Below the pieces are notes generated by a model. That model was not told where the DNA came from. It ran no database searches and was given only the letters and a program-made list of their open reading frames with translations. Shown here piece by piece: positions 1 through 64,000 of a stretch of 64,000 nt of DNA (position 1 is the stretch's first letter; each line of letters opens with the position of its first letter). The position numbers were made by a program, and so were the translations under genes. The stretch comes from Acidimicrobiales bacterium. Its GTDB lineage: Bacteria; Actinomycetota; Acidimicrobiia; Acidimicrobiales; Aldehydirespiratoraceae. The stretch spans positions 186,001 through 250,000 of the forward strand of contig JAVJSI010000014.1 of NCBI GenBank assembly GCA_040219515.1, given 5' to 3'.

Positions 1-583
1 CTACCTCCGCTTCCGCGAGGCGGTGGTCGCCGGGGCGCGACCGTTCAGCGTGCAGGGCATCGACACTCCGTCGACCTTCGACGGCGGTCGCACGATCGGG
101 TGGGAGCTCGCCGACCAGGTGCCCGATCTCGATGCGCTGTTCGTGCAGGTCGGCGGCGGCGCCCTCGCCACCGCCGCCTCGATCGGGCTCGGTGACGTCG
201 CCCTTTTCCCGGTTCAGGCCGAGGGGTGCGCACCGTTGCGTCGCGCCTGGGATCTGCTGGCCCCCGAGTTCGACCTCGACGCAGCCGCACTGATACCCGG
301 CGACTTCATGTGGCCGTGGCAGCCCGAACCCGCGAGCGCAGCCACCGCGATCCTCGACGACATCACCTACGACTGGTTGCCGCTGGTGCGGCGCACACTC
401 GAGACCGGCGGGGAGCCCGTGGTCGCCGACGAGGCCACGATTCGCCGAGCGCACGAACTCGCGGCAGCAACCGGCATCGCCGTCTCCGCCACCGGCTCGG
501 CCGGTCTCGCGGGGGTCCTCACCTCGGGGCCGTCGACGGGCCAACGTATCGCCGTGTTGTTCACCGGAGTGGAGAGAGAATAA
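1..583 (+). CDS. PLP-dependent threonine synthase/dehydratase-like enzyme (3' part)
   Basis: The open frame runs in from the left edge (residues YLRFREAVVAG...) and ends with TAA at 581-583, so only the C-terminal 193 or so residues are present. The segment with VGGGALATAASIG looks like the glycine-rich phosphate-binding loop of fold-type II PLP enzymes (threonine synthase, threonine dehydratase, diaminopropionate ammonia-lyase). ATGIAVSATGSAGLAGVL resembles the C-terminal part of that fold. The catalytic lysine would lie upstream, outside the window. It is 5 bp upstream of a molybdenum hydroxylase pair on the same strand, so it is probably cotranscribed. The exact substrate cannot be told from this part. 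Confidence 0.72.
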   Translation, partial: YLRFREAVVAGARPFSVQGIDTPSTFDGGRTIGWELADQVPDLDALFVQVGGGALATAASIGLGDVALFPVQAEGCAPLRRAWDLLAPEFDLDAAALIPGDFMWPWQPEPASAATAILDDITYDWLPLVRRTLETGGEPVVADEATIRRAHELAAATGIAVSATGSAGLAGVLTSGPSTGQRIAVLFTGVERE

Positions 584-588
584 GCCGC

Positions 589-2058
589 ATGTCCACCGTT
601 CCCGGCTCGTTGCACGAGGTGCAGCGAGCGTCCACCCGCATCGCAACGGTCATCCGACCGGCAACATGGCTCGAAGCACTGCTCGCGTTCGACGACCACC
701 CCCACGCCCGGCCGATCGCGGGCGGCACCGATCTGCTGCTCGACCTCGCCCGCTCATCGGGCGACCCGGTCACCCTGATCGACCTGTCTGCCGTCGACGG
801 CGGACGGGAGATCCACGACGTCGGGGACGCGTTCGTGCTCGGCGGCGGGGTCACTCACAACCAGATCGTGGGCGATGCCCGCATCCGCGCCCACTGCCTG
901 CCACTGGCCCAGGCCTGTCTCGAGGTCGGTTCGCCACAGCTGCGCAATCGTGCGACCCTGGCCGGCAATCTCGCCACCGCGAGCCCGGCCAACGACTCGA
1001 TCAGCGCGCTGATGGCCCTCGGCGCAAAGGTGGTACTCACCCGCCTCGTCGACGGCACCGAGCGTGTGCGTGAGGTCGACATCGCCCGCTTCTTCACCGG
1101 CTTTCGTTCGACCGTGTGCGATGCCCACGAGCTGATCACGGCGATCCGTGTGCCGAAGCTCGCCGCCGACGAGCGTGGCATCTGGGTGAAGGTCGGACTC
1201 CGTCGTGCGCAAGCGATCTCCGTCGTCCACGCTGCGATGGTGGTCGCCCTGCGCGACGGCATCGTCACTGCCGGCCGCCTCTCGATCGGTTCCGTGGCGC
1301 CCACGGTCATCGAGAGTCACGTGTTCCCCGCGGCCGTGCTCGGCAAGGTCCTCGACGACGCGACCATCGCCTCGACCGCGAGGTCGGTGGCGGCATCCAT
1401 CGAGCCGATCGACGACGTGCGGGCCACCGCCGACTATCGCCGTCAGGTCACCCAGTCGGTGCTGGCCCGGGCGCTGCACGCGATCGCCGACGACACGACC
1501 GGTGCGGCCTGGCCGGTCGAGCCGCCGTTGCTCGGTGTGCGAACGCCGTCCACCCCGCCGCCGAACGCCGTCGTCACCGACGAGGACACCATCTCCATGA
1601 CGCTCAACGGGTGGCCGGCGGCCGGCTTCGACGCGGCCGGGGCCACGCTGCTCGATTGGCTGCGCGATCACTCGTCGGTGGAGTGCTCCGGCGTGAAGGA
1701 AGGTTGTGCCGAAGGCGAATGCGGGGCCTGCACGGTCCTGCTCGACGGCAGCGCGGTCATGAGCTGTCTCGTCCCGGCCGCCCAGGCCGACGGTGGCGAG
1801 GTCACCACGGTCGAGGGCCTGTCGCCGTCCGACGGCGTCGGCGAGTTGCACCCGCTCCAGTCGTCGTTCATCGACGAGTTCGCGGTCCAGTGCGGGTTCT
1901 GCATCCCGGGGTTCCTGGTGGCCGGGGTCGCGTTGCTCGACGAGTGCCCGTCACCCACCGATGCCCAGATCGAGCTCGGTCTGGCCGGCAACCTCTGTCG
2001 CTGCACCGGCTACTACCCGATCGTCCAGGCTGTCCGCTCGGCGGGAACCGTCCGATGA
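589..2058 (+). CDS. Xanthine dehydrogenase-family FAD + [2Fe-2S] fusion subunit
   Basis: This 489-residue protein joins two electron-transfer modules of molybdenum hydroxylases. Residues about 15-300 are the FAD-binding module (RPIAGGTDLL, GSPQLRNRATLAGNLA). Residues about 340-489 are the plant-ferredoxin plus helical [2Fe-2S] module, with GCAEGECGAC and the second cluster motifs QCGFC and NLCRCTGY. The FAD module comes first and the iron-sulfur module last, the reverse of XdhA-type subunits. The ATG at 589 follows the upstream stop by 5 bp, and the stop overlaps the next ATG (ATGA at 2055-2058), so it is translationally coupled to the catalytic subunit. The substrate (purine, aldehyde or CO-like) is not evident. 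Confidence 0.88.
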   Translation: MSTVPGSLHEVQRASTRIATVIRPATWLEALLAFDDHPHARPIAGGTDLLLDLARSSGDPVTLIDLSAVDGGREIHDVGDAFVLGGGVTHNQIVGDARIRAHCLPLAQACLEVGSPQLRNRATLAGNLATASPANDSISALMALGAKVVLTRLVDGTERVREVDIARFFTGFRSTVCDAHELITAIRVPKLAADERGIWVKVGLRRAQAISVVHAAMVVALRDGIVTAGRLSIGSVAPTVIESHVFPAAVLGKVLDDATIASTARSVAASIEPIDDVRATADYRRQVTQSVLARALHAIADDTTGAAWPVEPPLLGVRTPSTPPPNAVVTDEDTISMTLNGWPAAGFDAAGATLLDWLRDHSSVECSGVKEGCAEGECGACTVLLDGSAVMSCLVPAAQADGGEVTTVEGLSPSDGVGELHPLQSSFIDEFAVQCGFCIPGFLVAGVALLDECPSPTDAQIELGLAGNLCRCTGYYPIVQAVRSAGTVR

Positions 2059-4304
2059 CCGGCGGTGTGGGCGAGTCCCCGATTCGTCGCGACGCGGCGC
2101 GCAAGGTGATGGGCACGGCGACGTATCCCGCGGATCGTCAGCCGGTCGACGCCCTCCACGCAGTGGTGGTGTTCACCGACCAGCCACACGCTCGGCTCGT
2201 GTCGCTCGACGTCACGGCGGCCGAGGCGCTCGAGGGCACGGTCGCCGTGGTCACGGCGGCCGACGTGCCGGTGAACGAGTACGGCCTGACGATGTTCGAC
2301 CAGCCGGTGCTGATCGGCGTCGAGCACAGCGGACGCTCCGAGGTCCGCTGCGACATCAGCCGATGGGAAGCCGATCATCTGGCCGTTGTCATCGGCCACA
2401 CGCGGGCCGATGCCGAGGCCGGCGCGGCCGCCATCGTCGCGGAATGGGAGGTGCTCCCGATCGTCGACACGCTCGAGTCGGCTCGTACCGACCTGGTGCT
2501 CGTCCACGCGGAAACGGCGCCGTCCAACACGTACTACGACATGGCGATCCGCAAGGGCGACATGGACGCGGGGTGGGCGGCCGCCGACGTGGTGATCGAA
2601 GGGCGCTACGAGCTACCCCACCAGGAACACGCCTATCTCCAGGTCGAGGCGGGCACGGCGTGGACCGACGAGGAAGGACGCATCACGGTCGAGACCTCGG
2701 GGCAGTGGACCCACGAGGACCGTGAACAGATCGCCCACGCCCTCGACGTTCCCGCCGACGCGGTGCGGGTGATCTACGCGGCGATCGGCGGCGCGTTCGG
2801 TGGCAAGGAGGACATGAGCCTTCAGATCGTCCTGGCGCTCGCGGCCCGCAAACTCGGCGAGCTGGGCATCACCCGAGCGGTGCACTGCCGCTGGTCGCGC
2901 GAGGAATCCATCGTCGGGCACCACAAGCGTCATCGGGCGGTCATCGACGCCCGGCTCGGGGCCACCCGCGACGGCAAGATCACCGCGGTCGATGCCGACG
3001 TGTGGCTCGATGCCGGGGCCTACAACTACACCTCGAACAAGGTGCTGGGCAACGCCCATCTGAGCGTGGCCGGCGCCTACGAGGTGCCCAATGCCCGCAT
3101 CGACAGTCGCGCCGTCTACACCCACTCGGTGCCGGGCGGCGCGTTCCGAGGGTTCGGTGGCCCGCAGGGTTCCTTCGTGGCCGAGACCCAGATGAACAAG
3201 CTGGCGGTGGCGCTGGACATGGACCCGATCGAGCTGCGTCGGCGCAACATGCTCCACGAGGGGAGCATCGGCATCACGCAGGAGCCGCTGCCCGCGGGCG
3301 TCGGGTTGCCCCAGGTGATCGAGGCCTGCGCCGAGCGAGCCCCGACCGGCGGTCCGTTCGAGCCGGTCGAGTCGTTCCGGTCGGTGGCGTCGTTGCCGTC
3401 CCGCCCCGGCGACCCCGGCATCGTCCGCGGTCGCGGCTTCGCGGCGGGCATGAAGAACGTCGGTTTCAGCTTCGGCTTTCCCGAGCGCTGCGAGGCGGAG
3501 ATCCGCTTCCACGGTGAGGCCGACGACGAAAGGCCCACATCGGTCGAGGTCTTCCATGCGGGGGCCGAGGTCGGTCAGGGCAATCACGCGGTGATCCTCC
3601 AGATGACGGCCGACGTCGCGGGTGTCGACCTCGACCGGGTCCGGGGCCACTTCTCCGACACCGCGTCCAGCGGCGACTCGGGTTCGGCCTCGGCCTCACG
3701 GCTCACCTACATGGCCGGCAATTCCGTGCTCGGCGCGGCCGAGGAGGCCGAGAAGGCCTGGCGCGACGGTGCCCGGCCGGCCATCGGCACGTTCCGCTAC
3801 ACGCCCCCGCCGACCGAGACGATCGATCCGGTGACCGGGGCCGGGCAACCGAACTTCTCCTACGGCTACATGGCCCAATCCGTCGATGTCACCGTCGACA
3901 CCGCCACCGGCCACATCCGCGTCGATCGCGTCATCTCGGTGCACGACGTCGGGCGGGCCATCAACCCCGAGCTCGTGAAGGGTCAGATCGAGGGCGCCGT
4001 GGTGCAGGCCCATGGCTATGTGCTCAGCGAGAACCTGGTCGTCACCGATGGCCGCATCCGCAACCCCCGCTTGTCGCAGTACCTGATCCCCGGGATCGGC
4101 GACGTCCCCACCAAGGTCGAGAGCGTCATCCTCGAACTGGCCGACCCCACCGGTCCGTGGGGGGCACGCGGCGTCGCCGAGATGCCCTACATCACCTATG
4201 CGCCCGCCGTCATCGCCGCCGTGCATGACGCCACCGGTGTGTGGTTCGACCGGTTCCCGCTCACGCCGTCGCGGGTGCTCGAGGGTTTGGCTCGGTCGCG
4301 CTGA
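2055..4304 (+). CDS. Molybdopterin-binding catalytic subunit, xanthine/aldehyde oxidase family
   Basis: This 749-residue protein is the large subunit that would bind the molybdenum-cytosine-dinucleotide or molybdopterin cofactor and hydroxylate the substrate. The visible landmarks are in family order: an N-terminal a/b hammerhead (about 15-120), GGAFGGKED, PGGAFRGFGGPQG, GAEVGQGNHAV, VHDVGRAINPE and GARGVAEMPY near residue 705-712, which carries the conserved active-site glutamate. It overlaps the FAD/Fe-S subunit by 4 bp, so the two make one enzyme. The active-site loop does not carry the CoxL signature, so a CO dehydrogenase is unlikely. Substrate specificity is not determined. Confidence 0.9.
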   Translation: MTGGVGESPIRRDAARKVMGTATYPADRQPVDALHAVVVFTDQPHARLVSLDVTAAEALEGTVAVVTAADVPVNEYGLTMFDQPVLIGVEHSGRSEVRCDISRWEADHLAVVIGHTRADAEAGAAAIVAEWEVLPIVDTLESARTDLVLVHAETAPSNTYYDMAIRKGDMDAGWAAADVVIEGRYELPHQEHAYLQVEAGTAWTDEEGRITVETSGQWTHEDREQIAHALDVPADAVRVIYAAIGGAFGGKEDMSLQIVLALAARKLGELGITRAVHCRWSREESIVGHHKRHRAVIDARLGATRDGKITAVDADVWLDAGAYNYTSNKVLGNAHLSVAGAYEVPNARIDSRAVYTHSVPGGAFRGFGGPQGSFVAETQMNKLAVALDMDPIELRRRNMLHEGSIGITQEPLPAGVGLPQVIEACAERAPTGGPFEPVESFRSVASLPSRPGDPGIVRGRGFAAGMKNVGFSFGFPERCEAEIRFHGEADDERPTSVEVFHAGAEVGQGNHAVILQMTADVAGVDLDRVRGHFSDTASSGDSGSASASRLTYMAGNSVLGAAEEAEKAWRDGARPAIGTFRYTPPPTETIDPVTGAGQPNFSYGYMAQSVDVTVDTATGHIRVDRVISVHDVGRAINPELVKGQIEGAVVQAHGYVLSENLVVTDGRIRNPRLSQYLIPGIGDVPTKVESVILELADPTGPWGARGVAEMPYITYAPAVIAAVHDATGVWFDRFPLTPSRVLEGLARSR

Positions 4305-4355
4305 GCTTCTCGGGTGGCAGGATGGCGGTACGCCCGCCCCCCTCAGGAGATGTTG

Positions 4356-5378
4356 ATGCGAATCGCCATGGTCGGACTCGGACGGATGGGTGGTGACCTC
4401 AGCCGGCGATTGATGGCCGGTGGCCACGAGGTGGTGGTCAACGACCTCGACAAGTTGGCCATCGCCGCGCTGGCCGACGACGGCGCCATCCCCGCAGCGG
4501 CGTTGACCGACCTCAGCATCGAGTTGAAGAGTCCTCGCGTGGTGTGGGTGATGGTGCCCGCCGCCGCCACGGGCGCGGTGATCGCCGGCGTGGCCGACGT
4601 GCTCGAGGCCGGCGACGTGATCATCGACGGTGGGAACTCGAACTGGAACGACGACCTCCACCGCAGCGCCGGACTGGCCGAGCGGGGCATCGAGCTCGTC
4701 GACATCGGTACGTCGGGCGGCGTCCACGGGCTCGAACGCGGCTACTGCCTGATGGTCGGCGGACCCACCGACGTGGTGGCCTCGATCGCCCCGATTCTCG
4801 ACACGATTGCTCCGGGCGTCGATGCCGCGCCGCGCACCCCGGGTCGTGCGGGCGACCCCGCCCCGGCCGAGAAGGGCTGGTTGCACTGTGGCCCGAGTGG
4901 TGCCGGCCACTTCGTCAAGATGGTCCACAACGGCATCGAATACGGGATGATGGCCGCCATCGCCGAGGGACTGAACCTCCTCGATCACGCGAACCTCGGT
5001 GCGGTCGACCGCCCCGTCGACGCCGAGACCGCGCCACTGCGAGAACCGGCCGCTTACCGCTACGACTTCGACCTGAGCGGCATCACCGAGCTGTGGCGGC
5101 GGGGCTCGGTGATCGAATCCTGGCTGCTCGACCTCACCGCCGGCGCGCTGGCCCGCGATCCGCAGCTCAGCGCCTTCGAGGGTCGGGTGAGCGACTCGGG
5201 CGAGGGCCGGTGGACGGCCCAGGCGGCCATCGACGTGGGCGTACCGGCGCCGGTGCTCACGGCCGCCGTGCACCAGCGGTTCGCCAGTCGGGGCAACGAC
5301 GAGACCGCCGGGAAGGTGCTGTCGGCCATGCGTCACGCCTTCGGCGGTCACCACGAGAAGACCGAGGACGAGACGTGA
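4356..5378 (+). CDS. gnd: 6-phosphogluconate dehydrogenase, short NAD-type (decarboxylating)
   Basis: This 340-residue enzyme would convert 6-phosphogluconate to ribulose 5-phosphate and CO2. The Rossmann start is MRIAMVGLGRMG; IIDGGNSNW and GTSGGVHGLERGYCLMVGG are substrate-binding signatures, and GPSGAGHFVKMVHNGIEYG contains the catalytic Lys and Asn. The length fits the short GndA/YqeC class, which is often NAD-dependent, not the 470-residue long class. The ATG at 4356 was chosen because AGGAG at 4345-4349 lies 6 bases upstream. The end overlaps zwf by 4 bp (GTGA), so the two are an operon for the oxidative pentose-phosphate pathway. Confidence 0.93.
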   Translation: MRIAMVGLGRMGGDLSRRLMAGGHEVVVNDLDKLAIAALADDGAIPAAALTDLSIELKSPRVVWVMVPAAATGAVIAGVADVLEAGDVIIDGGNSNWNDDLHRSAGLAERGIELVDIGTSGGVHGLERGYCLMVGGPTDVVASIAPILDTIAPGVDAAPRTPGRAGDPAPAEKGWLHCGPSGAGHFVKMVHNGIEYGMMAAIAEGLNLLDHANLGAVDRPVDAETAPLREPAAYRYDFDLSGITELWRRGSVIESWLLDLTAGALARDPQLSAFEGRVSDSGEGRWTAQAAIDVGVPAPVLTAAVHQRFASRGNDETAGKVLSAMRHAFGGHHEKTEDET

Positions 5379-6754
5379 CCACCGCCGGCGACGTGCTCGT
5401 CCTCTTCGGGGCCAGCGGCGATCTCTCGCGCCGGAAGCTGTTCCCTGCGTTGTACGAGCTGGAACGCAACAATCGACTCGACGTGCCCGTGGTCGGGGTC
5501 GGGCGTACCGAGATGGACGACGACGGATTCCGCGAACACGGACGAGCCGCGCTCGAGGAGTTCGGGCCCGACCTCGAGCCCGCGGTCCTCGACCGCCTGC
5601 TCGCCCGCCTTCGGTTCGTGTCGGGCGACTATCGCGACGAGGCGATGTTCGACCGGCTGGCCGAGTCGCTCGAAGGCGCAACTCACCCCGTCGCCTATCT
5701 GGCGATCCCGCCGGCGCTGTTCGACGATGTCGCCGCCGGGCTCGCTCGCGTCGGTCTCAACGAGGGTGGCCGCATCGTGGTCGAGAAGCCCTTCGGTCGA
5801 GACCACGCCTCGGCAGTGGAGCTCAACCAGATCCTGCATCGCCACTTCGACGAGTCCGCCGTGTTCCGCATCGACCACTTCCTGGGCAAGGAGCCGGTGC
5901 AGAACCTGATGGTCTTCCGGTTCGCCAACTCGATCCTGGAGCCGGTGTGGAACCGCAACCACATCGCGTCGGTGCAGATCACCATGGCCGAGTCGTTCGG
6001 CATCGAGGGTCGCGGCAGTTTCTACGACGACGTCGGCGCCCTGCGGGATGTGGTGCAGAACCACCTCCTCCAGATCGTGGCGCTGCTGGCGATGGAGCCG
6101 CCGGTCTCCAAGCACCCCGACGCCATGCGCGACGAGAAGGTGAAGATCATGCGGGCCACGAAGTCGCTCACCGCGGCCGACATCGTCCGCGGTCAGTACC
6201 GCGACTATCGCGACGAGGACGGCGTGGATCCGGCGTCGGACACCGAGACCTACGTGGCCGTGCGGCTCGAGATCGACTCGTGGCGCTGGGCCGGGGTGCC
6301 GTTCATCATCCGGGCCGGGAAGGGCCTGGCGACGACTGCGACCGAAGCGGTCGTGCAGTTCCGTCGACCGCCGAGCGCCATTTTCGACGACGGCGGGGAA
6401 CCCGCGGCGAACGTGCTGCGTTTCCGCATGAAGCCCGACGACATGATCACCCTCACGATGCAGGCGAAGGTGCCGGGCCTGGGGATGATGGCCCGGCCCG
6501 TCGATCTCGAGGTCGACTACGACGAAGCCCTCGGTGGCGGCGCGACCGATGCCTACGAGCGACTGCTCGGTGATGCGCTGGCCGGCGACGCCCGCCTCTT
6601 CGCCCGCCAGGACAGCGTCGAGGAGTCGTGGCGCATCGTGGAAGACGTGCTCATCGACGCGCCGCCCGTCGCCCTCTACGAACGCGGTTCGTGGGGACCC
6701 AAGGAAGCGGATCGGCTACTGGCCGGAGGCATGAAGTGGGAGGATTGTGATTGA
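5375..6754 (+). CDS. zwf: Glucose-6-phosphate 1-dehydrogenase
   Basis: This 459-residue protein catalyses the first step of the oxidative pentose-phosphate pathway and makes NAD(P)H. It starts with a GTG inside the gnd stop. The coenzyme-binding GASGDLSRRKLFPALYEL is at residues about 12-29. The active-site block RIDHFLGKEPVQN, with the catalytic His and Lys, is near residue 165-177. The C-terminal a+b domain extends to the end, and the length is normal to slightly short for the family. It overlaps the next small gene by 8 bp, giving a three-gene unit gnd-zwf-small protein. Confidence 0.95.
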   Translation: MTTAGDVLVLFGASGDLSRRKLFPALYELERNNRLDVPVVGVGRTEMDDDGFREHGRAALEEFGPDLEPAVLDRLLARLRFVSGDYRDEAMFDRLAESLEGATHPVAYLAIPPALFDDVAAGLARVGLNEGGRIVVEKPFGRDHASAVELNQILHRHFDESAVFRIDHFLGKEPVQNLMVFRFANSILEPVWNRNHIASVQITMAESFGIEGRGSFYDDVGALRDVVQNHLLQIVALLAMEPPVSKHPDAMRDEKVKIMRATKSLTAADIVRGQYRDYRDEDGVDPASDTETYVAVRLEIDSWRWAGVPFIIRAGKGLATTATEAVVQFRRPPSAIFDDGGEPAANVLRFRMKPDDMITLTMQAKVPGLGMMARPVDLEVDYDEALGGGATDAYERLLGDALAGDARLFARQDSVEESWRIVEDVLIDAPPVALYERGSWGPKEADRLLAGGMKWEDCD

Positions 6755-7118
6755 ACCGCGCACCGTCACCGTCGAAGGCTGGACGGGTCCGTGGCCCGAT
6801 GACGACGCCGACGCGAACTTCAAGGCCGACATCGCGGCCTACGCCCACCTCGACCCGCTGTCGACCCTCACGAACCTGAGCGACGCGATCGATGTGCCGC
6901 TGGGAGCGCTCGTTCACTACGTCCTGGCGAAGTGGGCCACCGAGGGGAGCAGCGGACTACTCGAACTCGGCCCCCGGATGGCCCGTCGGCTCCGTGAGCC
7001 GTTCGCCGCGGCCGAAGAGATCGGTACGGTCGAGGCCAAGCTCGAGGCCTACGAGACCGTCCGCCAGATCGTCGAGTGGCTCAACATCCCCCTCGACCAG
7101 CCGGACGTCTACCCCTGA
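6747..7118 (+). CDS. Small conserved actinobacterial protein (DUF6027-like)
   Basis: This 123-residue soluble protein has no catalytic motif I recognise. It begins at a GTG at 6747 inside the end of zwf. The sequence is mostly helical and acidic, with VEGWTGPWPDDDADANFKAD near the start and LSDAIDVPLGALVHYVLAKWA and VRQIVEWLNIPLDQP later. I recall a similar family annotated as DUF6027 in actinomycetes, but this is from memory. Translational coupling to gnd and zwf suggests a link to that operon. The reading ends in the repeat-containing intergenic region. Confidence 0.7.
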   Translation: MIEPRTVTVEGWTGPWPDDDADANFKADIAAYAHLDPLSTLTNLSDAIDVPLGALVHYVLAKWATEGSSGLLELGPRMARRLREPFAAAEEIGTVEAKLEAYETVRQIVEWLNIPLDQPDVYP

Positions 7119-7137
7119 GGTCGGACACCGGGACGCT

Positions 7138-7216
7138 GGGGTCAGACCCCCGTCCCAACTCGCTGGTTGCAACGGGGGTCTGACCCCGAATGCAACGGGG
7201 GTCTGACCCCCGTTGC
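7138..7216. repeat. Three copies of the GGGGTCTGACCCC palindromic repeat
   Basis: Copies of the palindrome lie at 7138-7150 (GGGGTCAGACCCC), 7175-7187 and 7192-7216. The last extends to a 25-bp near-perfect palindrome with GCAAC/GTTGC arms. The cluster is between the 3' ends of two convergent genes. The same unit recurs at 39244-39268 and 48548-48598, so it is an interspersed family. It could act as a bidirectional terminator or be a REP-like element. Confidence 0.9.
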
Positions 7217-7255
7217 AACGGTGGCGTGGTCGAGGTGGGCCGGGGGAGGGGTTGG

Positions 7256-8686
7256 CTAGGGGAAGATGTCCACCGGTTCGCCGACGGGTACGGCCTGGCC
7301 GTCGCCGGCGGTGGAGTCGTAGATGGCCAACGAGAACAGGTCGTCGGCATACAGCTTGTCGGCCGAGAACGATGCGTTGGGCGAACCCGGGAACGTGAAG
7401 TCCGTGAGGCTCTCGCCACCGGCCCGGAACGACTCCGGGGTCAGTTCGGGGCCGGCTGCTTCGGCGATGATCTTGAAGAGATAGATCAACCGGCAGCCGT
7501 AGCGGATGCCGTTGAAGATGTTCTCCTCGTCTTCGGCGTAGTCGAGCGGCGGACGGATGTCGAGGTCGGGCTGGGCGGCGGCGACGACCTCGCTGCACTC
7601 ACTCTGGTACGCAGCGTCCTCCCAGATGAGGGTGTCGCTGGGGCCCGTCGCGGTGACGACGCCATCGGCCACGGACTTGTCGGTGATGGTGTCGCCGAGG
7701 TTGCCGAGTCCGGACGGGTTGTTCGTCCAGATGTCGAGCGTGGTGTTGAGACCGGCGTCGGCGAGTCCGCGGATGCTCGATGACGGGTTGCCGTGGATGA
7801 ACACCGCAGTGGCACCGGACTCCTTGATGACCTCGGTCATGAGGGCGAGTTCGTCGTCCTGCGCGGCGGTGTCGCCATCGGGGGCGATCACGATGCCCTC
7901 GCCGACGACCTCGACGCCCCGGTCCTCGATCTCCTGGATGGTGGAATCGTGGCTGGGCTCGTCGGCGAGTCCGGCCATCACGAAGACCTTGGCACCCTCG
8001 AGATCGCCGTTCTCCTCGAGCAGGTTGAGAAGAATGGTGGTGGAGGCGTTGGCGGCCTGACCGGGCATGAACCACGGGGCGACGGACTGCGCCAGCTCGT
8101 CGTCGGTCTGGTCGCCGCCGACGAGGATGGTCTCGTTGAGGCCGGTGATGCAGGGGTCGACGGTGCCGGCCAGCGGGCCGACGAAGCCGCCGAGTACGGC
8201 GAAGACGTCGTTGTCCTGGGTGAGGGCCGTGCAGACACGATCGGCGTCCTCGGGGTCGATGGCCGAGTAGAGCTCGTAGACCGGCTCGATGGAGCGGCCG
8301 AGCACGCCTCCGTTGTCGTTGACGTGGTCGATCATGATGTCCCAGAACGCGACCTGGTCGCCCCAGCCCGCCGGGCTGAGGCCGAGGTCGATGAGCGCTT
8401 GGAAGTCGAGCAGTGACACGCCGACCGAGATGGTGTCCTCGGTGACGCCCTTGGACGACGCGGTCAGCGGCACGTCGGCATCGGTGTCGGCATCGGTGTC
8501 GGCATCGGCATCCGTGTCCGGATCGGCGTCGGTATCGGCGTCAGCGTCAGCGTCCGTGTCGGCGTCCGCATCGACGTCGGCATCGGTCTCGCTGCTGCTC
8601 GTGTCATCGCCGCACGCGGCAGCGAGGAGCACGAAGCTCAACAAGAGAGCGAGCAGACGCAGGAGCCCGAGTCGTTGGATCGTCAT
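7256..8686 (-). CDS. Branched-chain-amino-acid-type ABC substrate-binding lipoprotein
   Basis: This 476-residue protein begins at the ATG at 8686, with GGAGGG 6 bases upstream. Residues 1-25 are a lipoprotein signal ending LLAAAC (Cys25). Residues about 34-72 are an almost pure Asp/Ala/Thr linker. The rest looks like a type-I periplasmic binding protein (Peripla_BP_6): ISVGVSLLDFQAL, WDIMIDHVNDNGGVLGR, FAVLGGFVGPLAG and GVEVVGEGIV. It probably sits on the outer face of the membrane and captures a small amide or amino acid. No permease or ATPase gene is nearby. It is divergent from a TetR gene, with an operator-like palindrome between them. Confidence 0.85.
   Translation of the reverse strand: MTIQRLGLLRLLALLLSFVLLAAACGDDTSSSETDADVDADADTDADADADTDADPDTDADADTDADTDADVPLTASSKGVTEDTISVGVSLLDFQALIDLGLSPAGWGDQVAFWDIMIDHVNDNGGVLGRSIEPVYELYSAIDPEDADRVCTALTQDNDVFAVLGGFVGPLAGTVDPCITGLNETILVGGDQTDDELAQSVAPWFMPGQAANASTTILLNLLEENGDLEGAKVFVMAGLADEPSHDSTIQEIEDRGVEVVGEGIVIAPDGDTAAQDDELALMTEVIKESGATAVFIHGNPSSSIRGLADAGLNTTLDIWTNNPSGLGNLGDTITDKSVADGVVTATGPSDTLIWEDAAYQSECSEVVAAAQPDLDIRPPLDYAEDEENIFNGIRYGCRLIYLFKIIAEAAGPELTPESFRAGGESLTDFTFPGSPNASFSADKLYADDLFSLAIYDSTAGDGQAVPVGEPVDIFP
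8471..8587 (-). repeat. Low-complexity repeat coding for an Asp-Ala-Thr linker
   Basis: A GTC/GGC/GGT-rich hexamer pattern (gcatcg/gtgtcg) repeats imperfectly about 19 times and codes for alternating D-A and D-T pairs, residues 34-72 of the substrate-binding lipoprotein. It forms a flexible, strongly negative spacer between the lipid anchor and the binding domain. Such tracts are prone to length change by slippage. Confidence 0.85.
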
Positions 8687-8721
8687 GGAAGTCCCTCCAA
8701 GGGTGCACATGGTGCAGGTTT

Positions 8722-8738
8722 TGTCCCAGGGTGGGACA
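8722..8738. promoter_or_regulatory. Operator-like inverted repeat TGTCCCA-N3-TGGGACA
   Basis: A perfect 7-bp inverted repeat with a GGG spacer lies between the divergent lipoprotein and TetR genes. It covers the expected -35 region of the tetR promoter (-39 to -23 from the ATG). A self-repressing TetR site is the simplest reading. Confidence 0.7.
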
Positions 8739-8747
8739 TTAATGGCG

Positions 8748-8753
8748 TATCGT
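8748..8753 (+). promoter_or_regulatory. -10 box TATCGT of the TetR gene (leaderless)
   Basis: TATCGT ends 7 bases before the ATG at 8761, and there is no Shine-Dalgarno, so transcription probably starts at the A of the start codon. Confidence 0.5.
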
Positions 8754-8760
8754 AGCCTCG

Positions 8761-9381
8761 ATGACCGTGCGAGGACCAGCAGAACCGGAGTCCGACACCG
8801 GTTCGGCGCGCCGGGGACGGCCGCCGATCGGCGAGCACCGTGTGGCCGTGCTCGACGCGACCCGGCGGCTCTTGGCCGAGCAGGGCTACGAGCAGATGAC
8901 GCTCGAGGCCGTGGCGGCCGAGGCCGGGCTCTATCGTCGGTACCTCTCCCGCACGTGGGGGTCGAAGGCCGAGTTGGTGCGCGATGCGCTGTTCGAGGAC
9001 GTCGCCGATTTCCGGGTGCCGGACCGTGGCGCGTTGGTCGATGACGTGCGCGACATCGTGGTGCAACACGTGGAGCTGACCCTTCGCCCCGAGTTCCTCC
9101 GTGGACTTCCCGCCCTCCAGGAGGTGTTCCGGGTCGACCGCGAGCTGTGGACCAGCACGGTGGAGCGTCACATCCGTCCGCCGGTTGCGGCGTTCACCCA
9201 GGTGCTCGGTGCCGCCCACGAACGCGGCGAGATCAGTGCCCACCTCGAGCCGGAGATCGTCCTGAACACAATGTCGGGCGCGCTCCAGCAGCTCGCCCGA
9301 CTCGGGTTGATGTCGCGAGCGCAGCTGGTCGAGCACGGTGTCCGGCTCGTCGTCGACGGAATGGTCGAACGCCCGGTCTGA
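8761..9381 (+). CDS. TetR/AcrR family transcriptional regulator
   Basis: This 206-residue regulator has a TetR DNA-binding domain at residues about 22-75: RVAVLDATRRLLAEQGYEQM, then LEAVAAEAGLYRRYLSRTW with the recognition helix, then SKAELVRDAL. The rest is a helical ligand-binding domain of a type often seen with lipid or aromatic ligands. The recognition helix LYRRYLSRTW is unusual in having LYRRYLSR in place of the usual xxTxYxxFxx. It lies between two palindromes: one upstream in its own promoter and a stronger one upstream of the carotenoid oxygenase 60 bp downstream. It may therefore control itself and one or both neighbours. Confidence 0.87.
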   Translation: MTVRGPAEPESDTGSARRGRPPIGEHRVAVLDATRRLLAEQGYEQMTLEAVAAEAGLYRRYLSRTWGSKAELVRDALFEDVADFRVPDRGALVDDVRDIVVQHVELTLRPEFLRGLPALQEVFRVDRELWTSTVERHIRPPVAAFTQVLGAAHERGEISAHLEPEIVLNTMSGALQQLARLGLMSRAQLVEHGVRLVVDGMVERPV

Positions 9382-9438
9382 TTCGCCGGTCTGATTCGTC
9401 GGTTCGACCCGCCGGACGCGGCCGGATTCGCAATACGC

Positions 9439-9465
9439 GACAATGAGGTGAACACTGTTCACCTC
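9439..9465 (+). promoter_or_regulatory. -10 box plus perfect 21-bp palindromic operator before the carotenoid oxygenase
   Basis: GACAAT (9439-9444) is a plausible -10 box. It is followed directly by a perfect 21-bp palindrome (9445-9465): arm GAGGTGAACA, a central C, then the exact inverse arm. The palindrome covers the likely start site, the classic position for a repressor. The arm length and symmetry fit a TetR-type site. The adjacent TetR gene (8761-9381) is the best candidate to bind it. Confidence 0.75.
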
Positions 9466-9483
9466 GCCGTCGAAAGGATGCCG

Positions 9484-10908
9484 ATGACGTTCACCGGTCA
9501 TGTCACGAACGCTGCCGACCAACCGGATCTCTCCGGAGCCATGTTCCCGGTCGAGCGCGAGGTCGAGATGGCCGCGTGCGACGTGATCGGCGAGATCCCC
9601 GCCGGCCTGCACGGGTCGTTCGTGCGCAACGGCCCCAACCCGATGTTCGAGCCGATCGGGAAGTACCACATGTTCGACGGCGACGGGATGCTCCACGGCG
9701 TCGACTTCGCCGACGGCCGAGCCTCGTATCGCAATCGCTGGATCCGCAGTCGGGCCCTCGTCGCCGAAGCCGGTCTCGGTCGGGCCGTGTACCCCGGCCT
9801 CAGTGATGTGATGAACTTTCCCGACGAGTCGATCGTGGGCGACGCCGGGCCGGTGAAGAACCCGGCCAACACTCACATCGTCCGCCACGCCGGCAAGCTG
9901 TTGGCACTCTGGGAACAGGGATTGCCGACGGAGATCGCCCCCGACCTCACGACCATCGGCGAGTGGAACTTCAACGGTGCACTGAAGGGCGCGATGACGG
10001 CGCACCCCCGCATCGATCCGTTCACCGGCGAGATGTTCTTCTTCGCCTACAACTTCTTCCCACCGTTCCTGACCTACTACGTGGCCGACGCGGCCGGCGC
10101 GCTGGTCAAGAAGGTCGAGATCGACATGCCGGCCCCCGTGATGATGCACGACATGCTCCTCACCGAGCACTACGCGGTGTTCCTCGACAGCCCGATCGTG
10201 TTCGACATGGCCGGCCTGGCCAGCGGCGAACCGATGGTCCAGTGGCGCGAGGAGAACGGCACCCGCCTCGGGATCATTCCGCGCCACGGTGAGGCCGCCG
10301 ACGTCCGCTGGTTCGAGGTGCCGACCTCCCACGTCCAGCACTTCTGGAACGCGTGGGAGAACGGTAACCGCATCGAGCTGTCGGGGGTTCGCTTCGAACG
10401 GATGGAGTTCGGGATCGAATCCGAGGCGTCGGAGAAGGCCAGCGGTGTCGACCAGAACGAGGGTCGCCCGGCGCGCTACTGGATCGACCTCGAGTCGGGC
10501 ACTGCGGGCAGCGAGTTCTTCGATGACGCCAACGGGGAGTTCTGTCGGTTCAACGACGACCTGACGGGGCGGGAGACGCACTGTCTCTACATGTCGGGTT
10601 TCACCCGTGAGCACACCGGCGTCGGCGACTTCGACACCATCGTCAAGTACGACACGGCGACCGACACGCGCACACGCTGGTACGCGGGCGACGGCGGGCA
10701 CGTCGGCGAGAGCGTGTTCGCGCCCGACCCCGACGGCACGGCCGAGGACGACGGCTGGCTCGTGAACTCCACGGTGAACACCGATACGGGGGTGAGCGAG
10801 GTCGTGGTGCTCGACGCTCGACGGGTCGAGGACGGGCCCATCGCTCGCGTGCAGATCCCGCAGCGGATGCCGTTCGGCTTCCACGCCAACTGGTTTCCGG
10901 CCGGGTGA
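9484..10908 (+). CDS. Carotenoid oxygenase (RPE65 / apocarotenoid or lignostilbene dioxygenase family)
   Basis: This 474-residue non-haem iron enzyme would cleave a double bond of a carotenoid, apocarotenoid or stilbene. The ATG at 9484 was chosen because GAAAGGA lies 6 bases upstream; the earlier GTG at 9448 lies inside the operator palindrome. Family landmarks are GSFVRNGPNPMFEP, KYHMFDGDGMLHGV, and iron-ligand histidine blocks at AHPRIDPFTGEMFFFAYNF, MMHDMLLTEHYAVFLD, HFWNAWENGN and the C-terminal FGFHANWF. The length is normal. It appears to be a single-gene unit under a TetR-like operator. Confidence 0.9.
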   Translation: MTFTGHVTNAADQPDLSGAMFPVEREVEMAACDVIGEIPAGLHGSFVRNGPNPMFEPIGKYHMFDGDGMLHGVDFADGRASYRNRWIRSRALVAEAGLGRAVYPGLSDVMNFPDESIVGDAGPVKNPANTHIVRHAGKLLALWEQGLPTEIAPDLTTIGEWNFNGALKGAMTAHPRIDPFTGEMFFFAYNFFPPFLTYYVADAAGALVKKVEIDMPAPVMMHDMLLTEHYAVFLDSPIVFDMAGLASGEPMVQWREENGTRLGIIPRHGEAADVRWFEVPTSHVQHFWNAWENGNRIELSGVRFERMEFGIESEASEKASGVDQNEGRPARYWIDLESGTAGSEFFDDANGEFCRFNDDLTGRETHCLYMSGFTREHTGVGDFDTIVKYDTATDTRTRWYAGDGGHVGESVFAPDPDGTAEDDGWLVNSTVNTDTGVSEVVVLDARRVEDGPIARVQIPQRMPFGFHANWFPAG

Positions 10909-10914
10909 CGACCG

Positions 10915-11898
10915 TCAGTCGAGCAGCTGCTCGGCGAGCAGTTCGTAGCTACGCACGCGGGCCTCGTGGCTCCACGTGATCGTGACGGCCATGAACTCGT
11001 CGGCGCCGTAGCGATCGGCCATCGCGGTGACATTTGCGGCCACCGTGCTCGGATTGCCCTGGATCATCGGCTTGCGACTGGGCGGCACGCTCAGCGGGCC
11101 GGGAACGTCGGCGGTCACGTCGGCCGGTGAGGGGATCGGTCCCTGGAGGCCTCGGCGGCGCCAGAGCTGCACACCGGCTGCGAGGGCGTCGGCCTCCTCG
11201 TGGGTTTCGGCACAGATGACGCTGGCGGCGACCAGCACCTGCGGCTCGGGGCAACGCTCGCTCGGCTGGTAGTGCTCGCGGTACTGGGCGGCGATCACCG
11301 CGCCGTCGGACTGTGAGATGAAGTCGGCGAACGCCAAGGGCAGGCCGAAGTGCGCGGCGTAGGACGCGCTGTCCGGGCTCGACGCCAGCAGCCAGAGCTG
11401 CGGCGGCGCCTCGGGTACGGGGGTGGCCGCGACGCGACCGTGGAAGGGACTCGTCTCGGCCAGGTCGTCGTGGAGGAAACCGTCGAGCTCCATGACCATG
11501 GCCGGATACTTCTGCACGGAGATCGGCTGGTGGTCGGGCGCGAGGGCGACCATCGTCGCCTGGTCCGAACCGGGAGCACGACCCACCCCGACGTCGATGC
11601 GGCCGGGATGCAGGCTCGACAGCACCCGGAAGTTCTCGGCGATCTTGTAGGGCGAGTAGTGCGGCATCATCACGCCGCCCGAGCCGACGCGGATCCGCTC
11701 GGTCGCCTCGGCGATGTGGCCGATGAGGACCTCGGGCGACGAGCCCGCCAGGCCCCCGGTGTTGTGGTGTTCCGCCACCCAGTACCGGTGGTAGCCGAAC
11801 TGCTCACACCGCCGGGCGAGGTCGATCGAGTTCCGCAACGCCTCGCCGGCGGTGCTTCCCGAGGGGATGGGGGTCTGGTCGAGTACCGAGAGGTGCAT
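10915..11898 (-). CDS. LLM class flavin-dependent oxidoreductase (bacterial luciferase-like)
   Basis: This 327-residue protein has the luciferase-like monooxygenase fold: LSVLDQTPIPSGSTAGEAL near the start, RYWVAEHHNTGGLAGSSPEV (the AEHH motif of the single-component group), RVGSGGVMMPHYSPYKIAENF and GRIDVGVGRAPGSD. It would use FMNH2 or F420; the sequence alone does not decide. The ATG at 11898 was chosen because it fits the family start. An upstream extension to 12102 would run into the divergent NAT gene. It ends 7 bp beyond the convergent carotenoid oxygenase. Confidence 0.87.
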   Translation of the reverse strand: MHLSVLDQTPIPSGSTAGEALRNSIDLARRCEQFGYHRYWVAEHHNTGGLAGSSPEVLIGHIAEATERIRVGSGGVMMPHYSPYKIAENFRVLSSLHPGRIDVGVGRAPGSDQATMVALAPDHQPISVQKYPAMVMELDGFLHDDLAETSPFHGRVAATPVPEAPPQLWLLASSPDSASYAAHFGLPLAFADFISQSDGAVIAAQYREHYQPSERCPEPQVLVAASVICAETHEEADALAAGVQLWRRRGLQGPIPSPADVTADVPGPLSVPPSRKPMIQGNPSTVAANVTAMADRYGADEFMAVTITWSHEARVRSYELLAEQLLD

Positions 11899-11989
11899 CA
11901 ACCAGGAGAGAACCGTCGAGTCGACCCGAGAATTCCCGTCGGGCATTCGTTGCAGCCTCGCGGACGACGCACCGAGTCGCCTGGCGTGG

Positions 11990-11995
11990 CAGATT
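11990..11995 (+). promoter_or_regulatory. -10-like box CAGATT before the NAT gene
   Basis: CAGATT ends 6 bases before the ATG at 12002 and no clear Shine-Dalgarno is present. The same box and spacing occur in front of bpa (37269-37274, minus strand). Confidence 0.4.
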
Positions 11996-12001
11996 GAGGC
12001 G

Positions 12002-12832
12002 ATGCCGTTCCCGCCACTGTCGTCACGCTCCGTCGAGGAGGTCGTGGAGCGACTCGGGTTCGGGCAACGGCCCGCCCCCGACCTCCGAGGTCTCCACGAC
12101 ATCTATTCGGCATGGTGCCGTCGGGTGCCCTTCGACAACATGCGCAAGCTCGTGGCCCTGCACTTCGAGCTGCCCGAGCTGCCCGGCATCCGGCCCGACG
12201 ACTTCTTCGCGGCATGGTTGCTCACCGGCGCCGGCGGTACGTGCTGGGGAAGCAACAACGCGTTGCACGCGCTGCTCGTCGGACTCGGGTTCGACGCTCG
12301 TCTCCACTCCGCATCGATGTTCGACGTCGAGGTCAATCACGGCACGACGATCGTGACGATCGACGGTGAACGATGGATGGTCGACACGTCCGTGCACGGC
12401 GATGTGCCCGTGCCGTTGCGGGACGAACCCACCACCGTCGAACATGGTGCGTTCGTCACCAGTGCGTGGCCCGACGGCGACCACTGGATGTTCGACTGTT
12501 CGACGCCCGACCCGGATGTGCGGGTTCCGTGTCGGATCCTGGCTGAGATGGACCACGAGTTCACGATCGAGGCCAATGAGAGGAGTCGGTCGTCGAGCCC
12601 GTTCAATCAGGAGATCCGGGTGGGAATCAACGACGCCACCGGCGTCTGGCTCCTCAAGGGAACCAGCCTGACCCGTCTCGACGACACGGGGTCCACGATG
12701 CAGTCGCTCTCCGACGCCGAGACCGACGACTGGTTGGCCGGTACTGCCGGGTTCTCCCGCCAGCTCGTCGACGAGGTGCGCATGGTCCTCGACTACCGGG
12801 CGCTCAACGGGGCGGACGAGCCCCTGGTCTGA
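12002..12832 (+). CDS. Arylamine N-acetyltransferase-like protein (NAT family)
   Basis: This 276-residue protein matches NAT enzymes in outline: PFDNMRKL near residue 38, then Cys81 in GAGGTCWGSNNAL, His113 in FDVEVNHGTTIV and Asp128 in ERWMVDTSVHG, an apparent Cys-His-Asp triad. The Cys motif differs from the usual RGGYCFE and the Cys-His spacing is about 32 residues, shorter than in classical NATs. An unusual acyl acceptor or a transglutaminase-like relative is possible. It starts leaderless at 12002 (GAGG is present but weak). It is followed after 9 bp by an Ada-AlkA gene on the same strand, so it may share a transcript with the repair genes. Confidence 0.75.
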   Translation: MPFPPLSSRSVEEVVERLGFGQRPAPDLRGLHDIYSAWCRRVPFDNMRKLVALHFELPELPGIRPDDFFAAWLLTGAGGTCWGSNNALHALLVGLGFDARLHSASMFDVEVNHGTTIVTIDGERWMVDTSVHGDVPVPLRDEPTTVEHGAFVTSAWPDGDHWMFDCSTPDPDVRVPCRILAEMDHEFTIEANERSRSSSPFNQEIRVGINDATGVWLLKGTSLTRLDDTGSTMQSLSDAETDDWLAGTAGFSRQLVDEVRMVLDYRALNGADEPLV

Positions 12833-12841
12833 CGTGTCCGA

Positions 12842-14302
12842 ATGTGTCCGAGCAGGTTGGGCATACTGCAGGACATGGGAACCAGCGGAAGCCGAGTCAG
12901 CGCGGTGGCGACCACCGGCATCTACTGCCGGCCGCAGTGCAGTGCGAGGCCCGACCCGAAGAACGTCTCGCCGTTCCCGTCGCCGGTAGCCGCGGAGGCC
13001 GCCGGCTACCGGTCGTGTCTCCGCTGCCGCCCGGACCGCCACCTGCCCGCCGCGACCGTTGCGGGCGTCCCCGATGCCGTCGCCACCGCCCTCGGGCTCA
13101 TCAGCGACGGGTTCCTCGATCGCTTCGACGAAGAGGCGCTGGCCGACCGGGTCGGCTACTCGACCCGACAGCTGCGTCGGCTCTTCGAACAGCACGTGGG
13201 TGCGACGCCGGCGTTCGTCGGCCGCTCACGGCGTGCCCACTTCGCCCGCCGCCTTCTCGACGAGACGAACCTGGCGATGCCCGCGGTCGCCGGCGCAGCC
13301 GGGTTCGGGTCCGTTCGTCAGATGAACCGGGTGATCGAGGGCATCTTCCGCTTCTCGCCCGGCGAGCTGCGCCGCAAGCGACGGGCTGGCGACGTGCTGG
13401 TGGCCGATGGTGGTCTGCGCCTTCGCCTCCCCTTCGTGGAACCCCTCGACCGGGCGGCGGCGTTGCGTCACCTTCGGCCGCGCGCGACGCCCGGGGTCGA
13501 ATTGGTGGACGACGGCGTCTACCGCCGGACACTCGAGGTGTGCGGCAACCCCGGCGTCGTCGAGGTGGACCTGCGGGGTGAGGCACCCCACCTGGAGCTG
13601 ATCGCCCATCTGCCGACGTTCGATTCGATCATCGACGACGTCGCCCGTATCCGCACGATGTTCGGGCTCGACGATGACGTCCGTTCGGCCGAGGACCATC
13701 TGCTCGCCGACCCGCTCCTCGCGCCCATCGTGGGCCGCCAGCGGGGGCTACGGGTGATCGGGGGATGGGACCGATTCGAGACGGCGGTGAGGGTGATCGT
13801 CGGTCAACAGGTCTCCGTGGCCGGCGCCACCACGCTCACCGGGCGGATCGTGGAGCGCCACGGGCGTCCCCTGCCCGGCGAAGTGCTCGGTCTCACCCAT
13901 CTGTTTCCCACCGCCGACGCGCTCTGCGGGTTGGAGCCCGAGGGGCCCGGCATGCCCGGTGTGCGGGTGGCGACCATCCGGGCCCTGGCCCACGGCGTCG
14001 TCAGCGGTGCGGTCGACCTCGCCGCCCGTCCCACCGATCTCCGAGCGCAGCTCGTCGACGTCAAGGGGATCGGTCCGTGGACGGCCGACGTGATCGCCAT
14101 GCGGGTGTCACGCGACCCCGATGTGATCCCCAGTGGCGATCTCGGCATCCGCGAGGCGGCGGGCCGCATGCTCGACCGCGACGACCCGCCGACCGCCGAG
14201 GCGGTCGCCGAACTGGCATCGGTCTGGAGTCCGCACCGCTCACTGGCCGCCCAGCACCTCTGGGCGAGCCTCCGTAGTCTCGAACCCGAGGAGAAGTCCT
14301 GA
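12842..14302 (+). CDS. alkA: Ada-type zinc domain / AraC HTH / AlkA DNA-3-methyladenine glycosylase fusion
   Basis: This 486-residue protein has three parts. Residues about 18-65 are the Ada methylphosphotriester zinc site, with CRPQC and CLRC as the four cysteines. Residues about 80-180 are an AraC-type HTH (LADRVGYSTRQLRRLFEQHVGATP). Residues about 190-480 are AlkA: an N-terminal domain, then the helix-hairpin-helix VKGIGPWTADVIAMR and the catalytic Asp in PSGDLGIREA. It would sense methylated DNA and excise alkylated bases. The Ada part begins abruptly, about 10 residues shorter than usual; the next in-frame codon upstream of the start region is the NAT stop, so 12842 is the first possible ATG. 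It is coupled to ogt (TGATG overlap at 14302). Confidence 0.92.
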   Translation: MCPSRLGILQDMGTSGSRVSAVATTGIYCRPQCSARPDPKNVSPFPSPVAAEAAGYRSCLRCRPDRHLPAATVAGVPDAVATALGLISDGFLDRFDEEALADRVGYSTRQLRRLFEQHVGATPAFVGRSRRAHFARRLLDETNLAMPAVAGAAGFGSVRQMNRVIEGIFRFSPGELRRKRRAGDVLVADGGLRLRLPFVEPLDRAAALRHLRPRATPGVELVDDGVYRRTLEVCGNPGVVEVDLRGEAPHLELIAHLPTFDSIIDDVARIRTMFGLDDDVRSAEDHLLADPLLAPIVGRQRGLRVIGGWDRFETAVRVIVGQQVSVAGATTLTGRIVERHGRPLPGEVLGLTHLFPTADALCGLEPEGPGMPGVRVATIRALAHGVVSGAVDLAARPTDLRAQLVDVKGIGPWTADVIAMRVSRDPDVIPSGDLGIREAAGRMLDRDDPPTAEAVAELASVWSPHRSLAAQHLWASLRSLEPEEKS

Positions 14303-14799
14303 TGCACATCCGCCACCTCGACAGCCCGATCGGAGTACTCACGCTCGTGGCCTCCGACAAAGGGCTCAGCCATGTGCTCTTCGAAGGTCAGGAGCCGGAC
14401 TCGGTCGGGCTGCCCAACGACCTGCCCGAGGTCGACGACGACCCGATGCTCGAGTCGGCCGCGGCCCAGCTTCGCGAGTACTTCTCCGGCGAGCGCCGCG
14501 AGTTCGACCTGACCCTCGACCTGCAGGGCACCGAGTTCCAGGTCGACGCCTGGCGGGCACTCGCCACCGTTCCCTACGGCGAGACGCGTTCCTACGGCGA
14601 GCAGGCCGACGCCATCGGTCGGCCCGGAGCATTCAGGGCGGTGGGCGCGGCCAACGGACGCAACCCGATTCCCGTGATCCTGCCGTGTCACCGCATCGTC
14701 GGGGCCGACGGTTCGCTGACCGGATTCGCCGGCGGGCTCGACACGAAGCGTCGGCTGTTGAATCTCGAGCAGGCCCAGCAGGGACTTCCTGGGGTCTGA
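14302..14799 (+). CDS. ogt: Methylated-DNA-[protein]-cysteine S-methyltransferase
   Basis: This 165-residue suicide enzyme takes methyl groups from O6-methylguanine. It has RALATVPYGETRSYGEQADAIG (helix-turn-helix entry), GAANGRNPIPVILPCHRIVG with the acceptor Cys in PCHR, and the C-terminal GFAGGLDTKRRLLNLE. The start ATG overlaps the alkA stop by one base (TGATG), so translation is coupled. With the upstream fusion protein it makes a compact alkylation-repair operon. Confidence 0.95.
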   Translation: MHIRHLDSPIGVLTLVASDKGLSHVLFEGQEPDSVGLPNDLPEVDDDPMLESAAAQLREYFSGERREFDLTLDLQGTEFQVDAWRALATVPYGETRSYGEQADAIGRPGAFRAVGAANGRNPIPVILPCHRIVGADGSLTGFAGGLDTKRRLLNLEQAQQGLPGV

Positions 14800-14808
14800 G
14801 CGAGGACC

Positions 14809-14814
14809 TACCCT
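14809..14814 (+). promoter_or_regulatory. -10 box TACCCT, leaderless start of the aldolase gene
   Basis: TACCCT ends 6 bases before the ATG at 14821 and there is no Shine-Dalgarno. The same TACCCT with 7 bases precedes typA. Confidence 0.5.
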
Positions 14815-14820
14815 GGCGCG

Positions 14821-15597
14821 ATGGCGCTGGTACTCGATCGCTACCCCGACATCACCTACGACATCGCACCGCCGGTGGTCGACGACCTCGACGAACTGCG
14901 GCTGCTGCGCAAGTGGGAGGCGGCGATCGGTTACCGCATCTTCGCGGCGATGCGGTGGGGCCAGCTCGGCGACGGACACGTCACCGCACGTGATCCGATC
15001 CTCACCGACCACTTCTGGGTCCTCGGCTACGGCATCCCCTTTCGCGACGCCACGATCGACAATCTCGTGCTGGTCGGTCCCGACGGGCGAGGGGCGGAGG
15101 AGGCTGCCGGTGGCATCAACCATGCTGCGTACTGCATCCACTGGCCGATCCTCGACTCCCACCCGTCGCTGGTCTCGGCGGCCCACACGCACACGGGTTT
15201 CGGCACGCCGTGGTCGGCCAACGTGACACCGTTCTCGGCGATCAGCCAGGAGTCGTGCGCGTTCGTGTTCGACCAGTCGATGTATCTCGGCGACGATCTC
15301 GAGGTGCTCACCACCGACGGTGGCTACCGCATCGCCGAGGCGATGGGCTCGAACAAGCTCTGCATCCTGCGCAACCACGGACTGCTCACCGGTGGTGCGT
15401 CGCCGGCCGAGGCCGTGGGCTGGTTCGTGCAGGCCGAGCGGGTCGCCGAGGTCCATGTGAAGGCGCCTGATGCGCGCCCGATCAGCGAGGAGGCTGCCAA
15501 GGCTGTCGAGTCGACGCTCGGCGGACCCGAGGTCGGGTGGCGACTCTTCCAGTGGGCCGCCCGCGACCTGGTCCCGGACCCCTCCGTCGTCCTGTGA
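14821..15597 (+). CDS. Class II aldolase / adducin family protein
   Basis: This 258-residue protein has the class II aldolase (fuculose-1-phosphate aldolase-like) fold. GDGHVTARDP is the substrate phosphate loop region. AAHTHTGFGTPWSA supplies two of the zinc-binding histidines and LRNHGLLTGGASPAEA supplies the third. It would cleave or isomerise a phosphorylated or free hydroxy-ketone; specificity is unknown. The gene has its own leaderless promoter and ends in a GTGA overlap with a small membrane-protein gene. Confidence 0.85.
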   Translation: MALVLDRYPDITYDIAPPVVDDLDELRLLRKWEAAIGYRIFAAMRWGQLGDGHVTARDPILTDHFWVLGYGIPFRDATIDNLVLVGPDGRGAEEAAGGINHAAYCIHWPILDSHPSLVSAAHTHTGFGTPWSANVTPFSAISQESCAFVFDQSMYLGDDLEVLTTDGGYRIAEAMGSNKLCILRNHGLLTGGASPAEAVGWFVQAERVAEVHVKAPDARPISEEAAKAVESTLGGPEVGWRLFQWAARDLVPDPSVVL

Positions 15598-16040
15598 CGA
15601 AGCGTGTGCTGCGAGTGGGGCTCATCGCCCTGAGTGTCGTCGCTGTCGCTCCGCTGATCTGGTGGATGGCATCGGCACTTCCGGACGATCTCACTGCCGA
15701 CCAGGTCCGGGACGCCGACTACCTGTGGGCTCCACCGGTTCTTTCCGCCGGCCAGCGCCACGGCATCGGCATCGCGTCACTGTTCGTTGTCGTCCTTGCT
15801 GCGACCGTTCTGGTCCAGGGACTGCGAACCGATCGATTCCAGCCTGGTTGGCTTCGGGTCGTGGTTCCCCTCGCCGGGGTCGCCGCCTACGCAGGCGTCA
15901 CCTACGCCGTGGCGACCGAGCCTGTCACGGGCGCCAACATAGGGGGCGGCCTGATGATTCTGGCCGGGTTCGTGCTGGTACCGACCCTGCTCGGCTTCGC
16001 GATTTTCGCCGCGGTCCAGCTCCGTCGGTCTGCTCGGTAG
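15594..16040 (+). CDS. Small integral membrane protein
   Basis: This 148-residue protein starts at a GTG inside the aldolase stop (4-bp overlap). It has four likely transmembrane helices: VGLIALSVVAVAPLIWWM near residue 8-25, SLFVVVLAATVLVQG near 63-77, VVPLAGVAAYAGVTYAV near 88-104 and LMILAGFVLVPTLLGFAIF near 118-136. The ends are basic. I recognise no domain. Coupling to the aldolase is the only hint of function. Confidence 0.75.
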   Translation: MTKRVLRVGLIALSVVAVAPLIWWMASALPDDLTADQVRDADYLWAPPVLSAGQRHGIGIASLFVVVLAATVLVQGLRTDRFQPGWLRVVVPLAGVAAYAGVTYAVATEPVTGANIGGGLMILAGFVLVPTLLGFAIFAAVQLRRSAR

Positions 16041-16077
16041 CTGTCCGCGGCGGCGCGCCGGCGACGGCCGGGACCGA

Positions 16078-16884
16078 CTACCCCTGCGGCGCAAACAGGT
16101 CGACGGGGTTGCCGTCGGGATCGACGACGGTGGCGTAGCGCTGACCCCACGGTGCATCGAACGGTGCGGTCTTGACCGGGGCGCCGCCCGCGGTGGTGGC
16201 CGTAAAGGCGGCGTCGACCTCGGCCGGGGTGTCGCAGGCGAACGCCAGCGCGACATTGCGACCGCCGCTGGCCGGCTCGTAGGTGCTGAACGACTCGATC
16301 GTGGCCACGTCGTCGATCATCAGCCGGAACCCACTCGGCATCGTCGCCTCGTGGTGTCCCTCGCCGAACTGCTCGAAGCTCATCCCGAGTCGGCGGTAGA
16401 ACGCCAACGAGGCCGCGACGTCGGTGGCGATGACGCCGAGGGCATCGAGCCGTGGTGTGGACGGAGAGGTCGTCATCGCGTCGGCGGCCGTCGGTCGCTC
16501 GGCCTGGTGGTTTCCGGGCTGTGGTGTCACCGTGATGACCTGGACCATGTCGACGGTCGTGAACTGGTGCCAGGTGAGCGCAGGAACCACGATCACTTGG
16601 GCGGGGCCGAGGGTGTGGGAGACCTCCTCGTCGTCGATCAACAGCGTGAGCGACGTCTCGCCGGCGACGACGGCGACCACTTCGTCGGCCGGGTGGCGTT
16701 CCCATTCGCTGCGACCCTGGCCCCAGTGGCCGACGTAGATGCCGCCGTCGCGGACCGGTGCGAGTTCGGCGAACGCCTCGGCCTTCTCTTCGTCGGTCGT
16801 CGTGGGCGTGCGACCGACGAGCGGGGTGAGCGCCGCCATCGCGGTGCCGATCGAGACGGGCTGGGGTCCTTCGGGCGCGGTCAT
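16078..16884 (-). CDS. Cupin / VOC (glyoxalase-like) two-domain fusion
   Basis: This 268-residue protein has an N-terminal cupin (about 40-125) with HWGQGRSEWERHPADEVVAVVAGE and ALTWHQF, the two usual metal-binding boxes. The C-terminal VOC domain (about 145-266) has IATDVAASLAFYRRLGMSFE and the terminal VVDPDGNPVDLFAPQG. Each module is usually encoded alone. The fusion suggests a metal-dependent isomerase or dioxygenase with a regulatory half, or a two-step detoxifying enzyme; the substrate is unknown. It has a leaderless start with TAGCGT 6 bases upstream of the ATG at 16884. Confidence 0.82.
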   Translation of the reverse strand: MTAPEGPQPVSIGTAMAALTPLVGRTPTTTDEEKAEAFAELAPVRDGGIYVGHWGQGRSEWERHPADEVVAVVAGETSLTLLIDDEEVSHTLGPAQVIVVPALTWHQFTTVDMVQVITVTPQPGNHQAERPTAADAMTTSPSTPRLDALGVIATDVAASLAFYRRLGMSFEQFGEGHHEATMPSGFRLMIDDVATIESFSTYEPASGGRNVALAFACDTPAEVDAAFTATTAGGAPVKTAPFDAPWGQRYATVVDPDGNPVDLFAPQG

Positions 16885-16890
16885 GGCCCG

Positions 16891-16896
16891 ACGCTA
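16891..16896 (-). promoter_or_regulatory. -10 box TAGCGT of the cupin-VOC gene
   Basis: On the minus strand TAGCGT ends 6 bases before the ATG at 16884, and there is no Shine-Dalgarno. Confidence 0.5.
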
Positions 16897-16925
16897 CCGC
16901 CCCGCCCCTCGACGACAGGAGGGGG

Positions 16926-19082
16926 TCAGCCGGCCAGGGTCGCCTTCATGGCCCGGCGGTTCTTGCGCAGGATGCGCTCGGTGTAGCCGTTGGGTTCGTT
17001 GCGCCCGCCGAGCACCAGCTCGAGCGCGGCCTGGAACGGGATGCTGGCGTCGAGGTCGGCGGCCATCGGCCGATAGTCCGGGTCGTCGGCGTTCTGCTCG
17101 TCGACCTTCGCGGCCATGCGACCCATCGCGTCGCGCACCTGCTCCTCGGTGAGCACCCCGTGGTGGAGCCAGTTGGCCACGTGCTGACTGGAGATGCGCA
17201 GGGTGGCGAGGTCTTCCATGAGACCGACGTCCTCGATGTCGGGCACGGTCGAGCAGCCGACGCCGATCCCCACCCAGCGCACGATGTAGCCGAGGATCGA
17301 CTGGCTGTTGTTCTCGAGTTCGGTCTGGATCTGCTCGGGTGAGAGCGGACGATCGAGCAGTGGGATCGCGGTGAGGTCGTCGACGGACCGGCGCGCTCGC
17401 GAGAGCAGCTCCTCCTGGCGGGCGGCGACGTTCACATCGAAGTAGTGCGTCGCGTGCAGCGTGGCTGCGGTGGGCGACGGCACCCAGGCGCAGGTTGCGC
17501 CGGCCGACGGGTGAGCGACCTTGGCCTCGACCATCTCGGCCATCTCGGAGGGCTTGGCCCACATTCCCTTGCCGATCTGGGCCCGGTTCTGGAGACCGCA
17601 GGCGAGTCCGGTGTCGACATTGGCGTCCTCGTAGGCCAGCAGCCAGGTGGCGCCCTTCATCTCGCCCTTGGGCAGGACCGGGCCGGCCTCCATGTCGGTG
17701 TGGATCTCGTCGCCGGTGCGGTCGAGGAAGCCGGTGTTGATGAAGACGATGCGATCCTTCGCCTGGTCGATCGCAGCGGCGAGGTTGAGCGAGGTGCGAC
17801 GCTCCTCGTCCATGATCCCCATCTTCATCGTGTTGCGCTCGAGCCCGAGCACGTCCTCGACCCGGCTGAACAGCTCGCACGCCCAGGCCACCTCGTCGGG
17901 ACCGTGCATCTTCGGCTTGACGATGTAGATCGATCCGGTGCGGCTGTTGCGGAATGCGCCGGTGCCGAGCAGGTCGTGTTTGGCCGCGAGGGCGGTGACC
18001 ATCGCGTCGAGGATCGTCTCGAAGACCGGCTCGCCGCCGCGGGTGACGGCATCGGTGGTGAGGTGATGGCCGACGTTGCGGACCAGCATCAGGGAGCGAC
18101 CCTGGAGCACGAGCTCACTGCCGTCGGGGGCCGTGTAGATCCGGTCGGGGTTGAGCTTGCGCTCGAGGGTCTCGCCGCCCTTCTGGAACGTGGTGACCAG
18201 GTCGCCCTTCATGAGGCCGAGCCAGTGGCCGTAGACGACGACCTTGTCGTCGGCGTCGACCGCGCTCACCGAGTCCTCGCAGTCCATGATCGTGGAAACG
18301 GCCGACTCGAGGTCGATGTCGGCCACGCCGGCCGGGTCGTCCTTGCCGATGTCGTCGGCGCGATCGATGCGGATGTCGGCGTGGAGGCCGTGTTTGCGGA
18401 GCAGGATGGACGTCGGCTCGGCCGCCGGGCCCGAATGGCCGACGAACTGGGTCGAGTCGACGAGCGTGGTGCTGCCCTCGCCGAGGGTGACGACGAGCGT
18501 GCCGTCGTCGACCCGGTAGCCCGTTGCGTCGGCATGGCTCTCGTCGGCGAGCGGGAAGTGGGTGTCGAGGAACGCCCGGCCCCGGGCGATGACCTTCGCC
18601 CCCCGCCGCGGATTGTAGCCCTTGCCGGCGGCGGCGTCGCCGTCGTCACTGATGACGTCGGTGCCGTAGAGCGCGTCGTAGAGGCTGCCCCAGCGGGCGT
18701 TGGCCGCGTTCAACGCATAGCGGGCGTTGTCGAGCGGCACCACCAGCTGGGGCCCGGCCACCGAGGTGATCTCGGTGTCGACGTTCTCGGTGCGGATCGC
18801 CACATCGGTCGGACCGGCATCGAGATAGCCGATGCTGCGCAGGAACTCGACATAGGCCGAGTGATCGTGCGGCGCCGGATGGCTCGTGTGCCACTCGTCG
18901 ATCCTGGCCTGGAGGTCGTCTCGGCGGCTCAACAGTGCGGCGTTGCGGGGACCGAGGTCGGCGATGATCGCGTCGAGGCCGGCCCAGAAATCGGCGGCGG
19001 ACACCCCGCTGCCGGGAGTCAGTTCCTGCTCCACGAAGTCGTGGAGGGTCTGTGCGATCTCGAGTTCACCGATGGTCACCAT
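16926..19082 (-). CDS. glcB: Malate synthase G
   Basis: This 718-residue enzyme condenses glyoxylate and acetyl-CoA to malate. Clear landmarks are [92 protein letters not shown] and the catalytic Asp block [18 protein letters not shown]. The length is normal for isoform G (about 720). The ATG at 19082 fits the family start; TAGCCT lies 8 bases upstream. No isocitrate lyase is in the window, so the glyoxylate source is unseen. Confidence 0.95.
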
Positions 19083-19137
19083 GACCCAGCAGGCTACCGG
19101 TCGGTCACCAGCCCCGACATCCCCGGGGTGCGGCGGG

Positions 19138-21432
19138 TCACTGGGCGGCCATGGCGGTGGCGGTATCGCCCTCGGGGTCGTGGTGGGCAGGACCGGTGAC
19201 GTCGATGACGACGGTCTCGAGACGGCCCGAGAACGGCTGTGCGGCGCCGGCGTCGTCGCACGGGGGTAGCGCATCGGCACGACCGATCCGCAGTCCTGAC
19301 CCGGTCATGGACCAGCGGGTGAGGCAGTGCCACGACACGTCGACCGCGGCGACGGTCTCACCATCGACGAGAAGTGTCGCCCGTCCGCCGATCTCGGTCG
19401 ACTTGTCGTAGCGGACGGCCAGCTCGTGACGACCCGGCGGCAGCGCGACCGCCGCGCGAACCTCGTGGATGCGCCGAGTTGCGACGTTGCAGTGCCACAC
19501 CAGGTCCCCGTGGTCGAGGTGGAAGGACCATCCGCCGAGCACGTTGCCCTGCTGGGCGAGCACGCCGTCGGGAGCCTCGTCGCCGATCTCCCCACCCACC
19601 ATCTCGCCCACGACTACGGTCGCCGTGACCCGATGGTCGCGATTGCGGATGTCGGCCGCCGTCTCCTCGGGGACCATGCCGCTGCTCGGCCGGTAGACGT
19701 AGCGCTCGCGGGCCGGCACGGCGTTGGGACGGTCGACGACCCGGTCGCTGAACGCACGATTGTCGATCGGGAGTACCTGGTGCTCCTCGGCTCGCTCCCA
19801 CCACGAGGCGATCATCGCGTCGAGCCGCTCGGGCTCGCGGCCACTGAGGTCGTGGAGCTCCGTCGGATCGGCCCGGAGGTCGTACAGCTCCCAGTGCTCG
19901 TCGTCGAGCGGCGCGTCCTCGTCCTGGATCTCCACGTAGGTCACGGCCTTCCAGCCGTGGTCGTAGAGCGCCCGGCAACCGAGCATCTCGTAGTGCTGCG
20001 TCGTACGGATCTCGTCGGCTCCTGGATCGGCGAGTACCGGCTGCATCGAGGTGCCCTCGATCGGGCGTTGCTCGATGCCGGCGATCACGGGCGGAGGCTC
20101 GACGCCGCACGCCCGCAGGATCGTCGGTGCCAGGTCGATCGCGTGGACGTACTGGTGTCGCAGTTCGCCACGCGCCTCGATGCCGGTGGGCCAGTGGACG
20201 ACGAGCGGGTCGGCGATGCCGCCCTCGTGGACCTCGCGCTTCCACCGACGGAACGGCGTGTTGCCGGCCACGGTCCAGCCCCACGGGTAGTTGTTGTGGA
20301 TCTTCGGTCCGCCGATCTCGTCGATGCGTTCGAGCGATTCCCGCAGCGAGGTGCCCAGCCCGTTCCACTGTCGTATGTCGTTGAGCGAGCCACCCACGCC
20401 GCCCTCGGAGCTGGCGCCGTTGTCGCTCAGCACCATGAACAGCGTGTTGTCGAGGTCGCCGATGTTCTCGAGATGCTCGACGAGACGACCGATCTGCTCG
20501 TCGGTGTGGCTCATCATGGCGGCGAAGGCCTCCATGAACCGGGCGTGAACCCGGCGTTCGTCATCGCTCAGGTCGGCCCAGGCCGGAACCCAGTCGGGCC
20601 GGGGCGAGAGCTCGGTGTGAGTGGGAATCACGCCCAGGCCCTTCTGCCGGGCGAACGTCCGCTCCCGCCAGATGTCCCAGCCGTCGTCGAAGGCGCCGAG
20701 GTAGTGGTCGAGCCAGCGGCGCGGGGCCTGGTGCGGCGAGTGGCAGGCCCCGGGGGCAACATAGAGGAAGAAGGGCTTGTCGGGGTCGGCGTTGCGGAGG
20801 TCGGTGACGTGGTCGATCGCGTGGTCGAGCAGGTCCTCGGTCAGGTGGTAGCCCTGCTCGTGGGTGGCCGGGGGAGGCACCTGATGGTTGTCGTGCATCA
20901 GCGAGGGACCGAACTGGTGGTTCTCGCCCTCGAAGAAGCCGTACCAGCGTTCGAAGCCCCGGCCGGTCGGCCAGGTGGTGCGGGGAGACCCGAGATGCTG
21001 GAGATCGCGGGGGGTGAGGTGCCACTTGCCGACCATGGTCGCGTGATAGCCCGCGGGCACGAGCATCTCCGGCAGGAAGCCGTTGGCCTTGGAGATCGTC
21101 GCGTCGTAGCCGGGGAACCCCATCGCCAGGTCGGTGATGCGGCCCATGCCGACCGAGTGGTGGTTCCGGCCCGTCATCAGGCAGGCCCGGGTCGGTGAGC
21201 ACAGCGCAGTCGTGTGGAAGTTCGTGAACGTCAGGCCGCCACCGGCCAGTCGATCGATCGTGGGTGTCGCGATGTCCGATCCGTACGGCCCGGTCTGGGC
21301 GAAGCCGACGTCGTCGAGCAGCACGACGACGACATTGGGGGCGTCGCCGTGGGGCCGCACCGGTTCGGGCCACCACGGCTCGGCGTCGGGGTACCAGCGG
21401 CTGATGCGACCCTCGAACTGTCCGGGTTCCAT
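19138..21432 (-). CDS. Arylsulfatase (type I, formylglycine-dependent)
   Basis: This 764-residue sulfatase has the metal-binding [14 protein letters not shown] at residues 38-51 and the modification site CSPTR at 78-82. The Cys there would be converted to formylglycine in the cytoplasm. Further blocks are GKWHLTPRD and [13 protein letters not shown]-like residues ([10 protein letters not shown]). The C-terminal 200 residues are a beta-rich extra domain ([28 protein letters not shown]). There is no clear signal peptide, in line with cytoplasmic AtsA-type enzymes. It is 73 bp from the divergent DUF7064-like gene. The substrate (sulfated steroid, aryl or polysaccharide) is not evident. Confidence 0.9.
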
Positions 21433-21505
21433 CCCCGGACGCTAGTCACCGTCGGGTCACCATTGTCGAGTGGTGTGCGGGACGCGCGTCGAGTACGACT
21501 GAGCC

Positions 21506-22630
21506 ATGCTCTCTCCGCTCGACGACTATCCGATCCACCAGGCCCCGCGTCCGATCGCGGTGCCTGCCACGGGCGACCGCAATCACTACGGCCGCTACTG
21601 GTTCGGCGCCTTTCACCGCCAGGCCGAGTTCTCGATCGAGGCGGCGTTCGGGCGATACACCAACCTGGGCGTGGCCGACTGCTCGCTGTCGATCGTCAAG
21701 GGTGACCACCAGTACGCGTTCCACGCGTCGGGTCACGCCCCCGAGGACCCGATGGTGACGACGATGGGACCGTTCCGGCTCGAGGTCGTCGAGCCGATGA
21801 AGGAGCTGCGGATCACGGTGGAGGAGAACGACACCGATCTCACCGCGAACCTGACGTGGAAGGCCCGCACCGGCGCGCTGGCCGAGGACCACACGTACAT
21901 GGACGCCGGTCCGGTCCGGGTGCTCGACATGTTCCGGTTCACCCAGTTCGGGACCTGGGCCGGCGAGGTGACCGTCCGGGGCGAGACGACGACCTTCACG
22001 CACGACGACATGGTCGGCGTCCGCGATCGGTCGTGGGGCATCCGGCCGGTGGGCGAGAAGCCGGCCGGCCGGGAGATGCGCGCCGGTGGCAACTGTTGGC
22101 TGTGGGCACCGATCCACTTCGACGACGAGTGCCGGCTGTTCGGCTACTTCCAGGAGCCGGGGGGCAAGTTCTGGCGGGCTGACGGGTTCCGCGTCCCCGT
22201 GCTCGAACCGGTGCCGCCCTCGGTCGACGAATCGACCCCAGGGGTGTTCCGACTCGAACCGGTGGGCCAGCGACTGGAGTTCCGCGAGGGCACCCGCTGG
22301 GTATCGCGGGCCGAGTTCGATCTCGAGCCCGAAGAGGGCGACCCCTACACGCTCGTGTTGGAGCCGCAGCTCAGGTTCCAGATGAAGGCGCTGGGCTACA
22401 CGAACTTCGTGTGGGGCCACGGCTACCACCACGGCGAGCTCGAAGTGGGGGCCGAGGAATGGAACCTGTCCGATCTCGATCCCGCCGACCCGTCGGTGCA
22501 GCACGTGCATCACACGGTGAACGCCACGATGCGGACGACCGATGGTGACAAGCACGGCGTCGGCCTCTTCGAGCAGATCATCTTCGGACCGCACACCCAG
22601 TTCGGCTTCCACGACCTGCTCGACACCTGA
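21506..22630 (+). CDS. DUF7064/7065-like (AttH-type) conserved protein, copy 1
   Basis: This 374-residue protein has no signal peptide and is rich in beta strands and aromatic residues. The block GVRDRSWGIRPV near residue 172-183 recurs as GFRDRSWSVRS in the protein at 30215-31183, so the two are paralogues. The family resembles lipocalin-like or hydroxyneurosporene-synthase-type folds in lipid and terpenoid loci, but the function is unknown. TACGAC ends 6 bases before the ATG. The arylsulfatase starts 73 bp away on the other strand, so joint regulation is possible. Confidence 0.72.
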   Translation: MLSPLDDYPIHQAPRPIAVPATGDRNHYGRYWFGAFHRQAEFSIEAAFGRYTNLGVADCSLSIVKGDHQYAFHASGHAPEDPMVTTMGPFRLEVVEPMKELRITVEENDTDLTANLTWKARTGALAEDHTYMDAGPVRVLDMFRFTQFGTWAGEVTVRGETTTFTHDDMVGVRDRSWGIRPVGEKPAGREMRAGGNCWLWAPIHFDDECRLFGYFQEPGGKFWRADGFRVPVLEPVPPSVDESTPGVFRLEPVGQRLEFREGTRWVSRAEFDLEPEEGDPYTLVLEPQLRFQMKALGYTNFVWGHGYHHGELEVGAEEWNLSDLDPADPSVQHVHHTVNATMRTTDGDKHGVGLFEQIIFGPHTQFGFHDLLDT

Positions 22631-22659
22631 GCCGACATGCGAGACCTGCGTGTTCGCGC

Positions 22660-23535
22660 TCAGTCGCGATAGGGCTCGCGGGCCTCGATGACGCCCACGA
22701 CGACGGTGCCGTCGTCGGTCGCGAACAGTCGGGCGTACTCGCCGGCGATGTCATAGCGGCCGTTCGCACCCGGACTGCCGTGGTCGACGTCCCAGACCAC
22801 GCCACCGGTGGCGGCGTCGACCGCGACGATCGACGTCTCGCCGGGGGCGACCACCAGGTCGCCGACACCGATCGCGTCGTTCGGGCTCCCGGGGAGTGCC
22901 ACATGCCAGAGCTGGTCGCCATCGGGTGAGTAGGCGGTCAGCCGGGTCTCCTGATCGGCCCAGTTGAAGTTGCCCGTTCCCCCGGTCTGGTCGATGACCG
23001 CGACGACGCCGGCGGCCAGTCGAGCCTCGAACCCGGGCACGACGCCCGTCCACCGTTCGTCGCCGGACTCGTCGTCGATCGTGGTCAGCCGGATCTGTTG
23101 TCGGTTCACCGAGCCTTCGGAGGCCGGCAGGACTTCCAGCCGGACGCCGTCGGCGACGTGGACCTCGGGAGCGGGCGCGGCGGGTGGGATCGGCCCGCTC
23201 GTCGCCTGGGGGGCGATGATCTCCTGGCCGACGTCGACGCAGCTGACGAGCTCGCCCGAGTCCATCGCGACGACGAGCTCGTGATCGGGGGTGCGGACGT
23301 GCAGACGATTGTCCTCGACCGTCGTGTCGCCGATGACGGCTGACCCGACCAGGCTGGTCCATGCCTCGTTGCCGGTCGCGGCGTCGACTGCGACGAGCGC
23401 AGCCGGCCCGACCTCGCCGTCGCACACGTCGTCCGACGGTTGCGCTACCGCCCACCACACCAGCGATGCCGCCAGCACCGCGACGGCCGATGCCGCCACG
23501 GTGATCCGACGCGGTCGGCGGAGGTCGATGGCCAT
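22660..23535 (-). CDS. Membrane-anchored PQQ-like beta-propeller protein
   Basis: This 291-residue protein has a single N-terminal membrane anchor (ITVAASAVAVLAASLVWWAVA, about 11-31) followed by PQQ/quinoprotein-like repeats: AALVAVDAATGNEAWTSLVG, TTIDDESGDERWTGVVPG, LTAYSPDGDQLWHVALPG and SIVAVDAATGGVVWDVDHG. The repeats [VI]-[AT]-x-D-x-x-[ST]-G-x-x-x-W are typical blades. It would be on the outer face of the membrane, perhaps a scaffold (BamB-like) or sensor; four blades are few for a closed propeller. No cofactor role is evident. It is 133 bp from a divergent SDR gene. Confidence 0.75.
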   Translation of the reverse strand: MAIDLRRPRRITVAASAVAVLAASLVWWAVAQPSDDVCDGEVGPAALVAVDAATGNEAWTSLVGSAVIGDTTVEDNRLHVRTPDHELVVAMDSGELVSCVDVGQEIIAPQATSGPIPPAAPAPEVHVADGVRLEVLPASEGSVNRQQIRLTTIDDESGDERWTGVVPGFEARLAAGVVAVIDQTGGTGNFNWADQETRLTAYSPDGDQLWHVALPGSPNDAIGVGDLVVAPGETSIVAVDAATGGVVWDVDHGSPGANGRYDIAGEYARLFATDDGTVVVGVIEAREPYRD

Positions 23536-23668
23536 ACTGCCAGTCTCGCGGTGTTGGTCGCCCGGGTTGGCGCGCCCGCGCCGAAGTGCGCCGGTCCGAC
23601 GCCGAAACTACGGTCCGACAGCACAGGGCTCGACGCATCAGCGGTCGACGGTACGAGGGGCAGACACG

Positions 23669-24445
23669 ATGGGTCAGTTGAACGGACGAGTGGCAGTGGT
23701 CACCGGTGGTGGCGACGGGATCGGCGCCGGTATCGCTCGCGTGTTCGCCCGAGAAGGCGCCAAGGTGGTCATCGGGGAGATCAACGAGCGCACGGGCGCC
23801 GCGGTGGCGGAGGAGATCGGCGACGCAGCCTCGTTCATCCGCACCAACGCCGGTGACCGCAGCGACTGCGAAGCCATGGTGCAGCACGCGGTCGACCACT
23901 TCGGAAAGCTCGACATCCTCGTCAACAACGCTTGGGGCGGCGGGATGATCTCGCGGGTCGAGAAGAAGACCGAGCAGCTGATGACGGGCGGCCTCGACGT
24001 CGGTTTCCTGGGGCCGTTCTGGACGATGATCGCGGCGCATGCCCACATGGCGCCGGCCGGCTACGGGCGCATCATCAACATGTGTTCGCTCAACGGCGTC
24101 AACGCCCACATGGGCACGGTCGAGTACAACAGCAGCAAGGAAGCACTGCGGGCCGCCACCCGCACGGCCGCCCGCGAGTGGGCCGACACCGGCATCGTGG
24201 CCAACGTGATCTGTCCGGCGGCCAAGTCGGCGTCGTTCAACGCCGTGATGGGCGAGCACCCCGAGCTCGTGGCCGCGGCCGATGCCAGCAACCCCATGGG
24301 CCGCATCGGCGACATCGAGACCGACATCGCCCCGGTGGCCGTCTTCCTCGCCAGCGAGGCGTGCCGCTACATGACCGGCAACACGCTCTTCGTCGACGGC
24401 GGTGGCCACATCAACGGGTCGAGCTGGGCGCCGGACCTCGATTGA
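23669..24445 (+). CDS. Short-chain dehydrogenase/reductase
   Basis: This 258-residue NAD(P)-dependent oxidoreductase starts at 23669 with GAGGGG about 9 bases upstream. The Rossmann motif TGGGDGIGAG is at residues 12-21, NNAWGG at about 89-94, and the catalytic Ser (near 140), Tyr (YNSSK, 154) and Lys (158) follow. The C-terminus has FVDGGGHING. The classical SDR active site is intact. It ends in an overlap with a GNAT gene that starts at TTG. The substrate is unknown; a Gly-Gly-rich loop in place of NNAG is a minor oddity. Confidence 0.88.
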   Translation: MGQLNGRVAVVTGGGDGIGAGIARVFAREGAKVVIGEINERTGAAVAEEIGDAASFIRTNAGDRSDCEAMVQHAVDHFGKLDILVNNAWGGGMISRVEKKTEQLMTGGLDVGFLGPFWTMIAAHAHMAPAGYGRIINMCSLNGVNAHMGTVEYNSSKEALRAATRTAAREWADTGIVANVICPAAKSASFNAVMGEHPELVAAADASNPMGRIGDIETDIAPVAVFLASEACRYMTGNTLFVDGGGHINGSSWAPDLD

Positions 24446-24945
24446 TCTCGATCCGAGACGCTGTTGCCGACGACGTCGCCGGCATCACCGGAATCGTCAA
24501 CGCGTCGATCGTCGACACCACGACGATCTGGCGGACCGAGCCGTATTCACTCGCCAACCGGGCTGCATGGTTCGAGTCGCAGACGGCAGCAGGACTGCCG
24601 GTACTCGTGGCGAACGACGACGGCGTGGTCGTCGGCTTCGCCAGCTACGGGCCGTTCCGTGACAACGAGCGGCTGCCAGGCTACCGCTTCACCGTGGAGC
24701 ACTCGGTCTATGTCGACGGCGCGGGCTCGGGCCGAGGTGTCGGCCGGGCGCTGATGGACGAACTGGTCGCCCGGGCGACGGCGGCCGACGTCCACACGAT
24801 GGTCGGCGCGATCGACGCATCCAACGTGGGGTCGTTGCGCTTCCACGAGCAGGTCGGCTTCGAGGAACAGGGGCGGCTGCGCGAGGTCGGCTGGAAGCAC
24901 GACCAATGGCTCGACCTGGTGTTCATGGTGCGTCGAATCGGCTGA
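24442..24945 (+). CDS. GNAT N-acetyltransferase (phosphinothricin acetyltransferase-like)
   Basis: This 167-residue protein begins at a TTG that overlaps the SDR stop by 4 bp (TTGA); no other start fits. The GNAT core is seen in IRDAVADDVAGITGIVNASI, VVGFASYGPFRDNERLPGYRFTVEHSVYV, the acetyl-CoA loop GSGRGVGRALMDEL (about 95-108) and IDASNVGSLRFHEQVGFEEQGRLREVGWKHDQWLDL. These are the hallmarks of the Pat/YwnH group, which acetylates amino groups of small toxins such as methionine sulfoximine or phosphinothricin. Confidence 0.87.
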   Translation: MISIRDAVADDVAGITGIVNASIVDTTTIWRTEPYSLANRAAWFESQTAAGLPVLVANDDGVVVGFASYGPFRDNERLPGYRFTVEHSVYVDGAGSGRGVGRALMDELVARATAADVHTMVGAIDASNVGSLRFHEQVGFEEQGRLREVGWKHDQWLDLVFMVRRIG

Positions 24946-24973
24946 ACGACCGGCGCGGGACCAGCAGGCAGGG

Positions 24974-26014
24974 TCAGGCGCCGTAGGCGGCGACGATCGG
25001 CGCCAGCTCGGACGGCGTGGCCCCGTGCATGATCACGCCGTCGCACCCGAGGGCGAGTTGTCCCTTCACCGCCTCGGCACAGTCCGCGGCGGAACCGGTG
25101 GCCATCGGGGCCAGCCACTCGTCGGGCAGGAGGGTGGCGACGTGGGCGAGCACCTCGGGGGTGCCGGCGACGTCGAGTCCGCCCTGGAAATTGCTGACGG
25201 TCTCGTCGGCCCGGAATCGTTCGAGCACCGCCGGATCCCAGTTGTTCGTCGACACGAGCAGGTCGCCGTAGCCCTGGAGATAGGTGGCGAGCCGGCCGAC
25301 GGTCTTCATCAGCCGGCGCTCCTCGGGAATCGCGTCGCTGACGGTGGCGAAGCACGACCACACCTTCACGTCGTCGGGGTCGCGTCTCGCGTCGACGGCT
25401 GCGTTCTTGACCGTCTCGACCGCTCGCGTGGTCGTCTCGTCGGTGAAGAACGTGTGGAGCACGACCTGGTCGAAGCAGCGTCCGCCGAGTGCGAGCGAGT
25501 TGGGTCCGAACGCGGTGAGCCCCATCGGCAGGTGTTCGTCGAGTTCGCTCGACAGGTGGAGGACGGGGTACTTCCCGGCCGGGCCGTCGTGACCCATGAT
25601 CACCTCGCCTCGGAAGAGTCGCCGCAAGAGACCTGCGGCATCCTCCATCTGGGCCGTGGTGATCCGACCGATGCCGTAGGCGTCCTGCATGCGGGCGATG
25701 CCCCGCCCCAGGCCGAGCACGAAGCGACCGCCGGTGAGCGACTGCATGGTGCGGGCGTAGGCGGCCGTCACCATCAGGTGGCGGGTGTTGTGGTTGGTGG
25801 AGGCCGTCGCGATGCCGATGCGTTCGGAGACGGCACCGGCGGCACCACTCAGCGTCGCCGCTTCCTTCTTGTCGTAGCGCTCGGAGATGAACGCCCAGCC
25901 GAGGCCGAGGTCCTCGGCGGCGCGCACCTCGTCGACCAGATCGCGAGACGAGGCGGCCTGGCCGGCCAGCGTGTAGAAGCCGAGTTCGGGATGGGTCGGG
26001 GCCGGTCGTGTCAT
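24974..26014 (-). CDS. LLM-class oxidoreductase, possibly F420-dependent
   Basis: This 346-residue luciferase-like protein has AAEDLGLGWAFISERYDKKEA, IATASTNHNTRHLMVTAAYARTMQSLTGGRFVLGLGRG, and FGPNSLALGGRCFDQVVLHTFFT. It resembles an actinobacterial TIGR03857-like group for which F420 is the usual cofactor; this assignment is from family memory. The ATG at 26014 was chosen because TATGGT ends 7 bases upstream, giving a leaderless start. Two longer in-frame starts exist but add a proline/arginine-rich extension that the family lacks. It is divergent from the gene at 26070. Confidence 0.83.
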   Translation of the reverse strand: MTRPAPTHPELGFYTLAGQAASSRDLVDEVRAAEDLGLGWAFISERYDKKEAATLSGAAGAVSERIGIATASTNHNTRHLMVTAAYARTMQSLTGGRFVLGLGRGIARMQDAYGIGRITTAQMEDAAGLLRRLFRGEVIMGHDGPAGKYPVLHLSSELDEHLPMGLTAFGPNSLALGGRCFDQVVLHTFFTDETTTRAVETVKNAAVDARRDPDDVKVWSCFATVSDAIPEERRLMKTVGRLATYLQGYGDLLVSTNNWDPAVLERFRADETVSNFQGGLDVAGTPEVLAHVATLLPDEWLAPMATGSAADCAEAVKGQLALGCDGVIMHGATPSELAPIVAAYGA

Positions 26015-26021
26015 CGACGAG

Positions 26022-26027
26022 ACCATA
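26022..26027 (-). promoter_or_regulatory. -10 box TATGGT of the LLM oxidoreductase
   Basis: On the minus strand TATGGT ends 7 bases before the ATG at 26014. There is no Shine-Dalgarno. Confidence 0.5.
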
Positions 26028-26069
26028 TTCGCTGGGGTACGACCGCCGCCCGTTTGGCATGCTCGGGAC

Positions 26070-26735
26070 ATGCGGGCAGGGGATCTCACGGGGATGGTCG
26101 ACGAAGAGGGTGTGGTGCGCATCGGGTCGGTGGTGTTCGCCCTGATCCGGCCGACCCCGGGTCACGAGCTGGCGTTCAACCACTGGTACGAGCGCGACCA
26201 CTACTACACGACCGGGCTCGCCGCGCCCGGGGTGTTCTCGGCCGGCCGGTTCGTGCAACCCGGCACCGGGTGGCATCTGGCCCTCTACTTCGTCCTGCCC
26301 GGCCATGACGACGCCCGGGTCGCCTTCGCCACCCAGCAGGTCGAACTGGCGGTGGAGGAGGACCGGATGTTCACCGAGCGGGAGCACCTCCACACCTGGA
26401 GCTATGTCCCGGACGACGCGCAGCCCGGCGGCGTGACCGGCACCGACGGTGTGCCCCCGGCCCTCGCCCTCGACCATCGCTACAGCGCCCTCGACGTCAC
26501 CATCCACGACTCGCCGGATCCGGTGTTGCCGTCGTCGGACGGCGCCTCGCTGTGTCTGCGCCCGCTCGCCCGGATCATGCCGTCCGACTGGGACGGCGAC
26601 ATCGACCCGGTCACACGGCGCGTCGTCCTGTCGTTCCACGACGGCGCGGCGTCGACACCGGCTCCCGACGACGCCGTCTGGTCGGGACGGTTCGTGCCGA
26701 TGGCGTTCGGGACGGACACCCACGTGGTGACGTGA
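26070..26735 (+). CDS. Conserved protein of unknown function
   Basis: This 221-residue soluble protein has no motif I can name with safety. The first 100 residues (RIGSVVFALIRPTPGHELAFNHWYERDHYYTTGL) have the feel of a dimeric alpha/beta-barrel or EthD-like domain with conserved His and Tyr, and the second half is a partial repeat-like beta region. CATGCT lies 6 bases before the ATG, suggesting a leaderless start. It overlaps the MFS transporter by 4 bp (GTGA), so both proteins may handle the same compound. Confidence 0.7.
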   Translation: MRAGDLTGMVDEEGVVRIGSVVFALIRPTPGHELAFNHWYERDHYYTTGLAAPGVFSAGRFVQPGTGWHLALYFVLPGHDDARVAFATQQVELAVEEDRMFTEREHLHTWSYVPDDAQPGGVTGTDGVPPALALDHRYSALDVTIHDSPDPVLPSSDGASLCLRPLARIMPSDWDGDIDPVTRRVVLSFHDGAASTPAPDDAVWSGRFVPMAFGTDTHVVT

Positions 26736-27919
26736 CCGCGACGACACCACCGCCCCTTCGCCCCACCCTCCGCCGTCTCCTCGTCCCCGTCTATCTGCCG
26801 TGGGGCATGGCGACGCTGGGTGCCGGCATGGTTCTTCCCGTCCTGCCCCTCTACCTCGAGGAGTCCGGACTGAGCCTGGGTTCGGTCGGCACCGTTCTCG
26901 CCGCCACCGGCATCGGCGTGGCCCTCGGCGGATTGCCGGCGAGCGCGGTCGCGGAGCGCCGTGGCACGGATCGCCTGATGCTCTACACCGTGGTGCTCAT
27001 GGCGCTCACCACGGCCATGATCGGCTTCACGGGCGTCGCGGTGGCGCTGGTGGCGATGCGGGTCGGCTACGGCCTCGGGTTCGCGGGGCTGTCGCAGTCG
27101 CGCCAACTCGTGGTCGCCCGAGCCGTCGAGGTGGGGCTGCGGGGTCGCATCAACTCCTTCGTCGGAGGAATGCACCGGCTGGCCTATGTGCTCGGCCCCG
27201 CGCTCGGCGGCTGGGTCTACGACGGGTGGGGTCCGCATCCGACGTTTCTCCTGGCCGGGGGCATCACCGCGGTGGGACTGCTCGCGCTCGTGCTGACCGG
27301 CGGACGCGACGAGCACCCGGTGGCGGTGCCGGCCGACCGGGTGCGGATCGGACCATCACTGTGGCGTCACCGACGCGCGCTGCTCGTCGCCTCGCTCGGG
27401 CCGCTCCTGATCGCCGCGGCCCGTGAGGGCCGCTATGTGGTGGTGCCGCTGATCGGCGACGAACTCGAGCTCGATCCGGCGGCCATCGGTCTACTCGTGG
27501 CCGTCGGCACGGCGGCCGACTTCCTGCTGTTCCCGGTGGCCGGTTGGCTGATGGACCGGTTCGGACGACTGTCGTCGATGGTTCCGGCCTTCTCACTCAT
27601 GGCCACCGGGCTCGTCGTCCTCGCCGCGGCCGACACCGTGGCGATGGCCGTGCTGGGCGGCGTGGTCATCGGTCTCGGCAACGGTCTGAGCGCCGGCAGC
27701 ATGTTGACGCTCAGCACGGACCTCGCACCGGCCGACGAACCGGGCCCGTTCATCGCCGGCTTCCACACGCTGTCGGGCACGGGCAACTTCCTCGGACCGT
27801 TCGCCGTCGGCTGGGTGGCCAACGCGGCCGGCCTCGGGACCGCCGCGCTGGTGCTGGCCGGCATGCTCCTCGTCGGGGTCGCCTGGGTGGCGCTGGTCAT
27901 CGGCGAGACGTCACGCTGA
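26732..27919 (+). CDS. MFS transporter
   Basis: This 395-residue protein begins at a GTG inside the preceding stop. It has about 12 hydrophobic helices and the MFS motif-A-like loop (GLPASAVAERRGTDRLM) between helices 2 and 3. Other features are GRYVVVPLIGDELELDPAAIG and VIGLGNGLSAGSMLTLSTDLAP. It is a drug or small-molecule efflux type by overall look. It is convergent with the SLH/CAP gene; an inverted-repeat hairpin lies between them (27921-27942). Confidence 0.85.
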   Translation: MTATTPPPLRPTLRRLLVPVYLPWGMATLGAGMVLPVLPLYLEESGLSLGSVGTVLAATGIGVALGGLPASAVAERRGTDRLMLYTVVLMALTTAMIGFTGVAVALVAMRVGYGLGFAGLSQSRQLVVARAVEVGLRGRINSFVGGMHRLAYVLGPALGGWVYDGWGPHPTFLLAGGITAVGLLALVLTGGRDEHPVAVPADRVRIGPSLWRHRRALLVASLGPLLIAAAREGRYVVVPLIGDELELDPAAIGLLVAVGTAADFLLFPVAGWLMDRFGRLSSMVPAFSLMATGLVVLAAADTVAMAVLGGVVIGLGNGLSAGSMLTLSTDLAPADEPGPFIAGFHTLSGTGNFLGPFAVGWVANAAGLGTAALVLAGMLLVGVAWVALVIGETSR

Positions 27920-27920
27920 C

Positions 27921-27942
27921 GCGGTCGTGTCGTCGCGACCGC
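27921..27942. terminator. Hairpin between convergent genes
   Basis: GCGGTCG (27921-27927) pairs with CGACCGC (27936-27942) across an 8-base loop, and a further perfect 12-bp palindrome CCGCCATGGCGG follows at 27939-27950. No T-run is present. The position between two converging genes fits a bidirectional terminator. Confidence 0.4.
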
Positions 27943-27954
27943 CATGGCGGCGAG

Positions 27955-29637
27955 TCAGCCGACGGCGTCGGCGAAGCGGAAGAGGAGGGCGGCCGCCTGG
28001 CCACGGGTCACCGAGTCGTTGGGCGCGAAGGTCGTCGTCGTCGTGCCCGTGGTGATCTCGGCCATCGCCGCCCAACGCACGGCGGTGACCTGCCAAGGCG
28101 CCGTCAGGTCGGTGAAGGGCATCGGGGCGTTGACGGTCGGCTGGTCGACCAGGCGCCAGAGGAACGTCACGAACTCGGCCCGGGTGGCGGTGGCCTCGGG
28201 CGAGAAGCGGTTGCCGCCGGTGCCCGTCGTGATGCCCATCCGGGCCATCCAGCGCACGGCGTCCTCGTAGTAGCTCCCGGCCGGCACATCGCTGAACGTC
28301 GGGGAATCGGACGGTGGGGCCGGCGAGCCGGCCAGGCGCCAGACGAAGGTCGCGGCCTGGGCCCGCGTGAGCGCTGCCTCGGGGTCGAACCGCGTCGGGC
28401 TCACGCCGGTCGTGATGTCGTTGGCGACGAGCCAGGCGACCGGTGCGCGCTGCCAGGCGGCCACGACGTCGCCGATCGAGCCGAGTGTGGGCCGGCCTTC
28501 CCAGCACGGCACGGTCCACACGCCGAAGTCGATGGGGTCACAGTCGCCGGCGACCGTGGTGGTCGCCGGGTTTGCGGGATTCGCCGGGGTGCCGGGCATC
28601 ACCGGGGTCTGCGACGGAGCCGCGCCGGACGGCGTGAAGTTCGGGTCGAGAACGCAGGTGCGGTACGAGTAGTCGTCCTGCGTGGTGCCGGAGATCTTCA
28701 CACCCCCGATCGTGACGGTGTAGCACTCGTCGCCGCCGGTCGGGGCCGGAAGCTGGGTCGAGTCCGTGTCGCCGCCGACCGCCCACACGATCGACGGTTC
28801 GGGGGCGATCGTGGATCCGGGCACCGTCGGCTGTATGCGGCGCAGGACGTCGACGGCGACGGTCCCGAGCGAGTCGCTGACCGACACCGAGGCGGCGCTG
28901 AAGTCCGCACCGGCGAGGGAGAAGGACCAGCGGCCCCAGACCGTCTCGGGCGGGACGTAGCCGGAGGGCGGCCAGGCGACGAAGCCTCGGTCTTCGCGGA
29001 CGTCGGGACGCGTGCCCCAGAGGTTGTCGTCGAAGACGTGGAGCGTGTTCGCGGCAGCGTAGGGGCCCTGGCTGTCGACGTCGCCGGAGCCCACTTCGAG
29101 CAGCTGGGGGTAGAGGATCGTGCGGCGGTGGCCGACGGCGTGGTTGTTGCCGCCGGGGTCCCGGATGTAGGCATCGATGGCGTCGATGCCGTTCACGCCG
29201 AGCGCGAGGTTGCTCTTCCCGGCCGCCTCGGCTCCGGCCGAAGTGTGACACGACCATCCTCCGCCGGGTTGGTGGTTCAAGGCTCTCTCCGCCGACATCA
29301 TCACTGAGGTCTGCTGGGTGGCCGCGGAGTACGACGCCCGCTCGGTGACCGTGTCGAGGCCGGCCATCCGGCGGTACCAGTTGACCCGCTGGACGATGCT
29401 GTCGCGGAATGCCTGGCTGGTGGAGCCGGCGTGGCACGTGCCGGTGTCGCCGTTCCAGCCGCTGGCCGGCTCGGTGCGATCGAACTCCGCCCGGTAGGCG
29501 GCGAGCACCTCGGCGCGGTCGTGGGTGTCGATCCACGAGTTCTCGGCGGCCGCGGCCGGCGTGATCTGAGCGAACGCCAGGAGGGGGGCGATCATGAGAC
29601 CGGCCAACAACGCGGAGAGTGCTCGCCCCTTTTGCAT
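27955..29637 (-). CDS. Secreted CAP-domain protein with three C-terminal SLH repeats
   Basis: This 560-residue protein has a Sec signal peptide (about 1-30, ending TPAAAAENS), a CAP/SCP-PR1-like domain (about 35-250: AFRDSIVQRVNWYRRMAGLD, NNHAVGHRRTILYPQLLEVGSG), a proline/threonine-rich linker, and three SLH repeats from about residue 390 (WLVANDITTGVSPTRFDPEAALTRAQAATFVWRLAG, FSDVPAGSYYEDAVRWMARMGITTGTGGNRFSPEATATRAEF, FTDLTAPWQVTAVRWAAMAEITTGTTTTTFAPNDSVTRGQAA). It is probably bound to the cell wall or S-layer. A protective or enzymatic CAP function is unknown. The gene is divergent from a cytosine-deaminase-like gene. Confidence 0.85.
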   Translation of the reverse strand: MQKGRALSALLAGLMIAPLLAFAQITPAAAAENSWIDTHDRAEVLAAYRAEFDRTEPASGWNGDTGTCHAGSTSQAFRDSIVQRVNWYRRMAGLDTVTERASYSAATQQTSVMMSAERALNHQPGGGWSCHTSAGAEAAGKSNLALGVNGIDAIDAYIRDPGGNNHAVGHRRTILYPQLLEVGSGDVDSQGPYAAANTLHVFDDNLWGTRPDVREDRGFVAWPPSGYVPPETVWGRWSFSLAGADFSAASVSVSDSLGTVAVDVLRRIQPTVPGSTIAPEPSIVWAVGGDTDSTQLPAPTGGDECYTVTIGGVKISGTTQDDYSYRTCVLDPNFTPSGAAPSQTPVMPGTPANPANPATTTVAGDCDPIDFGVWTVPCWEGRPTLGSIGDVVAAWQRAPVAWLVANDITTGVSPTRFDPEAALTRAQAATFVWRLAGSPAPPSDSPTFSDVPAGSYYEDAVRWMARMGITTGTGGNRFSPEATATRAEFVTFLWRLVDQPTVNAPMPFTDLTAPWQVTAVRWAAMAEITTGTTTTTFAPNDSVTRGQAAALLFRFADAVG

Positions 29638-29681
29638 TGCACAAGCAACGGCATGTCACCGGGGGCACTTGACCCGGATAC

Positions 29682-29699
29682 ATGGGCCGTTCGGCCCAT
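29682..29699. promoter_or_regulatory. 18-bp inverted repeat between divergent genes
   Basis: ATGGGCCG-TT-CGGCCCAT is a perfect 8+8 inverted repeat in the 89-bp space between the SLH/CAP gene (minus) and the deaminase gene (plus). It is 15 bases upstream of the deaminase -10 box, so it may be an operator. Confidence 0.5.
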
Positions 29700-29714
29700 A
29701 TCTCCGCCGACGAA

Positions 29715-29720
29715 TAGCAT
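29715..29720 (+). promoter_or_regulatory. -10 box TAGCAT of the deaminase gene
   Basis: TAGCAT ends 6 bases before the ATG at 29727 and no Shine-Dalgarno is present. Confidence 0.5.
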
Positions 29721-29726
29721 CTGTCC

Positions 29727-30209
29727 ATGCCCCCCGAAACCGCCCCTGAGAAGCTGACCGACGACGATCGTCGCGGCCTCGACGCCGCGCTCGCCGAGGC
29801 CCGTCTCGGACGTGAAGAGGGCGGCATCCCGATCGGATCTGCGCTGATGGTCGACGGCGAGATCGTCGGCCGTGGCCACAACCGGCGCGTGCAGCGCGGC
29901 AGTGTCGTGCTCCACGCGGAGATGGACTGCCTCGAGAACGCGGGCCGGTTGCCCGCCTCGACCTATGCGCGAGCGACGCTCTACACCACCCTGTCGCCGT
30001 GTGACATGTGCACCGGCGCGGCGTTGCTCTACGGCATCCCGAAGGTGGTCATCGGTGAGAACGTCACGTTCATGGGTGGTGAGGAACACCTGGCCCGCCG
30101 GGGCGTGTCCACCGTGGTCGTCGACGACGCCGAGTGCGTGGCGATCATGCGCGACTTCATCGCCGCCGAACCGGAATTGTGGAACGAGGACATCGGCGAG
30201 CAAGGTTGA
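29727..30209 (+). CDS. Cytosine/nucleoside deaminase (CDA-fold, FCY1-like)
   Basis: This 160-residue zinc hydrolase has the HAEMDCLEN motif (His plus the catalytic Glu) and SPCDMCTGAALLYGIPKVVIGEN (the two zinc cysteines). The surrounding pattern (EARLGREEGGIPIGSALMVDGEIVGRGHNRRVQ) fits the yeast cytosine-deaminase-like group, not tRNA-adenosine deaminase. It would deaminate cytosine or a related base. It is followed after 5 bp by the second DUF7064-like gene. Confidence 0.88.
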   Translation: MPPETAPEKLTDDDRRGLDAALAEARLGREEGGIPIGSALMVDGEIVGRGHNRRVQRGSVVLHAEMDCLENAGRLPASTYARATLYTTLSPCDMCTGAALLYGIPKVVIGENVTFMGGEEHLARRGVSTVVVDDAECVAIMRDFIAAEPELWNEDIGEQG

Positions 30210-30214
30210 CCGCC

Positions 30215-31183
30215 ATGCCGCACCCCGACGACGAGTTCCACCCGCCGACCAGCGACGACCCGTACTGGACCGAGACCTCGTGGTTCACGTTCACCGTGCC
30301 GGAGCGGGGACTGTCGGGCCAGCTCTATCCGTTCTTCCGGCCGAACCAGGGCATCACCTCCGGCGGAGCGTACTTCTGGGACGCGAGCGGCGATCAGCCC
30401 TGGAACTGCCGCTACGCCAAGAACTTCTGGCATCTCCCGGTGCCCGACCAGCCGCTGTCCGACATCGCGCTGCCCAACGGCATCCGCTACCGATGCGTCG
30501 AGCCGCAGCAGAAGTACGAGATCGGCTACACCGACCCCGACGGCGACTTGATCGACGTCGACCTGGTATTCGATGCGGTGTCGCGCCCGAACTATCTCGG
30601 CGAATCGCATCTCGATCAACCCGGTCGCTACACGGGGACGGTCCGACTCGGCGACGACGTCATCGAGGTCGACTCCTTCGGGTTTCGGGATCGGTCGTGG
30701 TCGGTGCGGTCGCAGTTCGGTCCCGGTCTGGCCGGCTCGCCGGCCCCTCGGGGCGGCTACAGCTACGCCACGGCGTCGGCCGACGACGGCTTCCACATGA
30801 TCAGCATGGACTTCACACCGGGGCCGGTGGGTGAGGGCGACTGCATCGCCATCCACGGTTACCTCAGCCGGGGTGGCGAGTGGGCCAAGGTCACCAGCGG
30901 CCGCCGCGACGTCCTGGCCCGCGATGCCGCGACCGGTGCGCCCACCCGAGTCCGCATCGAGGGCACCGACGAACTCGAGCGCTCGTTCGTGGCCGAGGGC
31001 GAGTGTCTGAACAAGATCGGGATCCATCTCAACCCCAACCTGTTCACCTGGAACTGCCTGACCCGTTGGGAGCTCGACGGGCTCGAGTGCTGGGGCGAGG
31101 ACCACGACAACTGGTCGGCCCCCGCGGCGACGGAGTTCTTCCGCCGCCATCTCTTCGGTGAGTCGTCGGTGCTGTCTAGTTGA
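30215..31183 (+). CDS. DUF7064/7065-like conserved protein, copy 2
   Basis: This 322-residue protein begins at the ATG at 30215, 5 bp after the deaminase stop. The block SFGFRDRSWSVRSQFG near residue 150-165 matches GVRDRSWGIRP of the protein at 21506-22630. The two share a beta-rich, Trp-rich character and no catalytic motif I know. A role in lipid or terpenoid handling has been suggested for relatives (AttH/CrtC-type), but that is family knowledge only. Its 3' end overlaps the converging RCC1 gene by 8 bp. Confidence 0.7.
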   Translation: MPHPDDEFHPPTSDDPYWTETSWFTFTVPERGLSGQLYPFFRPNQGITSGGAYFWDASGDQPWNCRYAKNFWHLPVPDQPLSDIALPNGIRYRCVEPQQKYEIGYTDPDGDLIDVDLVFDAVSRPNYLGESHLDQPGRYTGTVRLGDDVIEVDSFGFRDRSWSVRSQFGPGLAGSPAPRGGYSYATASADDGFHMISMDFTPGPVGEGDCIAIHGYLSRGGEWAKVTSGRRDVLARDAATGAPTRVRIEGTDELERSFVAEGECLNKIGIHLNPNLFTWNCLTRWELDGLECWGEDHDNWSAPAATEFFRRHLFGESSVLSS

Positions 31184-32309
31184 CGGCGACCGCCAGGACC
31201 TTGGTCCCACCGGCGGCGACCAGCATCCAGTGTCGTTCCGGGCCCACCTGGGTCGGTTCGGTGTGCGGCAGCGTGTCGCCCAACCCGAGCTGGCCGTCGC
31301 CGTTGCGTCCCCAGCACCAGAGTGATGCGGGCGATGTCGAGCGGATGCCGCACACGAACCCCTCGCCGCCGGTCACGCGGACCCAGTCGTCGTGTGTGCC
31401 GATCGGGTGCGGTTCGACGACTTCGCCCACGCCGTTCTCACCCGAGTCCGGGTACCAGAAGACGCCGCGATAGTCGGTGATGCCGTCGGCGTCGAGTCCC
31501 CAGCACCACAGCGTGCCGTCGGTCTTGATCCCACAGGAGTGGAAGCCGCCGAGTCCGATCGCCTTCCAGGTCCCACCAACCTCCGACGGCACTGCGCTTC
31601 CGAACCCTTCGAGCGGAATCGTGTTGCTGCCGTTGGCGAGTTCACCGAACTGACCTGGGCCCCAGCACCATGCCGACCGGTCGGTCTGGATGCCGCAGGT
31701 GTGGAACTCACCGGACGAGAGACTGTCCCACCCGGCGGTGCCCACCCGGGTCGGTTCGGGGACCACGGGTTCGCCTCCTTGGAAGCTGGTCCTGAGGCGT
31801 CCCCAGCACCACAGGCTGTCGTCGTCGGAACGGATCGCACAGCTGTAGGAGGAGTTTGCCGTCACCTCGTCATAGGGACCTGCGTCGACGAACACCGGCG
31901 AGGGATGGAAGCCGAACTCCGGAATGCCGAGTTCGCCGCGCTCTTCATCGTTGAGTCCCCAGCACCAGAGCGAACCGTCGGTCTCGACGGCGCATGTGTG
32001 GAGGACGCCGACGGCGACATCCAGCCAGCTGCCCTCACCGATCCTCGTGGCGGGATGGAGCCCCCTGACGTCGTCGTCGCCGTCACCGATCTGACCGGCG
32101 CCGTCCTGCCCCCAGCACCACAGGCTGCGGTCGAGTTGGATCCCGCAGCCATGGAGTTCACCGACGTCGAGATCGATCCACAGCTTGTCATCGAGCGCAT
32201 CCGGCACCGTGGTGAAGACATCGAGGTCGCGCCCCCAACTGAGACGGACGCACGAGCTCGTCACCAGGGCGAGAGCGAGCAGCGTGAAGCAGATCCGGCG
32301 AAGGGGCAT
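31176..32309 (-). CDS. RCC1-repeat lipoprotein
   Basis: This 377-residue protein has a lipoprotein signal with LVTSSC (Cys20). It has about seven RCC1-type beta-propeller repeats, each with the hallmark SLWCWG preceded by CGI/CAI/CAV and D (for instance CGIQLDRSLWCWGQDGAGQIGDG, CAVETDGSLWCWGL, CGIKTDGTLWCWGL). The conserved cysteine pair in every repeat may form disulfides, in keeping with an extracytoplasmic location. Function is unknown; likely surface binding. It overlaps the converging DUF7064-like gene by 8 bp. Confidence 0.85.
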   Translation of the reverse strand: MPLRRICFTLLALALVTSSCVRLSWGRDLDVFTTVPDALDDKLWIDLDVGELHGCGIQLDRSLWCWGQDGAGQIGDGDDDVRGLHPATRIGEGSWLDVAVGVLHTCAVETDGSLWCWGLNDEERGELGIPEFGFHPSPVFVDAGPYDEVTANSSYSCAIRSDDDSLWCWGRLRTSFQGGEPVVPEPTRVGTAGWDSLSSGEFHTCGIQTDRSAWCWGPGQFGELANGSNTIPLEGFGSAVPSEVGGTWKAIGLGGFHSCGIKTDGTLWCWGLDADGITDYRGVFWYPDSGENGVGEVVEPHPIGTHDDWVRVTGGEGFVCGIRSTSPASLWCWGRNGDGQLGLGDTLPHTEPTQVGPERHWMLVAAGGTKVLAVAVN

Positions 32310-32354
32310 GTCTCCCCATCGGCCGAAGCCGCGTGTTGCTGAAGATGCGTGCCG

Positions 32355-33497
32355 CTACGGGATGGCGCCGATCTCGCGCCAACGTTCGACGGCGAGATCG
32401 GGGTGACCGGCGATGATGCCGTCGATGTCGAAGTCGAGCAGCGACTCGTAGAAGTCGGGGTTCTCCTGCGTCGAGGCGTCGTCCATCCACACCCAGATGC
32501 CGAGCCCCTCCTCCCGGGCCTTCTCGAGGAATCCGTCCAGGGCCAGTACGTCGAGACCGTCGAACTGCGGCGGCACCTGGAGCACCCGATGGCTCTCGAG
32601 CAGCGGGATGCCGCCGAGGAACCAGTCGGTCAGCGCGCCGGTGCCGGGGCTGGTCGGGATGTCGGGGGCGACCTCGTGGAAAGCGGCGATCACGTCGTCG
32701 TTGAAGGAGACCACGACGACGGAGTCGGCTCGGCCGAGTTCCTCGATCTCGGCGGCGAGTACGCGGCCGCTCTCGTTGGCGAACTCGAGGTCGTCTTCGC
32801 CGTCGTCGCCCTTGGGGATCTTGATCTCGACATCGAGCACGTGGTCGGGAAACGCCTCGGCGACGGAGCGGAAGGTCTCGACTCGGAAGTCGTCGGCCGT
32901 GTAGCCCTCGGGCGGCTCGACCTCGCCGGTGCGAACGCCGCGCCAGATGTACTCCTCTTCCGGCTGCTCGTCGTTGTGCCAATCGTCGGACCACCAGTAG
33001 GCGTTGTCGAGTGCCTGGAGTTCGTCGTAGGTGAGGTCGCGCACCCGGCCGGTGGTCTCGGTGGTGCGGTCGACGGTGTCGTCGTGCTGCACCACCAGCA
33101 CGCCGTCGGCGGTGAGCTGCACGTCCATCTCGAGCACTTCGGTGCCGGCGAGGGCGGCTTCCCGGAAGGCGTACATCGTGGAGTGCGGCCACGACTGGTC
33201 GCCGCCCGCGTGGCCGAGCACGACGGGGCGGCCGAGGGCGAAGAGGTCCTCCACGGTGTTCGCTTCGGGGGTCGGCACGGATGGTGTGGGCGCGGCCGTC
33301 GTGGTGGTCGAGGTCGTCGTCGCGGCCTCGGTCGTGGTGGTCGCCTCGGTCGTCGTCGAGTCCGGCTCGGTGGTGGTGGTGCTCGTGTCGTCGGCCGATG
33401 TGTCGGCCGAATCGTCGGTGTCGTCGCCACATGCAGCGGCGAGAAGAGCCAGCGTGGCGAGGACGATGGCGAGACGGAATCGGAGCGTGCGGCGCAT
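32355..33497 (-). CDS. Glycerophosphodiester phosphodiesterase-like lipoprotein
   Basis: This 380-residue protein has a lipobox LLAAAC (Cys23), a Thr/Asp-rich spacer to about residue 78 and a GDPD TIM-barrel domain: VVLGHAGGDQSWPHSTMYAF, then EMDVQLTADGVLVVQHDDTVDRTT. The E-x-D ... HD part of the active site is intact. The first motif is HAGG in place of HRG; this HA variant also appears in other actinobacterial relatives, so activity may be altered. It is likely anchored outside the cytoplasmic membrane and would hydrolyse glycerophosphodiesters. Leaderless start: TAGCGT 6 bases before the ATG. Confidence 0.85.
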   Translation of the reverse strand: MRRTLRFRLAIVLATLALLAAACGDDTDDSADTSADDTSTTTTEPDSTTTEATTTTEAATTTSTTTTAAPTPSVPTPEANTVEDLFALGRPVVLGHAGGDQSWPHSTMYAFREAALAGTEVLEMDVQLTADGVLVVQHDDTVDRTTETTGRVRDLTYDELQALDNAYWWSDDWHNDEQPEEEYIWRGVRTGEVEPPEGYTADDFRVETFRSVAEAFPDHVLDVEIKIPKGDDGEDDLEFANESGRVLAAEIEELGRADSVVVVSFNDDVIAAFHEVAPDIPTSPGTGALTDWFLGGIPLLESHRVLQVPPQFDGLDVLALDGFLEKAREEGLGIWVWMDDASTQENPDFYESLLDFDIDGIIAGHPDLAVERWREIGAIP

Positions 33498-33503
33498 GCC
33501 GAG

Positions 33504-33509
33504 ACGCTA
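33504..33509 (-). promoter_or_regulatory. -10 box TAGCGT of the GDPD gene
   Basis: On the minus strand TAGCGT ends 6 bases before the ATG at 33497, the same hexamer and spacing as for the cupin-VOC gene. Confidence 0.5.
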
Positions 33510-33513
33510 GCGG

Positions 33514-34308
33514 TCAGGCGGGGCGGAGGTCGACGACGAGCGGCGCGTGGTCCGACGGTCGCGTGGCGCCACGGGCGGTCCGATCGATCCACACCCGTTC
33601 GGTCGCGTCCGCGACGGCGTCGGAGCACAGGGCGAGATCGATGCGCAGGCCGTGGTTCTTCTCGAACTGGCCGGGGCGATAGTTCCACCAGGTGTAGACC
33701 CCGGGATCCGGCAGGTGCTCGCGGGTGACGTCACGAAGCCCGATGTCGAACAGCGCCCGCAGGCCCGCCCGCTCCGGCTGGCTGGCGTGGGTACGACGCC
33801 GCCACCTCGAGGGCATGTAGATGTCGGCGTCGGTCGGTGCGACGTTGAAGTCGCCCGCCACGATCGACGGCCGGGCCGAGGCCTTGGCGTGGAGCAGTTC
33901 GTGGCGGAGTCGCTCGAGCCAGACCAGCTTGAAGGCGTAGTGCGGGTCCCACAGCTCACGACCGTTGGGCACGTAGACCGACCAGCAGCGCACGCCGGCG
34001 CACGTCGCGGCGATGAGTCGGGGCTCGTCGAAGGGCGACTCCTGCGGGCCGTCGAATCCGCGACGGACCCGGGTCAGACCGACACGACTGGCGATGGCCA
34101 CGCCGTTCCAGTGATCGGTGCCGTGGTGGGCGACCTCGTACCCGGCCTCGGCGAACGCCCCGAACGGAAACTGGGTGTCGCCGCACTTGGTCTCCTGGAG
34201 CAGCAGCACGTCGACGCCGTGCTCCGCGGTCCAGGCGACCACCTGGTCGACCCGGGCCCGGATCGAGTTGATGTTCCAGGACGCCACGCGTCGACAAATC
34301 GGAGGCAC
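33514..34308 (-). CDS. xthA: Exodeoxyribonuclease III (AP endonuclease family)
   Basis: This 264-residue enzyme starts with a GTG at 34308, with TACCGT ending 6 bases upstream (leaderless). Landmarks of the EEP fold are ASWNINSIRARVDQVVAW, LLLQETKC (metal-binding Glu), SVYVPNGR, VAGDFNVAPTDADIY (Asp and Asn) and, at the C-terminus, GLRIDLALCS and SDHAPLVVDL with the catalytic Asp-His pair. It would act at abasic sites and on 3' ends in base-excision repair. It is divergent from a methyltransferase gene. Confidence 0.93.
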   Translation of the reverse strand: MPPICRRVASWNINSIRARVDQVVAWTAEHGVDVLLLQETKCGDTQFPFGAFAEAGYEVAHHGTDHWNGVAIASRVGLTRVRRGFDGPQESPFDEPRLIAATCAGVRCWSVYVPNGRELWDPHYAFKLVWLERLRHELLHAKASARPSIVAGDFNVAPTDADIYMPSRWRRRTHASQPERAGLRALFDIGLRDVTREHLPDPGVYTWWNYRPGQFEKNHGLRIDLALCSDAVADATERVWIDRTARGATRPSDHAPLVVDLRPA

Positions 34309-34314
34309 GGGCCG

Positions 34315-34320
34315 ACGGTA
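34315..34320 (-). promoter_or_regulatory. -10 box TACCGT of xthA
   Basis: On the minus strand TACCGT ends 6 bases before the GTG start at 34308. This supports the GTG at 34308 over the internal GTG at 34287. Confidence 0.5.
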
Positions 34321-34341
34321 GCTGTGTCAGAGTTGTCGGCC

Positions 34342-35172
34342 ATGAGCGGCGTCGACGACAGGCAGGGGCGACCAGGGCACGAGTGGCGGGAGGTGAACCG
34401 CGCCTGGTGGGAGGAGCGGGCCCCCATCCACGAAGCGTCGCAGTTCTACCGGGACGGCCTCGGGGGGCTCAGGGACTTCGAATGGGAGGACCTCGGATCG
34501 GTCGACGGGCTCCGGGTGATCCACCCCCAGTGCCACATCGGTACCGACACGCTCTCGCTGGCCCGCGCCGGGGCCGAGGTGGTCGGACTGGACTTCTCGG
34601 CCGGGGCGACAGCGGCGGCCGGCCGCCTCGCCGAGGCCGCCGGACTGGCCGATCGGGCCGAGTGGATCACGAGCGACGTCCACGACGCCCCCGAGAGTGT
34701 CGGCGGCCGCACCTTCGATCTCGTCTACACCGGTCAGGGTGCGCTCTGCTGGCTGCCCGACATGGACCGCTGGGCCGACGTCATGTGGCGGCTCTGTCGC
34801 CCGGGTGGACGGCTCTACGTGTCGGAGTTCCACCCGGTGCAGGACATCCTCGAAGTGGAGACGACGCGGTTCGAGCGGTCCTACTTCGGCGACGGCACCG
34901 GCGACCGCTTCGATGACGAGATCGGGAGCTACGCCGACCCCGACGCGGTGACGACCAACAACTCCATCATCGACTTCGTGCACGGGCTGGCCGAGGTCGT
35001 GCAGGCGTTGTTGACGGTGGGATTCGTGCTGGAGAGGTTCCGGGAGTTTCCGTTCTGCGTCTACCCGCGATGGGACTTTCTCGAGGAACGCGAGGAGCGC
35101 ATGTGGTTCATGCCCGCGAACCGGCCGCAGATCCCGATGATGTACTCGCTGCGACTGCGCCGCCCGGAGTAG
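34342..35172 (+). CDS. Class I SAM-dependent methyltransferase
   Basis: This 276-residue protein has the motif I variant VIHPQCHIGTDTLSLARAGAEVVGLDFS at about residues 61-88, motif II near VGGRTFDLVYTGQGALCWLPDMDRWADV and RPGGRLYVSEFHP, all typical of a group of actinobacterial methyltransferases with PQCHxGTDT. The acceptor is not known. It starts at the ATG at 34342 with CAGAGT 8 bases upstream, and ends 22 bp before the converging dienelactone hydrolase. Confidence 0.85.
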   Translation: MSGVDDRQGRPGHEWREVNRAWWEERAPIHEASQFYRDGLGGLRDFEWEDLGSVDGLRVIHPQCHIGTDTLSLARAGAEVVGLDFSAGATAAAGRLAEAAGLADRAEWITSDVHDAPESVGGRTFDLVYTGQGALCWLPDMDRWADVMWRLCRPGGRLYVSEFHPVQDILEVETTRFERSYFGDGTGDRFDDEIGSYADPDAVTTNNSIIDFVHGLAEVVQALLTVGFVLERFREFPFCVYPRWDFLEEREERMWFMPANRPQIPMMYSLRLRRPE

Positions 35173-35194
35173 CCCAGCCGTCGTCGGGGCTCGC

Positions 35195-35902
35195 TCAGGG
35201 CGCGAGGTTGGTGGCGAGAAACGCGGAGGTGAGCGCCCAGGCGGACGCCGCGGCCTCGGGGTTCGAGAACATCGGGTTGCGATGGTTGTCGAACGCGTGG
35301 CCGGCGCCTTCGGCGACATGGATCTCGACGTTCGCCATGTCGGCGGTGGCCGCACGGAGCGCGTCGACGTCGTCGTTGGGCAGGAACGCATCGTCGCTGC
35401 CGAAGTGGAATTGGATCGGGCAGGTGATGGACGCGGCCTTGTCGATGTTCTCGCCGATCATCGAGCCGTAGTACGAGACCGCGCAGGCGGGATCGTGGGC
35501 GGCCGCAGCCAGGTAGGTCATCGAGCCGCCGAAGCAGAAGCCGATCACCCCGACGGGGCCGGTGACCTCGGGGCGGTCGGCCAAGTGAGCGAGCGCGGCG
35601 CCGATGTCGGCCACCCCGTCGGCCGGGTCGTGCTGCCCGGCCACCTCGAAGGCGACGGGCAGATCGTCGGGCCCCGTCGCTTCGACCGCGAAGTCGTCCT
35701 CGATGCGCCAGTACATGTGCGGCGCGAGCACGACGTAACCCTCGCCGGCCAGACGCTCGGCGACATCGCGGACGTACTGGTTGACCCCGAAGATCTCCTG
35801 GATGAGCACCACGGCCGGGCCCGTGCCGGCCTCGGGCAGGAAGAGCAGCGCCGGAATGTCGCCGGCCGCCGATGGGATGCTGATGTCGGAGGAAGAGCTC
35901 AT
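35195..35902 (-). CDS. Dienelactone hydrolase family protein
   Basis: This 235-residue a/b-hydrolase has QEIFGVNQYVRDVAERLA, the Cys nucleophile in GFCFGGSMTYLAA, the Asp in FHFGSDDAFLPND and the His in EGAGHAFDNH, a Cys-Asp-His triad. It would open the lactone ring of dienelactones in the intradiol cleavage pathway, though related proteins have other esters as substrate. No other catechol genes are seen nearby. Leaderless start at 35902 behind TAGCAT. Confidence 0.9.
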   Translation of the reverse strand: MSSSSDISIPSAAGDIPALLFLPEAGTGPAVVLIQEIFGVNQYVRDVAERLAGEGYVVLAPHMYWRIEDDFAVEATGPDDLPVAFEVAGQHDPADGVADIGAALAHLADRPEVTGPVGVIGFCFGGSMTYLAAAAHDPACAVSYYGSMIGENIDKAASITCPIQFHFGSDDAFLPNDDVDALRAATADMANVEIHVAEGAGHAFDNHRNPMFSNPEAAASAWALTSAFLATNLAP

Positions 35903-35908
35903 GCGCGG

Positions 35909-35914
35909 ATGCTA
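35909..35914 (-). promoter_or_regulatory. -10 box TAGCAT of the dienelactone hydrolase
   Basis: On the minus strand TAGCAT ends 6 bases before the ATG at 35902. The divergent SDR gene starts 61 bp away. Confidence 0.5.
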
Positions 35915-35963
35915 CGCGACCGCGCCATGATTGTCCTTCGACTCACCCAGGAGAATCCCGCCC

Positions 35964-36758
35964 ATGGACGTCAACCGCCTCATCTCTCTGTTCGGTCTCG
36001 AAGGTCGGCGTGCCGTCGTCACCGGTGGTAGCCGGGGCATCGGCCGGATGATCGCGGAGGGCCTGCTCGATGCCGGTTGCGACGTGATCATCACCGCCCG
36101 CAAGGCAGAGCAGGTGGCGGCGGCCGCCGACGAGATGTCGGCGAAGGGCACCGTGATCGCCGTGCCGTCCGACGTCTCGACCGACGACGGCATCGCCCAC
36201 CTCGTGAGCGCGGTGAACGACCGTTGGGATCACCTCGACATCCTCGTCAACAACGCCGGCGCATCGTGGGGCGAGCCCATCGACGACTTCTCGCCCCAGG
36301 GCTGGGACAAGGTGATGAACGTCAACGTGCGGGGCGTGTTCTTCCTCACCCAGAAGCTCCTGCCGCTCCTGCGGGCCGCGGCGAGTGAGGATCACCCCGC
36401 CCGGGTGATCAACACGGGGTCGGTGAACGGGCTCACGCCGCCCGAGATGGACACCTTCTCCTACTCGTCGTCGAAGGCGGCGGTCCACATGTTGACGAGG
36501 CATCTCGGCAAGCAGCTCGCGGGCGAACACATCACGGTGAACGCCATCGCCCCGGGGCCGTTCGACTCGGCGATGATGGCCTTCGCGCTCGACGATCCGT
36601 CGATTCGGGCCGGGCTCGCCAAGGGCGTGCCGCTGGGACGAATCGGCGTGCCCGACGACATGGCCGGCGTGGCGATCTACCTCGCCTCGGCCGCCGCCTC
36701 CTACGTGACCGGCGCGATCATCCCGGTCGGCGGCGGGTTGTCGACCGTCGACAAGTAG
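35964..36758 (+). CDS. Short-chain dehydrogenase/reductase, FabG-like
   Basis: This 264-residue oxidoreductase starts at 35964; AGGAGA lies about 10 bases upstream. TGGSRGIGR at about residue 20-28, NNAGASWG near 96-103, the catalytic Ser in NTGSVNGL, Tyr in FSYSSSK and the Lys four residues on are intact. The C-terminal SYVTGAIIPVGGGLSTVDK is typical. It is a classical SDR; acting on 3-oxoacyl, gluconate or another alcohol/ketone cannot be decided. It converges with bpa. Confidence 0.87.
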   Translation: MDVNRLISLFGLEGRRAVVTGGSRGIGRMIAEGLLDAGCDVIITARKAEQVAAAADEMSAKGTVIAVPSDVSTDDGIAHLVSAVNDRWDHLDILVNNAGASWGEPIDDFSPQGWDKVMNVNVRGVFFLTQKLLPLLRAAASEDHPARVINTGSVNGLTPPEMDTFSYSSSKAAVHMLTRHLGKQLAGEHITVNAIAPGPFDSAMMAFALDDPSIRAGLAKGVPLGRIGVPDDMAGVAIYLASAAASYVTGAIIPVGGGLSTVDK

Positions 36759-36800
36759 CGCGTCGCCGCGCCGGCGGGCGCAGTCACTCGGAGATGTCGC

Positions 36801-37262
36801 TCAGAGATACGTGCCGCTCTGGTCGGGCAGCGGCTGTGTGGAACCCGACGGCCCGCCCGGGCCCGGCACCTGGGGGCGGCCGGCCGCCAGCTGGCGCATC
36901 TGTTCCGTCGCTGCGGCCTGCTGGGCCGCCATCGACGCCTGGAGTCCCTGCAGCAGTCCCTGTAGCCAGCCGACGAGCTGCGCCTGGGCAACCCGGATCT
37001 CGGCCTCGGTCGGCACGCCGGTGTCGTCGCAACAGTCGGTGAACTCGGTGAGTTCCTCCATGAGGTCGGCGGACAGGACCGTGCCGAGCTCCTCCATGGT
37101 CTCGTTGTGGATGCGGGCCAGCAATCGCCGGCTCTCCTCGTCGGTCTCGGCATTTCGCACTTCGACCATCAGGGTCTGGAGCATCGTGCCCAGCCGTATG
37201 AGCTTGGCCGGGTCGGAGATCGTGGCATCGGGCGCGGTGGGAGTGTCCTCGGTTTCCGTCAT
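36801..37262 (-). CDS. bpa: Bacterial proteasome activator (DUF2587 / PafE)
   Basis: This 153-residue helical protein resembles the mycobacterial ATP-independent proteasome ring activator (Rv3780) along its length: [47 protein letters not shown] and the strongly conserved [23 protein letters not shown]. The protein ends SGTYL, close to the GQYL tail that docks between 20S alpha subunits. It would open the proteasome gate for unfolded proteins such as HspR targets. The proteasome core genes are not in the window. CAGATT 6 bases upstream of the ATG suggests a leaderless start. Confidence 0.93.
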
Positions 37263-37268
37263 GAGAAG

Positions 37269-37274
37269 AATCTG
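37269..37274 (-). promoter_or_regulatory. -10-like box CAGATT of bpa
   Basis: On the minus strand CAGATT ends 6 bases before the ATG at 37262. The divergent typA -10 box is 67 bp away, so the two promoters share a 91-bp region. Confidence 0.4.
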
Positions 37275-37340
37275 CCACAGCCCGGCCACCGTCGACGGCG
37301 CGGCCCGGCCCGGCCGCATCTCGCCAACCCCATGTGTCGG

Positions 37341-37346
37341 TACCCT
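37341..37346 (+). promoter_or_regulatory. -10 box TACCCT of typA (leaderless)
   Basis: TACCCT ends 7 bases before the GTG at 37354. No Shine-Dalgarno is present, which fixes the GTG as start. Confidence 0.5.
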
Positions 37347-37353
37347 TCCGGCG

Positions 37354-39216
37354 GTGACCACCTCCCCCACGTCCTCGTTGCAGCGAGTCGAATCGCTTCG
37401 CAACGTCGCCATGATCGCCCACGTCGACCATGGCAAGACCACCCTCGTCGACGCGCTCCTGCGCCAGGCCGGCGCGTTCCGCGAAGGCGCCGCACTCACC
37501 GATCGGGTGATGGACTCGATGGACCTCGAGCGCGAGAAGGGCATCACCATCCTCGCCAAGAACACGGCGATCCGTTTCGGCGACGTGAAGATCAACATCG
37601 TCGACACCCCGGGCCACGCCGACTTCGGTGGCGAGGTCGAACGCGCACTCACCATGGTCGACGCGGTGGTCCTGCTGGTCGACGCCTCCGAGGGTCCGTT
37701 GCCGCAGACCCGTTTCGTGCTGCGCAAGGCGTTGGCCCGGCGACTCCCCGTCGTCCTGGTCATCAACAAGATCGATCGTCCGGACGCCCGCATCTCCGAT
37801 GTCGTCGACGAGGTCTACGAGTTGTTCCTCGATCTCGACGCCGACGAAGAGCAGATCGACTTCCCGATCGTCTACACCGTGGCGCGCGAGGGTCTGGCCA
37901 CGCTCGATCCCGACGTACCGGGCACCGACATGCAGCCGTTGTTCGACGTGCTCCTCAACACCGTTCCGGCGCCCTTGCACGACCCCGACCTCCCGATGCG
38001 GGCCTGGGTCACCAACCTCGACTCGTCGCCCTACGTGGGTCGCATCGCCGTCTGCCGGGTCGAGCACGGCACCATCCGCAAGGGCCAGGCCGTCGCCTGG
38101 TGCAAGGAGGACGGCACGATCGCCAGCGCCCGCGTCGGCGTACTGACCGTCACCGAGGCTCTCGACCGGGTCGAGGTCGACGAGGCCGGACCGGGTGAAC
38201 TCATCGGCGTCTCGGGCATCGACAACGTCACCATCGGCGAGACGCTCGCCGATCCCGAGGATCCCCGTCCGTTCCCGGCGATCACCGTCGACGAGCCCAC
38301 CCTGTCGATGACGCTCGGCGTCAACACCTCGCCCCTGGCGGGCGACGACGGCTCCAAGCTCACCGCCCGTCAGATCAAGGCTCGGCTCGACACCGAACTG
38401 ATCGGCAACGTCTCGATCCGGGTCTTCACCACCGAACGTTCCGACACGTGGGAGGTGCAGGGCCGTGGCGAGCTGCAGCTGGCCATCCTCGTGGAGACCA
38501 TGCGCCGTGAAGGCTTCGAGCTGACGGTCGGCAAGCCCGCCGTGCTCACCAAGGAGATCGACGGCACGATCCACGAGCCGACCGAACGGCTCACGATCGA
38601 CGTGCCCGAGGAACACGTGGGGTCCGTCACCCAACTCCTCGGCGAACGCAAGGCCCGCATGGAGGACATGACCAACCACGGCACCGGCTGGGTTCGTCTC
38701 GACTATGTCGTGCCGGCCCGAGCGCTGATCGGCTTCCGCACCGAGTTCCTCACCGAGACCCGGGGCACCGGCCTGCTGCACCACATCTTCGAGGGCTATG
38801 TCCCATGGGCGGGCGAGCTCCGCAGTCGCACCAAGGGCAGCGTCGTGTCCGACCGCACGGGCGAGACCACCGGCTACGCCATCGCCGCGCTGCAGGAGCG
38901 TTCGGCGCTCTATGTCGGCCCCGGTGTGCGGGTCTACGAGGGCATGATCGTGGGCGAGAACCCGCGGGCCGAGGACATGGACGTCAACATCTGCCGCGAG
39001 AAGAAGCAGACCAACATCCGCACGCAGTCGAGCGACGACACCATCCGGCTCACGCCGCCGCGACTGTTCTCTCTCGAGCAGGCGCTCGAGACGATCGCCG
39101 ACGACGAGTGCGTCGAGGTGACCCCGACCAACGTGCGCATGCGCAAGACGGTGCTCGACGCCGGCGAGCGGGCCCGCATCGTGAAGCGCATGAAGGCCCC
39201 CCGCGACGGGCAGTAG
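37354..39216 (+). CDS. typA: Ribosome-associated GTPase TypA/BipA
   Basis: This 620-residue translational GTPase has [20 protein letters not shown] (G1), [15 protein letters not shown] (G2), [16 protein letters not shown] (G3), [12 protein letters not shown] (G4) and a G5 loop. EF-Tu-like and EF-G-like domains follow, and the C-terminal BipA-specific part has [11 protein letters not shown]. The length is normal. It would bind ribosomes under stress or cold. The GTG at 37354 is supported by the leaderless TACCCT. The 3' end is followed by a GGGGTCTGACCCC repeat. Confidence 0.95.
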
Positions 39217-39243
39217 CCCTGCGTCGGCCAGCCCCTCGAAACC

Positions 39244-39268
39244 GCAACGGGGGTCTGACCCCCGTTGC
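39244..39268. repeat. 25-bp palindrome, GGGGTCTGACCCC repeat family
   Basis: Between the 3' ends of typA and the RDD protein gene lies a near-perfect palindrome (arms GCAACGGGGGTC / GACCCCCGTTGC with a central T). This is the same unit as at 7192-7216 and 48586-48598. The position between converging genes fits a terminator or REP-like role. Confidence 0.9.
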
Positions 39269-39278
39269 AACGGGTGGG

Positions 39279-39887
39279 TTACTTGCGGATGACCCTGGTG
39301 CCGGCGACCCGGTCGAAGACGCTGCGGCGTTCGTGATCGTTGTTGATGAACACCAGCGACGTGATGCCGAGGGCGAACCAGATCACGATCCCGACCACCG
39401 GGATGAAGGTGGGCAGCCATGTGAGGGCCCGCATGGTGGCAGGACCGAACCCCGGTGGTGTGGTGCCGTCGGCGGTCGTGACGCGAAGGCGCAGGATGAG
39501 CTTGCCGGGGGTGCCGCCCAGCGTCGCGACCATGACGACGACGAGCGCCATCATGATCAGCGGGCCGACGTAGGCGCTGATTCCGGTGACCTCGAACTCG
39601 AAGGAGTTCGCGTCGGGGTCGGTGTCCTCGACGAACGGGATGGCGGCGACGAAGAGGAGCGCAACGAAGATGATGCCGTCGATCAGCATCGCGCCGATGC
39701 GGATGCCGACGGTGCCGTACTTGTCGGATGAGTACGGTGCGGGTGCGCCCGCCCCTGGTGGCGCGGGGACCGGCGCCCCGACCCATTGTGTGCCGTCCCA
39801 CTGGCGAACGGTGCCGGGAGGGTCGCCCTCGGCGTGGTAGAGGCCGGGTGCGATGTTGCCGGAGGGATCGGGTGTGGGGGAGGTCAT
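39279..39887 (-). CDS. RDD-family membrane protein, copy 1
   Basis: This 202-residue protein has a short N-terminal DUF2510-like segment (GLYHAEGDPPGTVRQWDGTQW, about 15-36) and an RDD domain (from about 55): VGIRIGAMLIDGIIFVALLFVAAIPF, YVGPLIMMALVVVMVATLGGTPGKLILRLRV, and LPTFIPVVGIVIWFALGITSLVF, with three membrane helices. The tail RRSVFDRVAGTRVIRK is the RDD C-terminus. It is 32 bp from a similar gene on the same strand; both could be transport or envelope accessories. Confidence 0.82.
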   Translation of the reverse strand: MTSPTPDPSGNIAPGLYHAEGDPPGTVRQWDGTQWVGAPVPAPPGAGAPAPYSSDKYGTVGIRIGAMLIDGIIFVALLFVAAIPFVEDTDPDANSFEFEVTGISAYVGPLIMMALVVVMVATLGGTPGKLILRLRVTTADGTTPPGFGPATMRALTWLPTFIPVVGIVIWFALGITSLVFINNDHERRSVFDRVAGTRVIRK

Positions 39888-39919
39888 GGGTCCTCTTCGT
39901 CGTTGCGGTCGCCGGATCG

Positions 39920-40525
39920 TCAGCGATGGCGCCTGTGGATCACTCGGGTACCGGCGAGACGATCGTAGGCGCTGCGCCGCTCCGGGTCGGTGGACACGAA
40001 GACCAGGCTGGTGACCGAGAAGCCGATGGCGATGAACGTGCCGATCACCGGGATGGCCCCGGCGATCTGCGGGAGCTGGCGCATGGTCGCCTTCGCGATG
40101 CCGGGCGGCGTGGTGGCGCCGTCCTCGGTGGTGATGCGGAGGCCGACCATGAGCTTTCCCGGGCTGCCGCCGAATCGAGCCACGCAGGCGATGGAAACCG
40201 CCGAGACCAGCAGGCCGGCGAGATAGAGCGATGGAGGGATCTCGACCGCGGTGCCGTCGCCGCCGGCGTCGATGTCGTCGATCACGTCGCCCAGATAGGA
40301 GAACAGGAACGGGACCGAGAGGACGAGCCCGACCACGCCGTCGAGCAGGGTGGCGCCGATGCGTACGCCGACGGTGGCGAAACGCTCGTCACCGGGTCGG
40401 TGGTTGGGGTCGTAGCCCGGTGGCGGCGGCATCGGCTCCGGCGACCACTCGGTGCCGTCCCAATAGCGGACCGTGCCTGCGGGGTCGCCCTGCGCGGGGT
40501 AGTAGCCCGGCGGGGTGACCTCCAT
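39920..40525 (-). CDS. RDD-family membrane protein, copy 2
   Basis: This 201-residue protein is a paralogue of the downstream one: DUF2510-like start GYYPAQGDPAGTVRYWDGTEW, then RDD helices (VGVRIGATLLDGVVGLVLSVPFLFS, LYLAGLLVSAVSIACVARFGGSPGKLMVGLRITT, AGAIPVIGTFIAIGFSVTSLVF) and the tail RRSAYDRLAGTRVIHRRHR. The ATG overlaps the P450 stop by one base (TGATG), so it is cotranscribed with the cytochrome P450. The pair arose by tandem duplication. Confidence 0.82.
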   Translation of the reverse strand: MEVTPPGYYPAQGDPAGTVRYWDGTEWSPEPMPPPPGYDPNHRPGDERFATVGVRIGATLLDGVVGLVLSVPFLFSYLGDVIDDIDAGGDGTAVEIPPSLYLAGLLVSAVSIACVARFGGSPGKLMVGLRITTEDGATTPPGIAKATMRQLPQIAGAIPVIGTFIAIGFSVTSLVFVSTDPERRSAYDRLAGTRVIHRRHR

Positions 40526-41718
40526 CAGGCGACCCGGACCGGGAGCGACTTCAACGAGTTGTTGAGGTTCGACTGCTGGCGGCGAGGTTCGCCGGTGAGT
40601 TCGATGTCGGCCCAGCGATCGAGGACCTCTTCGAAGAAGACGCGCCCTTCGAGACGGGCGAGGTGCACGCCCAGGCAGAAGTGTGTGGCGATGCCGAAGG
40701 ACAGGTGGTGGTTGGGCGAACGGGTGATGTCGAACGCCTGCGCATCCTCGAACACGTCCTCGTCGCGATTGGCCGAGGTGTAGATCATCGCCACCTTGTC
40801 GCCGCTCTCGATCGAGGCGCCGCCCAGCTCGGTGTCGACGACGGCGGTGCGCCGGAAGTAGTGCAGCGGGTTGGCCCAGCGCAGGATCTCCTCGACCGCC
40901 GAGGGGATCAGCGATCGGTCGGCCCGGAGCATCGCGAGTTGCTCGGGGTGTTGGAGCAGCGCGTGCAGGCCGCCCGACAGCATGGTGCGGGTCGTGTCGT
41001 TGCCCGCGGTGACCAGCTGCACGAAGAAGCGGCCGAAGTCGATGTCGGTCATCTGCTTGCCGTCGAACTCGCCGCCGAGCAGCAGGTCGGTGAGATCGCC
41101 CTGTTCGGGCAGTTCGCGGCGCGCCGCCGCGAACGTGATGCCGTAGATGGCCATCTCGGTACTCGAATCCCCGCTGGCCTCGCCGTCGGCGATCTCGGGG
41201 TCCTGGCTGCCGCTGTTGCGTTCGGCCATCGAGTGGATCTTCGGCCAGTCGTCGCGGGGCAACCCCATCAGTTCGCCGATGACCTGGCTGGGGAGGTGGG
41301 CGCACACATCGTGGACGAACTCGATCTCGCCACCGAGGGTGTCGGCCCGGTCGAGGATCTCGCGGGTGATGTCCCGGATGCGGCCCTCCATCTCGGCGAT
41401 GACCCGGGCCTTGAACTCCGGCGCGACCGGACGCCGATACGCCGTGTGGCGAGGCGGGTCCATGGCGAGCAGCATGTCCCGCATCGCGTCGAGGCGTTCG
41501 GGTGCGAGGTTCTCGAGGACCACGCCACCCTCACTGGCCGAGAAGATCTCGGGATGCTTCGCCACGTGGACGACGTCGGCATGGCGCAGGACGGCCCAGT
41601 AGCCCGGTTCGTCGTCCATCTCCTGGAACACCACCGGTTCCTCGCGGCGCAGGCGGGTGAACAGTTCGTGGGGCGGCCCGTCGACATAGGTCTCGGGACG
41701 ATGGAGGTCGTAGGCCAT
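40525..41718 (-). CDS. Cytochrome P450
   Basis: This 397-residue monooxygenase has the I-helix oxygen-activation motif VTAGNDTTRTML, the ExxR pair (VEEILRW), HYFRRTAVVDTELGG and the haem-binding FGIATHFCLGVHLAR with the cysteine ligand. The pattern with AMDPPRHTAYRRPVAPEF and SFGIATHFCLG is like the mycobacterial steroid/branched-lipid groups (CYP124/125/142 type), but specificity is unproven. It would need ferredoxin partners, none of which is near. It is coupled to an RDD gene (downstream) and lies 6 bp from the FKBP gene upstream. Confidence 0.92.
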   Translation of the reverse strand: MAYDLHRPETYVDGPPHELFTRLRREEPVVFQEMDDEPGYWAVLRHADVVHVAKHPEIFSASEGGVVLENLAPERLDAMRDMLLAMDPPRHTAYRRPVAPEFKARVIAEMEGRIRDITREILDRADTLGGEIEFVHDVCAHLPSQVIGELMGLPRDDWPKIHSMAERNSGSQDPEIADGEASGDSSTEMAIYGITFAAARRELPEQGDLTDLLLGGEFDGKQMTDIDFGRFFVQLVTAGNDTTRTMLSGGLHALLQHPEQLAMLRADRSLIPSAVEEILRWANPLHYFRRTAVVDTELGGASIESGDKVAMIYTSANRDEDVFEDAQAFDITRSPNHHLSFGIATHFCLGVHLARLEGRVFFEEVLDRWADIELTGEPRRQQSNLNNSLKSLPVRVA

Positions 41719-41724
41719 GGGTGA

Positions 41725-42102
41725 TCAGCCCACCCGGCGCAGGTCGACGACGAAGATCAGGGTCTCGTTGGGACCGATGACCCCACCCGCACCGAACTGG
41801 CCGTAGCCGAGATCGGGCGGAATCGTGAGCTGTCGGCGGCCGCCGACCTTCATGCCCTGCACGCCCTGGTCCCAACCCGAGATGACCTCACCGCCGCCCA
41901 GATTGAAGGAGAACGTGTCGTTGCGGTTCCACGATGCGTCGAACTCCTCGCCCGTGGACCAGGCCACCCCGACATAGTCGACGGTGGCCGACATTCCCGC
42001 GGCGGCAAGGGGCCCGTCGCCCTCGACGAGGTCGTCGACGACGAGCTCGCTCGGCGGCTCACCCGCGGGGACGGTGACGGCCGGTTTCTGGTCAGTGCTC
42101 AT
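41725..42102 (-). CDS. FKBP-type peptidyl-prolyl cis-trans isomerase
   Basis: This 125-residue protein is a single FKBP domain: VEGDGPLAAAGMSATVDYVGVAWSTGEEFDASW, FSFNLGGGEVISGWDQGVQGMKVGGRRQLTIPPDLGYG and the C-terminal ETLIFVVDLRRV. The catalytic pocket residues (Y, F, D, W, Y) are present. There is no signal peptide, so it is cytoplasmic. TAGGTT lies 8 bases before the ATG. It leads the P450-RDD-RDD unit. Confidence 0.93.
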   Translation of the reverse strand: MSTDQKPAVTVPAGEPPSELVVDDLVEGDGPLAAAGMSATVDYVGVAWSTGEEFDASWNRNDTFSFNLGGGEVISGWDQGVQGMKVGGRRQLTIPPDLGYGQFGAGGVIGPNETLIFVVDLRRVG

Positions 42103-42196
42103 GAGAACGAAACCTACACGCGGGACCCCGACGTTGGGGAAGCCTGGTGTGCCCCCTACCCTCGATAGTCGGCCACAAGCAGTGGCCATACCGCTC

Positions 42197-42203
42197 GAGG
42201 AGG
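42197..42203 (+). promoter_or_regulatory. Strong Shine-Dalgarno GAGGAGG
   Basis: GAGGAGG lies 8 bases before the ATG at 42212 and fixes this start. Most other first genes here have none, so this is an exception. Confidence 0.65.
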
Positions 42204-42211
42204 ACGACGTC

Positions 42212-42484
42212 ATGGCAACAGGACGATCCAGCTTCGCGAAACGCCAGCGTGACATGGCCAAAAAGGCCAAGGCATCGGCAAAGCGCGAAAGGAAGCTCGA
42301 GAACAACGACGAGCTCGACGAGGACGACGACGACATCGTGGTCGACGACGGACCGCAGCTCTCCAACGAACAGATCATGGACAAGGTCGCCGACCTCCAC
42401 CGCCGCTACGACGATGGCCAGATGGACCTCGACTCGTTCGACGAGGAACGCGCCAACCTGATGGGCCAGATCAGCATCGACTGA
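42212..42484 (+). CDS. Small basic/acidic protein, conserved
   Basis: This 90-residue protein has a very basic N-terminal half (SSFAKRQRDMAKKAKASAKRERKLE, with the FAKRQRDMAKKAKA repeat-like part) and an acidic, helical second half (DELDEDDDDIVVDDGPQLSNEQIMDKVADLHRRYD). It resembles a group of small actinobacterial RNA- or ribosome-associated-looking proteins, but no function is known to me. The start has an excellent Shine-Dalgarno. Charge segregation suggests nucleic-acid binding. Confidence 0.75.
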   Translation: MATGRSSFAKRQRDMAKKAKASAKRERKLENNDELDEDDDDIVVDDGPQLSNEQIMDKVADLHRRYDDGQMDLDSFDEERANLMGQISID

Positions 42485-42495
42485 TTCGCAGGCCC

Positions 42496-43380
42496 TCAGC
42501 GAATGAGCTCCAGGCCGGCACCATCGAAGATCGGCGTGATCCCTGCCTGAGCGCGGTCGCGCGCCAGCTGCGCATCGTCGGCGGGCGCCCGCCGGTCGAC
42601 GGCGATCGCCAGCGTCTCCTCGAGCAGTCGGGCGTCACTCGACGTGTTGAGGAACAGGTCGGGCTCGCCCAGCACGTATTCGATGGCTCGCCGCCGCGCG
42701 CCCTCGTCGTCGATCGGCTCGTACCAGCTGAAGTGCGGCTGGTCGGGATCGTCCCACCGCCGACGGGCGAGGGACTTGATCGTCTGGGCCGCCACTCCCT
42801 GCCGCGCGCAGACGTCACGCAGGAGGTCGACGTCGGCGGCGTAGTCCGGGAAGGTACTGATCAGCGAGTGGTTGTAGGGGAACAGCACGGAAGCGAACGG
42901 CGCCTCGCCCAGGCTGCGCAGGTGCATGCGGGCGATGCGCAGACCGTGACCGGTCACGCCGACGTGACGGCACAACCCGGCGTCACGAGCCGCGAACAAC
43001 GCGGCGACGGCACCGCCGGGGGAGAAGGCCGTGCGCCACTCGTCCTCCTCGACGAGATTGTGGAGCTGCACGAGGTCGACCTGGCCGACGCCCATTCGCT
43101 CGAGGCTTCGTTCCAGGCTGCGGCGAGCCCCGTCGCCGTCGCGCGCCCCGGTCTTGGTGGCCAGGAAAACCTCGGCCCGATGGTCGGCGAGAAACGGGCG
43201 CAGGCGGACCTCCGACTCGCCGTACATGGCCGCGGTGTCGATGTGGTTCACCCCGAAGCGTCGGACCGTCTCGAGTGTGGCCTCGGCCCGAGCCGGTGAC
43301 ATCGCCCCCAGCGCCGCAGCGCCGAAGACGACCTTCGTGCTCATGTGTCCGGTGCTGCCGAATGGCTGTGTGTCGATCAT
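42496..43380 (-). CDS. Aldo/keto reductase
   Basis: This 294-residue protein starts at the ATG at 43380, with GGGAG 6 bases upstream. It has the AKR TIM-barrel signature: FGVNHIDTAAMYGESEVRLRP (catalytic Asp and Tyr), VFLATKTGAR (catalytic Lys) and VDLVQLHNL (His). The second half has AQTIKSLARRRW and a C-terminal cofactor loop. It would reduce an aldehyde or ketone with NADPH; the substrate is unknown. Confidence 0.9.
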   Translation of the reverse strand: MIDTQPFGSTGHMSTKVVFGAAALGAMSPARAEATLETVRRFGVNHIDTAAMYGESEVRLRPFLADHRAEVFLATKTGARDGDGARRSLERSLERMGVGQVDLVQLHNLVEEDEWRTAFSPGGAVAALFAARDAGLCRHVGVTGHGLRIARMHLRSLGEAPFASVLFPYNHSLISTFPDYAADVDLLRDVCARQGVAAQTIKSLARRRWDDPDQPHFSWYEPIDDEGARRRAIEYVLGEPDLFLNTSSDARLLEETLAIAVDRRAPADDAQLARDRAQAGITPIFDGAGLELIR

Positions 43381-43404
43381 GTGATGCTCCCTACTCGACA
43401 ACCA

Positions 43405-44001
43405 CTATCCGATACCGAGTGTCTCCAGGACCAGGGCCCGCAGTTCGGGGATGCCCTGGCCCTTGTCGGCGCTGACCCAGCGCACGTCCCGTCGTTCCAC
43501 GCCGAGCTTGTCGGTCAGTTCGGCCCGACGTTTCTGGCTCTTCGACGGCCGGACCTTGTCGGCCTTGGTGGCGACGTAGAGGATCGGCCGTTCGAGGAAC
43601 TCGAGCCACTCGACGGTCTGGAGATCGAGCGGTGTCGGTCCGATCTCGCCGTCGACCAACAACAGCACCGCCACGAGGTTCTCGCGCTCCTCGACGTAGG
43701 CGTTGAGCATGTCGGCCCACTTCGCCTGCTCGGACTTGGAGACCTTCGCGTAGCCGTAGCCGGGAAGGTCCATGAGCCAGCGCCCGGAGTCCTCGTTGCC
43801 GACCTCGAACGCGTTGAGCAGCCGGGTGGCCCCCGGGGTCTTCGACGTCTTGGCCAGCCCCTTGTGCTGCGCGAGCGCGTTCAACAACGACGACTTGCCG
43901 ACGTTGGAGCGGCCGAGCAGGGCGATTTCGGCGTTGACGTGGGGGAGCTCGTCGGGGTCGGCGTAGGAACGCAGGAATCGCAGAGGGAGCGGGCCGGCCA
44001 C
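43405..44001 (-). CDS. engB: GTP-binding protein EngB (YsxC), ribosome assembly
   Basis: This 198-residue GTPase has GRSNVGKSSLLNAL (G1) at residues 30-43, KTPGATRLLNAF (G2), WLMDLPGYGYAKVSK (G3), ATKADKVRPSK (G4) and VSADKGQGIPEL (G5). It acts in 50S subunit assembly. The start is a GTG with TAGGGT ending 6 bases upstream, so a leaderless start. The gene lies 28 bp downstream of an a/b-hydrolase lipoprotein gene on the same strand. Confidence 0.93.
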   Translation of the reverse strand: MAGPLPLRFLRSYADPDELPHVNAEIALLGRSNVGKSSLLNALAQHKGLAKTSKTPGATRLLNAFEVGNEDSGRWLMDLPGYGYAKVSKSEQAKWADMLNAYVEERENLVAVLLLVDGEIGPTPLDLQTVEWLEFLERPILYVATKADKVRPSKSQKRRAELTDKLGVERRDVRWVSADKGQGIPELRALVLETLGIG

Positions 44002-44007
44002 GGCCCG

Positions 44008-44013
44008 ACCCTA
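44008..44013 (-). promoter_or_regulatory. -10 box TAGGGT of engB
   Basis: On the minus strand TAGGGT ends 6 bases before the GTG at 44001. It lies just after the stop of the upstream gene. Confidence 0.45.
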
Positions 44014-44029
44014 CCTGCGTCCGCCTGCG

Positions 44030-45682
44030 TCAGGGGATGGCGTTGGTCGCGGCGTTCTCCAGAATGAGGTCGGCGTCGGGGCGCAGGAGGAAGCCGTCGC
44101 GCACCGAGGCCTCGATCGACGCCGTCATCGCGTCGAGATAGGCCGCCTTCGTCGGGTAGAGCTCGGCCAACTTCTCGGCGTCGAACAGGGTCGTCGATCC
44201 GAACAGGCCGCAGAACGAATCGCCCTCCGTCGGATCGCCGGTCAGCGTGGCCACCGGCACGTCGACCCACGCGGTGCGGACGCCGCCGAGGATGTTCCCG
44301 TTCGCATCGGTGACAGCGGCGTGGGTGGCCTGACGCCCTTCGGCGTCGGGGTCGACCTCGGCCTCGACGACCTCGAGGCGCTCGGCCGCGGCGGGCCGTT
44401 CGCCCCCTGCCGCCCAGCGGTTGAGCGCATGGATCGCCGCGTTCATCACGTAGTGCTGCGGGCCCGAGTTGATCGGCCCGCCGCAGTCCATGATGCCGGG
44501 AATGGGCGACGCCACCTCGACGACCTCGGCGATGGCCGGATCGTCACCGAGGTCCATCGGGCCGACGTCGAGCGAGATCGAGTAGACGTCGCCGTGGGCG
44601 GTGCCGGCCACCTCCCACAGGACGAAGTTGTCGCCGTCGGGTTGGCGGTCGGGCACCCAGCCGAGCAGCAGTAGGTCGCTGTCGGTCTGGAACGTCAGCA
44701 CCGGAACGCGCACGTCATCGCGGATGAGGACCTGTTCGGGCGTGGGGATGTCGGCCTCCGGGTCCTGGGACAACGCAGCCGACCCACCGCCTCGGCTGTG
44801 GATGAGGAAGCCGTCGAAGAGTTGCGCGATCGGATCGATCGCGTTCACGTAGGTCGTCAGCCGGAACGCGGACTGCGATTCTCCGGTGGCCAGCATCTGG
44901 TCGATCTCCAACCCGTCGAGCGGATCGATGCCGGTCGGCGCCCTGACCGCCTGGGCCGCCTGGTTGAAGATGTCGTAGGAGAACGAGTCGCCGGGATGGA
45001 GCAATGACTCGTAGCGCTCGGGCTGGATTCCCTTCAGGAAGATCGGGTAGCCGATGTCGATCGTTCCCGGGCTCGGCTCGATCCCTCGGAACTGCGCGGA
45101 CACCCCGACGTAGGCATAGCCCTCGCGCATCTGCTCCACGTGGGACATGGTGAAGTTCGGTGCGGCGTCGAGTCCGCCGCTGACGTTGAACCACTCCATC
45201 ACGACGGTGCCGTTGAAGTCGGCGGGATCGCTCGGGCGCACCACGACGATGCGGGTGGTGTAGTCGGCTTCGTCGGACGGTTCGACCGTCCACCGGCCGT
45301 CGCTGGCGAGGTCACCGACGTTGGTGAACGAGCGGGCGGTGCCCGACAGGAAGTACTCGGTCTGTTCGTAGCCGAGCAGGCCGAGGTCGAAACCGACGCC
45401 CTGGTAGAAGGTCGACCCGAGATCGGGCGGAAGGCTGACCTCGGGATCGGGGGTGGGGAGGGGCTCACCGATGGTGGTGTCGGTCTCGGCCTCGGGGTCG
45501 GTCACGGGTTCCGGCGCGGTCTCGGCCTCCGGCTCGTCGTCGTCGGCTGGGGCCGATGTCGCCACCGCGGTCGTCGAGCCATCGTCGGTGCCGCCTGCGT
45601 CCTCGTCGTCGTCGGCGCAGCCGGCCGACAGGAGAGCAAGACCGGCGAGGAGGCCGAGGAACAGTACGAGGCGACGGTGCAT
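44030..45682 (-). CDS. Alpha/beta-hydrolase-domain lipoprotein
   Basis: This 550-residue protein has a lipobox LLSAGC (Cys22) and an acidic, proline-rich spacer to about residue 90. A domain like abhydrolase family 10 follows: NVSGGLDAAPNF, GVSAQFRG, ATGESQSAFRLTTYVNA (nucleophile Ser near residue 270), HSRGGGSAALS, VPVLTFQTDSDLL and AGTAHGD (His). Extracellular esterase or lactonase activity is plausible. It is 14 bp downstream of the haloalkane-dehalogenase gene on the same strand. Confidence 0.83.
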   Translation of the reverse strand: MHRRLVLFLGLLAGLALLSAGCADDDEDAGGTDDGSTTAVATSAPADDDEPEAETAPEPVTDPEAETDTTIGEPLPTPDPEVSLPPDLGSTFYQGVGFDLGLLGYEQTEYFLSGTARSFTNVGDLASDGRWTVEPSDEADYTTRIVVVRPSDPADFNGTVVMEWFNVSGGLDAAPNFTMSHVEQMREGYAYVGVSAQFRGIEPSPGTIDIGYPIFLKGIQPERYESLLHPGDSFSYDIFNQAAQAVRAPTGIDPLDGLEIDQMLATGESQSAFRLTTYVNAIDPIAQLFDGFLIHSRGGGSAALSQDPEADIPTPEQVLIRDDVRVPVLTFQTDSDLLLLGWVPDRQPDGDNFVLWEVAGTAHGDVYSISLDVGPMDLGDDPAIAEVVEVASPIPGIMDCGGPINSGPQHYVMNAAIHALNRWAAGGERPAAAERLEVVEAEVDPDAEGRQATHAAVTDANGNILGGVRTAWVDVPVATLTGDPTEGDSFCGLFGSTTLFDAEKLAELYPTKAAYLDAMTASIEASVRDGFLLRPDADLILENAATNAIP

Positions 45683-45696
45683 CCGCTCAGCCTGGC

Positions 45697-46650
45697 TCAG
45701 CGGAGATCGTCGAGCCAGCTGACCATCGCCTCGGCGAGCGGCGCGCCCACGTCGTCCTGGATGAAATGGCTGGCCTCGGCGAACGTCTGGTGGGGCTGAC
45801 CGACGGCGCCGGGGAACAGGTCGAGCACCTCGTCGCGCAGCCCGCCCAGGACCGGGTCGCTCATGCCCCACAGCGACAACACCGGCGCGCGCCAGACCGC
45901 CAGCGCCTCGCGGGCCGCGATGTTCTCGGTCACGCCGCCGTGGTCGGGCGTGATCGGCACCAGACAGGGGAACTCGCGCGCACCGGCCAGGTAATTCTCG
46001 TCGGGGAAGGGCGCACGGTAGGCGTCCTTCTCGTCGTCGGTGAGGTCGCGGGTGCCGATCGTGCCGTTCACGAGGGTGCCCGCGTCGAACGGGTCCATCG
46101 TCTGCGAGAGATCCAGCCAGAAGTCGAAGCCGGCGCCGGGACTCTCGCCCACCGGCAGAGCCGTGTTGGCGACGACCAGACGGCTGAATCGTTCGGGTGA
46201 CTCGGCCACGACACGTAGCCCGATGAGCCCGCCCCAGTCCTGCACGAACGCCGCGAGCGGTCCGAGGGGGGTGCCCGCGTCGGCGGCCTCTTCGAGCACT
46301 CGATCGAGGAACTCGTGCATCCAGGCGACGTGGCCGTTGTAGGTGTAGGCCCCGCGATCCGTGGGCTTGTCGCTTCGACCGAACCCGATCAGGTCCGGCG
46401 CGATCACGCGATGACCGGCGGCGACCAGCGTGGGGATCATCCGCCGGTAGAGGTAGCTCCACGTGGGTTCGCCGTGCAGCAACAGGATCGTCTCCCGCTC
46501 ACCCGATCGTGGGCCCTCGTCGAGGTAGGCCATGCGGAGACCGTCGACCGTCACGTACTCGGGTGTCCATGGGTGGTCGGGCAACCGGGCGAACCGTTCC
46601 TCCGGGGTGCGGAGGAATTCGATGCCATCGGTGGTCGTCTGCGTGCCCAT
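45697..46650 (-). CDS. Haloalkane dehalogenase (DhlA-type)
   Basis: This 317-residue a/b-hydrolase has LLLHGEPTWSYLYR (oxyanion hole and halide-binding Trp), IAPDLIGFGRSDKP, Asp128 as nucleophile in FVQDWGGLIGLRV, and His295 in AEASHFIQDDVG. The Trp after the nucleophile Asp is the second halide-binding residue, typical of subfamily I. It would hydrolyse a carbon-halogen bond to an alcohol. Leaderless start with TACGGT 6 bases before the ATG, divergent from the gene at 46685. Confidence 0.9.
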   Translation of the reverse strand: MGTQTTTDGIEFLRTPEERFARLPDHPWTPEYVTVDGLRMAYLDEGPRSGERETILLLHGEPTWSYLYRRMIPTLVAAGHRVIAPDLIGFGRSDKPTDRGAYTYNGHVAWMHEFLDRVLEEAADAGTPLGPLAAFVQDWGGLIGLRVVAESPERFSRLVVANTALPVGESPGAGFDFWLDLSQTMDPFDAGTLVNGTIGTRDLTDDEKDAYRAPFPDENYLAGAREFPCLVPITPDHGGVTENIAAREALAVWRAPVLSLWGMSDPVLGGLRDEVLDLFPGAVGQPHQTFAEASHFIQDDVGAPLAEAMVSWLDDLR

Positions 46651-46656
46651 GGGGTG

Positions 46657-46678
46657 ACCGTATTCGCTCGGCTACGGT
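46657..46678. promoter_or_regulatory. Mirrored leaderless -10 boxes in a 34-bp divergent region
   Basis: Both divergent genes have TACGGT exactly 6 bases before the ATG: minus strand at 46657-46662 for the dehalogenase (start 46650), plus strand at 46673-46678 for the decarboxylase-like gene (start 46685). Both -35 regions fall inside the neighbouring coding sequence. Confidence 0.6.
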
Positions 46679-46684
46679 CGCACC

Positions 46685-47953
46685 ATGGCCACCAACGACA
46701 CGGCAGCACTGAACCAGGTAGGACGGTCCGTCGACGACGTGATCGCGGATCTCGAGGCGAAGCGAGCCGATGACGTGAAGTGGGCCGACGGCCGGGCCTT
46801 CGGCATGGTCTACGACGGCGGCCCGACCGTCCACGAGGTCGCGGAACGTGCGGCCAAGATCTATCTGCACGAGAACGCGCTCAACACCAAGGCGTTCCCG
46901 TCGCTCGGCTCCATCCAGTCCGAGGTCGTCGCGTGGACGGCCGGCCTCCTCAACGGCGACGGCGCGGCCGGGTTCCTCACCAGCGGTGGCACCGAATCGA
47001 TCTTGTGCGCGGTGAAGGCCGCGAGAGAGCGAGCCAAGGCCGAGCGCGGTATCGAGGCTCCGGAGATGATCGTGGCCGAGAGCGCCCACGCCGCCTTCCA
47101 CAAGGCCGCTCACCTCTTCGGTCTGGAGCTGCACAAGACCCCGGTGCTCGACGACTGGACCGCCGACGTCGATGCGATGGCGGCCGAGGTCAACGAGAAC
47201 ACGGTGCTCGTCGTCGGGTCGGCGCCCCAGTATCCGCAGGGGGTGATGGACCCCATCCCGGCCATTGCCGCCCTGGCCGCGTCGGCCGACGCCAACTGTC
47301 ACGTCGACGCCTGCATGGGCGGGTTCGTCCTGCCGTTCGCCGAGCGCCTCGGCCGTGACGTCGGCGAGTGGGACTTCCGGGTCGAGGGCGTCAGCTCGAT
47401 CTCGGCCGACATCCACAAGCTGGGCTACGCCCCCAAGGGCGTGTCGGTGATCCTGCATCGCACCAAGGAACTGCGCCGCTACCAGACCTTCGTCTTCGAC
47501 GACTGGCTCGGCGGGTTCTATGCCTCACCCAACCTCCAGGGCACCCGGAGCGGTCTGCCGATGGCGGCGGCGTGGGCCGTGATGCAGCACCTCGGCGTCG
47601 ACGGCTATGTCGAGCTCACCCGCCAGACGCTCGAGAACGCCGATGCGATGCGGGCCGGCGTGGCCGAGATCGACGGCATCACCACGCTCGGCGATGGTCA
47701 GTTCCACCTCGTGGCAATAGCGTCCGACACCGAGGCCGACGATCCGATCGACGTGTTCGCGTTGGGCGACGCGCTCGAACGACGGGGATGGTTCCACGAC
47801 CGCCAAGGACCGCCCGACTCGCTGCACTCGACGGTGTCCAACTCGAACACCGGCGTGATCGGTGACTACCTGGATGCGCTACGCGAGAGCGTGGCCGAGG
47901 TGCGGGGTACGACCACCGACGACCGTTCGACCAACTACGCCACCCTCGAGTAA
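46685..47953 (+). CDS. PLP-dependent decarboxylase / sphingosine-1-phosphate-lyase-like protein
   Basis: This 422-residue fold-type I PLP enzyme has AFPSLGSIQSEVVAWTAGLL, GFLTSGGTESILCAVKAARE, ESAHAAFHKAAHLFGLEL, HVDACMGGFVLPFAERLG and the lysine in SADIHKLGYAPKGVSVILHR. These match the S1P-lyase/group II decarboxylase branch. It would cleave a phosphorylated long-chain base or decarboxylate an amino acid. The short length (eukaryotic lyases are longer and membrane-bound) fits a soluble bacterial relative. Confidence 0.87.
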   Translation: MATNDTAALNQVGRSVDDVIADLEAKRADDVKWADGRAFGMVYDGGPTVHEVAERAAKIYLHENALNTKAFPSLGSIQSEVVAWTAGLLNGDGAAGFLTSGGTESILCAVKAARERAKAERGIEAPEMIVAESAHAAFHKAAHLFGLELHKTPVLDDWTADVDAMAAEVNENTVLVVGSAPQYPQGVMDPIPAIAALAASADANCHVDACMGGFVLPFAERLGRDVGEWDFRVEGVSSISADIHKLGYAPKGVSVILHRTKELRRYQTFVFDDWLGGFYASPNLQGTRSGLPMAAAWAVMQHLGVDGYVELTRQTLENADAMRAGVAEIDGITTLGDGQFHLVAIASDTEADDPIDVFALGDALERRGWFHDRQGPPDSLHSTVSNSNTGVIGDYLDALRESVAEVRGTTTDDRSTNYATLE

Positions 47954-47984
47954 GGCGGGCTCGGTCCAGGCCGGTAGAAGCCGA

Positions 47985-48452
47985 TCACTCGGTTGCCATC
48001 GACTCCATCGCCGCGTTCATCTCGTCGGGAGTGACGTCGCGAACGTGCGTGTGCAGCGACCACTGGTGTCCGAACGGGTCCACCACCAGCGCGGCGCGGT
48101 CGCCGTAGAACTGGTCGGCCGGCGGTCGTAGGAGCGTGCCGCCCGCGTCGACCGCTCGCGCGGTCGCAGCGTCGACGTCGGTGACGTACTGGTGCAACAG
48201 CACGCTGGTGCCACCGAGCTTGGCCGGGTTCGCGGCGTCGCCCTCCATGTCGTCGGGTGCGTCGGCGAGAAAGACGGTGGCGCCGTTGACGACGATCTCG
48301 GCGTGACCGATGGCGCCGCCCGGCATCTCCATCCGGTAGTTCTCGGTCGCCCCGAACGCCCGGATGTAGAAGTCGATCGCCGCAGCCGCGCCGTCGATCA
48401 TCAGGTAGGGGACGATGCGCCCCTCGAGTCCCTCGGGAATGGGCTGGACCAT
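47985..48452 (-). CDS. VOC family protein (PhnB/glyoxalase-like)
   Basis: This 155-residue protein has VPYLMIDGAAAAIDFYIRAFGATENYRME, IGHAEIVVNGATVFLAD and FYGDRAALVVDPFGHQWSLHTHV, all typical of the PhnB-like VOC fold. Function may be in antibiotic/glyoxal resistance or simple metal-dependent chemistry. The ATG at 48452 has GAGGAG 7 bases upstream. It is downstream of a repeat cluster. Confidence 0.83.
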   Translation of the reverse strand: MVQPIPEGLEGRIVPYLMIDGAAAAIDFYIRAFGATENYRMEMPGGAIGHAEIVVNGATVFLADAPDDMEGDAANPAKLGGTSVLLHQYVTDVDAATARAVDAGGTLLRPPADQFYGDRAALVVDPFGHQWSLHTHVRDVTPDEMNAAMESMATE

Positions 48453-48547
48453 GCTGGTGCTCCTCGTCGGCCGCTCGTCGGCACCACGATCACACCATCC
48501 CTGCCGCCGACCGGCAAGCGCCGCATCCCGACCCCAGATGCAGCACT

Positions 48548-48598
48548 GGGGTCAGACCCCCGCTGCAACTGACCGAACCGCAACGGGGGTCTGACCCC
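48548..48598. repeat. Two copies of the GGGGTCTGACCCC palindromic repeat
   Basis: Copies lie at 48548-48560 (GGGGTCAGACCCC) and 48586-48598. They sit in the 156-bp space between DUF480 (3' end at 48609) and the VOC gene. All three repeat clusters in the window follow gene 3' ends. Confidence 0.88.
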
Positions 48599-48608
48599 GA
48601 TGCAACGG

Positions 48609-49295
48609 TCAGGCGCCGAGTTCGTCGAGGAGGTGGTCGATGCGGCGGGTTTGTTCGGCCATTGCGGATTCGAGCGCGGCCACACGCGCTTCGAGATCCG
48701 TCCGGTGCGCGGCCGGCTCGACCGACCCGGCGGACATCGGCGGAGGTACAGCGTCGGGATCGGTCCCCTGGACGGGAGGCGCCGGGGCGACGGAGGTGTG
48801 TGAGGCCGACCAGCACTGGTCGACGCGGGGTTCGCGCTCGCCTGACTGGCGGGGTAAACGCACGGCCAGCGGTTCGGGGCGGGTGGCGAGTCGGTCGATG
48901 GCGGCGTCGACCGCGGCCTTGTCGCCGTGGGGACCGTCGGTGTAGCGCTCGGTGCGGGTGGCGATCTCGTTGAGGGTCTGCGGGCCCCGGAGCACGAGGG
49001 CCGCGAGCACGGCCAGTTCGTGGCCGTCGAGACCGAGCGCCTCGTCGACCACGTGCTTGTGCTTGCCGACCCGATGGCCGCTGCCGGTGACCGTGCGGGC
49101 GAGCTTCATCTCGCGCAACTCGAGCATGAGCGCATCGACCTGACGCTCGCTGTAGTCGACCACCGGGTTCCGGTTGGTGCTCTGGTTGCACGCGTTGGTC
49201 AGCGCATTGCTGCTCAGTGGGTAGCTGTCGGGCGTGGTCTGGGCCTTCTCGATGAGGCAGCCGACCACCCGGGCCTGCTCGGCGGTGAGGTCCAC
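48609..49295 (-). CDS. DUF480 (YceH) family protein
   Basis: This 228-residue protein begins with the winged-helix tandem typical of YceH: LTAEQARVVGCLIEKAQTTPDSYPLSSNALTNACNQSTNRNPVVDY, then LVLRGPQTLNEIATRTERYTD. The C-terminus, after a proline/alanine linker, is a coiled coil (DLEARVAALESAMAEQTRRIDHLLDEL). The start is a GTG. Function is unknown; a DNA-binding role is likely by fold. The upstream hydrolase stop overlaps the TAGCGT that precedes the GTG, so transcription may be shared. Confidence 0.87.
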   Translation of the reverse strand: MDLTAEQARVVGCLIEKAQTTPDSYPLSSNALTNACNQSTNRNPVVDYSERQVDALMLELREMKLARTVTGSGHRVGKHKHVVDEALGLDGHELAVLAALVLRGPQTLNEIATRTERYTDGPHGDKAAVDAAIDRLATRPEPLAVRLPRQSGEREPRVDQCWSASHTSVAPAPPVQGTDPDAVPPPMSAGSVEPAAHRTDLEARVAALESAMAEQTRRIDHLLDELGA

Positions 49296-49304
49296 GGCGT
49301 CACG

Positions 49305-50270
49305 CTAGTAGCGGTGTTCGGCGAAGAAGTGCTCCACGAGTCCGTTGACGATGTCGGCCCGCTCCCACTGCAGGAAATGTCCGGCGCCGGGGATGGCAAC
49401 GGGGCCGATCCGGTTGCGGAACGCCACCTCGCAGCAGTGGACGAAGTCGGTGCCGACCACGGCGTCGTCGGGTCCGTAGAGCACCAGGGTCGGCACGTCG
49501 ACGAACTGCGACATGAGGGCCGGTTCGCTCTGGGCTCGGCCGTAGCGGCCCTCGTAGGGGGCCCACGCCGAGCGGAGTCGATCGCCGTCGCGAAACGGCT
49601 CGGTCATGAACGCCAGGTCGTCGGCGGTGAACGCCCCAGGGGAGGCCAGCAGTCGGTGGGTGTAGAAGCCGCGCACCCAGCGTTCACGCTTGTCGGGCGT
49701 GTCGAGTTCCTCGATCAGCGCATCGCCGTGGGCGCCCTGATCGACCTGGTAGTCGGTGGTGGGCCCGTCGCCCATCGCCCGGATGCTCGTGAGGTCGATG
49801 CCTGCCTCGATGAACTCCTCGAGCAGGATCGGCGGCACCGTGTTGAAGTAGACGAGCTTGTCGACGACGTCGGGGAAGCGATGCAGAAGGTCGACGGCGA
49901 CCGCCCCACCGACATCGCCGGCGACCACGCCGAAGCGTTCGTGGCCGAGGCCCGTCATCAGTGCATGGAGGTCGCGGCTGTAGCGGGCGATGTCGTAGAC
50001 GTCGTCGGCCGAGAGGTCGGAATCCCCGTAGCCACGGAGGTCGGGGGCGATCACCTCGTAGCCGGCCGCCGCCAGCGGTTCGATGTTGCGCCACCAGACG
50101 CGTTTGGTCTCCGGGTAGCCGTGGATCAGCAGCAGCGGGTAGCCGGCTCCCTCGCGGACGTAGGCGAGGTGGAGGTCGCCATCGACCGGGGCCCGATGGA
50201 TCGTGAAGGCATCGGCCGCCGGTGTGCGAGGTTGGGTGGGGCGAAGCCGGTGGTCGTAGGGCGGGTGCAT
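49305..50270 (-). CDS. Epoxide-hydrolase-like alpha/beta hydrolase
   Basis: This 321-residue protein has LLLIHGYPETKRVWWR, IAPDLRGYGDSDLS, the nucleophile Asp in VVAGDVGGAVAVDLLHRF (in place of the typical GHDWG) and the His in PGAGHFLQWE near residue 305. The HGYP-Glu loop and Asp nucleophile point to epoxide hydrolase or fluoroacetate-dehalogenase-like enzymes. It lies 20 bp from the UvrD helicase gene on the same strand. Confidence 0.85.
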   Translation of the reverse strand: MHPPYDHRLRPTQPRTPAADAFTIHRAPVDGDLHLAYVREGAGYPLLLIHGYPETKRVWWRNIEPLAAAGYEVIAPDLRGYGDSDLSADDVYDIARYSRDLHALMTGLGHERFGVVAGDVGGAVAVDLLHRFPDVVDKLVYFNTVPPILLEEFIEAGIDLTSIRAMGDGPTTDYQVDQGAHGDALIEELDTPDKRERWVRGFYTHRLLASPGAFTADDLAFMTEPFRDGDRLRSAWAPYEGRYGRAQSEPALMSQFVDVPTLVLYGPDDAVVGTDFVHCCEVAFRNRIGPVAIPGAGHFLQWERADIVNGLVEHFFAEHRY

Positions 50271-50290
50271 GCGGCCATCCTTGCCGCCGG

Positions 50291-52303
50291 TCAGTCCCAG
50301 AGCGAAGCGAGCAACGCGTCGACCTCGTCGGCCACGCCGACGGTCGTCAACGGCATCTCGTCGCGGAGGTCGACCTCGCGCGCCGTGGTTCCCTCGTCGA
50401 ACAGCTTGCGCACGGGGTCGATGAAGCGGCTGAGCTGGGCGTAGACGTGGCGATCGTCGGTGGCATGGCGGTTGACGTGGAACCGCAGCGGGAAGTTGAC
50501 GGTGAGTTCGTCCTTTGCCCTGGTGAGCGCCACGTACATGAGCCGGAGCTCTTCGGCGAGACCGTGCTCGTCGCCGAGCGCCATCTCCGACGGCATGTTG
50601 CCGTCGGCCGCGTGCAGCAGGTGCACGCTGCGCCACTCGAGCCCCTTGGCCGAATGGATGGTCGAAAGTGTGAGCCAGTCGTCGTCGAGATGGGGAGGCC
50701 CGGCCTGGTCGCTGGTCTTGCTCGGCGGGTCGAGAGTGAGCTCGGTGAGGAATCGACTGCGGGTGGTGTAGGCCGCGGCGGTCGCCGCGAGCTGGTCGAT
50801 GTCGGCGACCCGGGCGGCCGCATCGTCGTAGCGGTTGGGGAAGACGAGCGCGCAGAAGGTCTTGAGCCGGTCGACCTGGAGGGCCGGGGAGATGTCGGTG
50901 AGACATGCGGCCAGCGCCGAGCGCAGCTCGTCGGCCTGATCGGCGGCCGACGCCGGGACCCTGCCGGCGCCATCGACGAATCGGGCCAGCGCGTCGTCGT
51001 CCTCGCGTTCGATGCCCAGCTCGTCGACGAGGCGGCGCACGGTGGCCGGACCGACCCCCTCCATGGACGAGAGCACCCGATGCCAGGCGAGCTGGTCGGC
51101 CGGATTGTCGAGGATGCGCAGCAGCGCGAGGAGGTCTTTCACATGGGCCGACTCGAGGTACTTCAGGCCGCCGTACTTCACGTAGGGGATGTCGCGTCGG
51201 GTCAGCTCGAGTTCGAGCCCGTCGGCGTGGTGGCCGGCCCGGAACAACACGGCTTGTTGGCGGAGATCGATGCCGCGCTCGCGGGCATCGAGCACGGCGG
51301 TGGCCACCGACGCGCTCTGGGCGCCTTCGTCGTGGTGGGTCTTCAATTTCGGGGTGAGCCCGTGGGCCCGACTCGACCACAGCTCCTTGGCGAAGTGCTC
51401 GTCGCTCTGCGAGAGCACCGCGTTGGCGACGGCGAGGATCGGCATCGTCGAGCGATAGTTCTGCTCGAGGGTGACACGGGTGGCGCCGGGAAAGTTCTCG
51501 GCGAAGTTCCACATGTTGGCCACGGTGGCGGCCCGGAAGCCGTAGATGGCCTGCGCATCATCGCCGACGGCACACAGATCGGTGTCGGGTCGACACATGC
51601 CTCGGATGATGTCGGCCTGGATCGGATTGGTGTCCTGGTACTCGTCGACGAGGATGTGGTCGAACAGGTTGCGCATCGAGTCGCCGGCCGAGCCCGCGAG
51701 CAGTCCCCGCCAGAACAGCAGCAGGTCGTCGTAGTCGAGGACCTGATGGGTGCGCTTGCGGGTGGTGTAGGCGGTGAAGATGGTGCGGAGATCGTCGCCG
51801 TGCTCCGCGCACCACGGGTAGTCGGTTTCGAGGACGGCATCGAGCTTTGCCTGGCTGCTGACCATCCGCGAATAGATGCCGGCCACCGTTTCCTTTCGGG
51901 GGAACCGTTTGCCCCGTTCGCCGAACCCCTCGTCGGTGCGGGCCATGCCCATGAGGTCGGTGGCATCGGGTTGGTCGAGCACCGTGAAGCCGGGAGCGAG
52001 TCCGGCGCTCTGGCCGAAGTTGCGAAGCAGCCGATTGGCGGTGGAATGGAACGTGCCGCCCCACACGCGAGCAGCGGCGCGATCGGTGGAGACGGCCGCC
52101 ACCCGGGCCAGCATCTCGCCGGCCGCTCGCCGGGTGAAGGTGAGCAGGAGTATCCGGCTCGGGTCGGCGCCGCCGTCGATGATGCGGGAGACGCGGGCGG
52201 CGAGGGTCTTGGTCTTGCCGGTGCCGGCACCGGCGACGATGAGCAGGGGCGAGCCGACGTGGTCGACGGCGGCCTGTTGCTCGGCATTGAGCGAATCGAA
52301 CAT
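50291..52303 (-). CDS. UvrD/PcrA-type ATP-dependent DNA helicase
   Basis: This 670-residue SF1A helicase has LNAEQQAAVDH, Walker A VAGAGTGKTKTL at about residue 23-34, LLLTFTRRAAGEML, LVDEYQDTNPIQ, AVGDDAQAIYGFRAA, VTLEQNYRSTMPIL, LSTIHSAKGLEWRSVHLL and MYVALTRAKDELTV: all helicase motifs in order. It is about 100 residues shorter than UvrD1/PcrA and probably lacks the C-terminal extension. It would unwind DNA in repair. Leaderless start with TAGAGT 7 bases before the ATG. Confidence 0.93.
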   Translation of the reverse strand: MFDSLNAEQQAAVDHVGSPLLIVAGAGTGKTKTLAARVSRIIDGGADPSRILLLTFTRRAAGEMLARVAAVSTDRAAARVWGGTFHSTANRLLRNFGQSAGLAPGFTVLDQPDATDLMGMARTDEGFGERGKRFPRKETVAGIYSRMVSSQAKLDAVLETDYPWCAEHGDDLRTIFTAYTTRKRTHQVLDYDDLLLFWRGLLAGSAGDSMRNLFDHILVDEYQDTNPIQADIIRGMCRPDTDLCAVGDDAQAIYGFRAATVANMWNFAENFPGATRVTLEQNYRSTMPILAVANAVLSQSDEHFAKELWSSRAHGLTPKLKTHHDEGAQSASVATAVLDARERGIDLRQQAVLFRAGHHADGLELELTRRDIPYVKYGGLKYLESAHVKDLLALLRILDNPADQLAWHRVLSSMEGVGPATVRRLVDELGIEREDDDALARFVDGAGRVPASAADQADELRSALAACLTDISPALQVDRLKTFCALVFPNRYDDAAARVADIDQLAATAAAYTTRSRFLTELTLDPPSKTSDQAGPPHLDDDWLTLSTIHSAKGLEWRSVHLLHAADGNMPSEMALGDEHGLAEELRLMYVALTRAKDELTVNFPLRFHVNRHATDDRHVYAQLSRFIDPVRKLFDEGTTAREVDLRDEMPLTTVGVADEVDALLASLWD

Positions 52304-52310
52304 GCGTTCG

Positions 52311-52316
52311 ACTCTA
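52311..52316 (-). promoter_or_regulatory. -10 box TAGAGT of the UvrD-like helicase
   Basis: On the minus strand TAGAGT ends 7 bases before the ATG at 52303; there is no Shine-Dalgarno. Confidence 0.5.
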
Positions 52317-52351
52317 GCCGCCGGGCCCGTCCGGTTCCGGGGAGTCCGGTT

Positions 52352-53821
52352 CTAGGGAGCGTCGTCGGAGACGGCCAGGATGATCTCGACGGTGTTCTGC
52401 CCCGTGACCAGGCGAAGCAGGCCGAGCGGGATCGCCTCGCCCGCGTCCGCGGTCGTCGCCGAAAGCGTCAGCGTGGTGGAGTCGCCAGGAGCGAGCGTGC
52501 CGTCGGATGGACGGGCGGTGTAGGGCCCCACGGTCTCGGTCTGCCAGGACATGGCCTCGTCGCCCACGTTGGCGAACGTGAACTCCACCGGTGCGCCCGA
52601 GGTCAGAATGATGGGGTCGGTGCTGCCGAAGAAGACCGGTCCGAACCCGCCGGCATCGGGAACGGTGGGAGAGGTGCTGGTGGTGGGTGCGTCACCGGGC
52701 AGGCTGTCGGTGGACGTGTCACTGGTGATCTCGCCGGACGTGCCGCTGTCGGGGGTGTCGGCGGGGATCGCGTCGGGAGGAATCGTGTCGGGGGGTGGTT
52801 CGTCGGGGCCGGTGAGCACCGGCCAGGCCAGGATGGCCCCCGTCAGCACCGCAGCGGCGATGAGGAACCCGGCGATGGCGGTGAGCAGCGCCCGCAGGCG
52901 GCCTCGGCTCTCACCATGAGCGACGGGATCGCCGGCGGGCTCGGCCGTGCTGTCGGCGTCGAGTTCGGTCGGGATGCCCTCGTCGGGCTCGGTCGGGATG
53001 TCGGCGTCGGTCGGGAGGACCGCGTCGATACGCGGGGAGACGTCGTCGCCGGTTGTCGATGGAGGGTCGTCGACGGCAGGACCGAGCGCGGCCAAGACGA
53101 GCCGGCGGACCTGAGCGGGGGGCAGCTTCGTCGGCATGGTCCCCGCGAGCGTGGACCACGGCTCCAGGCCACGTCGTGTGGCGGTGCACGTCTCGCAGGA
53201 TTCGACGTGGCGAGCGATGCGGGCGCGGATTGCAACGCCGACGTTGTCGTCCGCATCGGCGAGGATCCGGTCGAGCACGACGCAGGACGCTCGCCCGTCG
53301 GCGGCGACGAGGAGCGAGCCGACGGACGCGGTCAGGCGATCGTCGAGGCGCTGTTTCCGGCTGACGAGCTGCTCGGGCGCTTCGTCGAGGGCGAGCGCGA
53401 GGTCGGCGCCGTCGAGTCCGTGGCGGGTGTGGAGCCAGAAAAGGTCCTGGTCCTGGGGTTGGAGGTCGGCCACGGCATCGTCGAGCAGCTGGGCCGGGGT
53501 GTCGTCGGGCGAGGCGACGGCGCCCCACTCCCGTCGGTGCGGACTGTGGTCGCGACGTCGGGCAGTGTCGCCGACCACGCGACGGGCGATGCCGAAGAGC
53601 CAGGGGCGGAGGGTGGTCGGATCGCCCAGTCGGTCGATCTCGCCGTGTGCTCGCACGAACGTCGCCCGGAGTGCCTCGGCGGCCTCGGTCGTGTCGCGCA
53701 GGCGGCCGAGGCAGTACGTGTGGATCTGCGGCGCGTAGTGGTCGTAGAGCGCGGCGAACGCCTCGGCGTCGCCGCTGATGGTGGCTGAAACGAGCGTGGT
53801 CTCGGGGGGAATGTGCGGCAT
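52352..53821 (-). CDS. ECF-like sigma factor fused to zinc anti-sigma motif, TM helix and extracytoplasmic domain
   Basis: This 489-residue protein begins at the ATG at 53821 with GAGG about 5 bases upstream. Residues 12-95 look like sigma region 2 (SGDAEAFAALYDHYAPQIHTYC, RPWLFGIARRVVGDTARR). Residues 108-165 look like a degenerate region 4 (DLFWLHTRHGLDGADLALALDEAPEQLVSRKQRLDDRL). C180, H205, C209 and C212 give an HxxxCxxC zinc anti-sigma motif. Residues about 310-335 are a TM helix, then a Pro/Thr-rich linker and a 90-residue outer beta domain. One polypeptide thus holds sigma-like and anti-sigma modules. It is divergent from the cyclase gene. Confidence 0.8.
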   Translation of the reverse strand: MPHIPPETTLVSATISGDAEAFAALYDHYAPQIHTYCLGRLRDTTEAAEALRATFVRAHGEIDRLGDPTTLRPWLFGIARRVVGDTARRRDHSPHRREWGAVASPDDTPAQLLDDAVADLQPQDQDLFWLHTRHGLDGADLALALDEAPEQLVSRKQRLDDRLTASVGSLLVAADGRASCVVLDRILADADDNVGVAIRARIARHVESCETCTATRRGLEPWSTLAGTMPTKLPPAQVRRLVLAALGPAVDDPPSTTGDDVSPRIDAVLPTDADIPTEPDEGIPTELDADSTAEPAGDPVAHGESRGRLRALLTAIAGFLIAAAVLTGAILAWPVLTGPDEPPPDTIPPDAIPADTPDSGTSGEITSDTSTDSLPGDAPTTSTSPTVPDAGGFGPVFFGSTDPIILTSGAPVEFTFANVGDEAMSWQTETVGPYTARPSDGTLAPGDSTTLTLSATTADAGEAIPLGLLRLVTGQNTVEIILAVSDDAP

Positions 53822-53961
53822 GGGCTCCTCGTGCACCTGAACCATCCTAGGTGCGTTGCCATGCGCTGGGAGGGCCACCGACGGCCTGGGATTTCCTTTG
53901 TGGCGCCGACCGGCGAGACTGAGACGATGCCGCCGCCGATGTCTCGACCGTCGAACGAACT

Positions 53962-56670
53962 GTGAGCGAGATCCCGGCGGGGATCGTCACGTTCCTGTTC
54001 ACCGACGTCGAGGGGTCGACGCGTCTGTGGGCGGCTGATGCGGCAGCCACCGCCCGCAGTCTCGAGCGTCACGATCGGATCATCCGTGACGCGATCGTCA
54101 GCCGTGGGGGCTACGTCTTCGGCTGGGCGGGCGATCACTTCCGTGGCGCGTTCGTGGATCCCAAGGCGGCGGTGGGCGCGGCGATGGCCGCCCAGGCCGC
54201 GCTGGCGGCCGAGGACTGGGAGAACGGCCCCGCGCTGCGTGTGCGCATGGGTCTGCATCGAGGCCGGGCCACCCAGCGCGACGGTGACTACTTCGGCACG
54301 GTGCCGAACACGGCGGCGCGCCTCGAGGCGCTCGCATCGGGCGGTCAGGTCCTGCTGTCCGATGCCGTCGCGAGCGTGGTCGACGTCGAGATGCTCGCCC
54401 TCGGCCAGCACCGCCTGCGCGACGTTCCCGATCCGGTCGACATCTCGCAGGTGGGGGTCGCATCGTTCCGGCCGCTCCGGGTGATCGATCCGTCGTTGTC
54501 GACACTGCCGCTGCCGGGCACCCGCATCATCGGACGCAACGACTCGGTCGCCCGGGCCCGACACCTTCTCGAGTCGGCGCCCATCGTCACGCTCACCGGC
54601 ACCGGCGGTTGCGGCAAGACCCGACTGGCCGTCGAAGTGGCCTACCAGGAGCTGCCGAGTCGGGCGGACGGTTGCTACTTCGCCGATCTGTCGAGCGTCT
54701 CCGACGGCTCGGAGTTGCCCGCCGCGCTGGCGGCCGCGGTACGGCTGGAGTTCGGCGGTTCGCGCGAGGGCGCACTCGATCAGGTCATCAACCACCTCGC
54801 CCGTCGCGACGCCCTGCTCGTTCTCGACAACTGCGAGCACATCCTCGACGACTGTGCGGACTTCGCCGAACGTCTGCTCGCCCGGGGGAGCGCGACGGCG
54901 CTGCTCGCGACGACCCGTCAACGACTCGAGGTGCCCGGCGAGCGCGTGATCGCGGTGGGTTCGCTGGGTCTCGACGGCGAGGCGCACGCCGTGGAGTTGT
55001 TCGTCGAGCGGGCCACGACCGCCAACCCCAACTTCCGCTGCGGAGACGACGAGAGCGACCCGGTTCGGATGACCGTGGTCGACATCTGCCGACACCTCGA
55101 CGGGATGCCGCTGGCGATCGAGTTGGCGGCGGCGCGCATCGCGGTGCTGTCGCCGAGCGAGATTCTCGATCGGATGGCCGACCGGTTCCGCTTGCTGTCG
55201 GGTGGTCGGGGTCGGCAGAAGCGGCGGACCCTCCAGGCCACGCTCGACTGGTCCTACGACCTGCTCGACGACGACGAGCAGCAGTTCTTCCGACGCTGCG
55301 GGGTGTTCGTCGGGTCGTTCGACCTGCCCGCGGCGGTCGCGGTCTCGGGCTTCGATGACTACGACGCGATGGACCTCCTCGGCTCGCTCGTGGCCAAGTC
55401 GCTGCTGGCCGTCGACGAGGCGGCAGCCAACCCCACGGCCCGCTATCGCCTGCTCGAGACCATCCGCATCTATGCGAGCGACCACCTGGCCCGAACCGAG
55501 GACGTGACGGCGGCTCGCGACGCGCACCTCCGCTGGTTTCTCTCGCAGACGGTCACCACCGATTTCGGCGAAGCGACCGACCTCGTCCGTGCCGGTGGTC
55601 TGCGGCTCGACTGGGCGAACATCGCCAGCGCCCTGGAGTGGGCGGTCGTTCGCGAGCGCGACGGGGCAGTGCGCGACGGGACACCGCGCGATGGGGAGAA
55701 GACGGACGCCGGTGCCGACACGGCCGCCGCCATCGCCTTCGGTTGCCAGGGGCTCTGGGAATCACAGATCCCGGCGATCGAGGGTCGCCGTTGGGTGGAG
55801 CAGATCGCCGACCGCCTCGAGCCGGGGCCTCACCGCGATTGGATGCACTACATCCGCGCCGTCCTCGCGATGCAGCTCGACGATTTCCCGGTCGTGCACG
55901 ACCAGCTCGACGCGCTGCTGGCGGCCGAGGGCACGACGCCGGAAGTGCGGGCCCAGGCAGCCGGGCTCATGGCCTTCCTCTCGTGTCGCCAGTACCCCGA
56001 CCGTGCCCGCGAGCTGGCGAGTCACTCGCACGACATCGCCACGCAACACCAGCTGCCCGACGAGTACCTGAGTCCCGGGGTGTGGGCGCAGGGGTGTCTC
56101 GCGCTCTACGAGAATCGCGTCGCCGACTCGTTGCCCCACTTCGCCCGCGCCTACGACCTGCTCGAGGGGATGGGTCGCCACACGAATCATGTGGTGATGT
56201 CCGGGCTGGCGCTGGCCTCGGCCCACTTCCTCGCGGGAGAGCCCGAGCGCGCCCTCGAGGTCGTCGACTCGAGGGAGTGGTCCTCGTCGGTGTGGGACAG
56301 TTCGCCGATCGTGCGGGCGATCGCCCTCATCGACCTGGATCGGTCGGCCGAGGCCGCGAATCACGTCGTGGAGTTCGGCGTGGCCGCGCTACGGGGTCGG
56401 CTCAGTCGCATGGCCAACGACGCCCTGGTGGGGTTCGCCGCACTGGCCATCCACCGCGAGGAGCGCGACCACGCATGGCTCCTTCTCCAACAGGCAGCGT
56501 CGCCGAAGACGCCCTTCACCATCGGGTTGGCCGAGGGGCTGGCGGACCGACTCGGCCACGGAGAAGAACTGCGGGCCATCCATCGGGGGCGGCAGAAGCC
56601 ATTGAGCGAACTCGACGCGTCGGAGCACCTCCGCGCCGAACTCGATCGCATTCGCCGGGCGGCCATCTGA
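53962..56670 (+). CDS. Class III adenylate/guanylate cyclase-STAND ATPase-TPR protein
   Basis: This 902-residue protein begins with a GTG at 53962. Residues 8-160 are a class III cyclase domain (VTFLFTDVEGSTRLW with Asp15; AGDHFRGAF with Asp58; DYFGTVPNTAARLEAL). Residues 180-500 are a NB-ARC/STAND-type ATPase with Walker A GTGGCGKTRLA (213-223), VLDNCEHIL and GMPLAIELAAARI. A helical TPR-like region follows. Unlike many LuxR-type relatives there is no HTH at the C-terminus. The second metal motif has GDH where GDG is usual, so cyclase activity is possible but not certain. It is divergent from the fused sigma gene. Confidence 0.87.
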   Translation: MSEIPAGIVTFLFTDVEGSTRLWAADAAATARSLERHDRIIRDAIVSRGGYVFGWAGDHFRGAFVDPKAAVGAAMAAQAALAAEDWENGPALRVRMGLHRGRATQRDGDYFGTVPNTAARLEALASGGQVLLSDAVASVVDVEMLALGQHRLRDVPDPVDISQVGVASFRPLRVIDPSLSTLPLPGTRIIGRNDSVARARHLLESAPIVTLTGTGGCGKTRLAVEVAYQELPSRADGCYFADLSSVSDGSELPAALAAAVRLEFGGSREGALDQVINHLARRDALLVLDNCEHILDDCADFAERLLARGSATALLATTRQRLEVPGERVIAVGSLGLDGEAHAVELFVERATTANPNFRCGDDESDPVRMTVVDICRHLDGMPLAIELAAARIAVLSPSEILDRMADRFRLLSGGRGRQKRRTLQATLDWSYDLLDDDEQQFFRRCGVFVGSFDLPAAVAVSGFDDYDAMDLLGSLVAKSLLAVDEAAANPTARYRLLETIRIYASDHLARTEDVTAARDAHLRWFLSQTVTTDFGEATDLVRAGGLRLDWANIASALEWAVVRERDGAVRDGTPRDGEKTDAGADTAAAIAFGCQGLWESQIPAIEGRRWVEQIADRLEPGPHRDWMHYIRAVLAMQLDDFPVVHDQLDALLAAEGTTPEVRAQAAGLMAFLSCRQYPDRARELASHSHDIATQHQLPDEYLSPGVWAQGCLALYENRVADSLPHFARAYDLLEGMGRHTNHVVMSGLALASAHFLAGEPERALEVVDSREWSSSVWDSSPIVRAIALIDLDRSAEAANHVVEFGVAALRGRLSRMANDALVGFAALAIHREERDHAWLLLQQAASPKTPFTIGLAEGLADRLGHGEELRAIHRGRQKPLSELDASEHLRAELDRIRRAAI

Positions 56671-56680
56671 GAGCAGGGGG

Positions 56681-56710
56681 TTGACAGAAAGCACTGAAAC
56701 AACATGAAAT
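56681..56710 (+). promoter_or_regulatory. Captured promoter: TTGACA-N18-TGAAAT at the left flank of the transposon
   Basis: TTGACA (56681-56686) and TGAAAT (56705-56710) are 18 bases apart; TGAAAT lies inside the target duplication. Before insertion this pair would have ended 7 bases before the ATG of the toxin-like gene (now 60578). After insertion it points into the transposon. Confidence 0.6.
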
Positions 56711-56711
56711 G
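56704..56711. repeat. Target-site duplication, left copy (ATGAAATG)
   Basis: ATGAAATG abuts the left inverted repeat and is repeated exactly at 60564-60571 at the other end. Eight bases is the usual duplication length for IS1595-family elements. Confidence 0.95.
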
Positions 56712-56737
56712 GGTGATGTGTGACTTGACGTACCCAC
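56712..56737. repeat. Left terminal inverted repeat of the transposon (26 bp)
   Basis: It begins GGTGATGTGTGACTTGAC and is an exact reverse complement of 60538-60563. After position 26 the similarity stops. It contains TTGACG (56725-56730), a -35-like box without a matching -10 at 17 bases inward on this side. Confidence 0.96.
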
Positions 56738-56769
56738 TGAGAGGTCTGCCGTTGGGCTAAGTTCGGGCG

Positions 56770-57489
56770 ATGGCGGGGACGATCGTGTACATCGACGGGC
56801 TGAATTTTCATGCAGGAGCAGTTCGGGGAACTCCGGAAGCGAAATGGGTCGACTTCGAGGAGCTATCGCGGCGTTTGCTTCCCGCCGGCGACACCTTGGT
56901 TCGCGTCAAGTACTTCACGGCCCCAGTGTCGGCACAGGTAGCCGAAGATCCGGGTTCAGTCCGCCGCCACAACTACCTACTCCGGGCTATCGACGCCAAC
57001 CCATTAGTGGAAGTGCACAAGGGGAAGTTCATTGCTCCCAACGAGTGGCGTTCGATTGCTGTCGACCGACGTTGGGCGGACCGGACCCGGCCAGCCTCTT
57101 GGCCCGCCCTGGGGAAGCTCCTAGACCGCAAACAGTCCAAGTCGCGAGCACAGAGAAGATGGAAGGTCAGGGTGCAGCTACCGCAGGAGAAGCACACCGA
57201 CGTGGCGTTGGCGTCACACCTCTTGGCGGACCTTCTTTCTCCATCGCCGCCTTGCGCTCAAGCAATCCTGGTTTCGAACGACTCGGACTTGATGCCTGCC
57301 GTCAAGATGGCGGTCTCGCTGGGGAACGTCGTGGGGGTCGTCAGCCCGATGGCCGTCGTGGCCAAGGATCTTGAGAAGGTCGCATCGTGGAGTTGGCCCA
57401 TGCGGCGAGAGCTGCCCGGCCAGTGCCAGATGCCTGACATCGTCCCGCTCAAGAAGGGCCACGTGGAGCGCCCCAAGGCCTGGAAATGA
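56770..57489 (+). CDS. NYN-domain (PIN-like) ribonuclease, transposon cargo
   Basis: This 239-residue protein has the NYN fold (LabA/DUF88-like): VYIDGLNFHAG with Asp9, KHTDVALASHLLADLL with Asp144, and LVSNDSDLMPAVKMA with Asp171 and Asp173, the acidic residues that bind Mg2+ in PIN-like RNases. The middle (RKQSKSRAQRRWKVRVQLPQEKHT) is basic and may hold RNA. The C-terminus has a short basic tail. It begins at the ATG at 56770; there is no Shine-Dalgarno. It could be a toxin or an RNA-degrading defence nuclease. Two hairpins follow its stop. Confidence 0.85.
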   Translation: MAGTIVYIDGLNFHAGAVRGTPEAKWVDFEELSRRLLPAGDTLVRVKYFTAPVSAQVAEDPGSVRRHNYLLRAIDANPLVEVHKGKFIAPNEWRSIAVDRRWADRTRPASWPALGKLLDRKQSKSRAQRRWKVRVQLPQEKHTDVALASHLLADLLSPSPPCAQAILVSNDSDLMPAVKMAVSLGNVVGVVSPMAVVAKDLEKVASWSWPMRRELPGQCQMPDIVPLKKGHVERPKAWK

Positions 57490-57493
57490 CAGA

Positions 57494-57515
57494 AGCCCAC
57501 CCTTGCGGGTGGGCT
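57494..57515 (+). terminator. Hairpin after the NYN gene (9-bp stem)
   Basis: AGCCCACCC-TTGC-GGGTGGGCT is a perfect 9-bp stem with a 4-base loop starting 5 bases after the stop. No T-run follows. The short loop and strong stem fit an actinobacterial-type terminator. Confidence 0.7.
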
Positions 57516-57520
57516 CCGAA

Positions 57521-57542
57521 TCTCACCGACGAAGCGGTGAGA
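57521..57542. terminator. Second hairpin (8-bp stem)
   Basis: TCTCACCG pairs with CGGTGAGA across a 6-base loop, 6 bp after the first hairpin. Tandem hairpins sit between the NYN gene and the 3' end of the converging 47-residue gene and could end both transcripts. Confidence 0.55.
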
Positions 57543-57575
57543 GGGTTATGACTGCATCATACCCACAGCGACGCT

Positions 57576-57719
57576 CTAGTCAACTAGGTCTTCCGATTCA
57601 GTTCCGTCCTCAACGGGGTCGCGATCGGGGTCGACGGCGAGTAGCGCCTTCAGCGCCTCCTCGGGGTCGAGCGGTATGGCGACTCGTTCGTCACGGTCGG
57701 GTACCCCATGATCGCTCAT
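57576..57719 (-). CDS. 47-residue small acidic protein, transposon cargo
   Basis: This short minus-strand gene reads from an ATG at 57719 to a TAG at 57576, with AGAGG 7 bases upstream. The core IPLDPEEALKALLAVDPD is predicted helical, with a strongly acidic flank (DRDPVEDGTESEDLVD). I recall similar short DPEEAL...LLxVDPD proteins elsewhere, but not their function. It is divergent from the HTH-ImmA/IrrE operon across a 47-bp promoter region and convergent with the NYN gene. Small acidic proteins in such a place may be antitoxins or regulators. Confidence 0.65.
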   Translation of the reverse strand: MSDHGVPDRDERVAIPLDPEEALKALLAVDPDRDPVEDGTESEDLVD

Positions 57720-57730
57720 TCTTGAACCTC

Positions 57731-57760
57731 TTGACAGTTTGTGTCGATCCTGCTTATCTC
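57731..57760 (+). promoter_or_regulatory. Candidate promoter of the cargo operon
   Basis: TTGACA (57731-57736) and TATCTC (57755-57760) are 18 bases apart, and the ATG at 57767 follows 6 bases later, again a leaderless arrangement. The -10 match is weak. The 47-residue gene starts at 57719 on the other strand. Confidence 0.45.
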
Positions 57761-57766
57761 ATAAGC

Positions 57767-58384
57767 ATGGTCTACCCAATCCCGGAGCCGGATGATGTGC
57801 TCCCCGTCGTACTTGACGATCTCGCCCACCTTGTGCCCTCGCTCTCGGCCGGTATCGACTTCGCGAATGATCTTCTCTCCGATGATACCGACAAGGACAA
57901 CCACTACTGGTCCCACAGCGCTCGGTACAAGGCTCGTCGCGAACTCATCGCCTCGGGCGCGCCGGTTCGGCCCGACGTGGCCAACTCGGGTATCCACCTC
58001 GTTCTCGGAGATCTACACACTGCTCGCGTACTTCGGTCGGTCAATCGGGAAACCCCGCCCCCAGGACACAGCACGGAACGGCGCAGCGAGTACAACGTTC
58101 AGCAGACTCTGAATCTCGCGATTGGTGTGAACGGCCAGAGGCTTCCATCCCTGCCGTTCGTGATCGATTGGTATGACCTCGACGACGAACCGGTCGTGCA
58201 CATCGGGCTTCCACGCGAGCCATGGTCATGGGGCAAGAAGATCAAGATGTTCTGGCGTGTACCCCTTCCAGGCGCAGAAGGCGGCTACTCAGGGCTCAGG
58301 TTCAACCCGTCCGACGATGGCGGCGAACCCGACATCGTCTACGTTCACCCAGCCGAAGAATCGAGGAAGGGTCAGTCAGGGTGA
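57767..58384 (+). CDS. Unknown protein, first gene of the HTH-ImmA/IrrE pair (transposon cargo)
   Basis: This 205-residue soluble protein has no signal peptide and no catalytic motif I recognise. The N-terminal half is helical and has many charged residues (LLSDDTDKDNHYWSHSARYKARREL). The C-terminal half is Trp-, Pro- and Gly-rich beta (VIDWYDLDDEPVVHIGLPREPWSWGKKIKMFWRVPLPG, then YSGLRFNPSDDGGEPDIVYVHPA). It overlaps the next gene by 4 bp (GTGA), so the two proteins are made together and probably interact. A toxin or a target of the ImmA/IrrE peptidase is plausible. Confidence 0.7.
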   Translation: MVYPIPEPDDVLPVVLDDLAHLVPSLSAGIDFANDLLSDDTDKDNHYWSHSARYKARRELIASGAPVRPDVANSGIHLVLGDLHTARVLRSVNRETPPPGHSTERRSEYNVQQTLNLAIGVNGQRLPSLPFVIDWYDLDDEPVVHIGLPREPWSWGKKIKMFWRVPLPGAEGGYSGLRFNPSDDGGEPDIVYVHPAEESRKGQSG

Positions 58385-59418
58385 CGGTCGGAGATCGAAT
58401 CCGCCATGTACTCGAGTACTACGGCTGGACGCAGAAAGACCTCGGTCTTCACCTTGGAGTGACGCAACCCCGCGTTAATCAGATGCTTGGGGCGATTTCG
58501 CTCGATCCAAGCCGGCTGGATGAGCTCGCGGCGGCCACCGGATTTTCGCCAGATTTTTTCTCGCGGGGACCGCTTCCGGACCTCCCCGAAGGAAGCCTTC
58601 GATTCAGGAAGAAGGCAAGAGCGACCCAGCGCGACGACGACCGCGTGCGCGCTGTCGTGCGTCACACGATCGAGGCAGTCCAGCTGGCATCCACAGTCGC
58701 CTCACCGCCACCGGTCCGCATCCAGTCTCTCCACGACGACATTCCCCTGAACGAGATCGAAACCGTGGCCGAGTCGGCACGAGAATGGCTTGGGGTGGGA
58801 CGAATGGACCCGATCGCCAACATCGTCCGTGCAGTCGAACGCGCCGGTGTCGTGGTCGTCTATGCCAACGCGGAGGTCACCAGCACGGACCGACTCGACC
58901 ACGACGGTGCCGCGTTCTGGCCCGACCCTCCCGTTGGGGTACCTGTGATCTACGCAACACGTGGACGCACGGGCGACCGGACGCGACTCACCGTTGCTCA
59001 TGAACTCGGGCATCTCGTCTTGCATCAGTATCGCCATCCCCCGTCGGTCCAGGCCGCCGAGGAAGAAGCGTTCCGCTTTGGCTCGTCCCTGATCGTGCCG
59101 GCCGATGCAATCCACTCGCTGCGCACACCGATCACCTTGAAGGTCTTGGTCGAAGCCAAGGCGCGATGGGGGATGTCAGTGCAAGCGCTTGTCAAGCGGT
59201 GCTACGACCTGAACGTCATCGACAAAGACCGGCAGACGTCGCTCTACAAGCAGATCGCGTCCCGCGGGTGGCGGACCGCAGAACCGGTTGAGGTTCCGGT
59301 AGAGGAACCGGCACTGATGCGGCGTCTTATGGAAGCGGCATACGGGTCTTCGGACCCGATGCGGGTCGGAAAGAAGCTGGGGATACCGGCGATTCCGACT
59401 CGCGATCTAGTCGCTTGA
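58381..59418 (+). CDS. HTH-ImmA/IrrE metallopeptidase (transposon cargo)
   Basis: This 345-residue protein starts at a GTG in the preceding stop. Residues 3-60 form an XRE-type HTH (VLEYYGWTQKDLGLHLGVTQPRVNQMLGA). Residues about 130-300 form an ImmA/IrrE (COG2856) zinc peptidase with H207, E208, H211 in VAHELGHLVLHQY and a downstream Glu-rich helix EEEAFRFGSSLIVP. Such proteins cleave repressors to induce mobile elements or stress genes, or serve as antitoxins. Here it overlaps an unknown gene and rides in a transposon. An operator near 57720-57766 may be its own target. Confidence 0.88.
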   Translation: MTVGDRIRHVLEYYGWTQKDLGLHLGVTQPRVNQMLGAISLDPSRLDELAAATGFSPDFFSRGPLPDLPEGSLRFRKKARATQRDDDRVRAVVRHTIEAVQLASTVASPPPVRIQSLHDDIPLNEIETVAESAREWLGVGRMDPIANIVRAVERAGVVVVYANAEVTSTDRLDHDGAAFWPDPPVGVPVIYATRGRTGDRTRLTVAHELGHLVLHQYRHPPSVQAAEEEAFRFGSSLIVPADAIHSLRTPITLKVLVEAKARWGMSVQALVKRCYDLNVIDKDRQTSLYKQIASRGWRTAEPVEVPVEEPALMRRLMEAAYGSSDPMRVGKKLGIPAIPTRDLVA

Positions 59419-59507
59419 CCTCCTGCTAGGGGCATGTTCTGGTTGACCGCTGCGGGCCTTGGAAGCTGCTGCGTCGGGTCCGATCCCCGAATGCTCCACC
59501 TTACCGA

Positions 59508-60515
59508 TCAGTCACGCCTGAGTGGCTTCCAGGACAACCGGCGCCCCTGCGTCTGATCGATGACCCGGCGCATGCGCTCGGTGTCGGTCATGTCCCGGGT
59601 GGAGTAGCGGTAGTCGAACTCGGCGAGGTACCGGGGCAGGTGCTCAGGTGAGACGTGGTGGTGGGTGCCGTCGATGCTGCGCTTCAGCTGGCTGAAGAAG
59701 TTTTCGGCCTGGTTCGTGGACACGTCGCCGCGGACGTATTCGTGGCGGTCATGCGCCACATGCTCGTGTGACACGAACTCGTGGCCGATCTGGCGGTAGC
59801 CGGCGTGTCCATCGGTGTGGAGGTGGCTCGATGGCGTATCGACCTGCTCGGCGATCGCGTCGCGCAGCGTGTCGCCGGTGACGTTGGGGACGACTCGTGA
59901 TCGGACCTCGCCCGTGGTCTTGTCGACCAGCGACAGTACAGCGGTCTTGTGATGGGGGGTGCCTGCGTAGCCCTTGGAGGTGCCGGGGCGCTTGCGGCCT
60001 TGCTGGTGCTTGTTCTTTGGCAGACCGCCGATGAACGTCTCGTCAGCAACGACGGTGGTGTTGGCCAGGAGTCCGGCCATTGGCTCACGCTTCATCGCTT
60101 CACGAATCCGATGCGTCATGAACCACGCCGACTTGGCAGTCAACTCATACTTGCGTTCGATCTCGCGGGCCGAGATGCCGTTCTTCGATGCACACATCTC
60201 GAAGATCACGAACAGCCACTTGCGCACCGAGATCTTGGTGCCGTGGAAGATGGTGCCGGTGAGTACCGAGAACTGGTGGCGGCAGTCGGCGCACTTCCAG
60301 CGACGACGCTGGGTTGCGGTGCCACGGTTCGTCTTGCGTGTCTCGCCGCCGTCCTTGGGGGCGATGAAGTAGAACTTGCGAACGCTGCCGCACTTCGGGC
60401 ACGACTGGCCGGAGCGGTCCTCGCCCCAACGCATGTCCTCCAGCAGCTTGTACGCCTCTGCCTCGGTAGTGATGCGCTCCGCTAGGCGGATGATCGAGAT
60501 GGGTTCGCTGCTCAT
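59508..60515 (-). CDS. IS1595-family transposase
   Basis: This 335-residue transposase has an N-terminal zinc ribbon (C39, C42, C75, C78: SCPKCG, KCADCRH) and a catalytic core with Asp158 (VVADETFIGG), Asp235 (HTDGHAGY) and Glu271 in TNQAENFFSQLKRSIDGTHHHVSPEHLPRYLAEF, with K277 nearby. That layout is characteristic of the IS1595 group. The ATG at 60515 was chosen because a promoter with TTGACG-N17-CATAAT places +1 on its A; the TTG at 60536 is a possible but less likely start. The gene faces inward from the right end. Confidence 0.95.
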   Translation of the reverse strand: MSSEPISIIRLAERITTEAEAYKLLEDMRWGEDRSGQSCPKCGSVRKFYFIAPKDGGETRKTNRGTATQRRRWKCADCRHQFSVLTGTIFHGTKISVRKWLFVIFEMCASKNGISAREIERKYELTAKSAWFMTHRIREAMKREPMAGLLANTTVVADETFIGGLPKNKHQQGRKRPGTSKGYAGTPHHKTAVLSLVDKTTGEVRSRVVPNVTGDTLRDAIAEQVDTPSSHLHTDGHAGYRQIGHEFVSHEHVAHDRHEYVRGDVSTNQAENFFSQLKRSIDGTHHHVSPEHLPRYLAEFDYRYSTRDMTDTERMRRVIDQTQGRRLSWKPLRRD

Positions 60516-60521
60516 GCACCC

Positions 60522-60550
60522 ATTATGCCTGTTCAACGTGGGTACGTCAA
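60522..60550 (-). promoter_or_regulatory. Transposase promoter with its -35 box in the right inverted repeat
   Basis: On the minus strand TTGACG (60545-60550) lies inside the right inverted repeat and CATAAT (60522-60527) lies just inside it, with a 17-base spacer. Start would be at 60515, the A of the ATG. Expression of the transposase thus depends on the repeat itself. Confidence 0.7.
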
Positions 60551-60563
60551 GTCACACATCACC
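60538..60563. repeat. Right terminal inverted repeat of the transposon (26 bp)
   Basis: An exact reverse complement of 56712-56737, ending CACATCACC next to ATGAAATG. It carries the -35 box of the transposase promoter on the minus strand. Confidence 0.96.
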
Positions 60564-60571
60564 ATGAAATG
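60564..60571. repeat. Target-site duplication, right copy (ATGAAATG)
   Basis: It matches 56704-56711. It retains the TGAAAT -10-like box (60565-60570) of the toxin-like gene, 7 bases before the ATG at 60578, but the original -35 box is now 3.9 kb away. Confidence 0.95.
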
Positions 60572-60577
60572 CTTTCA

Positions 60578-62620
60578 ATGTCCGACACCGCTACCGCCGC
60601 CACCGCTACCGCTGACACCCTGCTGATCGATCTTGGCGCGGCCCGCGAGCTCGCGGTCCTCCTCTCCGCCGCGGCGGAGGAGATCGTCGCCGACCAGATC
60701 GCCCTGCGGGACCATCTCGACCGGGCGTCGGCGCTGTTGCACACCGACCGCACGGGGGCGCTGGTGCCGCTCGCGTCGGCTCGGCGAGGGTTCGAGGACC
60801 TTGCCGGCGATCTGCGCGGGCGCCTCGACCAGATCGATCGCACCCACCACGGCTTCGGGGTGCTCGACCACCTGTCGACGCAGTTGGACGCCTGGCAAGG
60901 CAGTCCCCGAGCGGAGGGTCGCGAGGCGCTGCTCGCCGAGATGCGGGAGGTGATCCTTCGACTCGTCGACGGCGACGAGGACCACGCCCGTCGTGTCGAG
61001 CGAGCGATCCGCGGTGGGCTCACCGCGGCCGCGGCGTTCGAGTTCGTCGCCGCCGAGCTCGCGTTCGACCAACGGGTTGCGGCTGTCATGAGTGGTTTCG
61101 GCCTCGACGAGACGTCGGCGCGAGAAATGATCGAGCGGTTCGACGCGAACCTCGTCGACCTCCGGGCCCGCGGATTCGGCGACGACGAATCGCTCGCCGC
61201 GTTGACCATCGTGGAGAACTTCGAGCTCGACCTGGGCGTGATCCTCCACCATGCAGCACAGACCGACACCGGCCTGCTGGACACGGTCGGGCAGGGTCTC
61301 GCGGCACGGGGACTCGGCGTCACCCTCACCGAGTTCGAGGCGCTGGCCGGGCTCGAGGAGCACTTCTCGGTGTTCGACAACGCCACCGGCGGGGCCCGTG
61401 ACGAGCGGGTCTCGGTCGGTGACCTCGAGTTCGTGGTCGAGCACCCCTGGCTGTTCGCACCGAGCCAGGTGGTTGCGGCGCAGGCGCTGCTCGATCTTCC
61501 CGGGTTGCGTCATCGCCTCGACACGGCCGAGGCCAACACCGACCTGTTCGCCGCCGGCGGGTTCGGGTCGACCGAGCCCGGCGACGGAATGATCGCCGAG
61601 GTCGACCTGCGGGCCTTCATGCTGAAGGCGCAACTCCACACGATCCTCGGCGACTACGCCGACGAGATCGACATCGCCGCCGACGCCTCCGGCGTGGTCG
61701 ACGGATACCGATCCGAGAACGACTTCCGCGCCTTCGTCGCCGACAACCCGGACCTGCCCGAAGAGGTCGTGGCGGCGGCCGAGGTCGCCCTCGAGGCCGG
61801 TTGGTTCGACGAGTCGTGGTTCCAGGAGCACAAGGACGAGCTGGCGATGGCGGCGGCGCTGCTGGCGTCCGGCGCCGTCATCGTGGCCACCGGTGGGGCC
61901 GGTTCGTTCGTACTGGTCGTCGGGTCGGGGATGCTGGCCGCCGGCGGCACGACAATCGCGATCAACCTCGCCACCGGCGAGCCGATGCTCGACGACCTGC
62001 TGGCCAACACGGCGAAGGGCGCCTTCATCGGCGCGGGGATCCATGCCGCGGCGGCCGGCGCCGCGGCCTCGCTCACCGCGACCACGGGTCTCGGGCGGGT
62101 CGCCGCCATCGCCGGTGTCACCGGAGGGTCGGCCGACGTGATCGCCACCGGCGGGTTCGATCTGATCATCCCCGAAGAGGACGAGGGGGCCGTGCACGAT
62201 CTCGCCGAGCAGATCGGCACGGTGGCCGGTGGCATCGAAGCAGCGGAGGGCATGGGCGAGTGGGCCACTCGCCACATGGCCAGGTTCGACTCGGTCGAAG
62301 AGCAACTCGCCGCGTTGACCGACCGGGTGAGTCGACAGCGCCAGGCGCGTCATGTCCAGGGCTCGCCGAACCAGATCGACGGCGGCTACTTCGACGATGC
62401 CGCCGATGCACAACGGGTGCTCGACGCCGTCCACGACCGCTCGGCCGACGTCCTCTGCATCACCCGCAACCAGGATCTGCTCGTCCGCTACGACGGCGTG
62501 ACGGGGATCCACCGGAGCATGCCCGAGTCGGGGCTCGAGATCGCCGAGACCAACATGTTCCTGATCAAGGGCACCTCGATTCCGAGTGTCGTCCCGACCC
62601 GTCCCTGGAGGACCCGCTGA
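60578..62620 (+). CDS. Large secreted-toxin-like protein (polymorphic toxin type)
   Basis: This 680-residue protein begins helical and WXG/LXG-like (LLIDLGAARELAVLLSAAAEEIVADQ, RRGFEDLAGDLRGRLDQI), then has a long acidic helical region and a hydrophobic stretch near residues 425-465 (AMAAALLASGAVIVATGG, SFVLVVGSGMLAAGG). The last 95 residues (ARHVQGSPNQIDGGYFDD, DGVTGIHRS, IKGTSIPSVVPTRPWRTR) look like a small toxin domain, perhaps like Ntox50, but this is from memory. The ATG at 60569 lies in the target duplication; 60578 fits a leaderless start. It overlaps a candidate immunity gene. Confidence 0.7.
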   Translation: MSDTATAATATADTLLIDLGAARELAVLLSAAAEEIVADQIALRDHLDRASALLHTDRTGALVPLASARRGFEDLAGDLRGRLDQIDRTHHGFGVLDHLSTQLDAWQGSPRAEGREALLAEMREVILRLVDGDEDHARRVERAIRGGLTAAAAFEFVAAELAFDQRVAAVMSGFGLDETSAREMIERFDANLVDLRARGFGDDESLAALTIVENFELDLGVILHHAAQTDTGLLDTVGQGLAARGLGVTLTEFEALAGLEEHFSVFDNATGGARDERVSVGDLEFVVEHPWLFAPSQVVAAQALLDLPGLRHRLDTAEANTDLFAAGGFGSTEPGDGMIAEVDLRAFMLKAQLHTILGDYADEIDIAADASGVVDGYRSENDFRAFVADNPDLPEEVVAAAEVALEAGWFDESWFQEHKDELAMAAALLASGAVIVATGGAGSFVLVVGSGMLAAGGTTIAINLATGEPMLDDLLANTAKGAFIGAGIHAAAAGAAASLTATTGLGRVAAIAGVTGGSADVIATGGFDLIIPEEDEGAVHDLAEQIGTVAGGIEAAEGMGEWATRHMARFDSVEEQLAALTDRVSRQRQARHVQGSPNQIDGGYFDDAADAQRVLDAVHDRSADVLCITRNQDLLVRYDGVTGIHRSMPESGLEIAETNMFLIKGTSIPSVVPTRPWRTR

Positions 62621-63018
62621 TGTCGACTGACCACGAGTACGTCCCGTTCCGGCGACCGGAGACCACGCTCCAGGAAGAGTTCTGGCGGCACATGAGCAGC
62701 GTGGTCACCCGCGCCGCGCTCGGCCACTTCGTCGACAACGTGTGGGGTCTGTCGATCACGACCGACCTCGAGACCGAGTGCGTGAACGCCTACCTGTGGT
62801 TCGAGTCGGAGCCGACCCACCTGGATCGCTTCGAGATGGCGGAGTTCGCATTCGAATTCGACGACTACAGCGGCGGTGTCGAGTTCAACCTCCATTGGCT
62901 GAAGGTGACCCGACAGGAGTACGGGAAGCTCGACCACCGCATGCAATGGATCTACGTCAAGCGGCATCCCGAGCGGGTGCTGCCCGACGACTTCGTCGAG
63001 AGCGAGCTGCGTTACTAA
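62620..63018 (+). CDS. Candidate immunity protein of the polymorphic-toxin-like gene
   Basis: This 132-residue, soluble, acidic and Trp/Tyr-rich protein starts at the ATG that overlaps the toxin-like stop (TGATG). It has RRPETTLQEEFWRHMSSVV, VNAYLWFESEPTHLDRFEMAEFAFEFDDYSGG and LDHRMQWIYVKRHPERVLPDDF. I recognise no named immunity family. A small, acidic, coupled gene directly after a toxin-like C-terminus is the usual immunity position. It ends 7 bp before the stop of the converging ABC-F gene. Confidence 0.6.
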   Translation: MSTDHEYVPFRRPETTLQEEFWRHMSSVVTRAALGHFVDNVWGLSITTDLETECVNAYLWFESEPTHLDRFEMAEFAFEFDDYSGGVEFNLHWLKVTRQEYGKLDHRMQWIYVKRHPERVLPDDFVESELRY

Positions 63019-63025
63019 CGACGGA

Positions 63026-64000
63026 TCAGCTCCAGGCGACGGCGGGGTCGTCGACCTCGACCACGTCGGCGTCGTCGGTGAAGGCGATGAAGCGGTCGAA
63101 GGTGCGCAGGAACCAGCGGTCGTGGGTGACACAGACGACGGTGCCCTCGAACACGTCGAGGCCGGCCTCGAGCGCCTCGGCCGAGGCGACGTCGAGGTTG
63201 TCGGTCGGCTCGTCGAGCAGCAGCAGGTTGGCGCCGTCGATCTCGAGCAGCAGGATCTGGAAGCGGGCCTGCTGGCCACCCGACAGCGTGTCCCAGGTCT
63301 GCTCGGCCGAGAGGTTGAGTTCGTAGCGGCGCAGCCGGGCCATGGCCGGCCCGCGATTGAGATCGCGGGCCGCGAGGATGTCGATCAGCTGCTTGCCCCT
63401 GAGCTCGGGGTGATCGTGGGTCTGGTTGAACAGCCCGGGCACCACGCGGGCGCCGTGCTTCCATTCACCGGAGTGGGCGACGTCCTGGCCGGCGAGGAGT
63501 CGGAGGAAGTGCGACTTGCCCGTGCCGTTGCGGCCGACCACCGCCACCCGTTCGCCGAACCAGATCTCGAGGTCGAAGGGAAACGTGAGGTCGGTCAGTT
63601 CGAGCTGCTCGCAGATCACGACCCGTTTGCCGGTGCGCCCACCCTGCAGGCGCATGTCGATCTTCTGCTCTCGGGCGAGTTCCGGCGGTGCGCCCTTCTC
63701 GTCGAAGTGGCGCAGGCGGGTCTCCGCGGCGCGGGCACGGCTGGCGTTGGCATCGCTCATCGCGGCGCGGCGCTTCTGTTCGCGCATGTGGTTCACGAGC
63801 CGCTTGCGTTCCTGGGCCCAGCGTCGCTGCTCGTCGCTGATGAGCGAAAGGCGGTGTTCGCGGGCCTCGCGCCAAGAGGTGAACGACTCGCCGTGGGTCC
63901 ACGCGCCGTTGGCCTCGATCGTCACGACCTTCTGCGACGACTGGGCCAGTAGTTCGCGGTCGTGGCTCACGTAGAGCACCGACTTGGGAGTCGAACAGAT
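63026..64000 (-). CDS. ABC-F family ATPase (3' part; 5' end beyond the window)
   Basis: The frame runs in from the right edge (residues ICSTPKSVLYVSHDREL...). The visible part is the end of the first ATPase domain, the interdomain linker (REHRLSLISDEQRRWAQERKRLVNHMREQKRRA) and the second domain: Walker A VVGRNGTGKSHFLRLL, LSGGQQARFQILLLEIDGANLLLLDEPTDNLD and VCVTHDRWFL. These belong to the ABC-F group, soluble ATPases that act on the ribosome or in antibiotic resistance. No membrane part is present. The start codon is not in the window. Confidence 0.93.
   Translation of the reverse strand: MCSTPKSVLYVSHDRELLAQSSQKVVTIEANGAWTHGESFTSWREAREHRLSLISDEQRRWAQERKRLVNHMREQKRRAAMSDANASRARAAETRLRHFDEKGAPPELAREQKIDMRLQGGRTGKRVVICEQLELTDLTFPFDLEIWFGERVAVVGRNGTGKSHFLRLLAGQDVAHSGEWKHGARVVPGLFNQTHDHPELRGKQLIDILAARDLNRGPAMARLRRYELNLSAEQTWDTLSGGQQARFQILLLEIDGANLLLLDEPTDNLDVASAEALEAGLDVFEGTVVCVTHDRWFLRTFDRFIAFTDDADVVEVDDPAVAWS

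Follow-up and report, generated by a model that had tools for sequence, protein, structure and literature searches.

The window analysed here, a 64,000-nucleotide stretch of DNA, contains a minus-strand frame of 47 codons that reads from ATG at 57719 to TAG at 57576, exactly as a preliminary description of this DNA had proposed. The fair Shine-Dalgarno sequence claimed for it is present as AAGAGG, 7 nt before the ATG, and its assignment to a transposon was right: the gene lies within an intact IS1595-family element (56712-60563) with perfect inverted repeats and an 8-bp duplication. The features of the element are as follows.

56704-56711, no strand: 8-bp target site duplication ATGAAATG, identical to 60564-60571
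56712-56737, plus strand: terminal inverted repeat, GGTGATGTGTGACTTGACGTACCCAC, 26 of 26 bases paired with the opposite end
56770-57489, plus strand: NYN-domain protein of HEC-09 type (PADLOC HEC-09, E 1.2e-26; Pfam NYN, E 1.8e-6)
57492-57517, minus strand: terminator-like hairpin in the interval that separates the convergent small and NYN genes (1 found; mean in shuffles 0.3)
57576-57719, minus strand: gene for a 47-aa small protein (type A), ATG to TAG, encoding MSDHGVPDRDERVAIPLDPEEALKALLAVDPDRDPVEDGTESEDLVD and a stop; matched by profiles and in the held-out test
57636-57665, minus strand: codons for the predicted helix, residues 19-28 (AlphaFold2, 11 sequences, mean pLDDT 73.9)
57727-57732 (plus-strand coordinates), minus strand: Shine-Dalgarno-like AAGAGG, 7 nt 5' of the ATG, read from the sequence
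57767-58384, plus strand: RmrT-like toxin, 205 aa (PADLOC RmrT, E 2.1e-9), with a 4-bp overlap with the RmrA-like gene
58381-59418, plus strand: RmrA-like antitoxin, HTH and M78/ImmA protease (PADLOC RmrA, E 9.2e-76; Pfam M78)
59508-60536, minus strand: IS1595-family transposase (zinc ribbon PF12760, E 1.5e-11; DDE_Tnp_IS1595 PF12762, E 1.4e-36)
60538-60563, minus strand: terminal inverted repeat, opposite end, 26 of 26 bases paired
60564-60571, no strand: second copy of the target site duplication, ATGAAATG

Membership of the IS1595 family is indicated by the zinc ribbon and DDE_Tnp_IS1595 domains of the transposase, by inverted repeats that begin with GG and by a duplication matching at 8 of 8 bp; the transposase also scores above the cut-off of NCBIfam NF033547 (E 7.7e-55). 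These transposase domains, repeats and 8-bp duplications are shared with the family as it appears in sections of PMC8101967, which give it 8-bp duplications as a rule, a single transposase gene and seven groups, including ISPna2 and IS1016. The window element is single copy in its assembly, and its perfect ends suggest that the insertion is recent. The next plus-strand frame (listed ATG at 60569) begins almost immediately beyond the element end at 60563, so the insertion has probably split that gene from its promoter. The inverted repeats of the IS1595 elements (in the window, 56712-56737 and 60538-60563) contain TTGAC(A), a possible inward -35 box beside the transposase start, and in other elements the outer part of the repeat is ATTATATAC.

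The cargo at 57767-59418 is a RosmerTA-like pair, with an RmrA-type antitoxin beside an RmrT toxin. Like the family presented in parts of PMC10440598, in which varied toxins are combined with an ImmA-type protease antitoxin and defend against phage, it has an RmrT-like gene overlapping an RmrA-like HTH-protease gene. RosmerTA is a described two-gene system, whereas the 47-aa protein lies outside it and matches no PADLOC model. Both RosmerTA and the HEC-09/NYN nuclease are families catalogued as phage defence. Related elements carry AbiU/AIPR, methylase-Mrr, type I-like methylases, PIN, ParE or DUF433-DUF5615 genes. An impression of HEPN-like cargo in three loci (L107, L122, L126) was unsupported by Pfam and PADLOC.

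The small gene lies between the NYN gene, which is convergent with it, and the RmrT gene, which is divergent from it and starts 47 bp from the small-gene start. No clear promoter was found for the small gene; the sole minus-strand candidate in the vicinity is a weak match that overlaps the start. A 93-aa minus-strand frame (57716-57997) that ends in an ATGA overlapping the small-gene start was rejected as an upstream partner, because it is antisense to the RmrT-like gene and has no family match. The small protein has a computed pI of about 4.05 and a net charge of -12. Its G+C by codon position is 0.85, 0.35 and 0.67, differing from the neighbouring genes chiefly in a stronger first-position bias. 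It is single copy in its own genome, the other match there reaching only E 0.09 within a 682-aa frame.

The length of the frame proves nothing by itself, since 88 ORFs of at least 40 aa overlap the 10-kb stretch around it. These dozens of spurious frames of similar size, together with the want of a clear promoter, are what could be said for a chance frame in GC-rich DNA that is not a gene. The existence of homologues raises the small gene above chance. Homologous small frames recur in other elements of the same transposase clade, at least 16 in number, and in held-out elements of other clades, and we regard a chance frame as very improbable. The preliminary description had likewise thought chance unlikely, and the recurrence of the frame in other IS1595 elements bears this out. 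Among seven relatives, 525 codon comparisons gave 145, 139 and 314 differences at positions 1, 2 and 3; these counts fit selection on the protein but are biased, since the relatives were chosen by protein similarity. No closely related, non-identical copy of the small gene was found. Stop codons and frameshifts in related copies had been named as evidence that would tell against the gene; the listed relatives keep an open small frame, and the match in G084:C96 reaches a TAG at its end. As judged from sequence comparison, the 47-aa ORF is a genuine protein gene of the kind that usual annotation would skip.

A homologue search had been proposed as the main check on the gene, and it did yield homologues. 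One strong foreign relative emerged from 247 genomes of the class (G060, 65% identity, E 3e-6) and one from 396 genomes of the phylum (G568, E 7e-9), in agreement with the short acidic proteins of other actinobacteria mentioned in the preliminary description. A scan of genome contigs gave three loci, each with an IS1595 transposase nearby: L054 (a Rubrobacter sp. record), L055 (Actinomycetota palsa_555) and L056 (Actinomycetota MAG 0813_bin2). Two of these are the G060 and G568 contigs again, and L056 is a third relative. In the strong relatives the small frame is flanked by an IS1595 transposase and by inverted repeats of the window's kind, and the weaker matches on two contigs of G084 likewise have both. 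The cargo varies: L054 has DUF433, DUF5615 and a methylase-like frame, L056 an NYN-like frame (by eye) and L026 a different set of genes. Two points go beyond the preliminary description: the location of the relatives in IS1595 transposons, and the position of the acidic form as a single branch of a larger family.

A profile search of 395 class genomes returned 14 matches, the eight strongest of which (E < 1e-13) all fall in IS1595 elements; seven of these share a contig with a transposase, and the eighth is G111. Among the six weaker matches, G084:C88 and G713 have an IS1595 transposase; G713, found blind by a weak match (E 8e-4), is an element with an 8/8-bp duplication and a transposase 49% identical to the window's. 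No transposase was found within about 6 kb or on the contig for G196 and G170 (class search) or for G592 (phylum search). The G632 and G103 matches lie inside long frames, and such matches in the wider class, phylum and profile searches were judged to be chance. The three small-protein-like frames that have no IS1595 transposase nearby stand at L191:6557, L192:565 and L193:5964; the first of these (HHPTPEERDERVKVDLDP...) seems to be a genuine relative that is not part of any recognisable element. In single-sequence tblastn searches, for which short queries are a limit, the window protein had no match at E 1 in the phage and plasmid collections, nor did three type-B or related proteins match plasmids or phages.

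We also approached the association from the transposase side. IS1595 loci were gathered with the window transposase or an alignment of five transposases, and their frames of at least 20 aa were scanned with the small-protein profiles; duplicate loci (L031, L055, L099, L152, L158, L170, L171 and L172) were removed before counting. Of 17 distinct transposases at least 45% identical to the window's, 16 have a small-protein relative, which for 15 is a type-A relative found by profile in the same locus. The relative of the sixteenth (G111:C288, a 3.8-kb contig) is on a separate contig, C362; because both contigs (L028, L057) terminate in the same inverted repeat and their 8-bp flanks match, they represent opposite ends of a single element. 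The seventeenth (G412, L169), in an element with a matching 8-bp flank, has no separate small frame, but the last residues of a long cargo frame are similar (E 0.14, by eye). This small-protein-like sequence forms the tail of the frame L169:5379-6515, with no intervening stop. With G713 added, 17 of 18 transposases with about 45% identity or more have a relative in or beside the element. The window small protein itself scores E 2e-15 against the family profile over the ORF set. In L058 (G142:C36), two different IS1595 elements stand back to back with the duplication ACGCGTGA at all three boundaries; the arrangement looks like the insertion of one element into the duplication of the other, and each has its own small-protein gene.

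The core of the small protein is xSLxPLxFExALxxLLxVxPP or, in an acidic version into which the window ORF fits, DERVxIPLDPEEALRALLxVDPD. Basic relatives ('RMLxTPPKPHK', 'DEARFNxxLxKLAxxKPK'), which iterated profiles detect beside more distant transposases, grade into the acidic type. Type B is exemplified by FNETLKRMLKTPPKPHDKADKAK and type C by DRFKEAARELETDDDEARFNERLRKLAKQK; in three elements a fourth type, such as RYPPGTTPEKVAKALLRPTKPP, was picked out by visual inspection alone. Types A, B and C were treated as one family, because iteration joins type C to type B and because L090, L092 and L098 bridge A and B. All types are likely homologous, although the sequences are too short for proof.

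The generality of the association was assessed by a five-fold held-out test on 70 elements delineated by inverted repeats, the window included, 49 of them with an exact 8-bp duplication. Held-out profiles matched 46 of the 70 elements (31 of the 49 with exact duplications) and recovered the window small protein. These 46 matches fell in 202,344 bp inside elements, against 2 in 597,054 bp outside. Loci whose ends were not delineated gave 25 more held-out matches; for 24 the distance to a transposase match was 0.44-1.9 kb (between midpoints), and the last was on the G111 contig that lacks a transposase. A separate control with the full profiles gave no match among 30,860 reversed ORFs. Folds were divided locus by locus, which means that related loci may carry shared signal across folds, and related sequences are common to the profiles as well as to the folds. 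Of the 24 elements without a held-out match, 12 have a candidate by eye or with a laxer profile and 12 have no candidate at all; eight of the 12 without one come from the class to which the window belongs and have transposases less than 45% identical. As a rule there is one small protein of 40-80 aa per element. A check for a constant location with respect to the transposase was negative, and among 47 small genes 27 run opposite to the transposase and 20 along it. No element reduced to the transposase and small gene was seen; the smallest with this layout, L177 (Pseudosulfitobacter; 1869 bp, inverted repeats, 7/8-base duplication), has as cargo an 88-aa Cas2-like frame (5451-5717, minus strand; weak Pfam match, E 0.005).

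Annotated plasmids repeat the layout, and in four of them the small gene is listed as a 'hypothetical protein'. In Methylobacterium oryzae pMOC1 and a Roseomonas marmotae plasmid, both with 8/8-bp duplications, a transposase, a hypothetical gene and VapC or PIN are followed by a 'hypothetical protein' of 61-62 aa (WP_172685429.1 and WP_208776144.1, respectively). The counterparts in Sulfitobacter guttiformis (48 aa, WP_015063267.1) and Pseudosulfitobacter (46 aa, WP_224557369.1) lie in elements with duplications of 3/8 and 7/8. A type-B frame occurs in the unannotated record of Mesorhizobium AR07, in an element with an 8/8 duplication.

Distances between small proteins are correlated with those between the transposases of their elements (Spearman rho 0.61, 77 pairs; none of 2000 permutations as high), and the correlation persists among the 56 non-A pairs (rho 0.40; again none of 2000), host lineage being a confounder. 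Transposase segments shorter than 150 residues were left out of these pairs, and L139_513 and L122_5653, outside delineated elements, were kept. The cargo does not set the small-protein type. Type A accompanies NYN and RosmerTA in the window, DUF433 and DUF5615 in L054 and methylase-Mrr in L087. Conversely, methylase-Mrr goes with type A (L087) and type B (L103), PIN proteins with type B (L116, L125) and type C (L174, L175), and DUF1828 with an A-profile (L111) and a B-profile (L150) member. This comparison also counts against host lineage as the explanation of the transposase correlation.

The small protein might instead be a partner of the cargo: a third member of the adjoining toxin-antitoxin or defence module, whether antitoxin-like, chaperone-like or coupled to it in translation. 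The profiled cargo is mostly of the toxin or defence kind (PIN, ParE, DUF433-DUF5615, AIPR/AbiU, methylases, RosmerTA, NYN), and many antitoxins are short and partly disordered. Moreover, a link to the cargo is also compatible with the many elements whose small gene adjoins or overlaps a cargo gene or is in frame with one. Its start lies within a few bases of a cargo-gene end in L054, L174, L175 and L176, and in L131 (3464-3898) no stop separates a small-protein-like sequence from the end of a ParE toxin in the same frame; these abutting and fused genes (L054, L131, L174-L176), like the cargo-frame tail in L169, point to the cargo. However, a given type accompanies unrelated cargo, methylases among them, which have no need of an antitoxin, and a given cargo occurs with different types. 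Complete antitoxin-toxin pairs (the window RosmerTA, DUF433-DUF5615 in L054) are still accompanied by the small gene, the count is one per element and not per module, and in the window the small gene diverges from that of the toxin and converges with the NYN gene. We therefore consider a cargo partner somewhat unlikely.

The preliminary description had called the core regular and helical. AlphaFold2, run on 11 relatives, gives one short helix (residues 19-28) in coil, with a mean pLDDT of 73.9 and a pTM of 0.33, and so upholds the helical core. The charged chain, with its short amphipathic helix and DPEE cap, would suit a peptide that folds on a partner. A translated peptide with no specific partner, either a leader or coupling peptide or a spacer protecting the end of the cargo operon, with a loosely conserved composition, would account for the short low-complexity tails, the variable position and the single helix predicted at modest confidence. 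It fits poorly with a specific core motif that is recovered in held-out loci, is absent from reversed ORFs and covaries with the transposase, and we think it improbable.

Searches of Pfam, NCBIfam, PHROGs and PADLOC gave the window small protein (P0001) no family match. For five sequences of type B, type C or intermediate character, nothing convincing was matched in Pfam or PHROGs; the best scores (Pfam E 0.026, PHROGs E 0.046) both came from one type-C protein, against families that are unrelated or uncharacterised. The family shares with short type II antitoxins its small size, a disordered tail and frequent proximity to a toxin gene, but no type II antitoxin or DNA-binding family was matched, a single 10-residue helix is predicted, and cargo is not matched to small-protein type. 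Accessory transposon proteins exist elsewhere, as in TnpA/TnpB of IS66 and IstB of IS21. These are likewise constant extra genes beside a DDE transposase, independent of cargo; the IS1595 small protein differs in its 40-80 aa, single helix and lack of a fixed position, and no sequence relation is expected. Siguier and colleagues are said to have noted passenger genes in some IS1595 elements. In contrast to the single transposase gene described for the family in sections of PMC8101967, here a second, tiny gene recurs with variable cargo. Such a gene is absent from the searched portions of the literature, including PMC8101967, PMC7371123 and PMC11092175, although the original IS1595 family paper or IS reviews might mention one.

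Taken together, it appears that the small gene is probably an overlooked working part of cargo-carrying IS1595 transposons. This tiny, mostly disordered one-helix protein would be the product of an accessory gene of the IS1595 element, whatever the cargo; its helix-forming peptide may dock on the transposase or a host factor and so tune transposition or maintenance of the element. Because the protein is constant across cargo and covaries with the transposase, we favour action at the level of the element over partnership with one particular toxin, and give this functional reading about an even chance. A broader proposal is possible but more doubtful: cargo-carrying IS1595 transposons would be two-component, with a transposase and a tiny, fast-evolving protein (types A to D) that is needed or controlling and goes unannotated owing to its size, the pair would be a general vehicle shuttling anti-phage and toxin-antitoxin genes among bacteria, and the window ORF would be the actinobacterial acidic form.

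To judge by their cargo, IS1595 elements of this kind seem to be small vehicles for defence and addiction genes, a widespread class that moves anti-phage and toxin-antitoxin genes between bacteria. The small-protein family is easily overlooked, appearing as 'hypothetical proteins' on annotated plasmids and unlisted on the unannotated Mesorhizobium record. A constant second gene, if true, would change the definition and annotation of IS1595 elements, and it would be a ready marker for finding passenger transposons and their defence genes. It also raises the question of what a one-helix protein of 40-80 residues does for a transposon.
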